Source: Paludibacteraceae bacterium
GTDB lineage: Bacteria; Bacteroidota; Bacteroidia; Bacteroidales; Paludibacteraceae
Direction of reading: 5' to 3'
Length of the DNA: 61,435 bases
Assembly (NCBI GenBank): GCA_017412245.1
Contig: JAFPYI010000027.1
Span: forward strand, 1 to 61,435
In this document: positions 1-61,435 of the stretch, one piece after another
How the letters are laid out: every line of letters begins with the position of its first letter
Position numbering within the stretch: position 1 is the stretch's first letter
Notes under the pieces: model-generated
Told to the model about the DNA's origin: nothing
Database searches by the model: none
The model's input: only the letters and a program-made list of their open reading frames with translations
Translations under genes and position numbers: made by a program

Positions 1-390
1 GTTCTCGCCGGAGCCACACAGGGCACAGCCGGACTCTCCATGTCTGCCGCCATCGCCGTCTCGCTCGGTATAGCCATCCAGAATATCCCCGAAGGCGCTA
101 TCATTTCCATGCCTATGCGTGCAGCCGGCAACAGCCGTGCCAAATCCTTCCTCATCGGTTCGCTCTCCGGCATCGTCGAACCCATCGGCGGACTGCTCGT
201 CATCCTCTTGGCGGCATGGCTCACACCTATACTTCCGTATCTCCTCGCCTTCGCCGCAGGAGCAATGCTGTATGTGGTCGTCGAAGAACTCATCCCCGAA
301 GCCTCGCAGGGCACCCACTCTAACCTCTCCACCATCGGTTTCGCTATCGGCTTCGTGCTGATGATGGTTCTCGATGTAGTATTAGGATAA
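1..390 (+). CDS. zupT: ZIP family divalent metal transporter, C-terminal part (5' end outside window)
   Basis: The reading frame is open from base 1, so the gene starts before the window; 129 codons of its C-terminal half are present. The visible protein has three to four hydrophobic segments. It carries the ZIP transmembrane IV signature around HxxPEGxx (here NIPEGAIIS, with Asn instead of the usual His) and the transmembrane V helix ending in VVEELIPEA. ZIP proteins import Zn, Fe or Mn across the inner membrane. The next gene, an OhrR-like regulator, begins 5 bases after the stop, so the two are probably cotranscribed. Substrate cannot be told from this fragment. Confidence 0.85.
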   Translation, partial: VLAGATQGTAGLSMSAAIAVSLGIAIQNIPEGAIISMPMRAAGNSRAKSFLIGSLSGIVEPIGGLLVILLAAWLTPILPYLLAFAAGAMLYVVVEELIPEASQGTHSNLSTIGFAIGFVLMMVLDVVLG

Positions 391-395
391 ACAAT

Positions 396-839
396 ATGTA
401 CGAACAACTGAAATTAGATAACCAACTCTGCTTCCGTCTTTATACGGCGGCACGTTTGATTGCCGGTGCGTATGGTCCCTATTTCGAAACCTTAGGAATC
501 ACGTACCCGCAGTATTTAGTACTGATGGTATTGTGGGAGAACGACCGACAGCCTGTGAACGACATTGCTAAACGTTTGCATTTAGAGACCAATACCGTCA
601 CACCTCTTCTTCAACGCATGGAACGACTTGGTTTAGTGACTCGTGTCAAAGGTGAAGTAGATACGCGGCAACGCTTTGTCTGCTTGACTGAAAAGGGCAA
701 AGCAATGGAGGAAAAAGCGAAAGAGATTCCTCTTCGTTTGGGTGAAGAGGTTATCAAATATGTATCCGAAGACGAGCTGAAAGCCACAATCCCTGCACTT
801 GACAAACTGATTGAAGGTCTAAAGCACACCGAGAAATAA
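396..839 (+). CDS. ohrR: MarR family transcriptional regulator, OhrR-like peroxide sensor
   Basis: The 147-residue protein has the winged-helix fold layout of MarR regulators. The N-terminus (NQLCFRLYTAARLI, then LGITYPQYLVLMVLWE) matches the OhrR subfamily closely. In OhrR a single Cys near residue 15 reacts with organic hydroperoxides and releases DNA; Cys12 sits at that place here. The recognition-helix region follows at about residues 60-85 (ETNTVTPLLQRMERLGLV), with the wing near DTRQR. No ohr peroxidase gene lies in the window; the upstream ZIP transporter in the same short operon is an alternative target. It ends directly against the convergent aroA-fusion stop with no gap. Confidence 0.85.
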   Translation: MYEQLKLDNQLCFRLYTAARLIAGAYGPYFETLGITYPQYLVLMVLWENDRQPVNDIAKRLHLETNTVTPLLQRMERLGLVTRVKGEVDTRQRFVCLTEKGKAMEEKAKEIPLRLGEEVIKYVSEDELKATIPALDKLIEGLKHTEK

Positions 840-2723
840 TCACCATTTTTTCTTGCGTATCAAGCCTCCGATAAGACAAGCAAGGATGTAGAACGGATAG
901 AGGAATTCGAGTAGAAGAGCCGTAAAGAACAGGCCTACCCCATGCCCCTCCCTATAAGGAGGGGTTATTCTTTTTCTTATCAAACTATACTCTATCGGGA
1001 ATTTGATGAGTATAATCAATGGACAAAGGAGTTGCAGAAGGTTAGCGGTCATGACCAATGCTCCGCAACGGATGATGTCCGTGTCTGTGTATTTAGGTGC
1101 TTTTCCCGCCCATCGCATGCGTTGACGGAAGAAGGCACGCCAAGTGGTAACAGGATGAACGATAGCTGTATAATCGGGTTCGTCGATGACGGCAATCTTC
1201 ATATGTCTGCGTTTCATAGCCTCGAGCAAGAACATATCGTCTCCGGACGGAATCTCCGGGTGGAGGTCTTGCTCACAGGTTAGCCATGCTTCGCGACGGA
1301 CAATAAGATTTGCTCCGGAACACATGACGGCTTTGCCTGCTTTGGCTGTACGCATTGTCAGTTCTTGAATAGCAGCGTATTCGGCAATCTGTAAAAGCGG
1401 AAGTATGCCTACCCTGTTCTCCTCTGGATGGAGAGGGATTTCCATTTTTAGCGGGAGGATAATCAGATTGGCTTCGCCGAATTTGTTATTTGTGATTGGG
1501 GATTGGTTTGCGGCTTTCGGCCAAACGACATCATCGTCATGGAGCCAGATATATTCCGCTTTGGCCGCATGAATGAGTTTGGATAGTGCGTGTTTTTTGC
1601 CTTTATTATCATCATTTATGCCCCTTTTGGGTACTACGTTCTCATATAGAGACCAGGTTTCGTTGCCGTGTCGTTGCCGTGTCGTTACCGTGTCGTTACC
1701 GTGTGGATAACGTTTTGGACAGGTAAATGACTCGTTATTGGCAGGTAGCAGTTCCGAGATTTGCTGCACGAAAGCAGGATAACTCTTTGCGATGATGGTT
1801 TGAAGAGCCGATGTTTCAGCAGGTAGTGTGATATAGTCAGCTGCGATAAGTGCCATGGCCATACGATGGTCATTGCGGACTTCGTGGTTTTGAACAGCTT
1901 CTATTCGGTCGGATTCCTTGTAGTGCAGACGTTCTGTACCCGTGGCATGCAGAGCGATATTCAGCCGCTCACAGGTTAAGGCAATGGCTGGATAAAGGTC
2001 CGGGCAAGAGGTAAAGTCAATAGAGAAGGCTTCTCCCCGCCCCTTCCCTAAAAGGGAGGATGTTAAAATTGCGCCTTCTGGTGTGAATGTAGTCTGCACG
2101 CCAAAGTGCTGAGCATAGATATCAGCAACGATTCGGTCGCCCTGCAGGCTCTCGTCTGTCAGTCCCGCCAAGAGCAGTTCTCCTCCATGAATAGCGATGT
2201 ATTCATACCAGAAAGCGGCAGATGACCAGTCTCGTTCTATGCCTAACCCCATCCCTTCCTTAAAAGGCAGGGAACCTTTGTCAGCGTATATCTTCTGTAT
2301 GTTGCGAGACATCGTGATATAAGGAGACTCGTTGGGAGCAACGGGGATTGCTTCTCCGTGGAGGATGAGTGCAGAAGTGGTTTGTGTTGTCGGTTTGCCT
2401 TTGCGCTCCATGAGTCGCGCATCACCGGTAAGCGTAATAGGTTCACCGGGATAACATTTGTCCAGATGGACTTGCAGGAAACGCAAAGCCGTGCCACAGT
2501 TTTTGAGGTTTAGAGTAATGCCTACCCCCTCCCTGAAAGGAGAGGCGATTCGTTCTTTTGGTGTACCAAAGGTATCCCTGATTTGCTGAAGTGCATCGTG
2601 TAGTACGATGACATCATCGGGCATATCCGAAGAGACCCGCATAAGCGGATCTCCATGGATAGCTTGCAATAGTAATATTCTATTCGCTATACTTTTCGAT
2701 ATCGGAAGTGTGATTCCTTTCAC
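840..2723 (-). CDS. aroA: EPSP synthase (compacted) fused to a headless family 2 glycosyltransferase
   Basis: The 627-residue product begins with a 3-phosphoshikimate 1-carboxyvinyltransferase (residues 1 to about 327): SKSIANR (9-15), GTALRF (78-82), TTQ at 112-114 in place of the usual SSQ, PDLYPA (241-246), KESDRIEA (269-276), DHRMAMA (285-291) and KSYP (313-316). At about 327 residues it is roughly 80 shorter than usual; pieces seem missing after the MER motif and between DRIEAV and DHRMA. From about residue 356 the protein becomes a GT2 transferase (DDD at 396-398, a QRMRW motif, C-terminal membrane helices), but the nucleotide-binding N-terminal third is absent. The junction encodes an 11-bp tandem array. 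Four G-rich palindromic elements are read in frame. Dipeptidyl-peptidase III starts 10 bases upstream. Either a real fusion or a decaying pair. Confidence 0.75.
   Translation of the reverse strand: MKGITLPISKSIANRILLLQAIHGDPLMRVSSDMPDDVIVLHDALQQIRDTFGTPKERIASPFREGVGITLNLKNCGTALRFLQVHLDKCYPGEPITLTGDARLMERKGKPTTQTTSALILHGEAIPVAPNESPYITMSRNIQKIYADKGSLPFKEGMGLGIERDWSSAAFWYEYIAIHGGELLLAGLTDESLQGDRIVADIYAQHFGVQTTFTPEGAILTSSLLGKGRGEAFSIDFTSCPDLYPAIALTCERLNIALHATGTERLHYKESDRIEAVQNHEVRNDHRMAMALIAADYITLPAETSALQTIIAKSYPAFVQQISELLPANNESFTCPKRYPHGNDTVTTRQRHGNETWSLYENVVPKRGINDDNKGKKHALSKLIHAAKAEYIWLHDDDVVWPKAANQSPITNNKFGEANLIILPLKMEIPLHPEENRVGILPLLQIAEYAAIQELTMRTAKAGKAVMCSGANLIVRREAWLTCEQDLHPEIPSGDDMFLLEAMKRRHMKIAVIDEPDYTAIVHPVTTWRAFFRQRMRWAGKAPKYTDTDIIRCGALVMTANLLQLLCPLIILIKFPIEYSLIRKRITPPYREGHGVGLFFTALLLEFLYPFYILACLIGGLIRKKKW
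933..966. repeat. G-rich palindromic element, copy 1 (inside aroA-GT fusion)
   Basis: On the minus strand a CCCCTCC-TTATA-GGGAGGGG hairpin is followed by a G-rich tail ending in GGGGTAGGC. It is translated as PPYREGHGVG between two membrane helices of the glycosyltransferase part. Similar elements occur at 2030, 2241, 2520 and 13941. Confidence 0.75.
1661..1704. repeat. 11-bp tandem array, four units, at the aroA/GT2 junction
   Basis: Four perfect-length 11-bp units lie head to tail: CGTTGCCGTGT twice, then CGTTACCGTGT twice. They are coding on the minus strand (residues about 340-354 of the fusion) and sit exactly where the EPSP synthase homology stops and the glycosyltransferase homology begins. 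Confidence 0.9.
2030..2060. repeat. G-rich palindromic element, copy 2 (inside aroA)
   Basis: The minus strand reads CCTCCCTTTTAGGGAAGGGG followed by CGGGGAGAAGC. It is read in another frame than copies 1, 3 and 4, giving SSLLGKGRGEA, and still keeps the aroA frame open. Confidence 0.7.
2241..2274. repeat. G-rich palindromic element, copy 3 (inside aroA)
   Basis: The minus strand reads CCCTGCCTTTTAAGGAAGGG followed by ATGGGGTTAGGC, giving LPFKEGMGLG just before the DWSSAAFW segment of EPSP synthase. Confidence 0.75.
2520..2547. repeat. G-rich palindromic element, copy 4 (inside aroA)
   Basis: The minus strand reads CTCTCCTTTCAGGGAGGGGG then TAGGC, translated SPFREGVGI at residues 61-69, just ahead of the GTALRF phosphate-binding loop. 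Confidence 0.75.
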
Positions 2724-2733
2724 GTCATCGTTT

Positions 2734-4725
2734 TTAGTTTACCGAAGGCAGCGGACTGTAGTCGCGCGAATAACGCAAGTGCTGGTCAACATAACCTTCC
2801 GTGAAATCAATCTTAACGTCCGTGATGTTGCCGTCTTTGTCCTTCACCGCCGTGTAAACCGGATTGACGAACCCTTTGTACGGAGCGAGATTGAGTTTCT
2901 GATAGCGCTCACGAATCTCCTTATGGAGGTCTTGGTTCACTTTGACGGCATAGGCTTCAACGAAATCTTTTGCGGTCTCATAGTCTCCTTCAGATGTGAT
3001 GCCTTGTATGATTGCCAGCAGTTGTCCGTACAAGCGACGCAAACCTTCGTAGTCGTTGATTTGCATAAAATGCTTGCCGTCACGTTCAATAATTTCTACT
3101 TCGGGATTTTTCGGGTCCACATTCGCCAAGACCCAGTTAGCGATGAGTTGACGATTACGCATGTGCGCTTCCTCGATATCCTTGCCGGGTTCGATACGCA
3201 CGAGTTGCGTCATAGCACCATTCATCATCTGCTGATAGTAGCCAGCCTTATAAGCGTCCATATTCGGCAGCAAGCCAAGCTCCACGAGTTTCGGGTCCGC
3301 GAGATAATAGAGTCCGAAGAGGTCAGCACGTGCCTCTTCAATCGTCGAAGCATGCTCTTTGAGTGCATCTTTGCTTACTCCGGGTTTGAGTTTACCAGAT
3401 CCGTGTCCTACGCACTCGTGCAGGTCCGTATGCAGGTCATTGCATATCGCTCCGTATTGGTCATAAAGCGCACAAATCTCATCGTCTATCATGAACTCTT
3501 CGTTGAAGCCATTGCCTTTCGCAGCCTCGTTGTAAGCATGCATAAGGTTATCGATTGTCACGGATTTCGACCCATACTCTTTGCGAATCCAGTTGGCATT
3601 CGGCAAGTTGATACCGATAGGCGTAGCAGGATAGCAGTCTCCGGCTAACATAGCCGCTGTAATCACTTTGGCGCTCACACCTTTGACCTCCTCTTTCTTG
3701 TACTCTTTAGCGGTTGGCGAGTTATCCTCAAACCACTGTGCGTTATCGGAAATCAGTTGCGTACGATGTGTCGCATTCAAGTCTTTGAAATTGACCATCG
3801 ACTCCCATGTGCCGGTAATACCCAGCGGGTCAGAATAGGTCTCGGTAAAACCATTTACGTAGTCCACACGACTTTCAAGGTCTTTTACCCACGCGATGCA
3901 ATATTCGTTAAAGAGCTTGAGGTCTCCGGTTTCGTTGAAGGCAATCATCTTCTCGATAGCTAACTTCTGCGCGTCGTTCTCAGCGTATTTGAGTGCTTCT
4001 TTGAGCCAGAAAACGATTTTCTCCAATGCCGCGCCATAAAGTCCTCCGACCTTGTACACTTGCTCTTCTATTTCTCCTTGTTCATTTTTGACCAGTTTGG
4101 AATTCAGACCAATCCACAATGGCTCAGGTGAGTTATCTTTATGCGCAGCATACCAAGCTTCTGCTTCAGCCTGCGTAACACCTTCACCATAATAGTTTCC
4201 CGCCGAGCCTGCCACCAGATCCACTCCATCTTGTTGTGTCATGCGTTTAGGCATAACAGCAGGATCGAAGATCACAGGTAAGATGTTCTCATCGTATTCA
4301 ACACCTGCTTTCTCGCAAGCCGCCACGAACCATTCCTGTGTGAACTCCGGCAAGAACTTATCTTCGCTGTAATGGTGATGAATGCCATTACTAAACCACA
4401 CACGTTTCAGGTAACGCTCAAAGGCGGCAAACTCGTCCGTGTTTTTGTCATACGGATAGTTGAGATAAAGTGATTCCAATGCTCTACGAATACGAAGATT
4501 ATATCTTCCATTCTGGTCGAAGAGAATATCACGTCCCCACAGAGCCGCTTCACTCAAGCAATAAATCAATTGCTTTTGCTGCAACGTTAATTGGTCGAAC
4601 TCCGGTACGTCATAGCGGAGAATCTCAAGGTCATAAAACTTATCCACGTTGTATTGGAATGTTTTTTGTTTCTGGCACGCACAGAATAATCCTGCTATTG
4701 CCAAAATGATTGCAATTTTCTTCAT
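2734..4725 (-). CDS. Dipeptidyl-peptidase III (M49 zinc metallopeptidase), lipoprotein
   Basis: The 663-residue protein starts with a lipoprotein signal (MKKIAIILAIAGLFCAC, lipid-modified Cys after the lipobox), so it is probably anchored in the envelope. The zinc site is the M49 hexapeptide form HECVGH near residue 437, followed about 28 residues later by EEARADLFGLYY, which supplies the third ligand. Family M49 removes dipeptides from the N-terminus of short peptides. Length is normal for Bacteroidetes members. Its start codon overlaps the stop of the upstream uridine phosphorylase by one base (TAATG on the minus strand), implying translational coupling. Confidence 0.93.
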   Translation of the reverse strand: MKKIAIILAIAGLFCACQKQKTFQYNVDKFYDLEILRYDVPEFDQLTLQQKQLIYCLSEAALWGRDILFDQNGRYNLRIRRALESLYLNYPYDKNTDEFAAFERYLKRVWFSNGIHHHYSEDKFLPEFTQEWFVAACEKAGVEYDENILPVIFDPAVMPKRMTQQDGVDLVAGSAGNYYGEGVTQAEAEAWYAAHKDNSPEPLWIGLNSKLVKNEQGEIEEQVYKVGGLYGAALEKIVFWLKEALKYAENDAQKLAIEKMIAFNETGDLKLFNEYCIAWVKDLESRVDYVNGFTETYSDPLGITGTWESMVNFKDLNATHRTQLISDNAQWFEDNSPTAKEYKKEEVKGVSAKVITAAMLAGDCYPATPIGINLPNANWIRKEYGSKSVTIDNLMHAYNEAAKGNGFNEEFMIDDEICALYDQYGAICNDLHTDLHECVGHGSGKLKPGVSKDALKEHASTIEEARADLFGLYYLADPKLVELGLLPNMDAYKAGYYQQMMNGAMTQLVRIEPGKDIEEAHMRNRQLIANWVLANVDPKNPEVEIIERDGKHFMQINDYEGLRRLYGQLLAIIQGITSEGDYETAKDFVEAYAVKVNQDLHKEIRERYQKLNLAPYKGFVNPVYTAVKDKDGNITDVKIDFTEGYVDQHLRYSRDYSPLPSVN

Positions 4726-5600
4726 TAGATACGCTCTAATACTGTTTTTACTAATTCTTTGATACGCGGTTTATAGTCGGTATTAGCGGCTTCTATCTTA
4801 CGCTGTGCTATCACACAGCAAACCGTCATTGCGCGATGTCCCATATGCAAAGCCAGTCCGGCAATACACGAGCCTTCCATCTCGTAGTTTGTGATACGTT
4901 GTCCTTCGTAACGGAAGGCAGTAATCTTCTCGTTGATATCCGGCACCGCCAAATCCACGCGGAGCACACGACCTTGAGGTCCGTAGAAACCATTGGCTGC
5001 AATCGTACAACCACGCATCATATCGTCTTTTGCAATACGGTCCACTAACTCAGGATTAGCAGCTACCACATAAGGTACAGCGGCTTTTTTAGGATAACCA
5101 ACAAAATCAACAAAGGCTTTCTCGAAACCGAGGTCTGCAATTTTATCACGGTCATGATAGAAAGCAAGCACGCCATCAAAACCAATCGATTTTTGGCTTA
5201 CGAGGAATGTGCCGAGAGGTATATCTTCTTGCATTCCTCCGCAAGTGCCGATACGAACGATATCCAACACTCGTTTCTCGGCTTTCTCTGTACGAGTAGC
5301 AAAATCGATATTCGCCAACGCATCAATCTCATTCATCACGATATCGCAGTTATCAGTACCGATACCGGTAGAAATACAAGAGATACGTTTGCCTTGGAAC
5401 TTACCCGTGATAGTATGGAACTCACGACTTTGAACATCACACTCAATGGAACCTTCATCGAAGAAAGAAGCCACCATATTCACACGGTCTTGGTCTCCAA
5501 CCAGAATAACCTTATCGGCCAAAAACTCCGGTTTGAGATGCAAATGAAACGCAGAACCATCAGCATTGATGATTAGCTGCGAAGCAGGGAAAGTTTTCAT
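4725..5600 (-). CDS. udp: Uridine phosphorylase / nucleoside phosphorylase
   Basis: The 291-residue protein belongs to the PNP/UDP family. It shows the N-terminal VILVGDQDRV phosphate loop (GDxxR), the IGTDNCDIVMNEI stretch, the RIGTCGG glycine loop, and the base-binding YEMEGSCIAGLA motif, with Met-Glu contacting the ribose. It phosphorolyses uridine-type nucleosides to base and ribose-1-phosphate for salvage. A second nucleoside phosphorylase of the DeoD type lies at 19931. Downstream it is coupled by a one-base overlap to dipeptidyl-peptidase III. Confidence 0.9.
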   Translation of the reverse strand: MKTFPASQLIINADGSAFHLHLKPEFLADKVILVGDQDRVNMVASFFDEGSIECDVQSREFHTITGKFQGKRISCISTGIGTDNCDIVMNEIDALANIDFATRTEKAEKRVLDIVRIGTCGGMQEDIPLGTFLVSQKSIGFDGVLAFYHDRDKIADLGFEKAFVDFVGYPKKAAVPYVVAANPELVDRIAKDDMMRGCTIAANGFYGPQGRVLRVDLAVPDINEKITAFRYEGQRITNYEMEGSCIAGLALHMGHRAMTVCCVIAQRKIEAANTDYKPRIKELVKTVLERI

Positions 5601-5636
5601 GTCACAAAATATTTTAAGGTATATATAACGATTTAT

Positions 5637-5942
5637 TTATGCTTCACCTGAAGGGAAAGTCATCGGCAATGTAGAACCCGGAATCGGGCCACCGATAGGT
5701 TCTATCACTCCAAATTTCTTCTCGTACTGGGCTATATTGCTCTGCAGAGCACCAAGAAGTTTCTTGGCTTGGTCCGGTGTAACCACTATTCGTGATACGA
5801 CATTAGCCTGTTGCAAACCGGGCATTATCTGCGCAAAATCAATAACGAACTCCGTAGGAGTGTGAGCAATAAGCGCTAAGTTCGCAAAATTACCGGTTGC
5901 TTTATCCGGTGCGATATTAATGTTTAATTTCTGTTCTGCCAT
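5637..5942 (-). CDS. DUF3467 family protein
   Basis: This small 101-residue cytoplasmic protein matches the DUF3467 family by its core TEFVIDFAQIMPG, VVSRIVVTPDQAKKLLGAL and NIAQYEKKFG. The family is widespread in Bacteroidetes and its function is not known to me. The C-terminal tail is proline/glycine rich. It sits between a glycosyltransferase (24 bases upstream) and uridine phosphorylase (36 bases downstream), all on the minus strand. Confidence 0.85.
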   Translation of the reverse strand: MAEQKLNINIAPDKATGNFANLALIAHTPTEFVIDFAQIMPGLQQANVVSRIVVTPDQAKKLLGALQSNIAQYEKKFGVIEPIGGPIPGSTLPMTFPSGEA

Positions 5943-5966
5943 AATTATATTCTTTTATATATATGT

Positions 5967-7142
5967 TTACCATTTTTTACCTTTAGGTTGCGGTACACAA
6001 AGCATCCAAAGCGATACTAAGGGAAGGAAGATATCCATTCCGAGTATGGCGAATGGCGTAAATCCGACTTGTCGCATTCGTTGCGCAGAGGCATTGATAA
6101 TCGACACCAAAAGCACCCAACGAGTGACAAAAAAGAGAAGTGCACTACCTAATAGCATCCATCCTTTCGGAGTCATTACACCTGCTCGACATCCAAGATA
6201 AATCAGCAGTATCGTGAAGCAGTAAAACAAACCTCTGCATAAAGGTTCAAGCGTCAAACGCATCTTTGTCGATTCCCTGTAAGACGGAGATACTGACAGA
6301 TGACGACGTTTCTGCTGGAACCAATCACGGAAGACCGTCTTGGAAGGCGACCATGTGTAGGCACTTGGTACTAATACAACCGCTGTGTTCTCTTTAGTGG
6401 CTAAGTGATTGACAAACAAATCATCATCTCCTGCCGGATTATCCATTAAGTGTGAGAATCCTCCGGTCTCAAAGAAAAGCGATTTTCTATATGCCAAATT
6501 ACGTCCTACACCCATATAAGGATGTCCGCATAAAGCAGCTCCTAAATAATGCAAACCGTTAAAAAGTGTGTCGTAACGCACCAAACGATTAACAAAACCA
6601 GGCTCATCAAAATAGGCCCCGTAACCCAATACAATATCTGTTTTGGCATCTGCAAAACCTTCTATCATCCTACGAATCCATTGGTTGGAAGCAGGGACAC
6701 AATCTGCATCAGTTAACAACAAATAATCGTATTGTGCTGCTTTTGCGGCTAAAGTGAGTGCTAATTTCTTAGTAGAACGCACGCGTGCACCACGAGGAAC
6801 AAAAGTGGTGTGAAGACGGTCATCACGTAGCATATATGCCTCAATCACATCATGTGTATTGTCTTCTGATCCATCATCCACCACAATCACCTCATAGGTC
6901 GGATAATCCTGCGTCAACAATGCCTCCAGATAAGCGGATAGATTGACACTCTCGTTTCTGGCACACACCAAAATAGACACTCCGGGATATTCACTTAACG
7001 GTTTTGCGGCCTTCTTTCCGGGTCTCAAACACCGGGAAGGAGCGGCGAGATAGCGTGCATAGAAATACACCTCTGCCACAAAAAGCAAGAATAGGATTCC
7101 TATCAGCACCCAATCAACAATATTCAAATCTGCTAATATCAA
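5967..7142 (-). CDS. Family 2 glycosyltransferase with membrane helices
   Basis: The 391-residue protein has an N-terminal membrane helix (residues about 10-30), then a complete GT2 domain: VSILVCARNE (nucleotide binding), VVDDGSEDNT, the metal-binding DADC, and the late QQKRRHLS motif (Q-x-x-R-R). Two or three membrane helices close the C-terminus. It likely transfers a sugar to a lipid-linked or cell-wall acceptor at the inner membrane face. It overlaps the upstream PCMD protein by four bases (ATGA). It is a useful reference for the truncated GT2 part of the aroA fusion, which lacks the first two motifs. Confidence 0.88.
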   Translation of the reverse strand: MILADLNIVDWVLIGILFLLFVAEVYFYARYLAAPSRCLRPGKKAAKPLSEYPGVSILVCARNESVNLSAYLEALLTQDYPTYEVIVVDDGSEDNTHDVIEAYMLRDDRLHTTFVPRGARVRSTKKLALTLAAKAAQYDYLLLTDADCVPASNQWIRRMIEGFADAKTDIVLGYGAYFDEPGFVNRLVRYDTLFNGLHYLGAALCGHPYMGVGRNLAYRKSLFFETGGFSHLMDNPAGDDDLFVNHLATKENTAVVLVPSAYTWSPSKTVFRDWFQQKRRHLSVSPSYRESTKMRLTLEPLCRGLFYCFTILLIYLGCRAGVMTPKGWMLLGSALLFFVTRWVLLVSIINASAQRMRQVGFTPFAILGMDIFLPLVSLWMLCVPQPKGKKW

Positions 7143-8224
7143 CGTTCAATCTTAATTTTATACGTGTGTGTGCTACTACCATCCTCTGCTTTGACCGTAA
7201 TTACCCAAGGTTTGCCGTCAATTTCTCCCGGTACGATTGTCATCTCTTTGGAGTCTAATCTACGTCCACGGAAATTAACTTTCTTGCCTTTGATATTGGT
7301 CAACGAACCTATGCCACGGAAGGCTTCAATCTTAACATCTCCACTAATCTCTCCGGCCTTAAACACCTGAATATCAGCAGAATTAGGATTAAATCCTTTC
7401 CATTCTTTACCGGCAATAACGAGTTTGTCTATTTTAGACGAATAAATCAACTCTACATCGTCTACATACAATCCGTTCCCATCATACAGGCCGTCATTAG
7501 CGCGGAAAGCAGGATAATTACCCGCAGAGAAAATGACATTACACATAGATGGAACAGCATCGTTGAGATAATAGATTGGCACTTTGATTTGTGTCCACTC
7601 ATTATACTTAGCACGCGCACGATACCAACCTTCAGCTATTTGTTTAGCTTTCACATCAGTTTCGCATTCGTTGCCGTCTAATGCCTGACGAATATCACTT
7701 TCTTCGTTAATCTTCTCTACATGCGTACAACCGCCCACTTTATTCTTGTATTTGGTTCCTTTGGCTGTGCCTGTCCATGAATAGAACAACAGATGGAAAT
7801 CTTCCTTGTCGGTATTGGCTCCCGTACGTTTAATCCAAACGTACATGGAATCAGGACGATATTTCCAGTTAATTCCACCATAAGTTCCTGCAGTCGCAGT
7901 CTTAGTACTTAAACCATTCATGTGCTGCCAAGCAATGCCCAATCCGAAATATCCGGGACCGGTTTCTTTGATACCAAAAGCACCTACCTGACGGTCGGTT
8001 ACATAAGCACAATAACCCGTACGACCCGGTTTTTGGTACATGAAAGTAAACTTAAAACCTACTTGTGCCACATTACTTCCATGCCAGTCTTTGAGCTGTA
8101 CATCACCATTGAATTTGTCAGACCAGTTCTCAAAATGAGGATCCGGCAGTTGCTGTGCGTACAGAGACAATGTCGCTGCACACACAACGATGAGCGTTAA
8201 TGCTCTTTGTATTCTTTTTTTCAT
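7139..8224 (-). CDS. Secreted PCMD-domain protein
   Basis: A Sec signal (about residues 1-23, cleaved near LYAQQ) precedes a 361-residue protein. The LPDPHFENWSD start, a jelly-roll-like middle and GLYVDDVELIYSS followed by an Ig-like C-terminal domain (about 265-361) fit the putative carbohydrate-metabolism domain (PCMD) family of Bacteroidetes. Such proteins are exported and often sit beside surface glycan machinery; the exact role is unknown. It overlaps the following glycosyltransferase by four bases. The upstream low-complexity lipoprotein gene ends 28 bases before it. Confidence 0.78.
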   Translation of the reverse strand: MKKRIQRALTLIVVCAATLSLYAQQLPDPHFENWSDKFNGDVQLKDWHGSNVAQVGFKFTFMYQKPGRTGYCAYVTDRQVGAFGIKETGPGYFGLGIAWQHMNGLSTKTATAGTYGGINWKYRPDSMYVWIKRTGANTDKEDFHLLFYSWTGTAKGTKYKNKVGGCTHVEKINEESDIRQALDGNECETDVKAKQIAEGWYRARAKYNEWTQIKVPIYYLNDAVPSMCNVIFSAGNYPAFRANDGLYDGNGLYVDDVELIYSSKIDKLVIAGKEWKGFNPNSADIQVFKAGEISGDVKIEAFRGIGSLTNIKGKKVNFRGRRLDSKEMTIVPGEIDGKPWVITVKAEDGSSTHTYKIKIER

Positions 8225-8252
8225 ATCTTTATACTTTTTACTTCATCTTCCA

Positions 8253-9614
8253 TCAACGACGAGTTGAACCGGAAGACGAAGATGAGGATGAAGTGCGTGT
8301 GCTCGTCGAACTACTGGAACTACCCGAACGAGTGCTGGTAGAACGAGTGCTACTTCCACTATTAGTTGAGCGAGAACTATTATTATCCGTACGTTTTACC
8401 GTGGTAGTACGACCTGACGCATCTGTCGTCTTAATCGTCGTACGAGAAGTTCCGCTCTTGTTAACACGTGATTCGATAGATGTCGATGGTTGACGAGTTG
8501 TACTCGAAGTCGAAGACGGTTGACGAGTAGTAGAACTGCTGCTCGAAGTCGAAGACGGTTGACGAGTAGCGCTTGTGCTCGTTGTCGAAGACGGTTGACG
8601 AGTGGTAGTCGAAGTCGAAGACGGCTGACGAGTAGTAGTTGTGGTTGTCGAAGCCGGCTGACGAGTAGTAGAACTGCTGCTCGAACTTACACGTTCGGTT
8701 GTTCCGGATGTAGAACCGGTACGAGTACTTTGACGCTGAGTCTCTGTGCGCAACTCACCTGCATTACGTACTGTCACTCCTGAACCATTAGCTGTTAATG
8801 TATGTGTCACACGTTGATCAAACGATCCATTCGGATTTTGGTCTTGATAGTCATGACGTGTATTAGGTTGAGTCATGCTACCGTAACCGTTATAGAACGG
8901 ATGTGACGGATAATCGCAGTGGTGGCAATAATGGTGGTTATGCATATATGTTTGCACATAAGCCTGATAATGAGTCAAGTAGATGGGTTTCGGTCTGGTG
9001 TAATAACCCGGCCAATATCCGTAATAATAAGGTGATAACCATGGATTATATACAGGACGACCAAATACATCCCACAATGGCGGACGTCTTACAAAAGTAG
9101 GACGAACGATGTAATTGTAACCATATAAATAACGATCACCGATAACCTCTACATACAGCACATCCGGACGACGCTCTGCAAGCAGAGTGGCTATATCCTG
9201 AAATACATTCGGAGCTAAACAAGCTTGAATCAAAAATGCATGATAACTGCCTTGACGAGTCTCAAGTACACGCAGGTAATCAATATAACCATCGCGGTTG
9301 AGGTCAAGGTTATTAATCATATACTTACTCGAGTTAAGCAGTTGCTCAAACTCTTGCACAGTGCGAGCCTCAGCAAAAGCAGCTGCTACTGCTTGCAAAT
9401 CCAAATAGAACGAGATGTCCTCGTTAAAAGAGTTAACGGTAATCGTCTGCACCGTTGTTACTTTCGGCGAAGGAGTTGTTACCGTCGTTGTGTAAACCGT
9501 TTGAACAGGAGCTACCGGTTCTGCTGTAGGTGCTACGGTCCAAATACGTGTCCAACAACCACTCAGTACGAATGGGAGAATAGCTAATGATAATAAACGA
9601 AAACTTGTCTTCAT
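8253..9614 (-). CDS. Lipoprotein with EF-hand-like loop and long Ser/Thr-rich tail
   Basis: The 453-residue protein begins with a lipoprotein signal (lipobox LSGC, Cys19). Around residues 100-112 lies DLNRDGYIDYLRV, a calcium-loop-like sequence. A Tyr/His/Pro-rich stretch follows (about 180-245, with HNHHYCHHC as a possible metal site). The last 170 residues are almost only Ser, Thr, Arg, Gln and Pro, built from degenerate repeats of a TTRQPSST-type unit; the DNA there is repetitive as well. The tail is probably exposed and may be O-glycosylated. I do not recognise a named family for the whole protein. infB ends 19 bases upstream. Confidence 0.75.
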   Translation of the reverse strand: MKTSFRLLSLAILPFVLSGCWTRIWTVAPTAEPVAPVQTVYTTTVTTPSPKVTTVQTITVNSFNEDISFYLDLQAVAAAFAEARTVQEFEQLLNSSKYMINNLDLNRDGYIDYLRVLETRQGSYHAFLIQACLAPNVFQDIATLLAERRPDVLYVEVIGDRYLYGYNYIVRPTFVRRPPLWDVFGRPVYNPWLSPYYYGYWPGYYTRPKPIYLTHYQAYVQTYMHNHHYCHHCDYPSHPFYNGYGSMTQPNTRHDYQDQNPNGSFDQRVTHTLTANGSGVTVRNAGELRTETQRQSTRTGSTSGTTERVSSSSSSTTRQPASTTTTTTRQPSSTSTTTRQPSSTTSTSATRQPSSTSSSSSTTRQPSSTSSTTRQPSTSIESRVNKSGTSRTTIKTTDASGRTTTVKRTDNNSSRSTNSGSSTRSTSTRSGSSSSSTSTRTSSSSSSSGSTRR

Positions 9615-9633
9615 AATTGTAAAATTTGGAGAT

Positions 9634-12336
9634 TTATAATGTTTTTGCTACTTCTATTTCCTCAAACGATTCGAGTATATCACCTGCTTGCAGGTCATCG
9701 TATGCTTTCAAACTCAAACCGCATTCTGTATTCACACCGGCTTCTTTGATATCATCTTTGACGTGTTTCAACGAAGCCAAATCGGCTGTCTTGATGACGA
9801 TACCGTCACGGATGACACGAACTTTATTGCCGCGTTTAATCTTGCCCTCACGAACAATACATCCGGCAATAGTTCCTACCTTGGAGATATGGAAGGTCTG
9901 CAATACTTCGAGTGTTGCAGTGACTTCTTCTTTCACCTCAGGTGACAACATACCGGCCATAGCGTCTTTCAACTCATTGATAGCATCGTAGATAATTGAG
10001 TAGATGCGAATATCCACTTCTTCTGCTTCGGCCATCTTGCGTGCTGTTCCTGTCGGACGCACGTTAAAGCCGACAATCATTGCATCGGAAGCTGCAGCAA
10101 GCATTACATCGCTATCGCTGATGGCACCAACGGCACCGTGAATGACATTAACTTGAATATTCTCTGTTGACAGTTTGATGAGCGAGTCCTTAATAGCTTC
10201 TACAGAACCATCCACATCCGCCTTCACAATCACATTCAGTTCCTTGAAATCGCCAATTGCCATACGACGACCGATCTCTTCCAAACCAATATGTTTCTTC
10301 GTGCGGATTGACTGCTCACGTTGCAACTGTTCACGCTTGTTGGCTATCTCACGAGCTTCTTGTTCCGAAGTCAGCACATTGAACTCATCACCGGCTTGCG
10401 GAGCTCCGTTAAGACCCAAAATTGAACAAGGTTCACCCGGACGAACTTCTGTAATCTTCTGGCCGCGTTCGTTGAACATGGCCTTGATACGACCATGATA
10501 CGTTCCCGCAAGAACAATATCACCCATATGCAAAGTTCCGTCTTGCACAAGCAGTGTTGCTACATAGCCACGACCTTTGTCAAGCGAAGATTCAATAACC
10601 GAACCTTTGGCACGACGTTTCGGATTGGCTTTCAAATCAAGCAATTCTGCCTCCAACAGCACTTTCTCCAACAACTCGTAAACACCATCACCTTTCTTTG
10701 CGGAAATCTCTTGGCATTGATATTTACCGCCCCAATCCTCTACGAGGATATTCATGTTCGATAACTGTTCACGAATCTTGTCAGGATTAGCACCCGGTTT
10801 ATCCACTTTGTTGATAGCAAAAACCATCGGCACACCTGCTGCTTGCGCGTGGTTGATTGCCTCGATGGTCTGAGGCATCACCGCATCATCGGCTGCAATA
10901 ATGATAATTGCAATATCTGTTACTTTCGCTCCACGAGCACGCATGGCCGTAAATGCCGCGTGACCCGGAGTATCGAGGAATGTGATGTGTTGACCGTTCT
11001 TCAACTTCACATTATAAGCACCGATATGCTGCGTAATTCCACCGGCCTCTCCGGCAATCACATTCGCATTACGAATATGGTCCAGAAGTGAAGTCTTACC
11101 GTGGTCAACGTGACCCATCACAGTAATAATCGGACAGCGAGACTCGATATCTTCATCGTTAATCACCTCATCGGCATTAATCTCTTCTGCCACGTGCGCA
11201 GCCACGTATTCTGTCTTGAAACCGAACTCTTCTGCTACCAGATTGATGGTCTCTGCATCCAAACGCTGGTTGATAGAAACGAACAGACCAAGCGACATAC
11301 AGGTACCGATGATTTTATTCACAGGCACATTCATCATGTTCGCCAAGTCGTTGGCAGTCACAAATTCTGTCAGTTTAAGAATCTTTGACTGCTCTTCAGC
11401 CTCCATTACCTCCAATTCATGTTTCTCACGTTCTTGCTCACGGCGTTCACGTTTATATTTGGCTGCATTACTCTTGCCTTTAGGCTGTTGCAGACGGCTC
11501 AGAGTCTCTTTCAATGCGCGTTCTACCTCTTCTTGAGTAGCCTCACGAGGTTGAATTTTCTTGCCTTTGTTGTTCTTACCCGTCTGATTACGTTTGTCGT
11601 TCGGATCTACTTTCGCAGCTCCGCCTTTGATACGCTCACGTTTGCGTTTCTCGGCTGCAGCTTGTTGCTGTGCCTGCTGAGCTGCTTGACGTTCCTCACG
11701 TTCTTTGCGTTTCTGCTCTTTAGTCTTCTTGGCCGGACGTGTAGAAGTATCTATGGAATCCAAGTCAATCTTACCAACCACTTTCGGAGTGGTCTTCAGA
11801 GCAGGCTTGCCTAAAGAGAAAATTTCTCTTTTCTCTTCTTCTGCAAGCTCTTCAACCGGCATTTCTTCGGCTGCTTTTTGCGCTTTCTTTGCTGCTTGCT
11901 CGGCTTGCAATCGTTCTGCTTCTGCCTTTGCCTCTTCGGCTGCTTTACGAGCCGCCTCTGCCTCTGCTTTTGCTTTCTCGGCTTCCTCTAATGCCTTACG
12001 AGCGGCTTCGGCCTTGGCTTTCTTTTCCGCATCAAGATCAATCTTTCCAACCACTTTTGGTTGAGGCACATTGGTCTCAATATGCTCCGGCTCGGCTTTC
12101 TCCACCTTCAAAGAAGGTGCAGCTATGCGCTCTTGACGCTCGGCCGCTTGACGGTCGGCCTCTAATTTCATAGCCATATCTTTATTGAACTCTTTCGCCA
12201 ATAGCAGATAGAGGTCATCATCGATACGGACGTTAGGGTCTGATTCGATGGCACGGCCATGTTTCGCGCAGAACTCGGTCAGAGTCGACATACCGATATT
12301 CAATTCCTTACAAGCTTTTATTAGTTTTATCGCCAT
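9634..12336 (-). CDS. infB: Translation initiation factor IF-2
   Basis: This is a 900-residue IF-2. It has an N-terminal IF2_N domain ([18 protein letters not shown]), a long charged Ala/Glu/Lys coiled region (about 60-290) in which KVVGKIDLD recurs twice, a second IF2_N-like domain, then the GTPase: [12 protein letters not shown] (G1), DTPGHAAF (G3) and NKVDKP (G4). The EF-Tu-like domain II and the C1/C2 domains that bind fMet-tRNA follow. It positions initiator tRNA on the 30S subunit. The order rimP-nusA-infB is the classic translation/transcription operon. Confidence 0.98.
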
Positions 12337-12406
12337 ATAGTATTGTTTTCTGGGTTAATACTTTGGTTTAACTCCTTCCAAAGGAAGGCTTCGGGACACA
12401 CCCGGA

Positions 12407-13657
12407 TTATTCGAACTCTGCCGCTAAGATTCGGAGAACGTCATCTATCGTCTCTTCTTCCAAATCGGTCTGTTTGAGCAACTCTTCTTTACTCTTGCTC
12501 AATACATCTTTTGCGGTATCCAAACCGATAGCTTTCAGAGCGTCCAGTACCCATTGATCGATCTCGTCGTTGAATTCGTCCAAGTAGATATCATCCAAAT
12601 CTTGGTCGTCCATTTCACGATATACATCAATTTGATAACCGGTCAGCATACTTGCCAGTTTGATATTGAATCCGCCCTTACCGATGGCCAAAGATACCTC
12701 ATCGGGCTTCAGATAAACACGGGCAGTCTTGTTCTCCTCATCCAATTCCATCGACGAAATCTTAGCTGGAGACAAAGCGCGTTGGATGAACAGATTCGGG
12801 TTCTTCGAGTAGTTGATCACATCGATATTCTCGTTGCGCAACTCACGAACGATACCGTGAATACGTGCACCTTTAACACCCACACAAGCTCCCACTGGAT
12901 CAATACGGTCGTCAAATGTCTCAACGGCTACTTTAGCGCGCTCACCCGGAATACGGGCAATATTCTTAATAGCTATCAGACCTTCCTTCACTTCCGGCAC
13001 CTCTTGCTCGAAAAGGCGTTGAAGGAACAACGGGCTGGTACGACTCAGAACGATTCTCGGGTTCTGGTTTTTGTTGTCCACTTGTACAACTACCGCACGA
13101 ACCATCTCGCCTTTGCGGTAGAAATCAGTCGGAATCTGATTCTGTTTCGGCAGGTACAACTCATTACCTTCCTCGTCCAACAGAAGCATCTCTTTCTTCC
13201 AAACTTGATATAACTCACCTGTCACTACTTGACCGAGCATATCGGAGTATTTCAAATACAGATTCTCTTTCTGCAACTCTAAAATCTTCGATGCCAAGGT
13301 CTGACGGAGATTCAGTATCATACGACGACCGAAACTGCTGAAATCAACTTTATCGGTTATCTCCTCACCTACTTCTGCCTCGTCATCCAATGCACGAGCG
13401 TCACTCAGAGAAATCTGAGTCTCAGGATTAGCCACGTCGTCATCTTCCATCACTAAACGGTTACGATAGATCTCCAAATCGCCCTTGTCAGGGTTGATAA
13501 TCACATCGTAGTTCGCGTCCGAACCATACATCTTCGCAATCACATTGCGGAACGAATCTTCCAACACATTAATAAGTGTCTGCTTGTCGATTTTCTTAAA
13601 ATCTTTAAATTCAGAAAAAATGTCAATCAGGTTGATTGATTCTTGTTTTTTTGCCAT
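12407..13657 (-). CDS. nusA: Transcription termination/antitermination factor NusA
   Basis: The 416-residue protein has the NusA N-terminal RNA-polymerase-binding domain (about 1-130), an S1 RNA-binding domain (GQVVTGELYQVWKKE onward) and KH domains with the ARIPGERAKVAVETFD, DPVGACVGVKGARI and SLAIGKGGFNIKLAS motifs. The short acidic C-terminus follows. It binds RNA polymerase and nascent RNA to modulate pausing and termination. It starts 8 bases after rimP and lies 70 bases ahead of infB. Confidence 0.97.
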   Translation of the reverse strand: MAKKQESINLIDIFSEFKDFKKIDKQTLINVLEDSFRNVIAKMYGSDANYDVIINPDKGDLEIYRNRLVMEDDDVANPETQISLSDARALDDEAEVGEEITDKVDFSSFGRRMILNLRQTLASKILELQKENLYLKYSDMLGQVVTGELYQVWKKEMLLLDEEGNELYLPKQNQIPTDFYRKGEMVRAVVVQVDNKNQNPRIVLSRTSPLFLQRLFEQEVPEVKEGLIAIKNIARIPGERAKVAVETFDDRIDPVGACVGVKGARIHGIVRELRNENIDVINYSKNPNLFIQRALSPAKISSMELDEENKTARVYLKPDEVSLAIGKGGFNIKLASMLTGYQIDVYREMDDQDLDDIYLDEFNDEIDQWVLDALKAIGLDTAKDVLSKSKEELLKQTDLEEETIDDVLRILAAEFE

Positions 13658-13665
13658 TTGTCTAT

Positions 13666-14157
13666 TTAGAATTTTAAATCATATTTCACATATTTCGGTT
13701 CGTCATACTTCCATGTATGGGTGACGATTTGTTTCTCTTTGCGTTTCTTGCCTTCCACTTCCACTTTCTCTTCTACATCTACGCTGAATGTCTCTTCATC
13801 TACGCTCACAAGTTGACCGTAAATCTTCTTTCCGTTCACCAACATTTCAACATCATGACCGAGATTCTTCTCGTACTGCAACTTTGTCTTGAACGGAGCT
13901 GTCAAACTCACACTTCCTACTTCCAGAGAATAATTATTTTCTCCCTTCCCTTCAGGGAGGGGCTGGGGGTAGGCCCCATCCAATTTCTCCACAAGATATC
14001 TGTTCAACTCCGCGCAGAATTCTACATCCACGCCCGCAAGTCTGTCTATTTCAACCAATATATCATTCCCGCTGGACACTTCTAAAGTAACCAATTCATA
14101 ATCCGTGCCAAACAGCTTCTCTTGAATGATTTTTTCGATTTCTTTCTTGTCTATCAT
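13666..14157 (-). CDS. rimP: Ribosome maturation factor RimP with an inserted repeat-encoded peptide
   Basis: The 163-residue protein carries the RimP landmarks: an N-terminal alpha/beta domain with LAGVDVEFCAELNRYL, the SVSLTAPFK segment (normally SPGLdRPL/f) and the SH3-like C-terminal domain. It helps late 30S assembly. The stretch YPQPLPEGKGENNY comes from a G-rich palindromic element inserted at 13941-13975, in opposite orientation to those in aroA, inside the link before the SVSL segment. First gene of the rimP-nusA-infB operon; a canonical promoter lies about 115 bases upstream. Confidence 0.9.
   Translation of the reverse strand: MIDKKEIEKIIQEKLFGTDYELVTLEVSSGNDILVEIDRLAGVDVEFCAELNRYLVEKLDGAYPQPLPEGKGENNYSLEVGSVSLTAPFKTKLQYEKNLGHDVEMLVNGKKIYGQLVSVDEETFSVDVEEKVEVEGKKRKEKQIVTHTWKYDEPKYVKYDLKF
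13941..13975. repeat. G-rich palindromic element, copy 5 (inside rimP, inverted)
   Basis: The plus strand reads CTCCCTTCCCTTCAGGGAGG then GGCTGGGGGTAGGCC. This is the same element as in aroA but on the opposite strand relative to its host gene, so it is translated as PQPLPEGKG. Confidence 0.8.
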
Positions 14158-14232
14158 AGCCTACTCTCCAAATATTATTGCATACTATTACTTCTCAAAC
14201 TACCACTTCATCACCCCTTATTCTCAACGCGA

Positions 14233-14256
14233 GAGGGAACCTTTTCGGGTCCCCTC
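14233..14256 (-). promoter_or_regulatory. Hairpin in the rimP operon leader
   Basis: GAGGGGACC and GGTTCCCTC (minus strand) form a 9-bp stem with a CGAAAA loop, between the promoter and the rimP start. It has no downstream T-run, so it is a leader structure rather than a simple terminator. Confidence 0.45.
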
Positions 14257-14269
14257 ACTCATTTCACGC

Positions 14270-14359
14270 TGCAAAATTACTACAAAAGTTTGACATATGC
14301 AAGTTTTTGAGCAAAAAAATTAAATTTATTTAAGTTTTTGGTATGAAAACGCGCATATG
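14270..14359 (-). repeat. Promoter module, copy 1 (rimP operon)
   Basis: About 90 bp nearly identical to 15448-15538, in the same orientation. It contains the rimP promoter and the A/T-rich region upstream of it. Confidence 0.9.
14272..14302 (-). promoter_or_regulatory. Promoter of rimP-nusA-infB
   Basis: The minus strand has a TTG -33 element, a 20-bp spacer and TAATTTTG as the -7 element, matching the Bacteroidetes primary sigma consensus TTTG/TAnnTTTG. Confidence 0.8.
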
Positions 14360-14402
14360 AGCACGAACGTGCGACCGTAATTTCGCGCGAATGCACTACT
14401 TA

Positions 14403-15347
14403 TTACTCTACTACCAAATTTCCTAATGTATATCCCTGATAGCGGATAGGAACTTCCATACCATGGTAAACTGTAACAGTATGTTTGTCAAATACTCTCC
14501 ACACACTGGATGCTGTCTCGCCGATGGTAATCACTTCTTCTACATGACCCGGTAAAGCAACCAATGTAGAGGTAAGGTCCTTTGTCTCAAAATATAATTG
14601 TCTCGAATCACCAATAGTAAAGGTTGTTCCGGCAGGAGCAGCCGTGTAAACAGTGGTCTTACCGGACACTTCTTTGGTACGGATTACATCTTTCTCCTCT
14701 GTATACAAAGCAGCACCTATTGCCACCATATCTTTGGTTGCCACATTACTACCAAGCAGGATACCTACATTATCTCCGGCCTGCGCCTGATCAAGCGTCT
14801 TATGGAACATCTCTATTCCTTCAACTGTACTCTTAATAACACCCAAACTGTCTGGCAGATTGGCAATATAGACAGACTGCCCTGTAAATACTTTATCCTT
14901 TAGCACTGTACCGGTCACTACTATTCCACGATCCGCAACATTAAATACGTCTTCCACATACATTAAGAAATCACTTCCCACATTTACGGTTATCTTGATA
15001 TTCGGAGCTACTTTTGACGACGCCCAAGCTTCCAACTCTTCATTTGGAGTGGCGGTAATTGTGGTCTTACCAAAACCAACTGCACTTATCGCATCATCTA
15101 CAAAAGATAAAATACTTTTGTCGGCTATCTTGATCTCATAATCCTCCCACACAGCTTTGTACGGCTGTAAAGCAGACAGGGTATCAAGTTTCACCATGTC
15201 CCCTCTATTCATGTCAAAACTCAATTTGATTTCCTTGCGAGTATCGTCATCCGGATCATCCGGTTTGTTCTTCTTCTCACAAGAAATCATCATAAAACTC
15301 AGTAATGAAACGCTCATTAGAGCTACTAAAAACTTACTTGCTTTCAT
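14403..15347 (-). CDS. Lipoprotein carrying EF-Tu-like domains II and III without a GTPase domain
   Basis: The 314-residue protein has a lipoprotein signal (lipobox ending at Cys23) and an Asp-rich linker. A bacterial Ig-like region follows (about 38-123, ending FGKTTITATPNEE). Residues about 127-221 match EF-Tu domain II: FLMYVEDVF, RGIVVTGTV, VEGIEMFHKTLDQAQAGDNV and GILL, against [36 protein letters not shown] and GLLL in EF-Tu. Residues about 222-314 match domain III (RQLYFETKDLTSTLVALPG, TVTVYHGMEVPIRY, TLGNLVV). No G-domain or P-loop is present. Known: these barrels bind tRNA/EF-Ts in EF-Tu. Inferred: an envelope-anchored repurposed elongation-factor module. It shares a duplicated promoter with the downstream rimP operon. 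Confidence 0.85.
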   Translation of the reverse strand: MKASKFLVALMSVSLLSFMMISCEKKNKPDDPDDDTRKEIKLSFDMNRGDMVKLDTLSALQPYKAVWEDYEIKIADKSILSFVDDAISAVGFGKTTITATPNEELEAWASSKVAPNIKITVNVGSDFLMYVEDVFNVADRGIVVTGTVLKDKVFTGQSVYIANLPDSLGVIKSTVEGIEMFHKTLDQAQAGDNVGILLGSNVATKDMVAIGAALYTEEKDVIRTKEVSGKTTVYTAAPAGTTFTIGDSRQLYFETKDLTSTLVALPGHVEEVITIGETASSVWRVFDKHTVTVYHGMEVPIRYQGYTLGNLVVE

Positions 15348-15447
15348 ATCTTTATTATTTTTTTAAATTAAATAAATTGTACTCAATCGATTTCATAAAA
15401 AAACACTCACGCTCCACAAAATTTCACACCCCAACACACATTTGCGT

Positions 15448-15538
15448 TGCAAAATTACTACAAAAGTTTGACATATGCAAGTTTTTTGACAAAAAATTAA
15501 ACTTATTTAAATTTTTAGGCATAAAAGCGCGCATATGA
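15448..15538 (-). repeat. Promoter module, copy 2 (EF-Tu-domain lipoprotein)
   Basis: Direct-repeat partner of 14270-14359, with a few substitutions and single-base indels in 90 bp. It carries the lipoprotein promoter. Confidence 0.9.
15450..15480 (-). promoter_or_regulatory. Promoter of the EF-Tu-domain lipoprotein
   Basis: TTG, a 20-bp spacer and TAATTTTG on the minus strand; base for base the same core as the rimP promoter. Confidence 0.8.
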
Positions 15539-15588
15539 CCTTTCTATACTCTTCTCAAACCGATTAGATATCCTTTACGTGGTTCTTC

Positions 15589-15629
15589 CGTAGGATTACC
15601 GTAGAATACCCGTAGGATTACCGTAAGAT
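15589..15629. repeat. 11-bp tandem array between divergent promoters
   Basis: Units CGTAGGATTAC, CGTAGAATACC, CGTAGGATTAC and a partial CGTAAGAT follow each other with an 11-bp period. The array lies between the lipoprotein promoter (minus) and the mfd promoter (plus). Confidence 0.85.
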
Positions 15630-15773
15630 AAAACGCCATTTTTGCAAATTACCTCTTTATACTGTATATATACATAGTATATATACACTTTTTGTGCTTC
15701 AAATCCGAAAATCATAAGCAACATCCCCTTGTGGTAACTTTTACCAAAAAAGTTACGAAAAATGGCACTCGTA

Positions 15774-15805
15774 TTTGCGTATATCATTTTTTTTTAGTAC
15801 CTTTG
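15774..15805 (+). promoter_or_regulatory. Promoter of mfd
   Basis: TTTG (15774), a 20-bp spacer and TACCTTTG (15798-15805). The expected start of transcription near 15813 excludes ATG codons further upstream and supports the GTG at 15836 as the mfd start. Confidence 0.85.
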
Positions 15806-15835
15806 CGCCCGATTTTAATTTGCGGTAATAGGCAC

Positions 15836-18800
15836 GTGAATATAGGTGACATACAAACTTTATTTGCTCAGCATCCCGAAATAGCGTTGGCGAAAAAGGA
15901 ACTGACTAAAGGAAAAGATATTCATCTTCTCCTTTCCGGTTTGTATGCAAGCACGCGGGCACTCACGCTCAGCGCGCTGAAAGACACAGCGCCGCTATTC
16001 ATCATTCTCGACAACACAGAGAGCGCACAATACCTCTACGCGGACCTGAAAACGATTCTACCCGATAACTCTTCCGCACCGGAGATCCTGTGGTTCCCTG
16101 CTGCGCAGAAAAGACGCGCGGTAGACGAAGCGGCACAAATACAGAGAACAGAAACACTAACCGCGCTATCTAAAGGAAACGGCCAATTTGTCATCACCTA
16201 TCCCGAAGCCGTTTCTGAAACCGTGCCGGCGAAAGAGACACTGACAAAAAATAGTTTCACGCTGTGCGTGGGACAGGAGATTCAACTCTCGCAACTGAAT
16301 AATCAACTCTCCGAACTGAACTTCACGCATGTGGATTTCGTCTTCGAACCCGGACAATACGCCATTCGAGGAGGAATAGTCGACATATACAGTTACAGTC
16401 ACGACAACCCGTACCGAATAGACTTCTTCGGAGACGAGATAGACTCCATACGAGAGTTCGACATCGAGGACCAGCTTTCAAAAGCCAAAATCGAAACAGC
16501 AGAAATCGTTGCCGCGAACTCTTCTGAGCCGACGCAGGCATCTGTCCTCGATTATTTGCCGCAAAAATGCATCTGGGTATCAAACGATTTCGCGGTCGTC
16601 AAATATAAATTGCCTACTCTCTTGGGCGAAGAAAAATGGGGAGAAAAACTGACAACCATCGAATTAGCGGAGAAAAGTTATTTCCCCGCCCATTCGAAAA
16701 TCACTTTTGACACCACGCCACAACCCGTCTTCCGCAAACAATTTGACATCCTTACGGAAGACATCCGGAAACACCTCGACGAAGGATACAAGATTTATAT
16801 CTTGGCGGACCAAAAGAAACAACTCGACCGTCTGCAGGCTATCTTTGAAGCACAGACGGACGATCAGATTGTTTTCCAACCCGTTCAAGGAATCTTACAC
16901 GAAGGATTCATAGATCATTCGCTCAAAATCTGTTGTTATACCGACCATCAAATCTTCGAACGTTACCATCGTGTCACAATGGCATCGGAAAACGCCAGAA
17001 GAGGAAAAGCGATTATCACCCTTCGGGAAATCAACCAACTCCAAATCGGAGATTATGTGGTTCATTCCGATCATGGTATCGCTAAGTTTGGAGGACTGGT
17101 CACAACGACTGTCAACGGACGGCAACAGGAGATGATCAAACTCAACTACCGCGACGGAGCAAACGTGTTCGTCTCTATCCATAACCTTCATCGTATCTCC
17201 AAATACAAAGGGAAAGAAGGTTCGGAACCGACCATCTCTCGTCTTGGAAGCGGAGCGTGGGAAAGACTCAAAGAGCGCACAAAAGATAAAGTAAAGGACA
17301 TAGCACGAGACTTAATCCGACTCTACGCCACTCGCAAGCAGCAGAAAGGCTTTGCTTACACGCCGGACGGATATATGCAACACGAATTGGAAGCTTCCTT
17401 CCTCTACGAAGACACGCCGGACCAAGCAAAAGCAACCGCTGACGTGAAGCATGATTTGGAAAGTCCCATGCCGATGGATAGACTCGTCTGTGGAGATGTG
17501 GGCTTCGGAAAAACAGAAGTCGCTATGAGGGCTGCCTTCAAAGTAGCCACAGACGGAAAACAGGTTGCTGTACTGGTACCGACAACGGTCTTGGCTTTGC
17601 AGCACTATAACACATTCCGCGAGCGAATGGCAAACATGCCCGTAAGAATAGAATATCTCAGCCGACTCAAGTCGGCTAAGGAAACAAAACAACTGCTCAC
17701 GGACCTGGAAGCAGGAAAAATTGATATTCTTATCGGCACACATAAACTCGTAAGCAAAACTGTCAAATGGCACGACCTCGGATTGTTGATTATTGATGAG
17801 GAGCAGAAATTCGGAGTTGCAGTAAAAGAGAAACTCAAAGCGCTTAGAGCCAACGTGGATGTTCTCACACTCACAGCCACACCTATTCCGCGAACTCTAC
17901 AATTCAGTCTGCTCGGAGCGCGTGACTTAAGTATCATGACCACGCCGCCACCTAACAGATATCCCGTCCAAACGGAACTCATCACACTCGATGACGAAGA
18001 TATAATCAAAGAGGCTATCGACCTTGAGATGGCAAGAAACGGACAGGTATTCATCGTCAATAATCGTATCGACATGTTACCACGTATCGAGAGACGTATC
18101 CATAAACTTTGTCCGGATGCACGAATCATCATCGCCCATGGACAATTACCGCCGGGAGAAATGGAAGAGCGACTCGAAGCGTTCATCAATTATGATTACG
18201 ATATCCTTATCGCCACAACGATTATCGAGTCCGGAGTGGACATCCCGAATGTCAACACTATCTTGATTTTCTCCGCACAGCAATACGGTTTGGCGGACTT
18301 GCATCAGTTACGGGGACGAGTGGGACGAAGCAACAGAAAAGCATATTGTTATCTCATCACGCCGGATAGAGAACTCTTGACAGAGAACGCTCGCAGACGA
18401 TTGGAGGCATTAGGCACTTTCGCGGAATTGGGAGCAGGATTCAATCTTGCTATGCAAGACCTTGATATTCGAGGAGCAGGAAACATGCTCGGAGCGGAAC
18501 AATCAGGATTTATTGCTGACTTAGGTTATGAAACCTACCAACGCATTCTCAACGAGGCCGTGGAAGAGATAAAAGAAGAGGACGGATTGTTGAATGCTTT
18601 CGAAAGAGAGGACACAAACCACTCAAACGAAAAAATAGCATGGTGTAGCGATTGTCAATTGGAAACAGACTTACCCGTTTGTTTCCCGAACGAATATATT
18701 GAGAATATCAGCGAACGAATCACGTTGTACCGGGAATTGGATAGCCTCCATAGCGAAGAACAGTTATTGGACTTCAAGAAACGCTTAATCGACCGTTTTG

Positions 18801-19123
18801 GCGTTTTGCCCGAACCCGCGGAAGAATTACTTTCTGTCGTTCGACTGCGCTGGCTGTGTTGTCGATTGGGAATAGAAAAGATCCTGCTCAAAGGAGAAAG
18901 AATGACATTATACCTCGTGCAAAAGAAAGATGCCTATTGGCAATCAGAGACCTTCGGAAAACTGATTCAATATGCTATCACGCGACCCGAAAGGTGCAAC
19001 TTGCATGAAGAGGTAGATAAAAAAGGATTAAAAACCGGAAGACGGTATATCACTATAACTAATGTAAAAACGATTGCTGGAGCAATGAACTTGCTCACAA
19101 AAATTGAAAATAAAGAAATATGA
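15836..19123 (+). CDS. mfd: Transcription-repair coupling factor Mfd
   Basis: The product is about 1095 residues from a GTG start chosen because it lies just downstream of the promoter. In order it shows the UvrB-like module (FEPGQYAIRGGIVDIYSY), the CarD/RID RNA-polymerase-interaction domain (GDYVVHSDHGIAKFGGL and MIKLNYRDG) and the helicase motor with GDVGFGKTEVA (Walker A), IIDEEQKFGV (DEEQ) and TATPIPRTL. The TRCF C-terminal domain follows. Mfd removes RNA polymerase stalled at lesions and recruits UvrA. It overlaps kdsB by four bases (ATGA), so the two are translationally coupled. Confidence 0.97.
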   Translation: MNIGDIQTLFAQHPEIALAKKELTKGKDIHLLLSGLYASTRALTLSALKDTAPLFIILDNTESAQYLYADLKTILPDNSSAPEILWFPAAQKRRAVDEAAQIQRTETLTALSKGNGQFVITYPEAVSETVPAKETLTKNSFTLCVGQEIQLSQLNNQLSELNFTHVDFVFEPGQYAIRGGIVDIYSYSHDNPYRIDFFGDEIDSIREFDIEDQLSKAKIETAEIVAANSSEPTQASVLDYLPQKCIWVSNDFAVVKYKLPTLLGEEKWGEKLTTIELAEKSYFPAHSKITFDTTPQPVFRKQFDILTEDIRKHLDEGYKIYILADQKKQLDRLQAIFEAQTDDQIVFQPVQGILHEGFIDHSLKICCYTDHQIFERYHRVTMASENARRGKAIITLREINQLQIGDYVVHSDHGIAKFGGLVTTTVNGRQQEMIKLNYRDGANVFVSIHNLHRISKYKGKEGSEPTISRLGSGAWERLKERTKDKVKDIARDLIRLYATRKQQKGFAYTPDGYMQHELEASFLYEDTPDQAKATADVKHDLESPMPMDRLVCGDVGFGKTEVAMRAAFKVATDGKQVAVLVPTTVLALQHYNTFRERMANMPVRIEYLSRLKSAKETKQLLTDLEAGKIDILIGTHKLVSKTVKWHDLGLLIIDEEQKFGVAVKEKLKALRANVDVLTLTATPIPRTLQFSLLGARDLSIMTTPPPNRYPVQTELITLDDEDIIKEAIDLEMARNGQVFIVNNRIDMLPRIERRIHKLCPDARIIIAHGQLPPGEMEERLEAFINYDYDILIATTIIESGVDIPNVNTILIFSAQQYGLADLHQLRGRVGRSNRKAYCYLITPDRELLTENARRRLEALGTFAELGAGFNLAMQDLDIRGAGNMLGAEQSGFIADLGYETYQRILNEAVEEIKEEDGLLNAFEREDTNHSNEKIAWCSDCQLETDLPVCFPNEYIENISERITLYRELDSLHSEEQLLDFKKRLIDRFGVLPEPAEELLSVVRLRWLCCRLGIEKILLKGERMTLYLVQKKDAYWQSETFGKLIQYAITRPERCNLHEEVDKKGLKTGRRYITITNVKTIAGAMNLLTKIENKEI

Positions 19124-19902
19124 AATACTTTGGTATCATCCCGGCCCGTTATGCCTCCACACGTTTTCCTGGAAAACCATTGGCGGACATCTGTCACAAG
19201 ACAGTCATCCATCGTGTCTATGAGCAAGCCTCAAAAAAACTGGACACACTCTTGGTGGCCACAGATGATGAACGTATTTATGACCACGTAGAGTCGTTTG
19301 GAGGAAAAGTCGTTCTCACACGGCCGGACCATCGTTGCGGAACTGACCGTTGTCTCGAAGCATATATGGCTATCACCACTCCTTCGTGGAGAGAGCAAAA
19401 CGACGCAGATACAGTCATCATCAATATTCAAGGAGACGAGCCGTTCATTCAACCCGAGCAGATACAATCACTCATCGATTGTTTTGAAAACGACCCGCAG
19501 ACACAAATAGCTACACTCGTTCGACCCTATACGGAAAAAGATACACTCGAGGACCTCGAAAACCCGAATACGCCAAAAGTGGTGTGGAGCAAGCAAACAA
19601 ACGAAGCTTTATATTTCTCTCGGAGCGTCATTCCTTTCTTACGGGGAATAGAGAAAAACGAATGGTTGAGCAAAGGACAGTTTTATCGCCACATCGGTTT
19701 GTATGCTTATCGTGCAGATATCTTGCAGCAAATCACGCACCTCCAACCTTCGCCCTTAGAGCAGGCTGAGAGTCTGGAACAATTACGGTGGCTGGAAAAT
19801 GGTTTCCGAATCAAAGTGGCGCAAACGGAGATAGAGACTATCGGTATTGATACTCCGCAAGACCTGGAAAAAGCAATTGAATGGTATAAACAAAACGGAT
19901 AA
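19120..19902 (+). CDS. kdsB: 3-deoxy-manno-octulosonate cytidylyltransferase (CMP-Kdo synthetase)
   Basis: The 260-residue enzyme begins with IIPARYASTRFPGKPLADI, the CMP-Kdo synthetase nucleotide-binding signature. NIQGDEPFI and the C-terminal GIDTPQDLEKA are equally typical. It activates Kdo with CTP for lipid A inner-core synthesis in the cytoplasm. It overlaps mfd and lies 28 bases ahead of deoD, in a plus-strand run of five genes. Confidence 0.97.
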   Translation: MKYFGIIPARYASTRFPGKPLADICHKTVIHRVYEQASKKLDTLLVATDDERIYDHVESFGGKVVLTRPDHRCGTDRCLEAYMAITTPSWREQNDADTVIINIQGDEPFIQPEQIQSLIDCFENDPQTQIATLVRPYTEKDTLEDLENPNTPKVVWSKQTNEALYFSRSVIPFLRGIEKNEWLSKGQFYRHIGLYAYRADILQQITHLQPSPLEQAESLEQLRWLENGFRIKVAQTEIETIGIDTPQDLEKAIEWYKQNG

Positions 19903-19930
19903 TATTAACCTTATAAAACACAAAATTATT

Positions 19931-20644
19931 ATGGCAAAAGAACAATGCCCAACGCCGCACATTGGTGCGCAGTATGGCGAAATTGCAAAGACAATGATTA
20001 TGGCGGGAGACCCGCTACGAGCTAAATTAATGGCTGAGAGATTCTTAACCAATCCTGTACAAATAAATAATGTACGTGGTATGTTAGGTTTCACCGGCGA
20101 GTACAAAGGAAAGAAAGTAACGGTTATGGGCCATGGAATGGGTATTCCATCCATCGGTATTTACACATACGAGTTATTCAATTTCTATGACGTAGACACC
20201 ATCATTCGTGTTGGTTCTTGTGGCGCACGCCAGATGAATGTGCATTTAGGAGACCTCGTCATCGCTTTAGGTAGTTGTACCGACAGCAATTATGCTGCGC
20301 AATACAACCTTCCGGGAAACTATGCTCCTATTGCTGACTTCCAAATGGCAAGAAAAGCAGCTGACGCTTGCGAGAAATTCGGATTCACCTATCATGTTGG
20401 TAATGTCTTCTCCGCAGATGTCTTCTATAGCGAGGACCCGCGCAAAGCAAACTGGACAAAAATGGGTGTCTTGGCGGACGAAATGGAAGCACCGGCATTA
20501 TACATGAATGCCGCAAGACTCGGCAAAAAAGCTTTGGTTATTTGTACGGTTAGTGATCATATCCTTACCGGAGAAGCAACTACGGCTGAGCAACGCCAAA
20601 ACTCATTCACAAACATGATGGATGTTGCATTCGAAATCATCTAA
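19931..20644 (+). CDS. deoD: Purine-nucleoside phosphorylase, DeoD type
   Basis: The 237-residue protein closely follows E. coli DeoD: TPHIGAQYGEIA, MAGDPLRAK, NNVRGMLGFTGEYKGK, VMGHGMGIPSIGIY, IIRVGSCGA, DEMEAPALY and the catalytic SDH of TVSDHILTGE. It phosphorolyses purine (deoxy)ribonucleosides. The start used is the ATG at 19931, which matches the family N-terminus; an earlier in-frame ATG inside kdsB would add an unrelated leader. Its stop overlaps the next start by one base (TAATG). Confidence 0.95.
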   Translation: MAKEQCPTPHIGAQYGEIAKTMIMAGDPLRAKLMAERFLTNPVQINNVRGMLGFTGEYKGKKVTVMGHGMGIPSIGIYTYELFNFYDVDTIIRVGSCGARQMNVHLGDLVIALGSCTDSNYAAQYNLPGNYAPIADFQMARKAADACEKFGFTYHVGNVFSADVFYSEDPRKANWTKMGVLADEMEAPALYMNAARLGKKALVICTVSDHILTGEATTAEQRQNSFTNMMDVAFEII

Positions 20645-21360
20645 TGAAGCAACGATTGCTCATAGTGTGTACTCTCTTGTTCCTGTGCCTCTGCGCATGG
20701 GGACAAGAGGAACACACGTCCACACGTAGTAATACCATTCTTACCGGCTTTTCCGGAGGAATGATGTTACACGGTGGTTATCTCTTTGCAGATAGTCCGG
20801 ATAAGGTCTTCAGCAACACAGGATTAGGAAATCTCGATTATGTGAAAGGCTTACCAAAAGACGGTTTCTGCTATGGTTTGGGAGGTGCGCTTAGAGCACA
20901 TCTTGTCAATCATATTCATCTCGGTGCAGAAGGTTTTGTCAGCACGATGCCGTTGATGAGAACTGGCTCAAATGTACGCACGGGTTGGGGAGGTATTCTC
21001 TGCGATGCGTATTTTCAATTGGGCAAAGTGCGTCCGCTTCTGGGCTTCACTATAGGCGGAGGTACGATGAAAAGATTGTATGTACCTAAACAAGACGAAG
21101 GCGTTGATTACGCAGAAACAGATAGCACGTATTACAATGCCTCATATACCAAAACGCCATTTTTCTTCATCGACCCTTATGTAGGATTGGAGGCGAACTT
21201 AACTTCGCACATGGCGCTTATTATTAGAATAGATTATATGCTTCCGTTCGGACGAACCGACAGTCAGCTAACAGATGACAAAAAATGGAAAGGGTTCATG
21301 GAACCGAGCGGAGTTCGATTATATATTGGTTTAATGTTTGGAAAACTAAATAAGAATTAA
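20644..21360 (+). CDS. Outer-membrane beta-barrel-like protein
   Basis: The 238-residue protein has a Sec signal (cleaved near CAWGQEE). Short alternating hydrophobic strands with Gly/Tyr turns follow (GGMMLHGGYLF, FTIGGGTMK, MALIIRIDYMLPFGR), and the end GVRLYIGLMFGKLNKN is typical of small outer-membrane barrels, although the last residue is Asn rather than Phe. I do not recognise a named family. It is coupled to deoD by a one-base overlap and directly abuts yidC. Confidence 0.7.
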   Translation: MKQRLLIVCTLLFLCLCAWGQEEHTSTRSNTILTGFSGGMMLHGGYLFADSPDKVFSNTGLGNLDYVKGLPKDGFCYGLGGALRAHLVNHIHLGAEGFVSTMPLMRTGSNVRTGWGGILCDAYFQLGKVRPLLGFTIGGGTMKRLYVPKQDEGVDYAETDSTYYNASYTKTPFFFIDPYVGLEANLTSHMALIIRIDYMLPFGRTDSQLTDDKKWKGFMEPSGVRLYIGLMFGKLNKN

Positions 21361-23280
21361 ATGGATAAAAACACTTGGATTGGCTTTCTTTTGATTGCCG
21401 CAATTATTGTTGGTTTCTCCTTGCTCAATCGTCCTTCAAAGGCCGAATTGGCAGAGCGCCAACGAGTACAGGACTCTATTGCTTTAGCACGCGCTGAACA
21501 AGAAGCAGCGCAACAGTTGACAAACGATTTGGCGGCTCAGCTCACAACACCGCAAGAGCAGACCACCACTCAGGAGCAACAAACTTCGCAGGAAGAGTTG
21601 CAAGCGCGCGTGCAGGCTGCGTATGGAACTTTTGCTCCTGCTGCGCAAGGCACAGAACAATGGGTCAAGTTAGAAAATGAGCACTTACGACTCACACTTT
21701 CCACACACGGAGGCGTGATTCAGCGTGCTGAGTTACTGGATTATCACGCAGCTGGCGATTCTGTGAATCCGTTATGCCTCTTCCGTGGAGAAGAAGCCAA
21801 TCTGGCATTCACGCTCATCACAGCTAATAATCGCATTCTGCAAACATCGAACATGTATTTCACACCGGTGCCTACAGATTCAACCAATCGCGCTATCTTG
21901 CGTTTACCGACTGCTGTAGAAGATGCATATATCGACTTCATCTACGACCTCTCGGATAGTTATATGGTGCATTTGTCAATTGCGCCGCATAACATGCAGA
22001 CAGAACTGGCACAAAATGTCAATTCGATGGAAATCCATTGGAAACAACTTATTCCGCAACAAGAGCAAGGACGTAAATTTGAGGAACGCTACGCTCAGTT
22101 GCAGTATATGTTAGTCGGAGGTGATATTGAGAAATTGAGCGAAAGCAAAGATGACAGCGACAAAGAATCTGCACGCGTGAAATGGATTGGTTATAAAGAC
22201 CAGTTCTTCTCTACCGTTATGATTGCCGATGATGCGTTTACATCCTCGCAATTCCAATCTACCGTTCAACCGAAACACTCCGGATATATCAAAGAATACC
22301 AAACGCAGACTTCTGCTGCCTTCGATATCACAGGCAACAATCCTATTGGTATGCGTTTTTATCTCGGCCCAAACCATTATCACACGCTGAAGGCTTATGA
22401 CGAAGGAGTGGAGAAAGACAATCGTCTCCACTTGAATAAACTGGTTCCGCTTGGTTGGAAAATCGTCAGCTGGATTAACACGATTCTGGTTATTCCTATG
22501 TTTGACTTGTTCACAGGATGGGGACTCCACATTGGTATTGTTATTCTGTTGATGACCTTGGTTATCAAACTTATTATTCTGCCTTTCGTCTTTGTCTCGT
22601 ATAAGTCAAGCGCCAAAATGCGTGCACTCAAACCGCAGATTGATGCTATCAACGAGAAATACCCTGCTGACAAAATGCAAGAGCGCCAACAAGCCACCAT
22701 GCAACTGTATCAGCAAGCAGGCGTGAATCCGATGTCAGGTTGCCTTCCGATGTTATTCCAGTTCCCCGTTCTCATGGCTATGTTCTGGTTCTTACCAACG
22801 GCTATTGAGTTACGTGGAAAATCCTTACTCTGGGCTCCGGATTTGTCCACCTACGATGCAGTCTTCCATTGGAGTTTCAATATTCCTTTGCTCGGCGACC
22901 ACTTGTCTTTATTCTGTCTCTTGATGACGATTGTGAATATCGTTTATACCTATATCACAATGCAATCACAAGCTACAGATCCGAATATGAAGTTTATGAA
23001 GTACATGATGTACGCTATGCCGCTCATGTTCCTCTTCATCTTCAACGATTATGCAGCAGGTCTTTCCTACTACTATCTCGTTTCTCTGTTCTTCACTATT
23101 CTGCAAACAATGATCTTCCGTTGGACATTAAACGACGAGAAGATGTTGGCGGAAATGGAGGCTAATAAAAAGAAAAAAGCCGGAAAACCTAAGTCCGGCT
23201 TTATGGCTCGTCTTGAGCAAATGCAACGTGAGCAACAGAAGTTAGCCCGCGAGCAAGCCAAGGCGAATATGAGACGATAA
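21361..23280 (+). CDS. yidC: Membrane protein insertase YidC
   Basis: The 639-residue protein has the YidC plan: an N-terminal signal-anchor (residues 6-22), a large periplasmic domain (about 90-350) and the five-helix insertase core beginning near WGLHIGIVILLMTLVIKLIILPF. MSGCLPMLFQFPVLMAMFWF and YAMPLMFLFIFNDYAAGLSYYY are present, and a basic C-terminal tail of about 50 residues ends it. It inserts inner-membrane proteins with or without SecYEG. The ATG directly follows the stop of the preceding gene. Its last 39 bases overlap the convergent SGNH-like gene. Confidence 0.97.
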   Translation: MDKNTWIGFLLIAAIIVGFSLLNRPSKAELAERQRVQDSIALARAEQEAAQQLTNDLAAQLTTPQEQTTTQEQQTSQEELQARVQAAYGTFAPAAQGTEQWVKLENEHLRLTLSTHGGVIQRAELLDYHAAGDSVNPLCLFRGEEANLAFTLITANNRILQTSNMYFTPVPTDSTNRAILRLPTAVEDAYIDFIYDLSDSYMVHLSIAPHNMQTELAQNVNSMEIHWKQLIPQQEQGRKFEERYAQLQYMLVGGDIEKLSESKDDSDKESARVKWIGYKDQFFSTVMIADDAFTSSQFQSTVQPKHSGYIKEYQTQTSAAFDITGNNPIGMRFYLGPNHYHTLKAYDEGVEKDNRLHLNKLVPLGWKIVSWINTILVIPMFDLFTGWGLHIGIVILLMTLVIKLIILPFVFVSYKSSAKMRALKPQIDAINEKYPADKMQERQQATMQLYQQAGVNPMSGCLPMLFQFPVLMAMFWFLPTAIELRGKSLLWAPDLSTYDAVFHWSFNIPLLGDHLSLFCLLMTIVNIVYTYITMQSQATDPNMKFMKYMMYAMPLMFLFIFNDYAAGLSYYYLVSLFFTILQTMIFRWTLNDEKMLAEMEANKKKKAGKPKSGFMARLEQMQREQQKLAREQAKANMRR

Positions 23281-23724
23281 CAACTGCTCTCCTGACGAGG
23301 AGAGTGTTACACCATCTTGCTCCAGCAATTCATCGTAATGAGGATTGCTGAGCATAGGGGTTGTAATATCAATAATATGGACACATTGCTGTGCGGCCAA
23401 ACGGAATAAAGCAATATTATATACATCTTGCATATTCCGCAGCCGTTCGGTCTTGCCGCCTAACCAGTAGAGAAGATTAGCGCGTTCCTGCATCGTAAAT
23501 CCGCGAGTGATGGACGCAAAAAAACGATTCTCATCTATGATAGGCAAACTAACAAGAACAGGCTCTTGTCCGCGCGTACGCACTTGCGCAATCTTATTGA
23601 TATAATAAGCTTTGTATGCAATGACATCCTTTTGTGGTTCATGTTTACCACTCGGATCAGCGGCTATTGCTTTCCAGTCGTATTGCAAGCCGCTCTCGGG
23701 TTGAATAATAACTGTCTTGTCCAT
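23242..23724 (-). CDS. SGNH/GDSL hydrolase-like protein, truncated and degenerate
   Basis: The 160-residue protein resembles only the C-terminal half of Bacteroidetes SGNH hydrolases: VLVSLPIIDENRFF, NLLYWLGGKTERLRNMQDVYN and DITTPML. Block V should read DGxHPN but is DGVTLSSSG, so the catalytic Asp/His pair is broken, and the N-terminal GDSL nucleophile block is missing. It has no signal peptide. It is probably a remnant or a recruited non-catalytic fold. Its 3' end overlaps yidC tail to tail by 39 bases. A 31-residue membrane peptide gene lies 12 bases upstream under a good promoter. Confidence 0.55.
   Translation of the reverse strand: MDKTVIIQPESGLQYDWKAIAADPSGKHEPQKDVIAYKAYYINKIAQVRTRGQEPVLVSLPIIDENRFFASITRGFTMQERANLLYWLGGKTERLRNMQDVYNIALFRLAAQQCVHIIDITTPMLSNPHYDELLEQDGVTLSSSGEQLLSSHIRLGLLAG
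23285..23302. terminator. Hairpin at the yidC 3' end
   Basis: CTCTCC and GGAGAG pair around a TGACGA loop just after the yidC stop, inside the end of the convergent gene. There is no clear T-run on either side, so this is a weak call. Confidence 0.3.
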
Positions 23725-23736
23725 AATAGCTGTATA

Positions 23737-23832
23737 TTATAAGTTGATAACTAAATAAGCAATAATCAATGGTAACTGTAAACAATAAAGTGCTACCAAT
23801 ACGTTCATTCCAATTTTTTGTACTGTTTTCAT
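23737..23832 (-). CDS. Small single-span membrane peptide (31 aa)
   Basis: A 31-codon frame encodes a basic N-terminus (MKTVQKIGMN) followed by one hydrophobic helix (VLVALYCLQLPLIIAYLVI). A canonical promoter at 23880-23911 is placed to start transcription about 40 bases upstream of its ATG, and it is the first frame of that transcript. The next gene is the SGNH-like remnant, 12 bases on. Function unknown; it resembles small membrane regulators or type I toxin peptides only in size and hydrophobicity. Confidence 0.5.
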   Translation of the reverse strand: MKTVQKIGMNVLVALYCLQLPLIIAYLVINL

Positions 23833-23879
23833 AAGTGTAACTGTTTATAGGTTTAACAAGTTTTTTTCGTTTGACGGTG

Positions 23880-23911
23880 CAAAATTACTGCTTTTGAATA
23901 AGGTGCACAAA
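23880..23911 (-). promoter_or_regulatory. Promoter of the 31-aa peptide and SGNH-like gene
   Basis: TTTG (23911-23908), 20-bp spacer, TAATTTTG (23887-23880) on the minus strand. Confidence 0.75.
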
Positions 23912-24031
23912 CAATTGTGATAGTTGATTAAAAAATATGACGAAACATACATAAAAGATGACTAAAACGCCTATTCTGTGACAAAATAAGTCATTTTAGA
24001 ATTTCGTCCCATCATAAAAAGTGACAAAATT

Positions 24032-24826
24032 ATGAGAAAAATCCCCGGTAGTGTTACCAATTTAACGGCACTTTTGTTGCATGTGATTGCCATGCCGATA
24101 TTCTTTTTGGTATTCATCCTTCTCTATCGCAGCACATGGATGATAGATTTTATAGGAATGACTGATGGTAATCGCTTGGTTTTCAACACTTTAATGCTAA
24201 CATGCATTCTAATTGGAGTGCTTTGCGGCTCACGAATTCCTATGACCGCTACGCGCGTACGGTTGACTTGGTTGCAATATATCATCTGGTCCGGATGCGA
24301 ATGGCTGGTCGCTGCTTGCTTCATGGCTTTATATATGGCGCTGATGTACGGTGTAGGCAATTATGGTTATTTTCCGGCACTCGGACAATGTATGCTTCTT
24401 GTCTTGGCTACACTCTCTTATCCGTATGTGATTGTGCCTGCACTCATGTGTGCCACTCGTCCGGACGCAGCAGATGAGAAAGAAGAAAATCTCATCCGAT
24501 TCACAGATAATACCGGCCGACTGAAATTAGTGGTCGCTAACACCTTATTGCTCTATATTGAAGGGCAAGAGAACTATATTCACATCTATTATTTGGAAGG
24601 AACACGCGTGAAGATGTTCGCCTTGCGCCAATCGATGATTGGGGTGGAAGAACTGTTAGGCAAACATGGTGTAGTGCGTTGCCAGCGTTCGTATTTCGTC
24701 AATCCGAGACACGTGAAAGTATTACGTCGGGACAAAGAAGGATTTATACATGCCGAATTGGACATAACGGACATCTCCGTTCCCGTCTCTCCAAAATACT
24801 ACGAGCAACTGAGCAAACTGCTTTAG
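24032..24826 (+). CDS. Membrane-anchored LytTR family transcriptional regulator
   Basis: The 264-residue protein has four predicted membrane helices (about residues 10-33, 49-67, 83-108, 116-141). A LytTR DNA-binding domain follows (about 158-262), with LLLYIEGQENYIHIYY, LRQSMIGVEELL and VRCQRSYFVNPRHVKVL. There is no receiver domain, so it is not a standard response regulator; such membrane LytTR proteins are common in Bacteroidetes and work without a kinase partner. No partner gene is adjacent. An 11-bp tandem array follows 58 bases downstream. Confidence 0.87.
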   Translation: MRKIPGSVTNLTALLLHVIAMPIFFLVFILLYRSTWMIDFIGMTDGNRLVFNTLMLTCILIGVLCGSRIPMTATRVRLTWLQYIIWSGCEWLVAACFMALYMALMYGVGNYGYFPALGQCMLLVLATLSYPYVIVPALMCATRPDAADEKEENLIRFTDNTGRLKLVVANTLLLYIEGQENYIHIYYLEGTRVKMFALRQSMIGVEELLGKHGVVRCQRSYFVNPRHVKVLRRDKEGFIHAELDITDISVPVSPKYYEQLSKLL

Positions 24827-24884
24827 TCAGCCAGAAAACCTCTCGGAACCCTTGAAAATACGGGCTTGCAACGGGGTAACATTG

Positions 24885-24924
24885 GGTGATTATTGCGTGA
24901 TTATTGTGTGATTATTGCGTGATT
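24885..24924. repeat. 11-bp tandem array after the LytTR gene
   Basis: Three and a half units of the type YGTGATTATTG follow with strict 11-bp spacing, in the convergent space between the LytTR gene and rlmN. Confidence 0.9.
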
Positions 24925-24975
24925 CGACAAATATCTGCGCGAATGCGTTTTATTAATAACCTAAAGAAAGCAAAA

Positions 24976-25004
24976 AAAATAGCGTCCAAATGGATGCTAT
25001 TTTT
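24976..25004 (-). terminator. Terminator of the fumarase-to-rlmN operon
   Basis: AAAATAGCATCC / GGACGCTATTTT-type stem (12 bp with one G-T pair) and an AAAT-type loop, with A and T runs on both sides so it can act in both directions. The rlmN stop codon lies inside the stem. Confidence 0.75.
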
Positions 25005-26016
25005 GTAATGCATTAACAAGCATTCCGCAGGCCGCAAGTATATCCTCGCCGCGAGAACGACGAATAGTTGTCGTTATGCCGTGCTCCGTTAAATAATCAC
25101 GAAGCCAAACCATCTGATTCTCATTTGAAGAAGGAAATTCTCTATCCACACCTTCGTGAAAACGAATCAGGTTTATACGACAGTTAAGACCTTTTAGCAA
25201 TCGCAATAATTCCCGTGCATGACGCGGCGTAGAATTATTCGGCCAACAGATATATTCGAAACTGACACGCCTTTGATGTGTCCAGTCGTATTGATGAAGC
25301 AGTTCTACAATCTTTGAGATAGAGCACATCTTCTCCGCCGGCATTATCTCTGCACGCTCAGTCCCGAATGGATTATGAAGCGAAATCGCCAAATGACATT
25401 CACTCTCATCTAAGAATCGTTTCAAACCGGGCAAGACTCCTACAGAAGAGACAGTAATTCGTTTTGGGGACCATGCGCAACCATAATCAGCAGTCATAAT
25501 CTCCAATGCTCGCAACACATTATCGAGATTATCCATCGGCTCGCCTTCGCCCATCAAAACGATATTCGTCAAATCCGAAAAATAAAATATCTGATTGAGA
25601 ATATCTGCTGCCGTCAAATTGCCGTGAAAACCAAGTGTTCCCGTCATACAAAAACGGCAACCCATTTTGCATCCTGCTTGCGTAGAAACGCATAATGTAG
25701 CTCTGTCTTCTTCCGGAATATAAACACATTCAACAAACTGTTCTGTCTTCTTTGGACCGGAAGCGGAACATTCAAACAAATATTTGCGTGTCCCGTCTTG
25801 ACTGATTGCCTCACGAACAGGATTATGACGACCAACAATATATTGGGCTTTAAGCGCTTCACGTCCTTTCAGAGAGATATTCGTCATCTCGTCAAACGAA
25901 GAAACGCGACGAACATAAAGCCATTCAGCAATTTGTTTGCCGGAAAACTTTGGAAGACCGACACTAAGTGCTATCTCCTGCAGTTCTGATAATGTTTTAC
26001 CAAGAAGAACTTCCAC
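24997..26016 (-). CDS. rlmN: Dual-specificity 23S rRNA / tRNA adenine-C2 methyltransferase RlmN
   Basis: The 339-residue radical-SAM enzyme has the N-terminal accessory domain (FSGKQIAEWLYVR), the iron-sulfur motif CKMGCRFC near residue 117, LMGEGEPMDNLDNV and SLHNP. The C-terminal Cys of AACGML is the methyl-carrying residue. It methylates A2503 of 23S rRNA and A37 of some tRNAs. It is the last gene of the apparent eight-gene operon and starts one base after mscS. Confidence 0.96.
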   Translation of the reverse strand: MEVLLGKTLSELQEIALSVGLPKFSGKQIAEWLYVRRVSSFDEMTNISLKGREALKAQYIVGRHNPVREAISQDGTRKYLFECSASGPKKTEQFVECVYIPEEDRATLCVSTQAGCKMGCRFCMTGTLGFHGNLTAADILNQIFYFSDLTNIVLMGEGEPMDNLDNVLRALEIMTADYGCAWSPKRITVSSVGVLPGLKRFLDESECHLAISLHNPFGTERAEIMPAEKMCSISKIVELLHQYDWTHQRRVSFEYICWPNNSTPRHARELLRLLKGLNCRINLIRFHEGVDREFPSSNENQMVWLRDYLTEHGITTTIRRSRGEDILAACGMLVNALQK

Positions 26017-26017
26017 T

Positions 26018-27046
26018 TTACACTTCTTCGTCTGTACTCTTCACTAACTCCACATGAGGATAAGCGAAAGTGAAACCTTGTGGCGGCAGTTCAGTATAGA
26101 AACGTTCCTGTATTGCAAAGAGGACATCCCAATAGTCATCGTTTTTCACCCACGCGCGAACTAAAAAAGTGATATCACTACTATTGAGAGATTTAAGCCC
26201 CACAAATGGTTCTGGGATGGCATCCAGTTGATAATTGACCGTATTGAGTTGATAATTGGAAATCTTCAACTGCTTGTAGAGTTTCTTCATATCCGTGTCC
26301 GCTTGTAGAATGCGCTCATCGCTATCAAGAATAGCACGAATAGCTTGTTTGCACTTTGTTGCATCCACACCATACGACACACTCACTTCCCATTCCACAC
26401 GACGCAATGGTCGTCCGCTGTAATTATCAATCGCACCATTGGACAAAGCGCCGTTAGGAAGAATCACCACGCGATTGTCAGGCGTCAGAATTTTCGTAGC
26501 CGTGATATTCACTTCTACCACTCGTCCCTTAAAACCTTGCGCCTCAATGAAATCTCCGGCTTTGAATGGTTTGAATGCCAAAAGCATGATGCCTCCTGCA
26601 AAATTCTGCACAGTACCGCTCAAGGCCATACCGATTGCCAATCCGCCGGCTGCCAAAAGAGCCGCTAAAGAAGTTGTATCAATTCCTAACGTACTGACAG
26701 CAATAACAATCAATAATATCGTTAGCGAAATAGAAGTAAATGAAGTAACAAACGAAGCAATCGTAGGTTCAACCTTACGACGAATGTACATACGTTTCAG
26801 TCCTCTCTTCACCCATCCTATCAGCCATAAACCAATGATATAAATGAGTAAAGCGGCAAGCACTTTAAGACCAAAATGCAACATCGTCTCACCCACCTCA
26901 TGCCAAAATCCCTGTGGATCGGTTTGTGCATATTCTATCATTTGACGCGCACCCTGCTTGATAGAATCAGGAGGTATCACAGGCGTTTGTTGCGATTGAG
27001 CAGCGGCTGCCAAAGTCATATTTGAGAGGTCATCTAAAAATACCAT
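26018..27046 (-). CDS. mscS: Small-conductance mechanosensitive channel, MscS family
   Basis: The 342-residue protein has an N-terminal helix, two or three membrane helices and the pore helix LAALLAAGGLAIGMALSGTV. The beta domain follows (FKAGDFIEAQGFKGRVVEVN, TPDNRVVILPNGALSNGAI). It opens under membrane tension to release solutes. After KKLYKQLK the protein carries ISNYQLNTVNYQLD, encoded by a 12-bp sequence repeated at 21-bp spacing (26226-26258); this looks like an in-frame repeat insertion in the C-terminal domain. It lies 2 bases after the DUF4293 gene. Confidence 0.93.
   Translation of the reverse strand: MVFLDDLSNMTLAAAAQSQQTPVIPPDSIKQGARQMIEYAQTDPQGFWHEVGETMLHFGLKVLAALLIYIIGLWLIGWVKRGLKRMYIRRKVEPTIASFVTSFTSISLTILLIVIAVSTLGIDTTSLAALLAAGGLAIGMALSGTVQNFAGGIMLLAFKPFKAGDFIEAQGFKGRVVEVNITATKILTPDNRVVILPNGALSNGAIDNYSGRPLRRVEWEVSVSYGVDATKCKQAIRAILDSDERILQADTDMKKLYKQLKISNYQLNTVNYQLDAIPEPFVGLKSLNSSDITFLVRAWVKNDDYWDVLFAIQERFYTELPPQGFTFAYPHVELVKSTDEEV
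26226..26258. repeat. Repeat insertion inside mscS
   Basis: AGTTGATAATTG occurs twice, 21 bp apart, giving the peptide repeat NYQLN/NYQLD within the channel's C-terminal domain. Confidence 0.7.
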
Positions 27047-27048
27047 AG

Positions 27049-27507
27049 TTAACGAATTCTATCTGCTGCGCGTACAAGTGCCTCGTCTTTGAGAATACGA
27101 CGCGTAGCCATAATGGTTAATACAAGACATACCAACGGGATACAAGCCCAAGGCAGAATATGCCAATCAGTACCTAATGCTAAACGTGCCTGCCAGATAT
27201 AAATAGCCAAAACACCATAATATCCCAGACATAACATCGCTAAGAAAATATTCAAACGCGCTTGCAAAAGACGCTTTTTGTACAAAAAGATATCTATTAA
27301 AGCCAGCAAAGGAATAAGTCCTGTGGCAACCAATAATCCCCATAGTCCGGCAATCGGAGCTTGCAGAAATTGAGCAGCCACCAAATCATATACTTCAAGC
27401 GTGGTCGCTTCAACCGGAGAAACCAATTGCAACACCGGCACAAAACATAACGTGACACCTAAAGCCACTATCAATAACAAATAAACAGTTTGAATACGTT
27501 GTATCAT
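27049..27507 (-). CDS. DUF4293 family membrane protein
   Basis: The 152-residue protein begins MIQRIQTVYLLL and has four hydrophobic segments with a conserved IPLLALIDIFLYKKRLLQARL loop, which is the DUF4293 family pattern of Bacteroidetes. Function is unknown; it is an inner-membrane protein. It sits 16 bases after the acetyltransferase and 2 bases before mscS. Confidence 0.85.
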   Translation of the reverse strand: MIQRIQTVYLLLIVALGVTLCFVPVLQLVSPVEATTLEVYDLVAAQFLQAPIAGLWGLLVATGLIPLLALIDIFLYKKRLLQARLNIFLAMLCLGYYGVLAIYIWQARLALGTDWHILPWACIPLVCLVLTIMATRRILKDEALVRAADRIR

Positions 27508-27523
27508 TTTCTATCTTTTATTT

Positions 27524-28039
27524 TCAATCTTGCATAGCTTCTTGCAAAGAAGCACATTTATCTCCATGACGGTTAACCCAACCTATCTGTCGTGCAGGAT
27601 TACCGGCCATTAGTGCAAAAGCCGGAACATCTTTTGTCACTACTGCTCCTGCACCAATCATACAATATTCGCCCAATGTATGACCGCAAACAATAGTAGC
27701 GTTTGCGCCAACGGAAACACCACGTTTGAGAATAGTCTCACGATATTCATCCTTACGACAAACGGCTGCACGAGGATTTAATACATTGGTAAAAACCATA
27801 CTCGGACCAAGAAAAACATCATCCTCGCAACGAACGCCTGTATAAACCGACACATTATTTTGAATCTTACAGTTTCTGCCCAATACTACGTTTGGAGAAA
27901 TAACTACATTTTGACCGATATTGCAATCCTCTCCGATAACACAACCGCTCATAATATGACAAAAATGCCATATTTTAGTTCCTTTGCCTATCGTACAATT
28001 CTCGTCCACGTAAGACGACTCGTGCTTAAAATAATCCAT
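27524..28039 (-). CDS. Left-handed beta-helix N-acetyltransferase (WbpD/WlbB-like)
   Basis: The 171-residue protein is made of hexapeptide repeats from the start (YVDENCTIGKGTKIWHFCHIM, CVIGEDCNIGQNVVI). It has NPRAA and GVSVGANATIVCGHTLGEYCMIGAGAVVTKDVPAFALMAGNPARQIGWV, the pattern of UDP-3-amino-glucuronate N-acetyltransferases that make the rare sugar of some O-antigens. It overlaps rseP by one base. No other genes of that sugar pathway lie in the window, so the exact substrate is inferred. Confidence 0.85.
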   Translation of the reverse strand: MDYFKHESSYVDENCTIGKGTKIWHFCHIMSGCVIGEDCNIGQNVVISPNVVLGRNCKIQNNVSVYTGVRCEDDVFLGPSMVFTNVLNPRAAVCRKDEYRETILKRGVSVGANATIVCGHTLGEYCMIGAGAVVTKDVPAFALMAGNPARQIGWVNRHGDKCASLQEAMQD

Positions 28040-29469
28040 TAGAAGAATAACTTAAATATATCGTTTCCGTTCGCGAAAATCAATAAAGCAATCAGCACCC
28101 AAAAACCAATTTCATTAGCTATCTCCAAGAAACGGTCAGATGGCTTGCGACGTGTAATCATTTCTACCAAAAGGAATAGTATGTATCCTCCATCCAATGC
28201 CGGTATAGGCAGAAAGTTCATGAACGCTAAAATAACACTAAGGAAAGCAGTCATATGCCAAAATGCGTACCAACTCCATGTACTGGGGAACATGCCTCCA
28301 ATAGCTCCAAATCCGCCCAACGATTGAGCTCCTTCCTTGGTAAATACAAGGCGGAACTGCTTAACATACATAGCCAGAATATTCCATCCATACTTAATAC
28401 CGGCAGGAATAGCTTGCCAGAAATTATAATCTGTATGTTCGAACTCGAAGATATTCCATTTCATAGCCACACCGATAAGTGCTTGGTCTCCGATAAAGAG
28501 ATGCGCTTTCTGCAATTCGCCGCCACGGTAAAAATCAAGGGTAATCGAATCGCACGGATGCTTTTGTAATTCTTCTGTCATAAGAATATTACAGGGTGTG
28601 GAAACACCATTGACGGCAACAATACTATCTCCTTTTTGCATTCCGGCAAGCGCAGCAGCATTATCCGGGAAAACAGAGTCTATGACGCAAGGAATCCATT
28701 CTGCCACTAAGACAAAACGACGTTTGTTGTAGTTCTTGTCTGCACGTTTCTTTTCGCGTTCGTTCTTATCAAAAGCATTTTGCATGGCTAAGTAACGTGT
28801 TCCTAAATCTTCAGACATCTGCAGGGCCAATGTGTCTGTGCCACGCAAAACAACCACATCGCGTTTGCCTTCAATAATAATCGATTGAATAACAGCACTC
28901 AAATCTTCTGGTTCTTCACCATTGATAGTCAGAATTTTGTCTTGCTGCTCAAACCCTTCTTGCTGCAGTATCTCGGAATAATATAAACCGTTGGTCACAT
29001 TACGGAGTGGTAATGTATCTTGTCCCCAATGCCAGAGAAGCATAGTAAAAATCACCAAAGCTCCAATAAAGTTAACAAGAATACCGCCAAGAATGATTAA
29101 CAATCTTTGCCATGCAGGTTTGGAACGGAATTCCCATTCTTGAGGTTCTTTTGCCAAATCATCTTTTGAGTGTGTCTCATCTACCATTCCGGCAATGGCA
29201 CAATAACCGCCAAAAGGCAACCAACCGATGCCCCACTCTGTTTGTTCCGGATGCTGATTCCATTCTTCATCATCATTTTTCGCAAAGAACTTAACATGCC
29301 ACTTGCCGTCAAATTTCTTTACACGCAGAATGCTGAATTTGGGATTGAAGAACATATAAAATTTCTCAACACGCACCTTAAAAATGCGAGCGAAAGTAAA
29401 GTGTCCCAACTCGTGTATCAGTACAAGAAATGAGAGAGCTAATATCAATTGTAATGCTTGTATCATCAA
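28039..29469 (-). CDS. rseP: Site-2 intramembrane zinc protease RseP
   Basis: The 476-residue protein has the zinc motif HELGH at residues 19-23 in the first membrane helix, a PDZ region (PDNAAALAGMQKGDSIVAVNG) and the second catalytic motif LPIPALDGGYILF in the C-terminal helices. It cleaves membrane-spanning anti-sigma factors and signal-peptide remnants. It follows dxr by 14 bases; dxr-rseP is a common neighbour pair in bacteria. Confidence 0.95.
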   Translation of the reverse strand: MMIQALQLILALSFLVLIHELGHFTFARIFKVRVEKFYMFFNPKFSILRVKKFDGKWHVKFFAKNDDEEWNQHPEQTEWGIGWLPFGGYCAIAGMVDETHSKDDLAKEPQEWEFRSKPAWQRLLIILGGILVNFIGALVIFTMLLWHWGQDTLPLRNVTNGLYYSEILQQEGFEQQDKILTINGEEPEDLSAVIQSIIIEGKRDVVVLRGTDTLALQMSEDLGTRYLAMQNAFDKNEREKKRADKNYNKRRFVLVAEWIPCVIDSVFPDNAAALAGMQKGDSIVAVNGVSTPCNILMTEELQKHPCDSITLDFYRGGELQKAHLFIGDQALIGVAMKWNIFEFEHTDYNFWQAIPAGIKYGWNILAMYVKQFRLVFTKEGAQSLGGFGAIGGMFPSTWSWYAFWHMTAFLSVILAFMNFLPIPALDGGYILFLLVEMITRRKPSDRFLEIANEIGFWVLIALLIFANGNDIFKLFF

Positions 29470-29483
29470 CTTATTTTAATTTA

Positions 29484-30647
29484 TCATTTATTGTTATTTA
29501 CCATTTGTTCTGCTATTCGGCGTGCCTCAGCATCCGTAGCCACATAATCTTCGTAGGTCGGCTTAGTTACAAATGCTGTCTTCTCCATCGTTTGACCGAT
29601 TATTTCTGACATTTGCAGAAAACCGCAACGTCCCTCTCTAAAGGCCAAATTAACTACTTCGTTCGCTGCATTAAGTACGCACGGCATATTTCCTCCACGA
29701 TGCATTGCCTCGTAAGCAAGACTTAAATTCGGGAATCGTTTCAAATCCGGTTCCTCAAAGGTAAGATCCTTGAGAGCAAAAAGATCTGCTCGCGGGAAAT
29801 CACTGTTAAGACGCTCCGGGAACGAAAGAGCATACTGAATCGGAAGTCGCATATCCGGTGCGCCTAATTGAGCTTTAATAGCACCATCTGTAAACTGTAT
29901 GGCAGAATGAACTATCGATTGAGGATGAACTAACACCTGTATTTTTTCTACAGGCACTCCGAATAACCATTTCGCTTCGATAACCTCAAATCCTTTATTC
30001 ATCATAGATGCGGAATCAATAGTTATCTTAGCGCCCATTTCCCAATTCGGATGACGCAAAGCATCTTTGGCCGTTACATGCTGCATCTGTTCGAGTGTGA
30101 ACGCGCGAAAAGGTCCTCCACTAGCAGTTAGAAGAATTTTCTCTATCTCGTTTTGCTCTTCACCGACAAGACTTTGGAATATCGCGCTGTGCTCACTATC
30201 TACAGGAAGAATCGGAGCATGATATTGTTGTGCAAGATTACAAATTATTTCTCCGGCAACGACAAGCGTCTCTTTATTTGCCAAAGCAATTGTTTTTCCT
30301 GCTTTGATGGCTTCCATTGTCGGTTTAAGTCCGGCATAACCGACCATTGCTGCAACAACCACATCAATACTTGGCAGTGTTACCATTTGTGCAATGGCCT
30401 CTGCGCCTGCCCACACTTTGATTGGCAAATCAGCCAAAGCCTCCTTGAGTGCAGGATAATATGCCTCATCAGCAATACAAACCACTTCGGGTTTGAAAAG
30501 ACGAGCCTGTTCTATCAGTTTATCTACACTGCGATGAGCACTGATAGCATACACTTCATAACGCTCGGGATGAGCGGCTATGACGTCCAAGGTCTGCGTG
30601 CCAATTGAACCGGTACTACCTAATATTGCTATTTTTTTTACTTCCAA
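29484..30647 (-). CDS. dxr: 1-deoxy-D-xylulose 5-phosphate reductoisomerase
   Basis: The 387-residue enzyme has the NADPH loop GSTGSIGTQTLDV (residues 10-22), LANKETLVVAG, PVDSEHSAIFQ (metal/substrate site), ASGGPFR and HPNWEMGAKITIDSASMMNKGFE split over the active site. It makes 2-C-methyl-erythritol 4-phosphate in the MEP isoprenoid pathway. Third gene of the fumarase operon, 13 bases after the LytM-like gene. Confidence 0.97.
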   Translation of the reverse strand: MEVKKIAILGSTGSIGTQTLDVIAAHPERYEVYAISAHRSVDKLIEQARLFKPEVVCIADEAYYPALKEALADLPIKVWAGAEAIAQMVTLPSIDVVVAAMVGYAGLKPTMEAIKAGKTIALANKETLVVAGEIICNLAQQYHAPILPVDSEHSAIFQSLVGEEQNEIEKILLTASGGPFRAFTLEQMQHVTAKDALRHPNWEMGAKITIDSASMMNKGFEVIEAKWLFGVPVEKIQVLVHPQSIVHSAIQFTDGAIKAQLGAPDMRLPIQYALSFPERLNSDFPRADLFALKDLTFEEPDLKRFPNLSLAYEAMHRGGNMPCVLNAANEVVNLAFREGRCGFLQMSEIIGQTMEKTAFVTKPTYEDYVATDAEARRIAEQMVNNNK

Positions 30648-30660
30648 AACCGAGTGCTAA

Positions 30661-31497
30661 TTAAAATACAATTACTTCTTCAGGATTCATCGGTTTTCCG
30701 CCTTTCCACAATTCGAAAAGAAGGTCATGCTCACCCGTCATAAGTCCCAAAGTCTCACCTGCTGCCACTTCTGTTCCTACTGGTTTCAACACAACTCCAA
30801 CTTGGCGGTAAATACTGATGTATTGTGCGTGCTGAACAACTATAGTATACGTATTATTCCAACCCTGTTCCGCTGATACCACAGTACCACGGAGAACAGA
30901 AAGAACATTCTCATTGTTCGCCACTCGTACATGAATTGCAAATTCACGATGGTCAACTTGTGCATGTTGAACGATGGCACCTCTTACAGGACGGAAAAAC
31001 TGCTGAACACTACGAGTCGGTTGATTCTCAAAGAGCAATAACTGATCTCTTTCTTTCTGTTCATACTGTGCCAAAAACTCTTCCGTTGCCGCATCTCGTG
31101 TTTCAAGCAATTGAATACCTTGCACGATTTGTATACTGTCCAACGGTTGAACACTGTCACTCTGTATATCTCCGGCTGTCAATTGTTTGATGACATCCAG
31201 ATATTGACGTTGGAGCGTAAGTGAAGCTTGCAAAGAGTCCACACGAGCGGATTCTTGAACGAGTTGCTGACGAATACTTTCACTGTATCCCGGAAGGATA
31301 TTTCGTATCGGAGTGTAAACAATCAGCACAGACAAAAGAACAATAAGCAATACAAAAAGAAGTGTGAGCATACTGAATGTACCCAGTCCGCTCATACGCA
31401 CATGAAACACCTCACGCAATGTGATATCGTCCAGCATTGCCAGACGATACTTGCGTTTCATCCGCGCCCACCAACTCTCTTTTTCTCTTGCTACCAT
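30661..31497 (-). CDS. LytM/M23-like membrane protein, probably non-catalytic
   Basis: The 278-residue protein has a cytoplasmic N-terminus, one membrane helix (about 38-62), a coiled-coil-like stretch and a C-terminal beta domain that follows the M23 fold (VLRGTVVSAEQG, YTIVVQHAQYISIYRQV, VAAGETLGL, LLFELWKGGKPMNPEEVI). The zinc ligands HxxxD and HxH of active M23 enzymes are replaced (FELW for HLHFEI), so it is likely an activator or scaffold, as EnvC and NlpD are. It is coupled to fumarase by a one-base overlap (TAATG). Confidence 0.82.
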   Translation of the reverse strand: MVAREKESWWARMKRKYRLAMLDDITLREVFHVRMSGLGTFSMLTLLFVLLIVLLSVLIVYTPIRNILPGYSESIRQQLVQESARVDSLQASLTLQRQYLDVIKQLTAGDIQSDSVQPLDSIQIVQGIQLLETRDAATEEFLAQYEQKERDQLLLFENQPTRSVQQFFRPVRGAIVQHAQVDHREFAIHVRVANNENVLSVLRGTVVSAEQGWNNTYTIVVQHAQYISIYRQVGVVLKPVGTEVAAGETLGLMTGEHDLLFELWKGGKPMNPEEVIVF

Positions 31498-33134
31498 TAT
31501 AAAATCTTACAGCCTGTACAAGGTTTCAGTTGTTTGAAAAAGTCATTCCCCTTATCGTCCACTAAGATGAATGCAGGGAAATCTTCTACTTCAATCTTCC
31601 AAATTGCCTCCATGCCCAACTCAGGATACTCTACGCACTCAATTGACTTAATATTGTTTTGCGCGAGAATCGCAGCAGGGCCACCAATAGAACCAAGATA
31701 GAAACCTCCGTGTTTTTGACATGCATTGGTCACATCGATTGAACGATTACCTTTTGCCAACATGATGAGACTTCCGCCGTGCTCTTGGAACTCATCTACA
31801 TATGGATCCATACGTCCTGCTGTCGTCGGTCCCATGGAACCGCACGCCATACCTGCAGGAGTCTTGGCAGGACCGGCATAATAGATTGGATGATTCTTCA
31901 AATATTCCGGCATAGGTTCACCTGCATCCAAACGGGCTTTAATCTTCGCGTGTGCGATATCTCGTCCCACAATTATCGTGCCGTTCAGGCTTAAACGAGT
32001 ACCAATAGGATATTTTGTCAGAATAGCACAAACATCTTTCATCGGTTGATTGAGGTCAATACGTACTGCATCGCCTTCTCCGGTCTGACGCAATTCTTCT
32101 GGAATAAGCGAAGCAGGATTATTATCTAATTTCTCAATCCAAATACCGTCTTTGTTGATTTTGCATTTGATATTACGGTCCGCAGAACAACTTACACCAA
32201 GACCAATTGGACACGAAGCTCCGTGACGCGGAAGACGTACTACACGTACATCATGCGCCATATATTTTCCTCCGAACTGAGCACCCAAACCAATCTTGTA
32301 TGCTTCTTGCAGCAGTTGTTTCTCTAATTCAACATCACGGAAAGCACGTCCTGTCTCATCGCCGGTCGTTGGCAGACTGTCATAGTAATGCGTCGATGCC
32401 AATTTGACAGTCAGAAGGTTTTTCTCTGCCGATGTGCCGCCAATCACAAATGCAATGTGATAAGGAGGACAAGCTGCTGTTCCAAGACTCTTCATCTTCT
32501 CCACAAGGAAAGGAATAAGTGTTCCGGGATTTTGAATACGCGCTTTCGTCTCCTGATAAAGATAGGTCTTATTGGCACTTCCGCCACCTTTGGTTACACA
32601 CAAGAAACGATATTCTGCACCGTGTGTAGCTTCGATATCGATTTGTGCCGGCAGATTGCATTTAGTATTCACCTCGTCATACATGTTCAACGGTGCATTC
32701 TGAGAATAACGCAGATTGCACTCTGTATAGGTATTGAACACACCACGACTAAGTGCTTCTTCATCATCAAATCCTGTCCATACTTGTTGACCTTTCTCGC
32801 CATGAACGATAGCGGTTCCCGTATCTTGACACAAAGGCAATTGTCCTTTGCACGCTACTTCTGCATTGCGCAGAAAAGTCAATGCTACATACTTGTCATT
32901 GTCACTTGCTTCCGGGTCGCGAAGAATCTTTGCTACCTGTTCGTTATGAGAACGACGAAGCATAAAACTGACATCATGAAAAGCCTGTTGGGCCATAAGA
33001 GTCAACGCCTCAGGTTGAACTTTCAATATCTTATGTCCTTCAAACTCCCCTTCGGACACATAGTCCTTGGTTAACAAATAGTACTCTGTTTTGTCTTCTC
33101 CGAGTTGAAACATCGGAGCATACTTAAATTCCAT
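31497..33134 (-). CDS. fumA: Fumarate hydratase, class I (4Fe-4S)
   Basis: The 545-residue single-chain enzyme shows class I fumarase landmarks: [50 protein letters not shown] and [16 protein letters not shown]; the conserved cysteines bind the 4Fe-4S cluster. It interconverts fumarate and malate, in Bacteroidales mainly for fumarate respiration and succinate formation. It heads an eight-gene operon ending at rlmN. A canonical promoter and a 25-bp near-perfect palindrome lie just upstream. Confidence 0.96.
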
Positions 33135-33153
33135 AATATTGTGTATTAAATTG

Positions 33154-33178
33154 TTTGCAAGCCGTTAACGGCTGCAAA
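33154..33178. promoter_or_regulatory. Palindrome overlapping the fumarase promoter (candidate operator)
   Basis: TTTGCAAGCCGTT and AACGGCTGCAAA are inverted repeats differing by one base insertion; the core GCCGTTAACGGC is perfect. It overlaps the -7 element and the expected transcription start. Confidence 0.5.
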
Positions 33179-33206
33179 GGTACAAAAAAAAATCCGACTA
33201 TACAAA
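33175..33206 (-). promoter_or_regulatory. Promoter of the fumarase operon
   Basis: TTTG (33206-33203), 20-bp spacer, TACCTTTG (33182-33175) on the minus strand. Confidence 0.85.
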
Positions 33207-33241
33207 AAAAATACATATTTTTGAAAAATGTTGTGCAAAAA

Positions 33242-33273
33242 TTTGGTCATCTCAAAAAAAAGCAGTACCTTTG
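33242..33273 (+). promoter_or_regulatory. Promoter of tRNA-Lys
   Basis: TTTG, 20-bp spacer and TACCTTTG; the tRNA begins 21 bases after the -7 element. Confidence 0.85.
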
Positions 33274-33294
33274 CACCCGCTTTTTGAAAAGTAT

Positions 33295-33367
33295 GTCTTC
33301 CTAGCTCAGTTGGTAGAGCAACTGACTCTTAATCAGTGGGTCGAGGGTTCGAGCCCCTCGGAGGACA
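33295..33367 (+). tRNA. tRNA-Lys (anticodon CTT)
   Basis: A complete 73-base cloverleaf: acceptor GTCTTCC/GGAGGAC (one T-G pair) with discriminator A, D-arm GCTCAGTTGGTAGAGC, anticodon stem ACTGA/TCAGT with loop CTCTTAA (anticodon CTT at 33328-33330) and T-arm GAGGG-TTCGAGC-CCCTC. CCA is not encoded. It is the only tRNA seen and is followed at once by a terminator. Confidence 0.98.
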
Positions 33368-33370
33368 CAG

Positions 33371-33400
33371 AGACACCTTGCGAAAGGTGTCTTTTCTTTT
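33371..33400 (+). terminator. Terminator of tRNA-Lys
   Basis: AGACACCTT and AAGGTGTCT pair (9 bp, GCGA loop) and run into TTTCTTTT. Confidence 0.85.
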
Positions 33401-33426
33401 GTACAATTTTTCGATTCTTGATCGGG

Positions 33427-33480
33427 GTTTTAACGTGGTTTCCCTATAGTTTTAACGTGGTTTCAATAGAGTTAGTAGCC
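33427..33480. repeat. 11-bp-period array behind tRNA-Lys
   Basis: GTTTTAACGTG, GTTTCCCTATA, GTTTTAACGTG, GTTTCAATAGA and GTTAGTAGCC follow in 11-bp steps, so a 22-bp unit is repeated and each half starts with GTT. It lies between the tRNA terminator and the 3' end of the MurU-like gene. Confidence 0.75.
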
Positions 33481-33491
33481 ATTCCTAAACT

Positions 33492-34241
33492 CTACTCGAG
33501 ATTTTCAGCAAATCGTTCCGCTTCTTCGATTTGGTCAATCTTCCCCACATCCATCATTCGATAGTTTTCCGGAACGTAGCAACAGAGCGTTTCTGCCTCA
33601 CAAAGAGAAAGATACAAATCTATAAGACTGAATTTTTCGCCTTTGGTCGCTACCACACTACCCATTTTCTCCAAGATGCGCGGACTGAGAATCTGCATAC
33701 CGGAAAAAGCCAATCGTGTCAGATTTTCTACGCCCTGAAGGGAAGAAGGCTTTATTTCACCGGTACTGATGTTTGTCCAACCGCAAAGACGGCCATCGTT
33801 ATCAAACAGCAAATATCTTTGTGTCGGTCTGTCTGAAGCCACCAATACTCCCAATGCCTGCGGATCATACGCCCCGACAAATGCCTTCAAATCAATATTA
33901 CTCAATATATCCACATTGCAGGCCAAAACAGGCTCATTCCTTTTCAAAATACCGTCCAAAAAGGCTTTTCTAAGTCCTCCGCCCGTTTCTAGCAGACAAT
34001 CTCTTTCATCACTCACTTGTACATTGCATCCCCATCCGTCGTTGCGGCGAATAGTGTCTATAATCATATCGGGAAAATGGTGCACATTTACCACAATATC
34101 GGTTATTCCTGCCTCACGCAAACGTTCTATTTGCCATTGGAGCAAGGATTTGCCGGCTAAAGGAACCAATGCTTTTGGAATGCTGTCGGTTATAGGTTTT
34201 AGTCTTGTTCCCAATCCTGCTGAGAAAATCAAAGCTTGCAT
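33492..34241 (-). CDS. murU: Sugar-1-phosphate nucleotidyltransferase, MurU-like
   Basis: The 249-residue protein begins with the nucleotidyltransferase signature (FSAGLGTRLKPITDSIPKALVPLAG) and includes VNVHHFPDMI and NVDILSNIDL (metal site), matching MurNAc-1-phosphate uridylyltransferases. With the adjoining AmgK-like kinase it would form the AmgK-MurU route that recycles N-acetylmuramic acid to UDP-MurNAc without de novo synthesis. It overlaps the RapZ-domain gene by 13 bases on the same strand. Substrate is inferred from the neighbours. Confidence 0.82.
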   Translation of the reverse strand: MQALIFSAGLGTRLKPITDSIPKALVPLAGKSLLQWQIERLREAGITDIVVNVHHFPDMIIDTIRRNDGWGCNVQVSDERDCLLETGGGLRKAFLDGILKRNEPVLACNVDILSNIDLKAFVGAYDPQALGVLVASDRPTQRYLLFDNDGRLCGWTNISTGEIKPSSLQGVENLTRLAFSGMQILSPRILEKMGSVVATKGEKFSLIDLYLSLCEAETLCCYVPENYRMMDVGKIDQIEEAERFAENLE

Positions 34242-34630
34242 TCTATGCCCCTTTCTCTATGAATGAGTTGAATCTGTACGGGATATTTTTCTTTCAGATG
34301 GTGCGCTAAATGTTCTGCACAATAAACGGATCGATGCTGACCTCCTGTACAACCGAACGAAACCTGCAAATGAGTGAAATCACGCTCTATATAACGCGCA
34401 ACATGAAAATCGACCAGTTGATATACACTTTCCAAAAATGTCAATATTTCCCCGTCTTTCTCCAAAAAATCGATAACAGGTTTATCCAATCCTGTCATCT
34501 GTTTGAATTCCTCGTAGCGTCCCGGATTATGGGTTGAGCGGCAATCGAAGACATAACCTCCGCCGTTCCCGCTTTCGTCCGCAGGAATACCACGTTTATA
34601 AGAGAAAGAGTAAATCGTTACTAAGAGCAT
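34229..34630 (-). CDS. RapZ C-terminal domain protein
   Basis: The 133-residue protein matches the C-terminal sugar-phosphate-binding domain of RapZ: IYSFSYKRGIP, SGNGGGYVFDCRSTHNPGRY, MTGLDKPV, SFGCTGGQHRSVYCAEHL. In E. coli this domain senses glucosamine-6-phosphate. In many Bacteroidetes it is fused to the AmgK-like kinase; here it is in the +1 frame relative to the kinase and overlaps it by 35 bases. The ATG at 34630 is chosen because it directly precedes the conserved IYSFSYKRG; a longer frame exists upstream inside the kinase. Confidence 0.85.
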   Translation of the reverse strand: MLLVTIYSFSYKRGIPADESGNGGGYVFDCRSTHNPGRYEEFKQMTGLDKPVIDFLEKDGEILTFLESVYQLVDFHVARYIERDFTHLQVSFGCTGGQHRSVYCAEHLAHHLKEKYPVQIQLIHRERGIECKL

Positions 34631-35552
34631 AAATATAGGGGTATTGCGTTTGTAGTTCGTTATGCGTAGCAAATAATTCTTTCAGGTTTCGAAGAGCATT
34701 CGGTATGGACTGCAAGAAATGTTCCTTGCGTTCGAAATAGCCTCTGTATCCGTACGCACCAAGCACTTGTAATGTACGCAAAAGCACAAAATGCGGCAAG
34801 GCTTTTTTCCATTCTTCTTTTCCTTTCGCAGAAGCAAAATCGGGCGCAATCTTTCCCAATTCGTCAAGATAAGCATCTATCAGTTGCTCTCGAAGAGTTT
34901 GAGGAATATTAGCTTTAGCTTGCCAAAGGAACGAAGCCACATCGTATTGCGTAGGTCCCTTTCGACCGCCTTGAAAATCAATAAAATACGGTTCTCCGTC
35001 AACGATCATCACATTACGACTTTGGCAATCCCGATATAAAAAAGCCTCAGCCGGTTGCAACAAAATAGACTTTACCAAATTATCAAAATCATCCTCTAAT
35101 TTTGGTTCTGAGAACTCGATATTCGTTCCTTTCAGGAAGCAATATTTGAAATAATTTAGATCCCATCGAATAGCTCTCTCGTCCATTACCGGAACAGGAA
35201 AACAGATATTCCAATCCAGGTCCTGCGCACCTTCAATCTGTATATGCGCAAGCGCACGAAGAGTTTTTTCCAACAATGCTCGTTCTTCCGGTAAGAAACA
35301 TCCGGTTTCGCGACCATGCTGAATGGCATCAAACAGAAGTGTATCACCTAAATCCTCTTGAGTATAACTCATCTCATCATCGCTAACCCAAAGCACTTTC
35401 GGCACAGGCAAACCTTTCTCGCGAAAATGACGAGCCAAATAAATGAATGCTCTATTTTCATCGCGATTGGTTCCTTCCACACGAATAATAGAACGACCGT
35501 TGGTGTCCTTCTCGCGTGAATAAATTCTATTGCTGCCTTGCTGTTTAATCAT
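34596..35552 (-). CDS. amgK: Phosphotransferase-fold sugar kinase, AmgK-like
   Basis: The 318-residue protein has the aminoglycoside-phosphotransferase fold: SIIRVEG (ATP site), LYRDCQSRNVMIVDGEPYFIDFQGG, where YRDCQSRN is the catalytic loop (HxDxxxxN variant) and DFQGG the metal site. AmgK phosphorylates MurNAc/GlcNAc at C1 in peptidoglycan recycling. The C-terminus ends SNDLLFLL inside the next gene. Together with the RapZ domain and MurU-like genes it makes a compact recycling cluster. It begins 27 bases after the lipid-kinase gene, across a CTCACCTT simple repeat. Confidence 0.85.
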   Translation of the reverse strand: MIKQQGSNRIYSREKDTNGRSIIRVEGTNRDENRAFIYLARHFREKGLPVPKVLWVSDDEMSYTQEDLGDTLLFDAIQHGRETGCFLPEERALLEKTLRALAHIQIEGAQDLDWNICFPVPVMDERAIRWDLNYFKYCFLKGTNIEFSEPKLEDDFDNLVKSILLQPAEAFLYRDCQSRNVMIVDGEPYFIDFQGGRKGPTQYDVASFLWQAKANIPQTLREQLIDAYLDELGKIAPDFASAKGKEEWKKALPHFVLLRTLQVLGAYGYRGYFERKEHFLQSIPNALRNLKELFATHNELQTQYPYIYALSNDLLFLL

Positions 35553-35579
35553 TCACCTTTAACCTCTCACCTCTCACCT

Positions 35580-36503
35580 TTACACCTTAAACTGTATAGC
35601 ATGATGGATACAACTTACTTTGCATGGACCGATGATATTCATCAATATTCCGTCAGCCTCGAACAAAATATGTTTGCGATAACTGATTTCTATTTCTTTT
35701 CCTTGCAACGGATAAACGAATGGCAATTCCTTCAGTTTGCCATTAAACAAATTCGGCAATGCCTTAAGAATCTGCACAAAGGTCGGTTTACGAATGAACA
35801 TCGTATTGAAGACTCCGTCTTGCGGGTCTGCTTCCGGATTTTGACGAATTCCTCCTCCCGAGAACGGACCATTTCCGATATTCATGGTAAACAAATAATC
35901 ATCTACTGCTTTTTGACCATCTACCGTCAAAATCATGTGTTGGCTCTTATGCTGTGCAATAGCTGCAATCAGGCCGAAAAGATAATTCACATGATGACTG
36001 CCAATGTAATATTTGAGCACTTCGGCTTTGACAACTGTCAATGGGTCAACACCAAATCCGGCGGAATTGATAAAATATCGATGGTGCTCAATGCCGTTAC
36101 GCCAATACGTCACGCAACCAATATCTATCGGATGTCCTTCGCCTTCAAAGAAACGACGTAACGACTCTTTGTATTTCTTGGTCAGGTTCCAATAACGTCC
36201 CCAATCATTGCCTGTTCCGCGAGGCATCAGTCCAAGTTTAATCTGTGCGCGCTGTTCGGGAGTGATTTCTGCCCGCATGATGCCATTGACACTTTCTGAC
36301 AATGTTCCGTCTCCGCCGAGCACCAAGATTTCGTCAAATCCTTTCTCCGCAAACTCTCTTGCAATCTCTATAGCGTGCCCTGCATATTTGGTGACACGAT
36401 AACTAAATGGTTCATGCCTTTTGCGAAGCAATTTCCAGAGATATATTCGCTGCGCGCGGAAAGTACTTTTTCCTGATTTGGGATTGATAATGATTCCTAA
36501 CAT
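35580..36503 (-). CDS. Diacylglycerol kinase family (YegS/DagK-like) lipid kinase
   Basis: The 307-residue protein starts IIINPKSGKS and has the nucleotide motif VLGGDGTLSESVNGI, GLMPRGTGNDWGRY and the C-terminal beta domain with FEADG. These are the DAGK_cat landmarks. It phosphorylates diacylglycerol or a related lipid at the membrane. It is the first gene of the unit with amgK, the RapZ domain and murU, under the promoter at 36546-36576. Confidence 0.9.
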   Translation of the reverse strand: MLGIIINPKSGKSTFRAQRIYLWKLLRKRHEPFSYRVTKYAGHAIEIAREFAEKGFDEILVLGGDGTLSESVNGIMRAEITPEQRAQIKLGLMPRGTGNDWGRYWNLTKKYKESLRRFFEGEGHPIDIGCVTYWRNGIEHHRYFINSAGFGVDPLTVVKAEVLKYYIGSHHVNYLFGLIAAIAQHKSQHMILTVDGQKAVDDYLFTMNIGNGPFSGGGIRQNPEADPQDGVFNTMFIRKPTFVQILKALPNLFNGKLKELPFVYPLQGKEIEISYRKHILFEADGILMNIIGPCKVSCIHHAIQFKV

Positions 36504-36545
36504 GGTATTTTTTCTACTCTATTAGACTTTAGTCAAATTCGGGTG

Positions 36546-36576
36546 CAAAGGTAATAAAAAAAAATGACATACGCAA
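36546..36576 (-). promoter_or_regulatory. Promoter of the lipid kinase-amgK-murU operon
   Basis: TTTG, 19-bp spacer and TACCTTTG (36553-36546) on the minus strand. The upstream terminator hairpin overlaps its spacer. Confidence 0.8.
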
Positions 36577-36594
36577 ATGCATATGCCATTTTTT
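36559..36594 (-). terminator. Terminator of the paralogous lipoprotein pair
   Basis: AAAAAATG-x-CATA and TATG-x-CATTTTTT pair with one mismatch, with A and T runs at the stem bases. It lies in the spacer of the next promoter. Confidence 0.6.
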
Positions 36595-36623
36595 ATGTAT
36601 ATATTAGCTTTCAGCTAATTCTA

Positions 36624-37427
36624 TCAATCGAGACCGAAATAGAAAAAACCGTATATGTAAGGAAGAAAATCATTATCTTCCATCATTTCCACCTGATCCT
36701 CATCCGGATTACTCCAACCGAGAGAAGCAAAAACATTATTATCTATTGTTTCATTATGGTCAGAAATAGTCTCTTCTACATACAAACCGTCTGTGGGTTC
36801 CGCAGAAGAAATTGCTGTTTCAAATTTCTCACGTTTTCTGTCTCCGCTGAATGTGTCTGCGTTCTTGTAGTCGGAATAATCAGCGTAGGTTTCGTAGATA
36901 GTACCTTCCCATTTCTTCTCATCGGAACAACTGTTGTAGATGTTTTTGGAGCAAAGGAGATAGAGCTGATTGATGTTCTGAATTTCTTTTCCTGCAACAA
37001 TATTTCCTTGAATTCCAACCAGCAGTCCTTCATCAAACACGATTTGCAGCTCCAGATAAACTTTCTTAGCCTTAACGATTGATTCGATGAATTCCGCTAT
37101 ATCGTCAACGTCCATAGCATCCAATCCTTCCCAGTCTTCATCACCAGGATTATAAGCAAAATAGAGCGTTTGAGTAGTTTCATCAAACTGACGTTTTGTC
37201 ACTCCGTGACGTTCAGCAATCGGATCCAATGTAGTTTTCTCGATTTCCACAAATCCGGCTTCTTCCAATGCTTTAACGACAGTTTTTTTCTTCTGTCCGA
37301 TAAGGGATACAGCTTCTTGTGATGCTTTGTCAAGCATTTTTTTGTCTTTGCTGATGACTTTCGGTTCATTAGGATTGCAGGCTACTAATACCAATGCAGC
37401 CATAACAACATACAAAATCTTTTTCAT
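36624..37427 (-). CDS. Lipoprotein, paralogue B of a tandem pair
   Basis: The 267-residue protein has a lipoprotein signal (MKKILYVVMAALVLVAC) that is identical to that of the gene 67 bases upstream. NPNEPK, SKDKKM, DK, a GQK helix and EAAGxV follow, showing tandem duplication. The mature part is acidic alpha/beta with no motif I recognise. It is probably tethered in the envelope. Function unknown. Confidence 0.75.
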   Translation of the reverse strand: MKKILYVVMAALVLVACNPNEPKVISKDKKMLDKASQEAVSLIGQKKKTVVKALEEAGFVEIEKTTLDPIAERHGVTKRQFDETTQTLYFAYNPGDEDWEGLDAMDVDDIAEFIESIVKAKKVYLELQIVFDEGLLVGIQGNIVAGKEIQNINQLYLLCSKNIYNSCSDEKKWEGTIYETYADYSDYKNADTFSGDRKREKFETAISSAEPTDGLYVEETISDHNETIDNNVFASLGWSNPDEDQVEMMEDNDFLPYIYGFFYFGLD

Positions 37428-37494
37428 AACAAAATTATATTAATCGTTTAATAATAATTATTTGTCTTTCTTCTTTGCTCTTTTGCCGAACGCG

Positions 37495-38316
37495 TTACGG
37501 TTCTTCACTCTTCGGTGTAAAAGAAGCTACCAATATTGCTCCACAAAGCGGATCGATATCCTTCGGCATTCCTTCTCCTACAAGAGGCAACAGTGTAAAA
37601 TCTGTAGCCCAAAACAGACCGTACTGAATAAATCCGTCTTCCACCAAAGCTTGTGCTTCTTCGCTGGCATAGGTTTCTCCTTCTTGCGCCATAGCCGTGA
37701 ATTTCTCTTCGAATTTAGCGCGTTTTTTATTGCTGGTGAACTCATCTCCTTCTTCTGATGGATCCTCCATAAGTGCTCCGGACCAATTATACTCATCAGC
37801 CTCCAACGGTTTCTCAAGCGAAGCGAAGATATTTGTGCTGGCAGTCAGATAGAGGAACGGAACATTCTTAACCTCTTGTCCTGCAGCAGAAATGAGCATT
37901 ATTTGTGCCAGTCGGTTATTCTCATTAAAATATAACATTGCTTCAATGAACACTTTTTTAGAAGCAACTATTTCATTGAAGAAATCAATCTGTTCATCCT
38001 CATCTTCTCCGGACATAACGGATATATCTTCAGGAGCATTATATGCATAGGCCATAATAGACGTAGCAGATTTAGCTGCCGGCAAGTTTAAGCGTTGAGG
38101 AAGCCCTCCTTCGTGAACGACTTCATCCGTAACATCCACATAACCTGCAGCCTCGAAGGCTTTCTTAACATCTTTTTGTTTTTGACCAAGCAGCGAAAGA
38201 ATTTCTTTCGAGCCCTTGTCAATCATCTTTTTGTCTTTGCTAACGATTTTTGGCTCGTTAGGATTGCAGGCCACTAATACCAATGCGGCCATAACAACAT
38301 ACAAAATCTTTTTCAT
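37495..38316 (-). CDS. Lipoprotein, paralogue A of a tandem pair
   Basis: The 273-residue protein shares signal peptide, lipobox LVAC and about the first 60 residues with its downstream neighbour; the rest is alignable but diverged (FFNEIVASKKVFIEAMLYFNENN against FIESIVKAKKVYLELQIVFDEGL). The near-identical 5' DNA suggests recent duplication or gene conversion. No known domain is recognised. The promoter at 38417-38448 probably drives both copies. Confidence 0.75.
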   Translation of the reverse strand: MKKILYVVMAALVLVACNPNEPKIVSKDKKMIDKGSKEILSLLGQKQKDVKKAFEAAGYVDVTDEVVHEGGLPQRLNLPAAKSATSIMAYAYNAPEDISVMSGEDEDEQIDFFNEIVASKKVFIEAMLYFNENNRLAQIMLISAAGQEVKNVPFLYLTASTNIFASLEKPLEADEYNWSGALMEDPSEEGDEFTSNKKRAKFEEKFTAMAQEGETYASEEAQALVEDGFIQYGLFWATDFTLLPLVGEGMPKDIDPLCGAILVASFTPKSEEP

Positions 38317-38416
38317 AACGATTAATTATTATCTATTAATTTTCAATTGTTAATATCAAAAGTTAATTATGGGCAATTTTGCGACATACGAAAATCCCAC
38401 ATTCCCAAAATCGCCA

Positions 38417-38448
38417 CAAAGTTACAGCATTTTTTGCATTTATGCAAA
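38417..38448 (-). promoter_or_regulatory. Promoter of the lipoprotein pair
   Basis: TTTG (38448-38445), 20-bp spacer, TAACTTTG (38424-38417) on the minus strand. Confidence 0.8.
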
Positions 38449-38529
38449 TATTTTTACTTTTTATACACGAATAACGCATTTCAGTCCATAAAATTAATCA
38501 AAAAAAGCCAAAAAGACATATTTAAAAAC

Positions 38530-38560
38530 AATTAAGCGCTGCGAGATGCAGCGCTTAATT
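38530..38560 (-). terminator. Terminator of the rpmB-rpmG-DUF4295 operon
   Basis: A perfect 13-bp stem AATTAAGCGCTGC/GCAGCGCTTAATT with a 5-base loop, followed on the minus strand by a T-rich run, 38 bases after the DUF4295 stop. Confidence 0.9.
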
Positions 38561-38597
38561 TATCCGACCAACGAATACGTTGTGTCACTTACCGTGA

Positions 38598-38750
38598 TTA
38601 CTTGAAGTATTCGTTTACTTTCTCGTTGAGTACAATCTCCTCTTGGAAGATATAAGCTCCGGTTTTAGGTGATTTCACCATTTTGATGCACTTGCTGTGT
38701 GCACGTCCGGAATTACCTGTTTGCAGGGTTGCCACCGCTTTCTTTGCCAT
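38598..38750 (-). CDS. DUF4295 small ribosome-operon protein
   Basis: A 50-codon gene encodes MAKKAVATLQTGN through KMVKSPKTGAYIFQEEIV to NEYFK. This is the DUF4295 family that follows rpmG in Bacteroidetes. The protein is small and very basic, so a ribosome-associated role is plausible but unproven. It begins 30 bases after rpmG and is followed by a strong terminator. Confidence 0.92.
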   Translation of the reverse strand: MAKKAVATLQTGNSGRAHSKCIKMVKSPKTGAYIFQEEIVLNEKVNEYFK

Positions 38751-38780
38751 AGTACTAAGCCTTTCTTAAATAGTGGTTAA

Positions 38781-38969
38781 TTACTTAATCTCCTTGTGAA
38801 TAGTGTACTTCTTCAGATAGGGATTATACTTCTTCAACTCCAAACGGTCGGGAGTGTTTTTGCGGTTTTTGGTGGTAATGTAACGAGACATTCCCGGAAC
38901 ACCGCTGGCTTTTTGCTCTGTGCACTCAAGTATAACTTGTACGCGTGCCTCTTTAACTTTCTTTGCCAT
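38781..38969 (-). CDS. rpmG: 50S ribosomal protein L33
   Basis: The 62-residue basic protein ([42 protein letters not shown]) is L33. Only one Cys is present (LECTEQ), so it is a zinc-free C-minus form. It sits 16 bases after rpmB and 30 before DUF4295. Confidence 0.97.
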
Positions 38970-38985
38970 TGTTTACTCCTTTCGT

Positions 38986-39222
38986 TTAATAGAGATAGCC
39001 CTTTTCAGCAGCTTGTTTAAGCGCTGCATCGAGTCCAATCTTGTTAATAGTTCTCAGACCGGCTGCACTCACGTTCAACTCGATCCATGCATCCTGTTCT
39101 ACCCAGTAGAACTTGCGGCGGAAGAGGTTCACATCGAAAGTGCGCTTTGTATGGCGCTTCGAGTGCGAGACATTGCAGCCGCCCATGGCTTTCTTGCCTG
39201 TAATTTGACAAATCTTTGACAT
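38986..39222 (-). CDS. rpmB: 50S ribosomal protein L28
   Basis: The 78-residue protein ([34 protein letters not shown] then the RKFYW block) is L28. It is the first gene of the small ribosomal operon, about 90 bases downstream of a canonical promoter. Two Cys remain in the N-terminal part. Confidence 0.97.
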
Positions 39223-39318
39223 TGTAGTATATATTTTATATTATTTTTCCTAACAAAATCTGACCCATTTCGCGACTCAAAACGATGGACATACTCGCCC
39301 ATCTACAAAAAAATCGTG

Positions 39319-39350
39319 CAAAGTTACTGCTTTTTTTTTACATACGCAAA
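39319..39350 (-). promoter_or_regulatory. Promoter of rpmB-rpmG-DUF4295
   Basis: TTTG (39350-39347), 20-bp spacer, TAACTTTG (39326-39319) on the minus strand. Confidence 0.85.
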
Positions 39351-39412
39351 TATTTTTTACTTTTTTTTGCTTTTTCTTAATAATCTACGAATTTTTACAC
39401 ACGCTTTTTAAC

Positions 39413-39517
39413 TCAAAAATTTCCATTCTCGCGCGCGTACTTTCGCGCGTATCTTATAAAAGGTGAGATTTCAGCAGCATTTTCAGTAACATCAGTAGTA
39501 CAAAAATGATTTTTCAT
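39413..39517 (-). CDS. Possible 34-aa peptide downstream of the 125-bp repeat
   Basis: A short frame encodes MKNHFCTTDVTENAAEISPF and a basic end RYARKYARENGNF. It is the first ATG frame after the TACTTTTG element in repeat copy A, at the position where copy B has the start of the 44096-44620 gene. No family is recognised. It may be a decayed 5' gene end, a leader peptide or chance. Confidence 0.3.
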   Translation of the reverse strand: MKNHFCTTDVTENAAEISPFIRYARKYARENGNF

Positions 39518-39550
39518 AACTTTTAACAGGTTAATTTATTATATGAATTA

Positions 39551-39675
39551 AATTTCGCTGCAAAAGTACTACAAAAAAATCATATAAATGTGCAAAAATT
39601 AACGAAAATTATGGGTAAAAATTAATATTTAACCAATTGATTATCAGTTATTTATAGGGGCAACATGTGGGTAAG
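39551..39675 (-). repeat. 125-bp direct repeat, copy A
   Basis: About 125 bp matching 44694-44819 with only a few differences. On the minus strand it ends with a TAGTACTTTTGCAGCG element that looks like a promoter, although the nearest TTTG lies 24 bp upstream instead of 20. Both copies have the same orientation. Confidence 0.9.
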
Positions 39676-39695
39676 AGCCCGAGAACGGCTCGATC

Positions 39696-39728
39696 CGATA
39701 GTCTCTCGATAGTGTCTCGCTAGTCTGA
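39696..39728. repeat. 11-bp tandem array next to repeat copy A
   Basis: CGATAGTCTCT, CGATAGTGTCT and CGCTAGTCTGA follow each other exactly. The array lies between the 3' end of the 39788 gene and repeat copy A. Confidence 0.85.
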
Positions 39729-39787
39729 TTTACGTACCTATGGCACTTAATCATCGTGCGAGAGATGGTCTAATTTGGATAGAAAAT

Positions 39788-40423
39788 TTATGTTTTACAG
39801 CGTTTGTAGCAGGCAAACGCGGTAGCCATGAGAGCCAAAACGCCTAACGCATCTCCTACAGGCACAGGCGGTTGCGGAAGGTCAGGATTTTCGGGATCAT
39901 CGTCATCGCCAATAACCGGCGGATTGAGTCCACCCAGTTTTCGCGGTCCGGAAGTCATCTCTGCTATCTGCGGAGCAGCCGCGGCGCCGGGAGTAGCTAT
40001 ATGGCGCGTGGAAGCCTTGGCATAGAAAGTGGTTATCGGCATAGTGGATACACCGCCAAACTGTTGCACTTGTTGCTGATGAAGCGTGCCTAATCCTCCG
40101 GCATCTGAGCCACCGCCCACTTCGTGCACCTGTGCGCCGCTGAGGAGCGAAACGGACATGTCGAACGAAGCCGTTGGCGGAACAAGGGATTGGCTTGGAT
40201 TGGCTGAACCAACGCGCGTAGTGCGTGGTCTGCAGACACTATGCATGGGTTCCATCTGCACTTTTGTGACCGGCGCGTAGGTCGGCACTGCACTTTTGAC
40301 CACCTTTGGCTCGCCGGAGAAAATGTCCAAGGTATCGGTTGAGACGAGCAACACGCCGCAGCCGACCGCACAGCAAATGCCGATCAGTACCAAGTGATTC
40401 CTTATGGCAGCCGGTTTGATCAT
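39788..40423 (-). CDS. Exported proline-rich protein with C-terminal anchor
   Basis: The 211-residue protein has an N-terminal hydrophobic helix (about 10-28), a long unstructured Pro/Gly/Ser-rich middle and a final motif PVGDALGVLALMATAFACYKRCKT, that is, PxGD, one hydrophobic helix and a short basic tail. In Bacteroidetes this ending is familiar from small partners of large secreted surface proteins. It overlaps the upstream 1172-residue surface protein by four bases, so the two are coupled. It may help localise or process the surface protein; that is inference. Confidence 0.65.
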   Translation of the reverse strand: MIKPAAIRNHLVLIGICCAVGCGVLLVSTDTLDIFSGEPKVVKSAVPTYAPVTKVQMEPMHSVCRPRTTRVGSANPSQSLVPPTASFDMSVSLLSGAQVHEVGGGSDAGGLGTLHQQQVQQFGGVSTMPITTFYAKASTRHIATPGAAAAPQIAEMTSGPRKLGGLNPPVIGDDDDPENPDLPQPPVPVGDALGVLALMATAFACYKRCKT

Positions 40424-43400
40424 AAGAGCGCTTTTTCGGTTTGTCCAATCGATTGTAAGATATAAACGCCGTGCGGCAGTTGGATAGTGGAACTTTCGCC
40501 GTCACGCAGAATAATGGTATTCATCAGCCATCCACCCGCAGAATAGATGCGGAGCGTGATATTCTCCAACGCCTCGACATAAAGCGTTTGGCCGTCCGTG
40601 CTATAAACGAATTGCTGTCCGGCAAGCGTGGGCACATCGTGGATATCGGTCGTTACATCCGGATTCTCCTTTCTGTTGAAGCCGAAACGTGACATGCGGC
40701 TGCGCGTCGTTTCGTTGGCCGCGACATAACACTCAAACGGATTGAGCGTGACCGCACCTTCTGTGGCGATGAACCATAGTCCGTCAGCCGTCAGCATAAA
40801 GCCCGATTGACTTTGCGGCATCATGGTGTTGTTGCCATAATAGTTGAAATAGTCGTCAGGCGGCGTTGCGCCGGCGGAGTAAGCGCTCGGGATAGTCTGT
40901 CCGCTTGCGCCATTGAAAACAATATAATTGTTTCCAAACACCCCGTCTGCTTCGGGGAACTGGATGATGTACGGAATTCCTTCTTGCGGCACATCGGTGG
41001 TGGTATTGGTCCAATTCTGCTTGAAATTCTCGCGCTCCACAGCTCCGTTGAACGTGCGGAGGAAATAATGCGCCGAGCCCTTGTTGCTGCCCGTATAAGC
41101 GATGAGGTCCACATAATCGACTCCGTCGGTCAGTTGGACGCTGGAAACCGTGAACGGGAGATAGAGCGTTTCCCAAGCACCTTCGGTGAAGCGGCGGCGG
41201 TATTGGATAGGACTATTGATAGAACCGCCGGCATAACTAACGCGGTCTCCGGCCTTTTGCGTATCGCCGGTATGATAGATAATCCAATTGCACGTCCCGT
41301 ACGTCTCCGCATTCATCGTAGCCGCAGACAAATTGAACTCCGCAGAGCCGGTGCCGGTACTACCGCCACTGGTCATTGTGCCTCCGAAAGTGAGGAAGAA
41401 CGATGTATAGAACTCGGGCGGCGTAGTGGAATTGATAGTAATGGTGATTGTGTCTTTGGTTGCATTGGTCACACTGGCGGTTGACAACTGCAGATTGTTT
41501 GCACGATTGTTGATATAGACATACGAGCCCGCATTTACGCTGAAGACATTCGGATTAGTGATACCGGCATTGCTCCAACCATTCAATGCCACAATCAGTT
41601 TGTATTGCCCGGCCGACACTTGCAGGAAAGAAATATGCAAATCCAACGTAGTGTAGAAATCCGTTCCCTTGACTTTGCCAATCGAGACATTGTTGGTAGT
41701 GAAGGCCTTGTCACATGTTCCTCCTTCGGAATCCGAGAAAGTCAATGTGCGGGTACATGCCACTTTGTAGTTGGCCGATTGGTTGCCGGCTGCATCTTTC
41801 GCCCAGACGTAGAAGCAATACTCTGTATTGGGAGTCAAGCCGGTAACGGTAATTCGTCCATCGCCATCTGCCGTATAATCGTTGCATGTTCCGGCACTTG
41901 CGCTACCGACACTCACGCAGAAATCTGTTACCGGATTGGTGATATCGTCCGTAGCATAGACATTGAGCGTGACGCTCGTCTGGTCACGGTCGTAAACGCT
42001 TGCACTCACCATCACAGGTGGCTCTGCATCCGCAACACATTGTCCCCAAACGATAGCAGGAAGAGGGCTTGCACCCAATGTATTAAAAGTGACTTGACCG
42101 GGAAAGAGAACATATAATGGAGTATAGAAATCCGGTGCTGTCGTCGAAGAAAGATTGACTGTAATGGTCTTGCCATCGCCACTCAAAGTATAGTGACCTG
42201 AAGCACCATATTGATACGTTCCACCGCCATTTACATGACACCAGCAACCTGCCGACAAACCCGTCATAGCCGTTTCGCTCTTAATAACCAACTGATAACT
42301 ATTGGTCGCGATTTCCTCCATTGTCACATAGATGGTTTTGCCATCAGCTGTCATTTCATAATCGCAATAATTGGAAGTGGATGTGGGAGCGGAATTGGTA
42401 GAACATGATTGCGTGGTGGAATTGGCCGAGATATTTCCGGCATCATCGACTGCCCAGACTTCGAACGAATAAGTCGTTTCTGCGGTCAATCCGGGAATGG
42501 TGATTGCACCCGCCGTTGCCGTATAATTGGTGGCCACACCACCGTCCACACTCACGCGGAAGGTAGTGACCGGATCGGTTTTGTCATCCGTAGCCGTCAC
42601 ATTCAGTTTGACACTGCTGGCCGTAGCCGTTCCGCAAGAGACAGCACCCATAACCGGTTTGGTCTCATCGGTAGCACAAGCGCCCCAGGTGATAGCCGAA
42701 GGAGCAGAAAATTTCACAAGCCCACCGCTGGCGAAAGTAACGCCCAGACTGGTATAAAAAACAGGGTCGGTGGTGGACGTAATGACACACGTGATTTTCT
42801 TTCCATCGCCGGACACGGTATAATTGCCCGAAGCACCGTACTGATACGTATTCGCTCCACCGCCATTGATATAACAATAGTCACCTGCATCCAATCCGGT
42901 CATAGCCTCAGTGCTTTCGACCAACAAGGTATATGCCACAGGCGAAGTGCCTGTGAACGTGCGAGTGCAAGATACTTTGATCGTTTTGCCGCCGGAAGAG
43001 ATAGATCTCTCACACCAGTTACCCGGTGTCGGATCGGCAGTAGTACATACAGCCACTACGGATGTTAACGAAACATTACCGGCATCGTCCTTCGCCCAGA
43101 TAGTAAATGTGTAAGTGGTAGAAGGCAAAAGACCGGTTATGGTCAAGGAATTGCCTGTCGTATTAGCGATATACTCTACCGCGTGGGCATACGTGCCATC
43201 TTGCGACACCATATATCGGCGTACGGGATCGGTCAAGTTATCCGTAGCACTTACGTTCAGCGTGATACTTTCCGGTGTAGAAGTGCCACAAGTGGCGCTG
43301 ACCATCGTAGGAGGCGTATGGTCTTTGCTGAAAACGATATTGTCGATATAAACAGTCGACTGACCTTCACGGTCAGGCATGATATAGATGAAGTTAATAC

Positions 43401-43938
43401 CGGTATTGTGGCAGCGGGTGATGCTATACGTCATTTTCTGCCAAACGCCAACTTGAATAGCTCCGTCAGGGTCATCGTTCACAGCAATAGGGTGCAAATC
43501 AAGCGTGGTCAAATCGGTACCATAGTCGTCTTGGTCCACAATCTTCAACTGAGGGATGCGAGCATTATCTTCGCGGTAAATCAAAAAATCCACATAGTCG
43601 TAGCCCGTGACAAAATCCACGCCGTATAGGGCTGTCATGTCAGAACCTGCACCATGCGATTCGCTAAAAATCGTACCGCCGTAGTTAGCACCACTCGGGG
43701 AAACGACTTTCATTACATAGTTGCTGGTGTTCAAACCCGTCTTGTGAGGATTGGCAAAACGCGGAGTTACCGTACCACCTCCGGCCGGAGAATGGAATTG
43801 TGTGGCAGGAGAAGTATTCGATTCAAAATCGCAAAAAGTGTACGGATCGGCTGTTGGAGAAGCAGCCAATACCATTCCTGCACAAAGAGCCGAGAAAGAC
43901 AAAACACAAACTCTCAAGAATGAATTTCGGCATTTCAT
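40420..43938 (-). CDS. Large secreted surface protein with repeated FN3 modules and a T9SS-like C-terminal tail
   Basis: The 1172-residue protein starts at the ATG at 43938 (MKCRNSFLRVCVLSFSALCA signal); an upstream ATG would lie before the signal. A jelly-roll domain follows (about 35-200), then three copies of an FN3 domain (VxLNVxATDxxTDPVxxF, GLTxxTxYxFxVWAKDxAGN). Two of these alternate with a module marked by MTGLxAGxxCxxNGGG and YQYGASGxYTxSGDGKxI. A further beta module comes next. The end (ITLRIYSAGGWLMNTI, IQLPHGVYILQSIGQTEKALL) is the Por/T9SS sorting-tail style. It is likely exported by type IX secretion and displayed. Confidence 0.82.
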   Translation of the reverse strand: MKCRNSFLRVCVLSFSALCAGMVLAASPTADPYTFCDFESNTSPATQFHSPAGGGTVTPRFANPHKTGLNTSNYVMKVVSPSGANYGGTIFSESHGAGSDMTALYGVDFVTGYDYVDFLIYREDNARIPQLKIVDQDDYGTDLTTLDLHPIAVNDDPDGAIQVGVWQKMTYSITRCHNTGINFIYIMPDREGQSTVYIDNIVFSKDHTPPTMVSATCGTSTPESITLNVSATDNLTDPVRRYMVSQDGTYAHAVEYIANTTGNSLTITGLLPSTTYTFTIWAKDDAGNVSLTSVVAVCTTADPTPGNWCERSISSGGKTIKVSCTRTFTGTSPVAYTLLVESTEAMTGLDAGDYCYINGGGANTYQYGASGNYTVSGDGKKITCVITSTTDPVFYTSLGVTFASGGLVKFSAPSAITWGACATDETKPVMGAVSCGTATASSVKLNVTATDDKTDPVTTFRVSVDGGVATNYTATAGAITIPGLTAETTYSFEVWAVDDAGNISANSTTQSCSTNSAPTSTSNYCDYEMTADGKTIYVTMEEIATNSYQLVIKSETAMTGLSAGCWCHVNGGGTYQYGASGHYTLSGDGKTITVNLSSTTAPDFYTPLYVLFPGQVTFNTLGASPLPAIVWGQCVADAEPPVMVSASVYDRDQTSVTLNVYATDDITNPVTDFCVSVGSASAGTCNDYTADGDGRITVTGLTPNTEYCFYVWAKDAAGNQSANYKVACTRTLTFSDSEGGTCDKAFTTNNVSIGKVKGTDFYTTLDLHISFLQVSAGQYKLIVALNGWSNAGITNPNVFSVNAGSYVYINNRANNLQLSTASVTNATKDTITITINSTTPPEFYTSFFLTFGGTMTSGGSTGTGSAEFNLSAATMNAETYGTCNWIIYHTGDTQKAGDRVSYAGGSINSPIQYRRRFTEGAWETLYLPFTVSSVQLTDGVDYVDLIAYTGSNKGSAHYFLRTFNGAVERENFKQNWTNTTTDVPQEGIPYIIQFPEADGVFGNNYIVFNGASGQTIPSAYSAGATPPDDYFNYYGNNTMMPQSQSGFMLTADGLWFIATEGAVTLNPFECYVAANETTRSRMSRFGFNRKENPDVTTDIHDVPTLAGQQFVYSTDGQTLYVEALENITLRIYSAGGWLMNTIILRDGESSTIQLPHGVYILQSIGQTEKALL

Positions 43939-43964
43939 GTTGATTAGATTTGTAAAATTTGCGC

Positions 43965-43996
43965 CAAAGGTACGCAAAATATTTCACACGCCCAAA
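43965..43996 (-). promoter_or_regulatory. Promoter of the FN3 surface protein
   Basis: TTTG (43996-43993), 20-bp spacer, TACCTTTG (43972-43965) on the minus strand, about 27 bases ahead of the chosen start. Confidence 0.8.
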
Positions 43997-44095
43997 CCTT
44001 ATAAATTTTACACACACAAAAAGTACGAGTATCAAGAAACAACTCTACTGGTTATCAGCGAGTTAGCTTTTAACAAGCCTAAAAAAAAGTACGAA

Positions 44096-44620
44096 TTAAG
44101 TACGCGGTTTCTTGCGCATAGCGATGGCCAATTGGACAGAATTGAAGAGATTTTGCCAAATGATGTAGGCCGCCGCGCCAAGTGAAGAAAGAGGATCCAA
44201 ATAGGTCTGAGCCATCCAAACGCCGAGGGAAGTATTTTTTTGACCGAAAGCCTGACCGGCGGTAATACTGCTAACTTCTTCCATGTTTTTCGGAGCGGCA
44301 GCAGGGTTAATCAACACATACTGATAATCTTTACCTTTGCTCGGTGCCGGCAAGCGATAGCCAATCAGTTTGCCCACGCCAAACTGGAAAAGGCAGGCTA
44401 TAAAAGAGCCGAGGAGAAGCCAGAGGATGGTTGAGAGTTGAGAATTGAGAGTAGAGAGAACGGTTTCTGTCACCGTGGCCGTCAGCACAATAATTGATGC
44501 CACCCAAAGGTAGAAAGGCGTCTGCGCCCAAGTTCTAGACAACACGAACTCTTTTTTCGTCCATTTGGAATATCCCAACCGAAGTAGCCACGCAGCGAAA
44601 AGAGAAAAAATCTTTTTCAT
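44096..44620 (-). CDS. Hypothetical membrane protein
   Basis: The 174-residue protein has two central membrane helices (about 37-56 and 65-85) separated by LSTLNSQLSTIL, which is encoded by a 7-bp TTGAGAG tandem repeat (44431-44458). A C-terminal segment with a further weak helix (LGAAAYIIWQNLF) and a basic end follows. I do not recognise a family. It lies downstream of repeat copy B and before the FN3 surface protein promoter. Confidence 0.6.
   Translation of the reverse strand: MKKIFSLFAAWLLRLGYSKWTKKEFVLSRTWAQTPFYLWVASIIVLTATVTETVLSTLNSQLSTILWLLLGSFIACLFQFGVGKLIGYRLPAPSKGKDYQYVLINPAAAPKNMEEVSSITAGQAFGQKNTSLGVWMAQTYLDPLSSLGAAAYIIWQNLFNSVQLAIAMRKKPRT
44431..44458. repeat. 7-bp tandem repeat inside the 44096-44620 gene
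   Basis: TTGAGAG, TTGAGAA, TTGAGAG, TAGAGAG: four 7-bp units, translated on the minus strand as LSTLNSQLST between two membrane helices. Confidence 0.8.
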
Positions 44621-44693
44621 TGTTTTTGATAAATTTAAAAGTTAAACAAAAAAATTATTTTGTGTTATCAATTGACTTGATAGTTGTTTTTCC

Positions 44694-44819
44694 AATTTCG
44701 CTGCAACAGTACTACAAAAAAATCATATAAATGTGCAAAAATTAACGAAAATTATGGGTAAAAAATTGATATTTAACTAATTGATTATCAGTTATTTATA
44801 GGGGCAACATGTGGGTAAG
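44694..44819 (-). repeat. 125-bp direct repeat, copy B
   Basis: Partner of 39551-39675. It lies upstream of the 44096-44620 gene and, with copy A, brackets the 5-kb segment holding the FN3 surface protein and its neighbours. Confidence 0.9.
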
Positions 44820-44857
44820 TGCCTCGTGTACATTTCTATAGAATTACTCCATAAGAA

Positions 44858-44896
44858 AAAAAAGGGAACAGGCTGTGTGTAGCTTGTTCCCTTTTT
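44858..44896 (-). terminator. Bidirectional terminator after the DUF4832 surface protein
   Basis: GGGAACA and TGTTCCC pair, extended by A/T pairs, with an A-run on one side and a T-run on the other; it follows the gene stop at 44921 by about 25 bases. Confidence 0.85.
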
Positions 44897-44920
44897 ACTA
44901 TTGACTTTATACTTTTGACT

Positions 44921-47356
44921 TTATCTGACCTCTTGTCCTGTAACGGTATAAGTCTTATCGCCACGGAGGATGAATATCTGTCCGTTGCGAAGAATTTTTT
45001 GAGTTTGCACTCCGGATTGTTGAACTGCACCTATTCCCGTCGGAGTTCTATGGATGGGTACTTCTAACATTTGAACGGCCGCACCGCCGTCACCTTGAGG
45101 AAGTAAACCGTTTTCACCCCAATCGGCATCCATTGTGAAAACACCAACACGCAATTCCGTAATAGCGTCTAATTTTGCTTGATTGATTTTCCCTTCGATA
45201 GCCTTATGACCGTTGGATAGAGTAACCACATTACTTACGGTTTGATAATTCTCAATATTGGTATCTACCCATCCGTCGTCCCAATTGTCCTTAGCCTGAC
45301 TGTTATCAAATCTTGCAAACCACGCGTCAGTATAATTCGCAGGCTCACCTTCTATCAGATATTCAGCTCCGGAGTTCTGCCACAACCAAGAATCAAAACC
45401 TGTGCTGCTATTACCGTCTATGCTCAACAAGATATCTATATAATTTGCTTGCGCGTCAAACTCAAGATAATAGAAGATGTCTGTCTCGTTAGCGTACCAA
45501 CGCATGTCATACAATTTTGTATATTCAGCATTGCTCGGCACTTCCGAATGGGCCAAATTAGTTTCATCCGCCCAGTCGTTGAAATTACCGTCAATCACGA
45601 TTTCCGTAGTCGGTTGCGGATCTGTTCCGCCTTGCTCTTTCGCCGTCCAGGTCACATTAACCGTTTTGTTGCTTGCACCGTTACTCGAAACAGTTACTGT
45701 AGCATTTCCATTGCCTGCCGCAGCAGCCGTGAGCGTAAGTGTAATGGTGGCTGTCGATTGTGCTTGAGCAACTGTCAAACTATTTGGATTAACCGCCAAT
45801 ACATTATTGTTACTACTAATCGTTACACCGTTTGTCAAATCAGAACCTGTTACAGAGAAAGTTTTTGTTGCTGCAGTTCCTACCGTAACATTTCCAAAAG
45901 CGATACTCGTTGTAGATACACTCAATTCCGGGTCCGGAGTAATAGCACTTCCCGTGATTTGGATGCTGGCATTCAAATTATTCATTCCCGTGTTCGCATC
46001 CCACACATTTGTATTCGCAAAACGCACTGCGTATCTCGGGTCATCAGCAATAGTCTCCGAAGCGTCCGGCAAGTAGAGATAAAGTTGGTATGTGCCATTT
46101 GGAACTGAGGAAGGAATAGTCACTTGCTCATCAATAGCCGTTGTTACACCATTCGGCAACCAACGACGGGGATCAGACTGCAGTTGAATTTGATAGGTTT
46201 TATTGCCGTTCTTCAACACAATATAAGCATGACGCTCGTTGTATAAGGGTGCATAACCTACATTCTTGATATTCAACTGAATACGTGCATTCCCGCCCGG
46301 ATTTGCCGATGCTGGGAAAGTAGCCGTTGTCAATTGAAAACGGTAACCCATATTACGATTCAAATTGTCAAAGATACCATTTGCTCTCCATTTGTCGGTA
46401 ACCGCCTCAGCGTACGTTTCTCCACAGAACGACCAGTGGTACTTGCTCATTTCAGATTCGGCTTGATTATATACTTTTTTTGCCAAATTACCATCCTCCA
46501 CATTCGTTTCTCCTCCATTAGGAACATATAACGTCTCGTCTTCGATATATTGGCGGACTTCCTGAGAGTCGTCATCTTCCTCATCCCAACTAACATACGT
46601 TCCATCGTTTCCGTATTCATTAAGGAAGGCGTCATTATGATGACCAATGCGAGCACGAGGAGTATTTGTAAAAGCCTGAGCAGAAGTTAACGGATTAGTA
46701 TCCGGATTGTTGGTAGCGCCTAAAAACTCTCCTTTAATCATTGGATAACGAACCAACAAGAATCGATTGGACGGGCAAGCATTCAACATCGCTTGTAGTA
46801 TTTGACGGCGATTGTCTGTCATGTGCTGAGTCTTGTTTCCGTGATTGGAACTATAATACCATTCTCCCCATTGGCCCACAAAACCGGTTTGTAATACATA
46901 AATCACATCCGAATTTGCTTCCAAGTAAGGAGTCAACTGTTCAATATGACGTTTAGTCCATGTTAAGGTGGCATCATTCTTACTATTCCAATCATAAGCG
47001 AAACGCAGAATACATTTAAATCCTTTATTACGCAAAATCTGCATGTCTTCATTAAATCCCGTGAGAATAGCTTGCGACAAATCCTTGGTTTTGTAATTAC
47101 CAAGATAATAAATAGCCACTAACAGGGACTCGTTGGGACGGTTTCCATCATCAGAAAAGAACCAACTCTCTTCCGCTTTAATGACGTGATTATTTGCGTC
47201 AGTTAACATCGTTTCACCACCTAACTCTTCCGTAAATCCTCGTTCGGGATTTTTGAAGATAGTCGTGTTGTCCGGCGTGTAGGTAACTGTTGCCGCTGAA
47301 AGTTGCAATGCAGAGCAAAGCAAAGTAGCAAGAACAAAGAGATACATTTTTTTCAT
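44921..47356 (-). CDS. Secreted DUF4874/DUF4832 glycosidase-like surface protein
   Basis: The product is 811 residues from the ATG at 47356, which starts a proper signal peptide (MKKMYLFVLATLLCSALQLSA). The first 450 residues match the DUF4874 plus DUF4832 pair (FKNPERGFTEEL, LRFAYDW, YVLQTGFVGQWGEWYYSSNHG, NRFLLVRYP), which resembles a TIM-barrel glycosidase. An Ig-like domain (about 480-580) and a CBM9/DOMON-like domain beginning IVIDGNFNDWAD (about 590-760) follow. It ends QKILRNGQIFILRGDKTYTV then TGQEVR, a Por-secretion-type tail. It is probably exported and glycan-active; activity is inferred. Confidence 0.82.
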   Translation of the reverse strand: MKKMYLFVLATLLCSALQLSAATVTYTPDNTTIFKNPERGFTEELGGETMLTDANNHVIKAEESWFFSDDGNRPNESLLVAIYYLGNYKTKDLSQAILTGFNEDMQILRNKGFKCILRFAYDWNSKNDATLTWTKRHIEQLTPYLEANSDVIYVLQTGFVGQWGEWYYSSNHGNKTQHMTDNRRQILQAMLNACPSNRFLLVRYPMIKGEFLGATNNPDTNPLTSAQAFTNTPRARIGHHNDAFLNEYGNDGTYVSWDEEDDDSQEVRQYIEDETLYVPNGGETNVEDGNLAKKVYNQAESEMSKYHWSFCGETYAEAVTDKWRANGIFDNLNRNMGYRFQLTTATFPASANPGGNARIQLNIKNVGYAPLYNERHAYIVLKNGNKTYQIQLQSDPRRWLPNGVTTAIDEQVTIPSSVPNGTYQLYLYLPDASETIADDPRYAVRFANTNVWDANTGMNNLNASIQITGSAITPDPELSVSTTSIAFGNVTVGTAATKTFSVTGSDLTNGVTISSNNNVLAVNPNSLTVAQAQSTATITLTLTAAAAGNGNATVTVSSNGASNKTVNVTWTAKEQGGTDPQPTTEIVIDGNFNDWADETNLAHSEVPSNAEYTKLYDMRWYANETDIFYYLEFDAQANYIDILLSIDGNSSTGFDSWLWQNSGAEYLIEGEPANYTDAWFARFDNSQAKDNWDDGWVDTNIENYQTVSNVVTLSNGHKAIEGKINQAKLDAITELRVGVFTMDADWGENGLLPQGDGGAAVQMLEVPIHRTPTGIGAVQQSGVQTQKILRNGQIFILRGDKTYTVTGQEVR

Positions 47357-47402
47357 TGTTTTAGGATTTTTATGGTTATTATTTATTATTAAAATGCGAT
47401 TG

Positions 47403-47435
47403 CAAATGTATTTATAGAGAAAAATACGATGCAAA
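47403..47435 (-). promoter_or_regulatory. Promoter of the DUF4832 surface protein
   Basis: TTTG, 21-bp spacer and TACATTTG (47410-47403) on the minus strand. Confidence 0.7.
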
Positions 47436-47602
47436 ATTACGCAAAAGGAAGCATACAAGCAATTTTTTGCGCTTATTTTTTTCTCATAGTAAAATATAGA
47501 AAACGCTCATGATGTGCAAACGCGCGCTGGATAGCACCCGCACACGCGATATGGATAGTACTGCAAAAAAGTTGTGAAACCTTTCGTAAATCATGGGATA
47601 AA

Positions 47603-47634
47603 TTTGCACATATAAAAATTTTATACTACCTTTG
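47603..47634 (+). promoter_or_regulatory. Promoter of aroC
   Basis: TTTG, 20-bp spacer and TACCTTTG (47627-47634). The surrounding TTTGCACAT and TTTGCAGCGAAA resemble the ends of the 125-bp repeats. Confidence 0.85.
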
Positions 47635-47655
47635 CAGCGAAAATATTCCACGTAC

Positions 47656-48663
47656 ATGAATACATTTGGTCATAATTTTCGTTTTACAAGTTTTGGCGAG
47701 TCTCACGGTCTGGCCATAGGCGGTGTAATAGATGGAGTACCTGCAGGTATACATATTGATTTTAATCTTATTCGTGAGGAATTAGCACGGCGTGCAGGCA
47801 AAGGAAGCATTGGTGTTTCACCGAGATCTCTTCGTGAACCGGATGAAGTTGAATGGTTGTCGGGAGTAATAGAGGAGCCTAACCCTAACCCTAACCCTTC
47901 TGGTTGGAGCGACGCTCCCCGCTGCTCCGGCCGTTCGGATTGCCAAGTCAAGGCAATCCTCCATCTGAAAGGAAGGGAACTGGTTACCCTTGGGACACCG
48001 ATAGCTTTTATCATTCGGAATAAAGATGCTCGGCCGGAAGATTATGAATGGCTAAAGAATACCTATCGTGTAGGTCATGCCGACCGCACGTACGAGCAGA
48101 AATACGGCATTCGCGATTGGCGTGGTGGAGGCAGAGCGAGTGCTCGTGAGACGACAGGACGTGTAGTAGCAGGATGTATCGCCAAGCAAATGTTACGGTT
48201 GAAAGGTATAAATATTCATGCACGATTAGTACAAGTTGGCGCAGAAACAGACCCCAAGAAATTTGATGAGATGATTGCAGCTGTTCACGCTGAAGGAGAC
48301 TCCATTGGCGGAATTGTAGAATGTGTGATTGACGGTTTGCATGCCGGTATAGGCGAGCCGATATTTCATAAGTTGCAGGCAGAATTAGCGTTTGCAGTGA
48401 TGAGTATCAATGCGTGCAAAGGCTTTGAGTATGGCACCGGTTTTGGCGGTGTGACCCACAAAGGCAGTGAGATAAATCATATCTCCGGCGGTATTGCAGG
48501 TGGCATTTCTGACGGCAGTCCGGTTACTTTCCGTTGCGTATTCAAACCTACAGCCAGCACGCCTAAAGCAGGCGTAAAAGGCAGGCACGACGCGTGTGTT
48601 GCCGTCCGCGCCGTGCCCGTAGTTGAAGCTATGACTGCTTTATCTTTAGTGCAGCTTTTTTAA
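47656..48663 (+). CDS. aroC: Chorismate synthase with an inserted repeat-encoded segment
   Basis: The product is 335 residues from the ATG at 47656, which follows the promoter and gives the family start FGHNFRFTSFGESHG. Other landmarks are GVIDGVPAGI, KYGIRDWRGGGRASARET, GCIAKQML, FGGVTHKGSE and KGRHDACVAVRAVPVVEAM. It converts EPSP to chorismate using reduced FMN. After DEVEWLSGVIEE about 35 extra residues (PNPNPNPSGWSDAPRCSGRS and onward) precede TLGTPIAFIIRNKD, where other chorismate synthases have only a few. The loop before GRHD is shorter than usual. The compacted aroA at 840-2723 supplies the preceding pathway step. Confidence 0.93.
   Translation: MNTFGHNFRFTSFGESHGLAIGGVIDGVPAGIHIDFNLIREELARRAGKGSIGVSPRSLREPDEVEWLSGVIEEPNPNPNPSGWSDAPRCSGRSDCQVKAILHLKGRELVTLGTPIAFIIRNKDARPEDYEWLKNTYRVGHADRTYEQKYGIRDWRGGGRASARETTGRVVAGCIAKQMLRLKGINIHARLVQVGAETDPKKFDEMIAAVHAEGDSIGGIVECVIDGLHAGIGEPIFHKLQAELAFAVMSINACKGFEYGTGFGGVTHKGSEINHISGGIAGGISDGSPVTFRCVFKPTASTPKAGVKGRHDACVAVRAVPVVEAMTALSLVQLF
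47878..47985. repeat. Composite repeat insertion inside aroC
   Basis: It opens with CCTAAC repeated three times (47878-47897). Then come the inverted repeat GGAGC-GAC-GCTCC (47906-47918) and GGATTGCC/GGCAATCC (47937-47944 and 47952-47959), followed by a CTGAAAGGAAGGGA stretch similar to the G-rich palindromes in aroA. The frame stays open through all of it. Confidence 0.75.
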
Positions 48664-48673
48664 GGTTATTTTT

Positions 48674-51600
48674 TTAGATATCAAAGAACCCTAATTGGTT
48701 AATAGCGAGCAACATTTTGGAGATATACTCGCTATCTGGTTCCGACCATCGGAATCCCATTCTGAGTAGCACTTGTGCAGTGTATTCGTTTGTTCGTTCG
48801 ACGATTTGTGTCTTTTGTCCGTTGACCATGTTTTGGTAAGCGAGCATTGTTGTCAACAGCGCTGCTTTTTTCGGGTCCTCCGCAGCTTGCTGCAGAACAG
48901 AGTTGAACACTGCCGTTTCCACGAACCGTATGTCTGTGCCTATTTTCTCGAGTCCCTGTAGCACATCTCCCAAGAGTCGTGTGTGGGTGTTATAAGGATG
49001 GAAGACGGTACATTCCGCAGGTGTATGAGCAAGTAGCACAATCGCTTTCGCTGTTTCGTTAATGGGCGAGAACTCCGTTGGCTGATCATACTGTTCATAG
49101 GGGCAACATGCGAGCATGTTAAAGATTTTAATTCGTCCCATATAACTATTGGTGGAGAAATTGACTTGGAACTCTCCGTCGTAGTTTCGTGCAGCTAAGT
49201 TTCCGACTCGCATGATTTTGGCCTTCAGTCCTTGATGTGCGACTGCATCGAGGATGAGTCTGTCGGCAAGGAATTTGGAGTGCATGTACTGGTTACCGAG
49301 GAATTGTGAGAAGAAGATATTTTGCTCGGAGAGGACAGGGAGAGGTGTTTTATCTCCAATCCATATACCTCCTGTGGAGGTCGTAGAGACATGTACGAGG
49401 TGTGCTCCTGTAGCAAGACAGAAATCGACACATCTCTGTGCGCCCCCGATATTAACATCTTCTATATCCGTTCCTTTCGAGAAATGTTTAACGTTAGCAG
49501 CGCAGTTAAAGAGAGTGTTGATATTTACCCTTTGGTCATTTACCATTTGGTCCTTTATATTCGCGGTGACATCTCCGTTAATGACAAAGAGCCGCGTTCC
49601 AAAAAGATCATCAAAATGCCGATCGAAATAATAGAAGAGCAAGTTTCGCACCCGTCGTTCAGCATCGTGTTGGTCTTTGCCTCTTACGAGACATGTAATA
49701 GTTTCCGCATCGGAGTCAATGAGTTCCCGCAGGACATGGATTCCAAGATAGCCTGTTGCGCCGGTTAGCAGCACATGCCCCAAAGATTGCCTTTCCCCTT
49801 TTATAAAGGTATCCAAAGTATTCTTTTGCAAAAGTGCATTGAGCGGTTCATAATCAAAATCACTTATCGTTTGATCATTCTCCATTGTATCTTTCTCTTG
49901 CCCTCCATTGACTAGTTCTGTCAACAGTCGCGGTGTCGGATGACTAAAGAGGTCCGCATAAGCAATGTGTTGTCCGACTTTTTCCGCTTCAATGATTACA
50001 CGCGTAACCATGAGCGATGTTCCGCCTAATTCAAAGAAATTATCATTTGCACCCACTTTATCAAGCGAGAGGACGGAAGCGAATATATCAGCAAAGAGTT
50101 GCTCAGTTTCATTTGCCGGTTTGACGTAGTTATGGTCATCTACCTGAATTTTTGGCGTCGGCAGAGCGCGTTTATTCACTTTCTGGTTTTGGTTCAGCGG
50201 AATAGATTCAATCTGCATAGTAGCAGTAGGAACCATATATGGCGGTTTGCGTTCCTTGATGAATGCATGCAGGGCTGCCACATCTATTGTTTGGTCACTA
50301 ACCACATAAGCAGCGATGAACTTGCCACCATTAGGATAATCAAATGCCTGTACCGTAGCATCTTGAATGCCGGAGAACTCACGAATGACTGTTTCCACTT
50401 CCTTGAGTTCTATACGGAATCCACGAATCTTGACCTGTCCGTCCCGACGGCCGACAAACTGAATATTGCCGTCCGGCAAATAGCGGACAATATCGCCTGT
50501 TCGATAGCATCTTAAACCGGCTTCGTCTGAATGAACATCCGTTGCATTCCATGACACAAATGTTTCCGCAGTCTTCTCAGGCAGATTGAGATACCCTCGT
50601 CCTATCTGCGGCCCGGACACCCATAGTTCTCCTGCAGCTCCCAATGGCAAGCGATGTTTGTCCGTATCCATGACGAAGAGTTGAAGGTTATCCAATGGTT
50701 TGCCAATAGGTATATGCTGTTCATATCCCGAGAGCGGATAGACGGTAGTAAAAATAGTACATTCCGTGGGACCGTAACCATTGTGCATTTGGTATGCCGT
50801 AGGCGGTGTAAGAGCTGAGAGAGCCTCACCTCCTACAGATAAGTGTTTGAGTGAATGGCACTCAATATTTGTTGCAAACTGATAACCAATCTGGGTAGTC
50901 ATAAAGGAATGTGTAACTCCTTCCTGATCGAAATAGCGTCCCAGTTCCGGCAGATTGAGACGCATGTCTTCCGGCACGATGACAACAGTAGCTCCACAGG
51001 TGAGAGCAGGATACATATCCATCATGTTTGCATCAAATCCAAATGAAGCATACGCTGCCACCTTATCCCCGGGGCGCAAGTCATAATATCGTTGATACCA
51101 ATGACAGAAAGCCACCAAGTTGCGGTGCTCCAGCATTACCCCTTTCGGCACGCCGGTAGAACCGGAAGTGTAAAGAAGAATGAAGAGGGATGACGGATCT
51201 AACTTCTCTCCAGCCATTTCTCCAAGAGAGGAAGATGTAGTTCGTGAAAAGTCCTTCAATTCTTTCTCTGTAAGGAGCATACAAGCATTTCCATCTTGCT
51301 GCATATAGTTCAACCGTTCCTCGGGATAAGAAGGATCAAGCGGCATATATGCACATCCTGCCTTAAGGACAGAAAGCGCGCCAATAAGCATCCATTCGGA
51401 ACGGTTAACTTTGATAGCAATAACATTAGTGGTTGGTTTTAATGCAGCGGCTATGCGGTCAGTAAGTTCATCTAATTCGCGATAAGTAATACGCGTATCA
51501 CGGAAAATAACGGCAATATTATCTGGGGTTTTAGTAACCTGCGCCTTGAATAGCGAAAGGATGGTCTGCTGGTCGTCATAATCAACGTGTGTTTCATTGA

Positions 51601-54600
51601 AGGCATCCAGTAGTGCTGTTTGTTTCTCATCCAACAAAGAGATAGAACGTAGCGATGCTTCGGGAGCTTTAGCAAACGCTAACATCGCATTGCTAACCGA
51701 TTGAGCGAGAGACATCATCATCGCTTGGCTATAACGCCCATTGTCATATTCTATCGACACCGTCGGTTGACCATCTTTTTCTATGATATAAAAAGCTACC
51801 TTGAACTTCGGCACCTTGAGTTCCATACTCTCAACACCCACTTTTTTACCCTTTATGCGAAGCTCTGAGATAACACCTAATTGGTACGCATACATTATCT
51901 CCGCACTCAGGTTATAGTCTGCAGCTATCTGTGCAAAAGGATAGTTCTCATGAGCCAACGTATGTTCAAAATCGTCAGCTGTTTCACGAATGAAATTCTG
52001 CACAGTTTGGTCACCGATTTTACTACTGAGTGCCAATGTGTTTACCATCATGCCGATGGTATTCGCCATCTTAAGATTACTTCGCCCATTCGAGATGGTT
52101 GTGATGCATAACTCATCGTTATTTGTAAACCGTGCAAGGGTATAGTATACGGCCGCCAAAGTTAAACCTGCCGGAGTGACTTGAAGTTTATTTGCCAATT
52201 GTTCCGCTATATGCATATCCAGCGGGGCATAGACTTGTCCTATCTCTCCATCTGTTGGATTCGTTATATCAGCCGGAATTTCAGTTACACCTTCCACATC
52301 CGCTAAACGAGAATGGAAAAACTCACGTGCTTGAGTATACTCCAAACTATTTTCCGTTTCTTTTTCATCTGCCACAAATTGGGCGTATGTACACATCTCC
52401 GACTCAAGAGATTCTCCATTCAACAACCCACAAAGTTCATTGAAGAAAACGTCATACGAAGCTCCATCACAAACAAGGTGATGTATATCTGAATAAAGGT
52501 ATTGAGCACCTTCCGTACGTACGATAGCAAATCGACACAGTAGGTCTTTGGATAAATTAAACGGTCGAATGAACTCCGAACGATAGTTTTCCAGTTCATT
52601 CTCTTTTAATGTTACTACATCTATTTTTATTTTTTGATTTTTGTCCAATACCTGTTCTACTCCTGACTCTCCGGTTTGGAAATGCACAAAGAGTTCCGGG
52701 TGGTTTTGAACCACTTGTGTTAATGCTTGCTGCAATTCTTCCACACTAATTTCTTGCGGTATTTGTGCGCGCATAGGAATATTATAGAGTGTGGATGTAG
52801 GATTCTTCATGCATTCAAAATAGACACCGGTCTGAGAATAAGAAAGCGGGTAAGGTACTTGGAGAACGGATTCAGAACTTGTGCTTTTTACATCCTCTAA
52901 ACCGGAAGTATTCTGATTTCTATTTCCCGAATCCAATAATATCGCTAATATCTCATTCTCTATGGCTTGAATATTAGCACCTTTGATAAGGTTTTTAGCA
53001 TCGAGTTGAACTCCGAAATTTTTATAGACTTGCGTAGCCAATTTGATGGCTGAGATAGAAGAGAGACCTACATAGCGCAGATCGGTGGTGATGCCAAAAT
53101 CGGCATTTCCTACAATTCCGGTTACAATCTCTTTTAATTGCTCTTCTAACACATTCAGAGGCGCCACTTCCTTTGTACTTTGTCCTTCATCACTTTGTAC
53201 TTTCGGCGTCGGTAGTGCCCGTTTATTCACTTTCTGGTTTTGGTTCAGCGGAATAGCATCAATCTGCATAGTGACCGCCGGAACCATATAGGGCGGTTTT
53301 TGATCCAAGATAAACGCATTGAGTGCTTGTATGTCTATTTTTTCATCGCTGACGATATATGCCGCAATAAATTTTCCTCCGCCTTCAGGGAAATCGAAGG
53401 CTTGCACTGTAGCATCTTTAATGCCTGCAAACTGACGAATGACCGCTTCCACCTCTTTGAGCTCAATACGAAAGCCCCGAATCTTGACCTGACCGTCTTT
53501 GCGGCCGACGAACTCGATAGCTCCGTCCGCCCTATAACGGACTATATCTCCTGTTTTGTACACACGGATGCCATTCCAGTAAACAAAGGCTTCTTTCGTC
53601 TTTTCAGGTTGGTTGAGATAGCCAATGCCGACTTGCGGTCCTGCGACGAGTAATTCTCCTGCTGCTCCCCACGGTAATCGTTTGCCGGTTTTGGAAGTGA
53701 TAAAAATTTGGGCAGTATCATTAGGAAAACCAATAGGTATATTCGGTTCAGCTTTCGTCACCCTATAACTGGTGACATAAACCGTTGTTTCCGTTGGTCC
53801 GTATCCGTTTTGCAGAACATAAGCAGGCGGTTCAAGCGACATGAGTTTCTCACCTCCCGTTCCCAAGAACTGCATAGTTGGTATATCAGGATAGTTCTGC
53901 ACCATTTGCGTGGCGACCTGAGTAGTCATAAAAGTATGCGTGATCTCTTCTTTTACGAAGAAAGAGTGCAATGCTTCAAGGTCAAAACGGATGTCATCAC
54001 CAATGATATAAATAGCCGCACCCGCCACGATACATCCCCACAAGTCATGCATAAAAGCATCAAAACCATAGCCGGCATAAGTAGCATAGCGACTCTGAGG
54101 AGTAAGACCGATATGCCGAGTATGGAAATTGCAGAAAGTAAGGATATTCTGTTCAGACAACATAACACCTTTAGGTGTGCCGGTGGTACCTGAAGTATAA
54201 AGAAGAATAAAAGCATCTGTTCCCTCATATTTCGTAGCATCCTCCCGCATAAACTGCAATCGTTCCTCAGGATAAGAACTATCCAAAGGCATTGCGGTGA
54301 GACCTGTCTTAGCAATAGCCAAAGGCACGAGGACCATCTGTTCATCGCGCGGAACGGAATAACCGATGACATTAGGTCCACAGTGGTAGATCTTAGTTGA
54401 TGATTGATCGGCCTGGGTACTATCGATTGCGCATTGAGTTATTTGTGCCGATAGTTGGTCGGTGAGTTGGTCTACTTCAGCATATGTCAATCGTTTGTCT
54501 CCAGCCACAACGCAGACTGCTGACGGTTGTTCTGCCACGTGTTTTTTGAATCGTGCGATGAGAGAATCTCCTTTTACCGCTTGGTATTTCGAGATGTCAG

Positions 54601-55921
54601 TGTGAGAACTATTGAGGGCATCGAGCCATTGTATCTGTTCCTTAGAGCAGTAGTCAATGTCACCTATTTTTTCCGCCTTCACCATCGAATGTAGGATGGT
54701 ACTATAGGATGTCACGAGTTCCTGAATAAAAGCATCCGAATAGTCTGCGGTGCTATAACCCATCTTGAGGAGATACTGCTCATTCGCCTCCTCCAGTTCT
54801 GCCGAGAGTTTCCATCCGGGAACAAGTTTACGCAAATCAATAGGCGGGATTTGTTCATCACCTAATTGCAAGTTACGTCCGGCATCCACCACTGTTCCTT
54901 GATAAACGAACATCACTTGATTATTCAGTCCCAAGTCTTGCACAGCGTCCGGATAAGCGTAGTACATGTATTGGCGTGTATGGAGCTGTTGTTCGTCAAA
55001 CATTGCCATCAGTTCCTTCAGCCGCAAAGCGGAAGACTGATTGCCCCATTGTATAAAGACCGGCAAGGTGTGCACCATCATCGCGACAGTGTTTCTTGTG
55101 CGTCGATCGGTTCTACCGTAAAAGACCGTACAATACGACGCTTTCTCTTCCGCCGAATAAGCAGCCAATAATAATGCCCAAGCGGTTTGCATGACAGTAC
55201 TCTCTTTCGCATCCAAACGCTGCCTTATCGTTTGGATCTCTTTTTTAGTAATCGTAAGCGGATAGTACCGGTAGATAGATTTGGCTTGTGAGTCCTTGTC
55301 TAATTCAGCCTGCGGGATAGGCAAGCTATCTGTTTCGGCAGCGTCGCAGAAGGTTTTAGCATACCAATCGCGTGCATCTGCCATCCGTTTGTCGTCAGCG
55401 CGTTGCGCGGTTTCCTCTTGTGCGACCGCAGCTCCATCGAGCGTCTCCGGTGTGAGCGGTTGTCCGTTATAAGCTGCACTGATATCACGCGAGAGTGCCA
55501 TTAGAGAAAAACCATCGGAGAGCACATGATGTATATCAAGATAAAGATATTTACCATTTGGACATTTACCATTTACCACTTGATAGATCTCTGCTCGGTA
55601 AAGTCTCTCCCCATGAATATCCATTGTTCGTGCAAAAGTCTTCTGCACCTCCAACCACTCGTCTTCGGTTATATCAAATCGCTCTACCCATGGTTCCTTA
55701 CCCTCCACAACGACCGGCAGTCCTTCTTCGTCTTCCTCAATGCGACTGCACATATAAGGATGAGCACGAAGAGTATCGATTACAGCTCGCTGCAAGCGGT
55801 CTAAATCAATAGTTTCGGGTAAGGCAAATAATTCGGGAATTTGATAGTTCAACTCATCATCAACCGTTGTCTTACAGGCATAATAAACGCTTGTTTGTGA
55901 TTGGTTTAAGGGAGCTTTCAT
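48674..55921 (-). CDS. Nonribosomal peptide synthetase, C-A-PCP-C-A-PCP-R
   Basis: A single 2415-residue polypeptide has two modules and a reductive end. C1 has HHVLSDG near residue 130. A1 has LLYTSGTTGTPKG near 577 and NGYGPTE. PCP1 has VGLSSIS near 950. C2 has HHLVCDG near 1148, A2 LLYTSGSTGVPKG near 1587, PCP2 LGGTSL near 1967. The terminal reductase has TGATGYLGIH near 2056 and YMHSK. It should join two amino acids and release a dipeptide aldehyde; an N-terminal C domain also allows N-acylation. By-eye pocket residues are D-A-H-F-G-G-G-V-Y (A1) and D-A-M-F-S-G-G-I-F (A2), with no clear amino-acid call. No phosphopantetheinyl transferase or exporter is adjacent. It follows a STAS gene by 14 bases. 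Confidence 0.93.
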   Translation of the reverse strand: MKAPLNQSQTSVYYACKTTVDDELNYQIPELFALPETIDLDRLQRAVIDTLRAHPYMCSRIEEDEEGLPVVVEGKEPWVERFDITEDEWLEVQKTFARTMDIHGERLYRAEIYQVVNGKCPNGKYLYLDIHHVLSDGFSLMALSRDISAAYNGQPLTPETLDGAAVAQEETAQRADDKRMADARDWYAKTFCDAAETDSLPIPQAELDKDSQAKSIYRYYPLTITKKEIQTIRQRLDAKESTVMQTAWALLLAAYSAEEKASYCTVFYGRTDRRTRNTVAMMVHTLPVFIQWGNQSSALRLKELMAMFDEQQLHTRQYMYYAYPDAVQDLGLNNQVMFVYQGTVVDAGRNLQLGDEQIPPIDLRKLVPGWKLSAELEEANEQYLLKMGYSTADYSDAFIQELVTSYSTILHSMVKAEKIGDIDYCSKEQIQWLDALNSSHTDISKYQAVKGDSLIARFKKHVAEQPSAVCVVAGDKRLTYAEVDQLTDQLSAQITQCAIDSTQADQSSTKIYHCGPNVIGYSVPRDEQMVLVPLAIAKTGLTAMPLDSSYPEERLQFMREDATKYEGTDAFILLYTSGTTGTPKGVMLSEQNILTFCNFHTRHIGLTPQSRYATYAGYGFDAFMHDLWGCIVAGAAIYIIGDDIRFDLEALHSFFVKEEITHTFMTTQVATQMVQNYPDIPTMQFLGTGGEKLMSLEPPAYVLQNGYGPTETTVYVTSYRVTKAEPNIPIGFPNDTAQIFITSKTGKRLPWGAAGELLVAGPQVGIGYLNQPEKTKEAFVYWNGIRVYKTGDIVRYRADGAIEFVGRKDGQVKIRGFRIELKEVEAVIRQFAGIKDATVQAFDFPEGGGKFIAAYIVSDEKIDIQALNAFILDQKPPYMVPAVTMQIDAIPLNQNQKVNKRALPTPKVQSDEGQSTKEVAPLNVLEEQLKEIVTGIVGNADFGITTDLRYVGLSSISAIKLATQVYKNFGVQLDAKNLIKGANIQAIENEILAILLDSGNRNQNTSGLEDVKSTSSESVLQVPYPLSYSQTGVYFECMKNPTSTLYNIPMRAQIPQEISVEELQQALTQVVQNHPELFVHFQTGESGVEQVLDKNQKIKIDVVTLKENELENYRSEFIRPFNLSKDLLCRFAIVRTEGAQYLYSDIHHLVCDGASYDVFFNELCGLLNGESLESEMCTYAQFVADEKETENSLEYTQAREFFHSRLADVEGVTEIPADITNPTDGEIGQVYAPLDMHIAEQLANKLQVTPAGLTLAAVYYTLARFTNNDELCITTISNGRSNLKMANTIGMMVNTLALSSKIGDQTVQNFIRETADDFEHTLAHENYPFAQIAADYNLSAEIMYAYQLGVISELRIKGKKVGVESMELKVPKFKVAFYIIEKDGQPTVSIEYDNGRYSQAMMMSLAQSVSNAMLAFAKAPEASLRSISLLDEKQTALLDAFNETHVDYDDQQTILSLFKAQVTKTPDNIAVIFRDTRITYRELDELTDRIAAALKPTTNVIAIKVNRSEWMLIGALSVLKAGCAYMPLDPSYPEERLNYMQQDGNACMLLTEKELKDFSRTTSSSLGEMAGEKLDPSSLFILLYTSGSTGVPKGVMLEHRNLVAFCHWYQRYYDLRPGDKVAAYASFGFDANMMDMYPALTCGATVVIVPEDMRLNLPELGRYFDQEGVTHSFMTTQIGYQFATNIECHSLKHLSVGGEALSALTPPTAYQMHNGYGPTECTIFTTVYPLSGYEQHIPIGKPLDNLQLFVMDTDKHRLPLGAAGELWVSGPQIGRGYLNLPEKTAETFVSWNATDVHSDEAGLRCYRTGDIVRYLPDGNIQFVGRRDGQVKIRGFRIELKEVETVIREFSGIQDATVQAFDYPNGGKFIAAYVVSDQTIDVAALHAFIKERKPPYMVPTATMQIESIPLNQNQKVNKRALPTPKIQVDDHNYVKPANETEQLFADIFASVLSLDKVGANDNFFELGGTSLMVTRVIIEAEKVGQHIAYADLFSHPTPRLLTELVNGGQEKDTMENDQTISDFDYEPLNALLQKNTLDTFIKGERQSLGHVLLTGATGYLGIHVLRELIDSDAETITCLVRGKDQHDAERRVRNLLFYYFDRHFDDLFGTRLFVINGDVTANIKDQMVNDQRVNINTLFNCAANVKHFSKGTDIEDVNIGGAQRCVDFCLATGAHLVHVSTTSTGGIWIGDKTPLPVLSEQNIFFSQFLGNQYMHSKFLADRLILDAVAHQGLKAKIMRVGNLAARNYDGEFQVNFSTNSYMGRIKIFNMLACCPYEQYDQPTEFSPINETAKAIVLLAHTPAECTVFHPYNTHTRLLGDVLQGLEKIGTDIRFVETAVFNSVLQQAAEDPKKAALLTTMLAYQNMVNGQKTQIVERTNEYTAQVLLRMGFRWSEPDSEYISKMLLAINQLGFFDI
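49523..49552. repeat. 15-bp tandem repeat in the NRPS reductase domain
   Basis: ATTTACCCTTTGGTC and ATTTACCATTTGGTC are adjacent; on the coding strand they give the peptide DQMVNDQRVN after DVTANIK. Confidence 0.8.
55550..55578. repeat. Simple-repeat insertion in NRPS C1 domain
   Basis: TTTACCATTT occurs at 55550 and again 15 bp on, then TTTACCA 7 bp further; coding-strand peptide VVNGKCPNGKY, just before the catalytic HHVLSDG strand. Confidence 0.75.
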
Positions 55922-55935
55922 GGTTGTAGAATGGT

Positions 55936-56238
55936 TTAATCAATTTGAAAAATATTTTGGAAGCCGGACATGCGGAATATATCCGCTACATCTTCGTTAA
56001 GATTGGTGATGCGAATAGTTCCTCCTTTCGCTTCGGACTCTCGTTTGAGTTGCATAAAGAATCGCAATCCCGCCGAAGAGATATAGTCTAAGTCGGTGCA
56101 ATCAATGAGCAAAGGCGAGGCTGCATTGTCTAAGATGAGTTGGAGTTGGTCCTCTTGCTCTGTGGTGGCAACCGTGTCAAGTTCTCCGATGATACGAACC
56201 AGCGTTTCATCATTGAGTTTTTGAATACTGATTTCCAT
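55936..56238 (-). CDS. STAS-domain anti-sigma-factor antagonist-like protein
   Basis: The 100-residue protein is a single STAS domain: VRIIGELDTV, LLIDCTDLDYISSAGLRFFM, with the phosphorylatable Ser in the ISSAGLR motif. In partner switching a kinase phosphorylates this Ser and a PP2C phosphatase removes it. Its gene lies 4 bases after the SpoIIE-type gene and 14 before the NRPS, so all three form one operon. No sigma factor is adjacent. Confidence 0.92.
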   Translation of the reverse strand: MEISIQKLNDETLVRIIGELDTVATTEQEDQLQLILDNAASPLLIDCTDLDYISSAGLRFFMQLKRESEAKGGTIRITNLNEDVADIFRMSGFQNIFQID

Positions 56239-56242
56239 ATAG

Positions 56243-58276
56243 TTATAAATTTTTGATTATAGTCAATTCGTTTCTATTGTTATTTCGGCGGTATTGTACC
56301 TGATCTGCAATGTGCTTTATGAGCGCAATGCCGAGTCCTCCAATCCGGCGTTGTTCCACCGCGTTGGAAATATCTATGGGTGCTTGTGCCGTTGTGTCAA
56401 AAGGAATGCCATTGTCAGCGATTTGAATGGAAATGGCGTCATTGCTTTCGATTTTCAGTTCTATCCATTCGGCTTGGGCATAGTGAATGACGTTGACCAC
56501 CGCTTCCTCGAGTGCCACCTCCATCTTTTTGATAGCCCGTTTGTCCATTTGTGCGCAAAGAGCATAGTTATGGAAAGCGGTTTTGAGTATAGGCCATTGT
56601 TCCATCCGCGGCTCTGTACGCAGGGAAAGAGGTTGTGTTTCGGTGGTTTGCAGGACAGTCATTAAGGTCATATCATCCGTCTGTTCTGCTTTTCCTGTAA
56701 ATTGTACCCCTGCCTCTCCTATTGCCTCAAAACGACCGGCTTTTAGAGATGTGAGGTTATTTTTCACTATTTCCATCCAGCGTTGGATGCCTAACATCTC
56801 GTGTTTTTCGTTTCGTGCTTCCGTGATACCATCAGTATAAAGAACCAACAAGTCGTCTTTTCTGAGCATCATTCCTTGCTCCACGAAACGGAACTTGCCA
56901 TCATAACCTAACGGAATATTCGGTTCCAGGGGAATGGGAGTAATTTGAACACTCTCATTGTTTGCGCGCGAAACCAGAGGAGGCAAATGGCCGGCATTAC
57001 AATAGAGTAATTCGCCCGTGGGGATATGCAAGCGTCCGATAAAAGCCGTAACGAACATCATACTCGGGTTCTTATCGCTGAGAACAGCGTTCATATCTTC
57101 TATGATGGTTTTCGGCGATTGAAGTCGTAGCACAGCCGAACGGAAGAGATTGACCGTTGCACTCATAAACATCGCAGCCGTAATACTCTTTCCACTAACG
57201 TCACCAATGATGAAGAATAAGTCGTCTCCCCTACGGTAGAAATCATAGAGGTCTCCTCCGACTTCACGCATCGGCACCAAAGCCGCCTGCAACTCTACAT
57301 CCTGCCACTTATTGTCTTGAACCTTATCTCGTTCTCCTTCACGCAAGATGCCCTTTTGAATGGTACTGGCAATCTGTAGTTCACGTTCCATGACCTCGTT
57401 TGCCGTTTCCACTCGTGTAAACTTTCTTTGGTCCTGCAACAATCGACGTATAAGCAGTCCTGCGATGAAAAAACCGATAAGCAGGACAATCAAGGTGACC
57501 GTCGACACACGACTCATACCATCCCATAAGTGATGTTTTGGAACAGCAATGACTAACCGCATGTCGATGGGAGACATCACTTTTTCCGAGACAATCATAT
57601 CATCCCAATCGTCTGTTTCTCCGCTCTGGACAATCAGTGTTCCGTTGGAGCTATATAGCTGGCACACAGCATCTTCATAGGGTTTTGTCTCCATCAGCAC
57701 TTGTTTCGCCCATGCCAGGGTATAGTCCACAGCCACAACTCCTATCACGCTATCATTCTGGTCATACGCTTTTTGCGAATGCGTAAAAACCAAATCGTCC
57801 GTATGAACATCATTGTACGATTGGGTCCAATAGCCATTGTCATCACTTTTCATGGCTCCTATATACCAATCGCGCACTAAATAATTACGTTGTTCTTCGA
57901 AATGGCTATTGGAGATAGAACCATTTTCTCCTCGTATGGCACAGACGGAATAAATCTCTTCCTTAGGCGAGAAATGATAGGGTTCGTAGCAGATATAACA
58001 ACTGAAGAGATCCGGGAAACGCCAAAGCACATTTTCCAAAAGGGTATATAATGCCGTTGAGTCTTTTCCGTTATCCGGCAGAAAATGCACCAGTTCTGCA
58101 GTAGCGCCAGACATATCGTACACCTTAAAGAGCACATCTTTCTGCGCCAACTCCATTTTGAAATCAATACGGTGCAGAAGCCCTTTTTCGTTACGATGGT
58201 ATGACAAACCGAACTGAACCATCATAGCGATGACAAGAAATATAGCTGCTATTATGGGTACGTATTTCGTTCGCAT
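56243..58276 (-). CDS. Sensor with SpoIIE-type PP2C phosphatase and anti-sigma kinase domains
   Basis: The product is 677 residues from the ATG at 58276, which begins the signal-anchor MRTKYVPIIAAIFLVIAMMV. A periplasmic Cache-like sensor domain follows (about 30-250, with WYIGAMKSDDNGYWTQSYND and VIGVVAVDYTLA) and a second membrane helix (about 258-280). The PP2C/SpoIIE domain has VGGDLYDF, IGDVSGKSITAAMFM and YCNAGHLPP. A C-terminal HATPase domain has EEAVVNVIHYA, IADNGIPFD and GGLGIALIKHI. One protein thus joins phosphatase and kinase activities that act on STAS partners, here encoded next door. Confidence 0.9.
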   Translation of the reverse strand: MRTKYVPIIAAIFLVIAMMVQFGLSYHRNEKGLLHRIDFKMELAQKDVLFKVYDMSGATAELVHFLPDNGKDSTALYTLLENVLWRFPDLFSCYICYEPYHFSPKEEIYSVCAIRGENGSISNSHFEEQRNYLVRDWYIGAMKSDDNGYWTQSYNDVHTDDLVFTHSQKAYDQNDSVIGVVAVDYTLAWAKQVLMETKPYEDAVCQLYSSNGTLIVQSGETDDWDDMIVSEKVMSPIDMRLVIAVPKHHLWDGMSRVSTVTLIVLLIGFFIAGLLIRRLLQDQRKFTRVETANEVMERELQIASTIQKGILREGERDKVQDNKWQDVELQAALVPMREVGGDLYDFYRRGDDLFFIIGDVSGKSITAAMFMSATVNLFRSAVLRLQSPKTIIEDMNAVLSDKNPSMMFVTAFIGRLHIPTGELLYCNAGHLPPLVSRANNESVQITPIPLEPNIPLGYDGKFRFVEQGMMLRKDDLLVLYTDGITEARNEKHEMLGIQRWMEIVKNNLTSLKAGRFEAIGEAGVQFTGKAEQTDDMTLMTVLQTTETQPLSLRTEPRMEQWPILKTAFHNYALCAQMDKRAIKKMEVALEEAVVNVIHYAQAEWIELKIESNDAISIQIADNGIPFDTTAQAPIDISNAVEQRRIGGLGIALIKHIADQVQYRRNNNRNELTIIKNL

Positions 58277-58288
58277 AATCGGTCTCCA

Positions 58289-58315
58289 ATTTACATATCT
58301 CTGATATATGCAAAT
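58289..58315. promoter_or_regulatory. Inverted repeat upstream of the NRPS operon (candidate operator)
   Basis: ATTTACATAT and ATATGCAAAT are 10-bp arms with one mismatch around a 7-base centre, 13 bases ahead of the first start codon of the SpoIIE-STAS-NRPS operon. I see no convincing TAnnTTTG element there. Confidence 0.45.
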
Positions 58316-58323
58316 CTTAGGGA

Positions 58324-58353
58324 AAATGACATGCGCTCGAACGCATGTCATTT
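58324..58353 (-). terminator. Terminator of the hexuronate operon
   Basis: A perfect 12-bp stem AAATGACATGCG/CGCATGTCATTT with a 6-base loop, running into TTTT on the minus strand 20 bases after the MFS stop. Confidence 0.85.
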
Positions 58354-58372
58354 CCTAAAATTAATTGGTGTA

Positions 58373-59815
58373 TTATTTTATCTCGACCGGTTTATATTTC
58401 GGCACCAATGTTTTCATGACGCTCCAACCGATGAGGTAAGCTACGGCACAGATACAGAAGATAATCATATATCCTGCAGGTTTGCCTGTAAAGCCGGCAA
58501 ACTTGAATGCCTCTCCCATCTCAGCTGCATGATCAAAGAGCATACCTGAACCTTTATTAATCAGGAATGAGCCGACACCACCTGCCATAGCACCAATACC
58601 GGTGATAGTAGCAACTGCCGACTTCGGGAACATATCACCCGTGGTGGAGAAAATATTCGCACTCCAACTCTGGTGAGCTGCACCCACAATACCAATGATA
58701 ATAGCAACAGCCCAAGGGCCATAGACACCACCTAACGGTTGTGCAAAGAGTGCAAAAATCGGGAAGAAGGCAAAGATCAACATCGCACGCATACGACCTG
58801 CGTACGGCTCCATGCCTTTCTTCTCTACGAAGATCTTTGGAAGATATCCGCCAAACAGCGAAACAACCGTAACGATAGCGTACAAAGTGAAGATTAACGC
58901 TATACCCTGCGGGTCAGAAGCTTTGATACCAAACTGATCCTGGAAATAAGCCGGAGCCCAGAAGAGGAAGAACCACCAAACGCCATCGGTCATGAACTTA
59001 CCAAACGCAAACGACCATGTTTGGCGATGTTTGAAAGCCTCAGCAAACGACATCTGCTTTTCCTCTTTGTTTTCTTGCTTCGGAGCGTCTTTCTCATCTT
59101 GATGAATATACTCAAGCTCAGCTTCGTTCACGTGCTTGGACTCTTCCGGTTTGTCATAGACAAAAATCCAGATGCCGGCCCAGATGAAACCAAGTGCACC
59201 AATGATGATGAACGCCCACTCCCAACCAAGACTCTTTGCCAAGAGAGGAATAGTAGCCGGAGCAGCCAAAGCGCCGACAGAGGCACCTGCATTGAACAGG
59301 GCGGTAGCAAAAGCACGGTCTTTCTTCGGGAAGTACTCTGCCGTTACCTTGATAGCTGCAGGGAAGTTGCCTGCTTCACCTAATCCAAGGATCAGACGAC
59401 AGATGAGGAAGAGCCATACACTCACCATCGAGATGGAACTTGCTATTGCACCTGTTGCATTCAATAATGCTGCTTTATCTGCTACGCCCACGATATTTTC
59501 AGTTACCCAACCGCAACCTGCGTGCATTACAGCACCAAGCGACCATACAATGATGGCAATCAGGTATCCTTTTTTCGTGCCCATCCAGTCGATAAATTTA
59601 CCGGCGAAAAGACAGAAAATAGCATACGCAATAGAGAACACACCGGTGATGGTTCCATAGTCGGAATCTGTCCAGTGAAACTCAGGTTGAATAAACTCTT
59701 TGAAGGTCAACGAAAGGACTTGACGGTCCATATAATTGACTGTTGTGGCGAAGAAAAGCATCGCACACATGACCCAACGCCAGTTGGTCAGGACAGCTTT
59801 TTTAACGTCATTCAT
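58373..59815 (-). CDS. MFS hexuronate-type transporter
   Basis: The 480-residue protein has twelve predicted membrane helices and the anion:cation symporter signatures: NYMDRQVLSLTF in helix 1, FAGKFIDWMGTKKGY in loop 2-3 and RLILGLGEAGNFPAAIKVTAEYFPKKDRA in helices 4-5. This is the ExuT/GudP group that imports hexuronates or aldonates with protons. It sits downstream of kdgA and the partial kdgK on the same strand, consistent with uptake of galacturonate/glucuronate. A terminator follows. Confidence 0.9.
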   Translation of the reverse strand: MNDVKKAVLTNWRWVMCAMLFFATTVNYMDRQVLSLTFKEFIQPEFHWTDSDYGTITGVFSIAYAIFCLFAGKFIDWMGTKKGYLIAIIVWSLGAVMHAGCGWVTENIVGVADKAALLNATGAIASSISMVSVWLFLICRLILGLGEAGNFPAAIKVTAEYFPKKDRAFATALFNAGASVGALAAPATIPLLAKSLGWEWAFIIIGALGFIWAGIWIFVYDKPEESKHVNEAELEYIHQDEKDAPKQENKEEKQMSFAEAFKHRQTWSFAFGKFMTDGVWWFFLFWAPAYFQDQFGIKASDPQGIALIFTLYAIVTVVSLFGGYLPKIFVEKKGMEPYAGRMRAMLIFAFFPIFALFAQPLGGVYGPWAVAIIIGIVGAAHQSWSANIFSTTGDMFPKSAVATITGIGAMAGGVGSFLINKGSGMLFDHAAEMGEAFKFAGFTGKPAGYMIIFCICAVAYLIGWSVMKTLVPKYKPVEIK

Positions 59816-59893
59816 TTTAATTTACGATTTAATCATTTACAATTTGTTCATTTATTTGGTCATTGAATCATTTAGTTAAATGGCTAAACAGCC

Positions 59894-59937
59894 AAATGGT
59901 ACATAAATGGTACATGTTAAACAACCAAATGGTACAT
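59894..59937. repeat. 11-bp-period array between kdgA and the transporter
   Basis: AAATGGTACAT, AAATGGTACAT, GTTAAACAACC and AAATGGTACAT fall in 11-bp steps. More A/T-rich CATTTA-type simple sequence precedes it at 59830-59880. Confidence 0.85.
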
Positions 59938-59942
59938 GAACA

Positions 59943-60611
59943 TTATTTCTTGCAAGCATTAATAATATCGAAACATTCGCGGCATTTGTCGGTAACGTAC
60001 TTCCAGTCGCCGGCTTTTACCTTGTCGCTCGGGAACAGTTTGCTTCCCATACCCACGCAGTAAACACCTGCTGCGAACCATTTCTCGAGGTTCTCTTTCT
60101 CGGGAGCCACACCACCGGTAACCATGATCTTCGACCATGGCATCGGAGCCATCAGACCTTTTACGAGGTTCGGACCAACGACATCACCCGGGAACACTTT
60201 TGTGAAATCGCAACCTACTTCTTGTGCTGCACCGATCTCGCTCGGTGTGAGGCAACCCGGACAGTACGTCACGCAACGACGGTTGCAGACCACTGCGATA
60301 TCTTTGTTAAACAACGGACCAACAACGAAGTTAGCGCCTAACTGCAAGTACAACGCTGCAGTCGGAGCGTCAACAACGCTACCGATACCGAGTGCCAACT
60401 CCGGGCACTCTTTAGCTACCCACTTGCTCAGTTCGCCGAACACCTCGTGCGCGAAATCGCCACGGTTGGTGAACTCAAACGCACGCACGCCGCCTTCGTA
60501 GCAAGCCTTTATCACGTTCTTACAAACTTCCACGTCCTTGTGATAGAACACAGGAACCATCGGTGCAGCGGCAATCTTCGCCATCACCTGAAATTTATCA
60601 AATTTTGCCAT
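59943..60611 (-). CDS. kdgA: KDPG/KHG aldolase
   Basis: The 222-residue class I aldolase has [21 protein letters not shown] (glutamate and Arg site), [18 protein letters not shown] and [10 protein letters not shown] (Schiff-base Lys in the TKVFP context) and TGGVAPE for phosphate binding. It splits 2-keto-3-deoxy-6-phosphogluconate to pyruvate and glyceraldehyde-3-phosphate, the last step of hexuronate breakdown. It lies between a four-helix-bundle gene and the hexuronate transporter. Confidence 0.95.
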
Positions 60612-60641
60612 CTTATTTTTATTTACGGTTTAACAATTTAC

Positions 60642-60663
60642 GATGTACGATTGATGTACGAAG
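60642..60663. repeat. Two-unit 11-bp repeat upstream of kdgA
   Basis: GATGTACGATT and GATGTACGAAG are adjacent 11-bp units within a longer TTTACGAT-rich stretch between the four-helix-bundle gene and kdgA. Confidence 0.55.
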
Positions 60664-60671
60664 GGATTTAT

Positions 60672-61049
60672 TTACGATTTATCTCTTTCGGATGCATCCA
60701 TCTTGTTCTTGGTAGTTAATATAGATTTGGTCGTTATTTTCCGAAGCTCTACACTTTCATCATAGAGGTCTTGAACCCTTGATTTGGGTAACATACCGCT
60801 GTCTATAATCAAACTAAGCCAATGAGATGTCTCATCAATTTCCTCCTCAACCATTTTGAGTTTATTAAGGAAATCTTTATCGGATTTAGCAATACATGCA
60901 GCACGATAGTTTGCTGACGGGGATGTTCCTGACCGAATGATTTGACGGGCTATTGCCATGCTCGATATAGTATTTGGCAAAGCATCAACTAATTTGATGA
61001 TTCGCAATGCAAAAACGCGGTAGCGCTCTTTCAACTCATCTTTCGTCAT
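60672..61049 (-). CDS. Four-helix-bundle protein (23S rRNA intervening-sequence family)
   Basis: The 125-residue protein matches the TIGR02436 family: MTKDELKERYRVFALRIIKL, QIIRSGTSPSANYRAACIAKS and EEEIDETSHWL. The start at 61049 is chosen because it matches the family N-terminus; an upstream in-frame ATG only adds peptide read from a TACGATTTAC simple repeat. Members form pentameric helical bundles and occur alone, in rRNA intervening sequences or near reverse transcriptases; the function is unclear. It sits oddly between kdgK and kdgA, flanked by simple repeats. Confidence 0.9.
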   Translation of the reverse strand: MTKDELKERYRVFALRIIKLVDALPNTISSMAIARQIIRSGTSPSANYRAACIAKSDKDFLNKLKMVEEEIDETSHWLSLIIDSGMLPKSRVQDLYDESVELRKITTKSILTTKNKMDASERDKS

Positions 61050-61117
61050 GTCCTTCGTACTTAAAATAAAATCGTAAATCCCTCGTACATCGTACATTTG
61101 TCCTTCGTACTTCCGCT

Positions 61118-61435
61118 TTAGCGTTGTACTCGTCCGTTAGCGTTACCACCTGCAAGACTCAATACCTCTTCCTCGCTTACGAGGTTGTAGTCGCCGTTGA
61201 TGGTGTGCTTCAATGCACTTGCTGCAACCGCGAACTCAAGTGCTGCACCTTGGTTATCCGGGTATTTGAGCATACCGTGAATCAGACCGCCGGAGAACGA
61301 GTCACCACCACCCACGCGGTCGATGATCGGGTTGATCTCGTAACGCTTGCTCTGGTAGAACTCCTTGCCGTTGTAGATCATGGCCTTCCAGCCGTTGAAG
61401 GTAGCGCTGTAGCTCTCGCGCAACGTCGAAACAAC
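61118..61435 (-). CDS. kdgK: 2-keto-3-deoxygluconate kinase, C-terminal part (5' end outside window)
   Basis: The frame is open to the right edge, so only the last 105 codons are present. The PfkB-family ATP/catalytic signature DRVGGGDSFSGGLIHG and the family C-terminal helices (AALEFAVAASALKHTI) are clear; TLRESYSATFNGWKAMIYNG fits the KDG kinases of Bacteroidetes. It phosphorylates 2-keto-3-deoxygluconate for the KDPG aldolase encoded downstream. Confidence 0.9.
   Translation of the reverse strand, partial: VVSTLRESYSATFNGWKAMIYNGKEFYQSKRYEINPIIDRVGGGDSFSGGLIHGMLKYPDNQGAALEFAVAASALKHTINGDYNLVSEEEVLSLAGGNANGRVQR

Follow-up and report, generated by a model that had tools for sequence, protein, structure and literature searches.

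The window, the stretch of 61,435 nucleotides of Paludibacteraceae DNA analysed here, carries on its reverse strand an open reading frame with an ATG start and no internal stops (Table 1). It is flanked on one side by rimP (13666-14157, minus strand), followed by nusA and infB, and on the other side by mfd (15692-19123, plus strand). The neighbours were named from NCBIfam matches, that of RimP lying slightly under the cut-off. The original prediction had described the product as an envelope lipoprotein with a signal ending at Cys23, an Ig-like middle region and EF-Tu domains II and III at its C-terminal end, and all four peptides that it quoted are present in the translation. Judged by eye, the start of the protein appears to be of the lipoprotein type, as had been proposed, with MIS directly before Cys23 in a lipobox-like context. 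The Ig-like region could not be confirmed, residues 24-122 giving no significant match in Pfam (best E 0.044). A full-length EF-Tu in another frame, which the prediction had named as a possible counter-finding, was not seen on inspection of the ORFs at the locus. We also considered the string GFGKTT near residue 92 as a P-loop, however, its alignment to the EF-Tu G1 motif gives -2.5 bits and the resemblance was therefore taken as chance.

Table 1. Features of the gene and its surroundings in the window, and proteins related to its product.
Feature or protein	Position	Strand	Length	Group	Basis or remark
CDS, predicted exported EF-Tu domain II-III protein	14403..15347	-	314 aa		ORF, profile matches
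Lipoprotein-type signal peptide, residues 1-22	15282..15347	-			by eye
Cys23, presumed lipidation site (MISC-EKKNKPDDPDDD)	15279..15281	-			by eye
Acidic linker and N-terminal region, residues 24-122	14982..15278	-			Big/Ig-like motif seen only by eye
EF-Tu domain II, residues 127-200, with Tyr130 (EF-Tu position 213)	14748..14969	-			profile and signature
Residues 175-197, VEGIEMFHKTLDQAQAGDNVGIL, forming part of the domain II pocket that is kept	14757..14825	-			contact list in passages of PMC8183687
Domain III-type region, residues 210-314	14406..14720	-			match to the other seven members
Promoter-like region ahead of the lipoprotein gene, a diverged copy of that upstream of rimP	15445..15538	-			
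Matching repeat upstream of rimP	14267..14360	-			
G171 protein (P0006)			252 aa	window's genus	signal-type start
G127 protein (P0005)			258 aa	window's genus	signal-type start
G195 protein (P0007)			260 aa seen, cut by contig end	Clostridia	
G194 protein (P0003)			804 aa	Clostridia	three SLH stretches
G196 protein (P0004)			2051 aa	Clostridia	three SLH stretches
G360 protein (P0002)			frame of 2031	Clostridia	three SLH stretches
G1269 protein	L229:1579-5055		frame of 1159	Clostridia	three SLH stretches

Four EF-Tu models of NCBIfam match the window protein from residue 122 or 123 to residue 313, with E values from 4.7e-24 to 1.9e-22, and the matches begin at EF-Tu positions 206-208 and end at 389-391. 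All four scores fall far short of the full-length cut-offs, the best being 84.9 bits with NF000766, for which the cut-off is 449, as is expected for a protein that has no GTPase domain. A phmmer search of PDB sequences likewise placed EF-Tu at the top (1.4e-19, residues 123-313). The Pfam model GTP_EFTU_D2 (PF03144) gives 30.2 bits, just short of its cut-off of 30.3, and the same stretch reached 33.1 bits, above the cut-off, in the genome search. No G-domain family of Pfam matches the protein, and a GTPase domain with a G1 motif is absent. The profile searches hence bear out the proposed pairing of EF-Tu domains II and III without a GTPase domain.

Taken domain by domain the prediction fares differently. 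Domain II is certain on its own evidence, as it scores 67.2 bits against a local profile of EF-Tu domain II, where the best of 1000 shuffles gives 8.1. Domain III, which carries Tyr294 and Met297 (EF-Tu positions 369 and 372), does not stand alone: its 11.6 bits against the corresponding EF-Tu profile are not above chance (best shuffle 13.7), and Pfam domain III (PF03143) finds no match in the window protein. It is recovered through the family: a profile built from the seven other exported proteins gives it 44.5 bits, where shuffles reach at most 8.3. Against EF-Tu domain III the relatives score 67.1 (G171), 63.4 (G194), 45.8 (G127), 20.1 (G1269), 10.8 (G195), 10.8 (G360) and 5.7 bits (G196), and P0003, P0005 and P0006 pass the Pfam domain III cut-off. 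When each member in turn is scored against the other seven, its C-terminal region gives 44.5-87.4 bits, with shuffles at or below 10.2. Because of these scores, the domain III regions of the exported proteins are, at the level of sequence, kin of one another, even where the likeness to EF-Tu has faded.

Genome searches brought seven relatives. Two belong to the genus of the window and five to what we take to be Clostridia; records of relatives are SVKO01000001.1 (Oscillospiraceae), JAILRZ010000199.1 (Eubacterium) and CADBKF010000031.1 (Ruminococcaceae). None of the eight members has a GTPase-domain match, and all eight have N termini that look signal-like by eye. The N-terminal parts differ among the members, and comprise the lipoprotein signal of the window protein, signal-like starts, or three SLH (PF00395) stretches, the latter in P0002, P0003, P0004 and the G1269 protein, all from Clostridia. 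Ahead of its SLH domains the G196 protein (L062:2988-9140) has a long stretch that appears cysteine-rich by eye. Adjoining the exported-protein gene of G171, another small secreted-looking protein is encoded (L068:4609-5097), with a C-terminal segment that by eye resembles a type 9 secretion sorting tail.

In the window's genus an exported barrel protein occurs in 3 of 178 genomes, doubtful matches having been inspected, and in the genus of G196 and G360 in 3 of 23. The family of G195 yielded one in 200 genomes at E 1e-46 or better, the family of G194 at least two in 200, and a sample of the window's order at least one in 295 above the EF-Tu score. These frequencies are lower bounds, since EF-Tu scores fall in the same range and diverged members can escape. 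An EF-Tu-sized frame is also present in the genomes of G194 (414 aa), G196 (412), G360 (422) and G171 (399), so the exported protein is an extra there. No ordinary EF-Tu was seen in the window's genome, which is 62% complete, or in those of G127, G195 and G1269. Among open-licence PMC papers we found none on an exported or GTPase-less EF-Tu family; the earlier statement that no such family is described thus agrees with the literature found, but was too narrow, as a family of at least eight members exists.

The exported proteins share residues that set them apart from EF-Tu. At EF-Tu position 213 all eight have Tyr, where each of 98 distinct cellular EF-Tus has Pro. Tyr is likewise absent from 209 other matched frames that cover the site (Pro in 204, Ala in 3, Ser in 2), in a count that takes in all fetched loci and in which some frames are repeats of one gene. 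The set of 98 consists of ORFs of 380-480 aa with GHVDHGKTT (or an equivalent pattern start), viral-contig EF-Tus being left out, and the same length and motif were required for the earlier signature and pocket counts. Both sets were chosen without any requirement at position 213 and only these were counted there; the EF-Tu rows behind the tree and the first pocket test had been selected by a pattern requiring P or A there. At position 369 each of the eight members has Tyr, Phe or His, residues that no EF-Tu of the 98 has there. Leu occupies position 372 in 97 of the 98; six members have Gln, and the window protein and that of genome G195 have Met. As Met372 also occurs in 13 viral-contig EF-Tus, only Gln372 is distinctive and Met372 is no mark of the family, so that of the two marks proposed the window protein carries Tyr213 and lacks Gln372. 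The signature positions were noted on seven members; G1269 was found afterwards and fits, although it is not a fully independent test, its search profile having been built from the seven.

A tree was made of seven exported proteins (G1269 not included) and 37 EF-Tu rows, among which one E. coli sequence appears twice; in it the exported proteins form one side of a branch (99/96). The tree comes with a long-branch warning, the end branches running from 0.86 to 5.36, and position 213 speaks more clearly than the tree for one origin of the exported proteins. No EF-Tu compared is more than 38.5% identical to the window protein. An early set gave a clostridial EF-Tu as the best match for all seven proteins; in the larger set the best matches from the window's order (51) and from Clostridia (46) differ by just 0.2 to 4.2 points, and the claim of a clostridial donor was therefore dropped. 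The signatures common to both groups suggest gene transfer, by which the module may have moved between them.

Upstream of both rimP and the lipoprotein gene lies a copy of a 94-nt direct repeat, the two copies (14267-14360 and 15445-15538, respectively) being 84% identical and gap-free. By eye the repeat holds TAATTTTG about 20 nt past CTTG, an arrangement like the Bacteroides promoter consensus. Several relatives have comparable stretches close to rimP, and a few weaker ones lie at other genes; for this reason we read the 94-nt region as a putative promoter region that was copied or kept upon arrival of the gene. The rimP loci comprise the window and 29 relatives, from 55 genomes with a match among 61 searched. 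In two of them (L245 and L262) mfd adjoins rimP within the 1.5 kb read and the lipoprotein gene is absent; in the other 27 the 1.5 kb read showed no match to mfd or to any relative of the gene. Across these loci (L234-L263) the gene upstream of rimP varies among species of the genus, rimP itself being conserved. Between the gene and mfd, at 15588-15630, a unit like CCGTAGGATTA recurs at 11-nt spacing in a short array. The GC content of the gene, 41.5% as against 44.4% for the window, is little informative, and Rfam gave nothing at the locus.

In EF-Tu the domain II pocket accommodates the aminoacyl end of tRNA as well as peptide antibiotics such as GE2270A. For E. coli EF-Tu, passages of the review PMC8183687 list D216, G222, R223, T256, G257, E259, F261, R262, N273, V274, G275 and L277 as contacts of GE2270A, and describe a salt bridge between R223 and E259 as locking the antibiotic. 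Nine of these 12 are kept in the window protein (D216, R223, G257, E259, F261, N273, V274, G275 and L277), seven of them as residues G177, E179, F181, N193, V194, G195 and L197 of the stretch 175-197. Over the whole family, the commonest EF-Tu residue is retained by all eight members at 223, 275 and 277 (R223, G275 and L277 of EF-Tu), by seven at 216 and 273 (D216 and N273) as well as 257, 261 and 274, by six at 259, by five at 222 and by none at 256 or 262. The R223-E259 pair is found in six members, the G127 and G1269 proteins being without E259. T256 and R262 are replaced throughout, a residue other than R at 262 being found in about 20% of EF-Tus too.

We then compared columns with a conservation of at least 95% among EF-Tus. 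Ten of these are contact columns, and they are kept in a mean of 6.3 of the eight members, compared to 4.6 for 27 other domain II columns (p = 0.046) and 3.4 for 43 domain III columns (p = 0.0013). An earlier pocket test, in which approximate segments stood in for the published contact list, had given p = 0.0026. Retention of the pocket hence appears modestly higher than that of other conserved domain II columns. Furthermore, 13 columns are invariant in seven members, and four of these are the GE2270A contacts R223, G257, G275 and L277. The domain II set is not kept in E. coli SelB (22.1 bits) and CysN (6.5 bits), which are distant and poorly aligned, or in LepA, TypA and IF-2 of this genome, where the alignment is again weak (4 to 22 bits for all controls); EF-G did not align at all.

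On the tRNA side the picture is different. Passages of PMC10653918 describe a pocket with G317, R318, H319 and E378 of EF-Tu domain III, which lie beside the tRNA. These four are kept in 5, 3, 2 and 3 of the eight members, respectively, and R333 in none of seven. The window protein retains just G317 and its module holds 15 K and R against 24 D and E, because of which an EF-Tu-like tRNA-binding role is disfavoured. Basic residues are fewer than acidic ones in all seven modules counted.

Homology between the window protein and EF-Tu (TIGR00485, NF000766) extends over both barrels, but the exported proteins differ from EF-Tu in having no GTPase domain, a signal-type N terminus, Tyr213 and a far diverged domain III, and many residues that EF-Tu conserves are lost. 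SLH-domain surface proteins (PF00395) provide a second point of comparison, through the three SLH stretches in half of the members. To our knowledge no SLH protein has been described as carrying EF-Tu barrels, and none was found among open-licence PMC papers. EF-Tu itself is found on many bacterial surfaces, where it is debated whether this reflects function or leakage. That surface-moonlighting EF-Tu is, according to passages of PMC5593925 and PMC6822514, the ordinary tuf product without a signal peptide, plus proteolytic fragments. It shares with the present proteins the placing of EF-Tu barrels outside the cytoplasm, where ours are predicted to be exported, whereas here a separate gene has its own signal and no GTPase domain. 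Like Bacteroidota surface lipoproteins, the window protein has by eye an SPII-type start and an acidic stretch past the cysteine. The surface-export signals given in passages of PMC5080379 and PMC6222051 are C-X-K-(D/E)2 or CS(D/E)2 right behind the cysteine; the window protein begins C-E-K-K-N-K-P-D-D-P-D-D-D, which matches neither, its acidic run lying at +8 to +13 instead of directly behind the cysteine.

Our tentative reading of these data is a small, apparently undescribed family of exported EF-Tu domain II-III binding modules in which the domain II pocket is most likely used. In this model the double barrel, cut loose from the GTPase domain, would be the functional end of the protein. 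The signals, as recognised by eye, would send the protein out, and it would be held in the envelope by a lipid anchor in the window species and by SLH wall anchors in four Clostridia. The exported protein would have no role in translation, and its barrel pair, at or close to the C terminus, may be presented as a binding head. The domain II pocket most likely binds a peptide-like or aminoacyl-like ligand outside the cytoplasm; its retention suggests a ligand resembling that of the EF-Tu pocket, the exact ligand being a guess. A family of barrels-only genes behind export-type signals, with a conserved residue of its own, would show that this half of EF-Tu has evolved into a form committed to the outside of the cell. 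A purified module could be screened for ligands without an interfering translation function, and the pocket residues and Tyr213 are concrete residues for mutation.

It is also quite possible that the proteins are specialised adhesins, derived from surface EF-Tu, a known moonlighting adhesin, that was duplicated, lost its GTPase domain and gained export signals. Here host, plant or microbial glycans or proteins would be bound by other faces of the barrels, the pocket serving mainly for folding, and adhesion of this kind is nearly as likely as a ligand in the pocket. According to passages of PMC5593925, surface EF-Tu and its fragments bind heparin, and the fibronectin-binding regions map to the beginning of domain II and to the greater part of domain III. 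Surface adhesion would also suit the four members that have SLH domains and large multidomain neighbours. The same passages tie heparin binding to basic clusters, however, whereas the modules counted are all more acidic than basic, and the four GE2270A contacts among the invariant columns would count somewhat against an adhesin using other faces.

Two roles centred on EF-Tu-directed compounds also deserve consideration. In the first, which we regard as unlikely, a displayed trap whose GTP-free domain II pocket captures EF-Tu-directed peptides or aminoacyl-type molecules would have spread between the two groups by transfer. In the second, equally doubtful, the displayed domain II would act as a decoy that soaks up GE2270A-type thiopeptides before they reach cytoplasmic EF-Tu. 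The decoy is consistent with the position of the GE2270A contacts in domain II (passages of PMC8183687), 9 of 12 of which the window protein keeps, and with the statement in passages of PMC9529903 that GE2270A does not interact with domains I and III. It fits poorly with the changes at T256 and R262 in every member and the loss of the salt-bridge residue E259 in two. GE2270A is moreover described in passages of PMC4307249 as active on Gram-positive bacteria, so that the window cell, if Gram-negative as we infer, would gain little. The site itself is put elsewhere by PMC7136475, between domains I and III, and by passages of PMC10653918, between domains 1 and 2.

That the barrel pair is a mere structural spacer or relic, a ligand-free stalk or terminal cap, seems improbable. 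Fast divergence, as seen in the end branches of the tree, would be in keeping with such a role, as would the four members whose domain III region, set against that of EF-Tu, scores under the best shuffle (13.7 bits), but both barrels are kept in order in all eight, and selection is indicated by the new residues held in common and by the pocket columns that were kept. An artefact, be it a misassembly, the fusion of a broken tuf gene to a signal peptide or a falsely recognised export signal, is very improbable and largely refuted, for although the window genome is incomplete, in 41 contigs and without an EF-Tu-sized domain II frame, the ORF is intact, lies 14 kb inside its contig between rimP and mfd, is far from any EF-Tu compared, and has seven relatives in separate genomes.

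Several other candidates were rejected as members of the family. The matches in G162 and G048 are pieces of EF-Tu, that in G012 is an unrelated lipoprotein, and sixteen further matches from the window's genus, in frames below 380 aa, are EF-Tu, with Pro213 and Leu372 wherever these sites are covered. The pattern EMFHK, found in 14 of 391 genomes, was discarded as a family mark, being present in clostridial EF-Tus as well; of the loci fetched, that of G194 alone has Tyr213. With P0001 as tblastn query, matches were obtained in 85 plasmid and 15 phage records. Among the matches listed, which are without 65 plasmid records, all named features are EF-Tu and several rows are unannotated, and a plasmid or phage origin was rejected. 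Scans of viral contigs with the queries P0001 and A2 gave no relative. The 15 viral-contig EF-Tus (A3) are 27-33% identical to the window protein, compared to up to 38.5% for cellular ones. Viral contigs L162-L182, 13 of the 21 being longer than 190 kb, carry EF-Tu genes 50-100% identical to the query.
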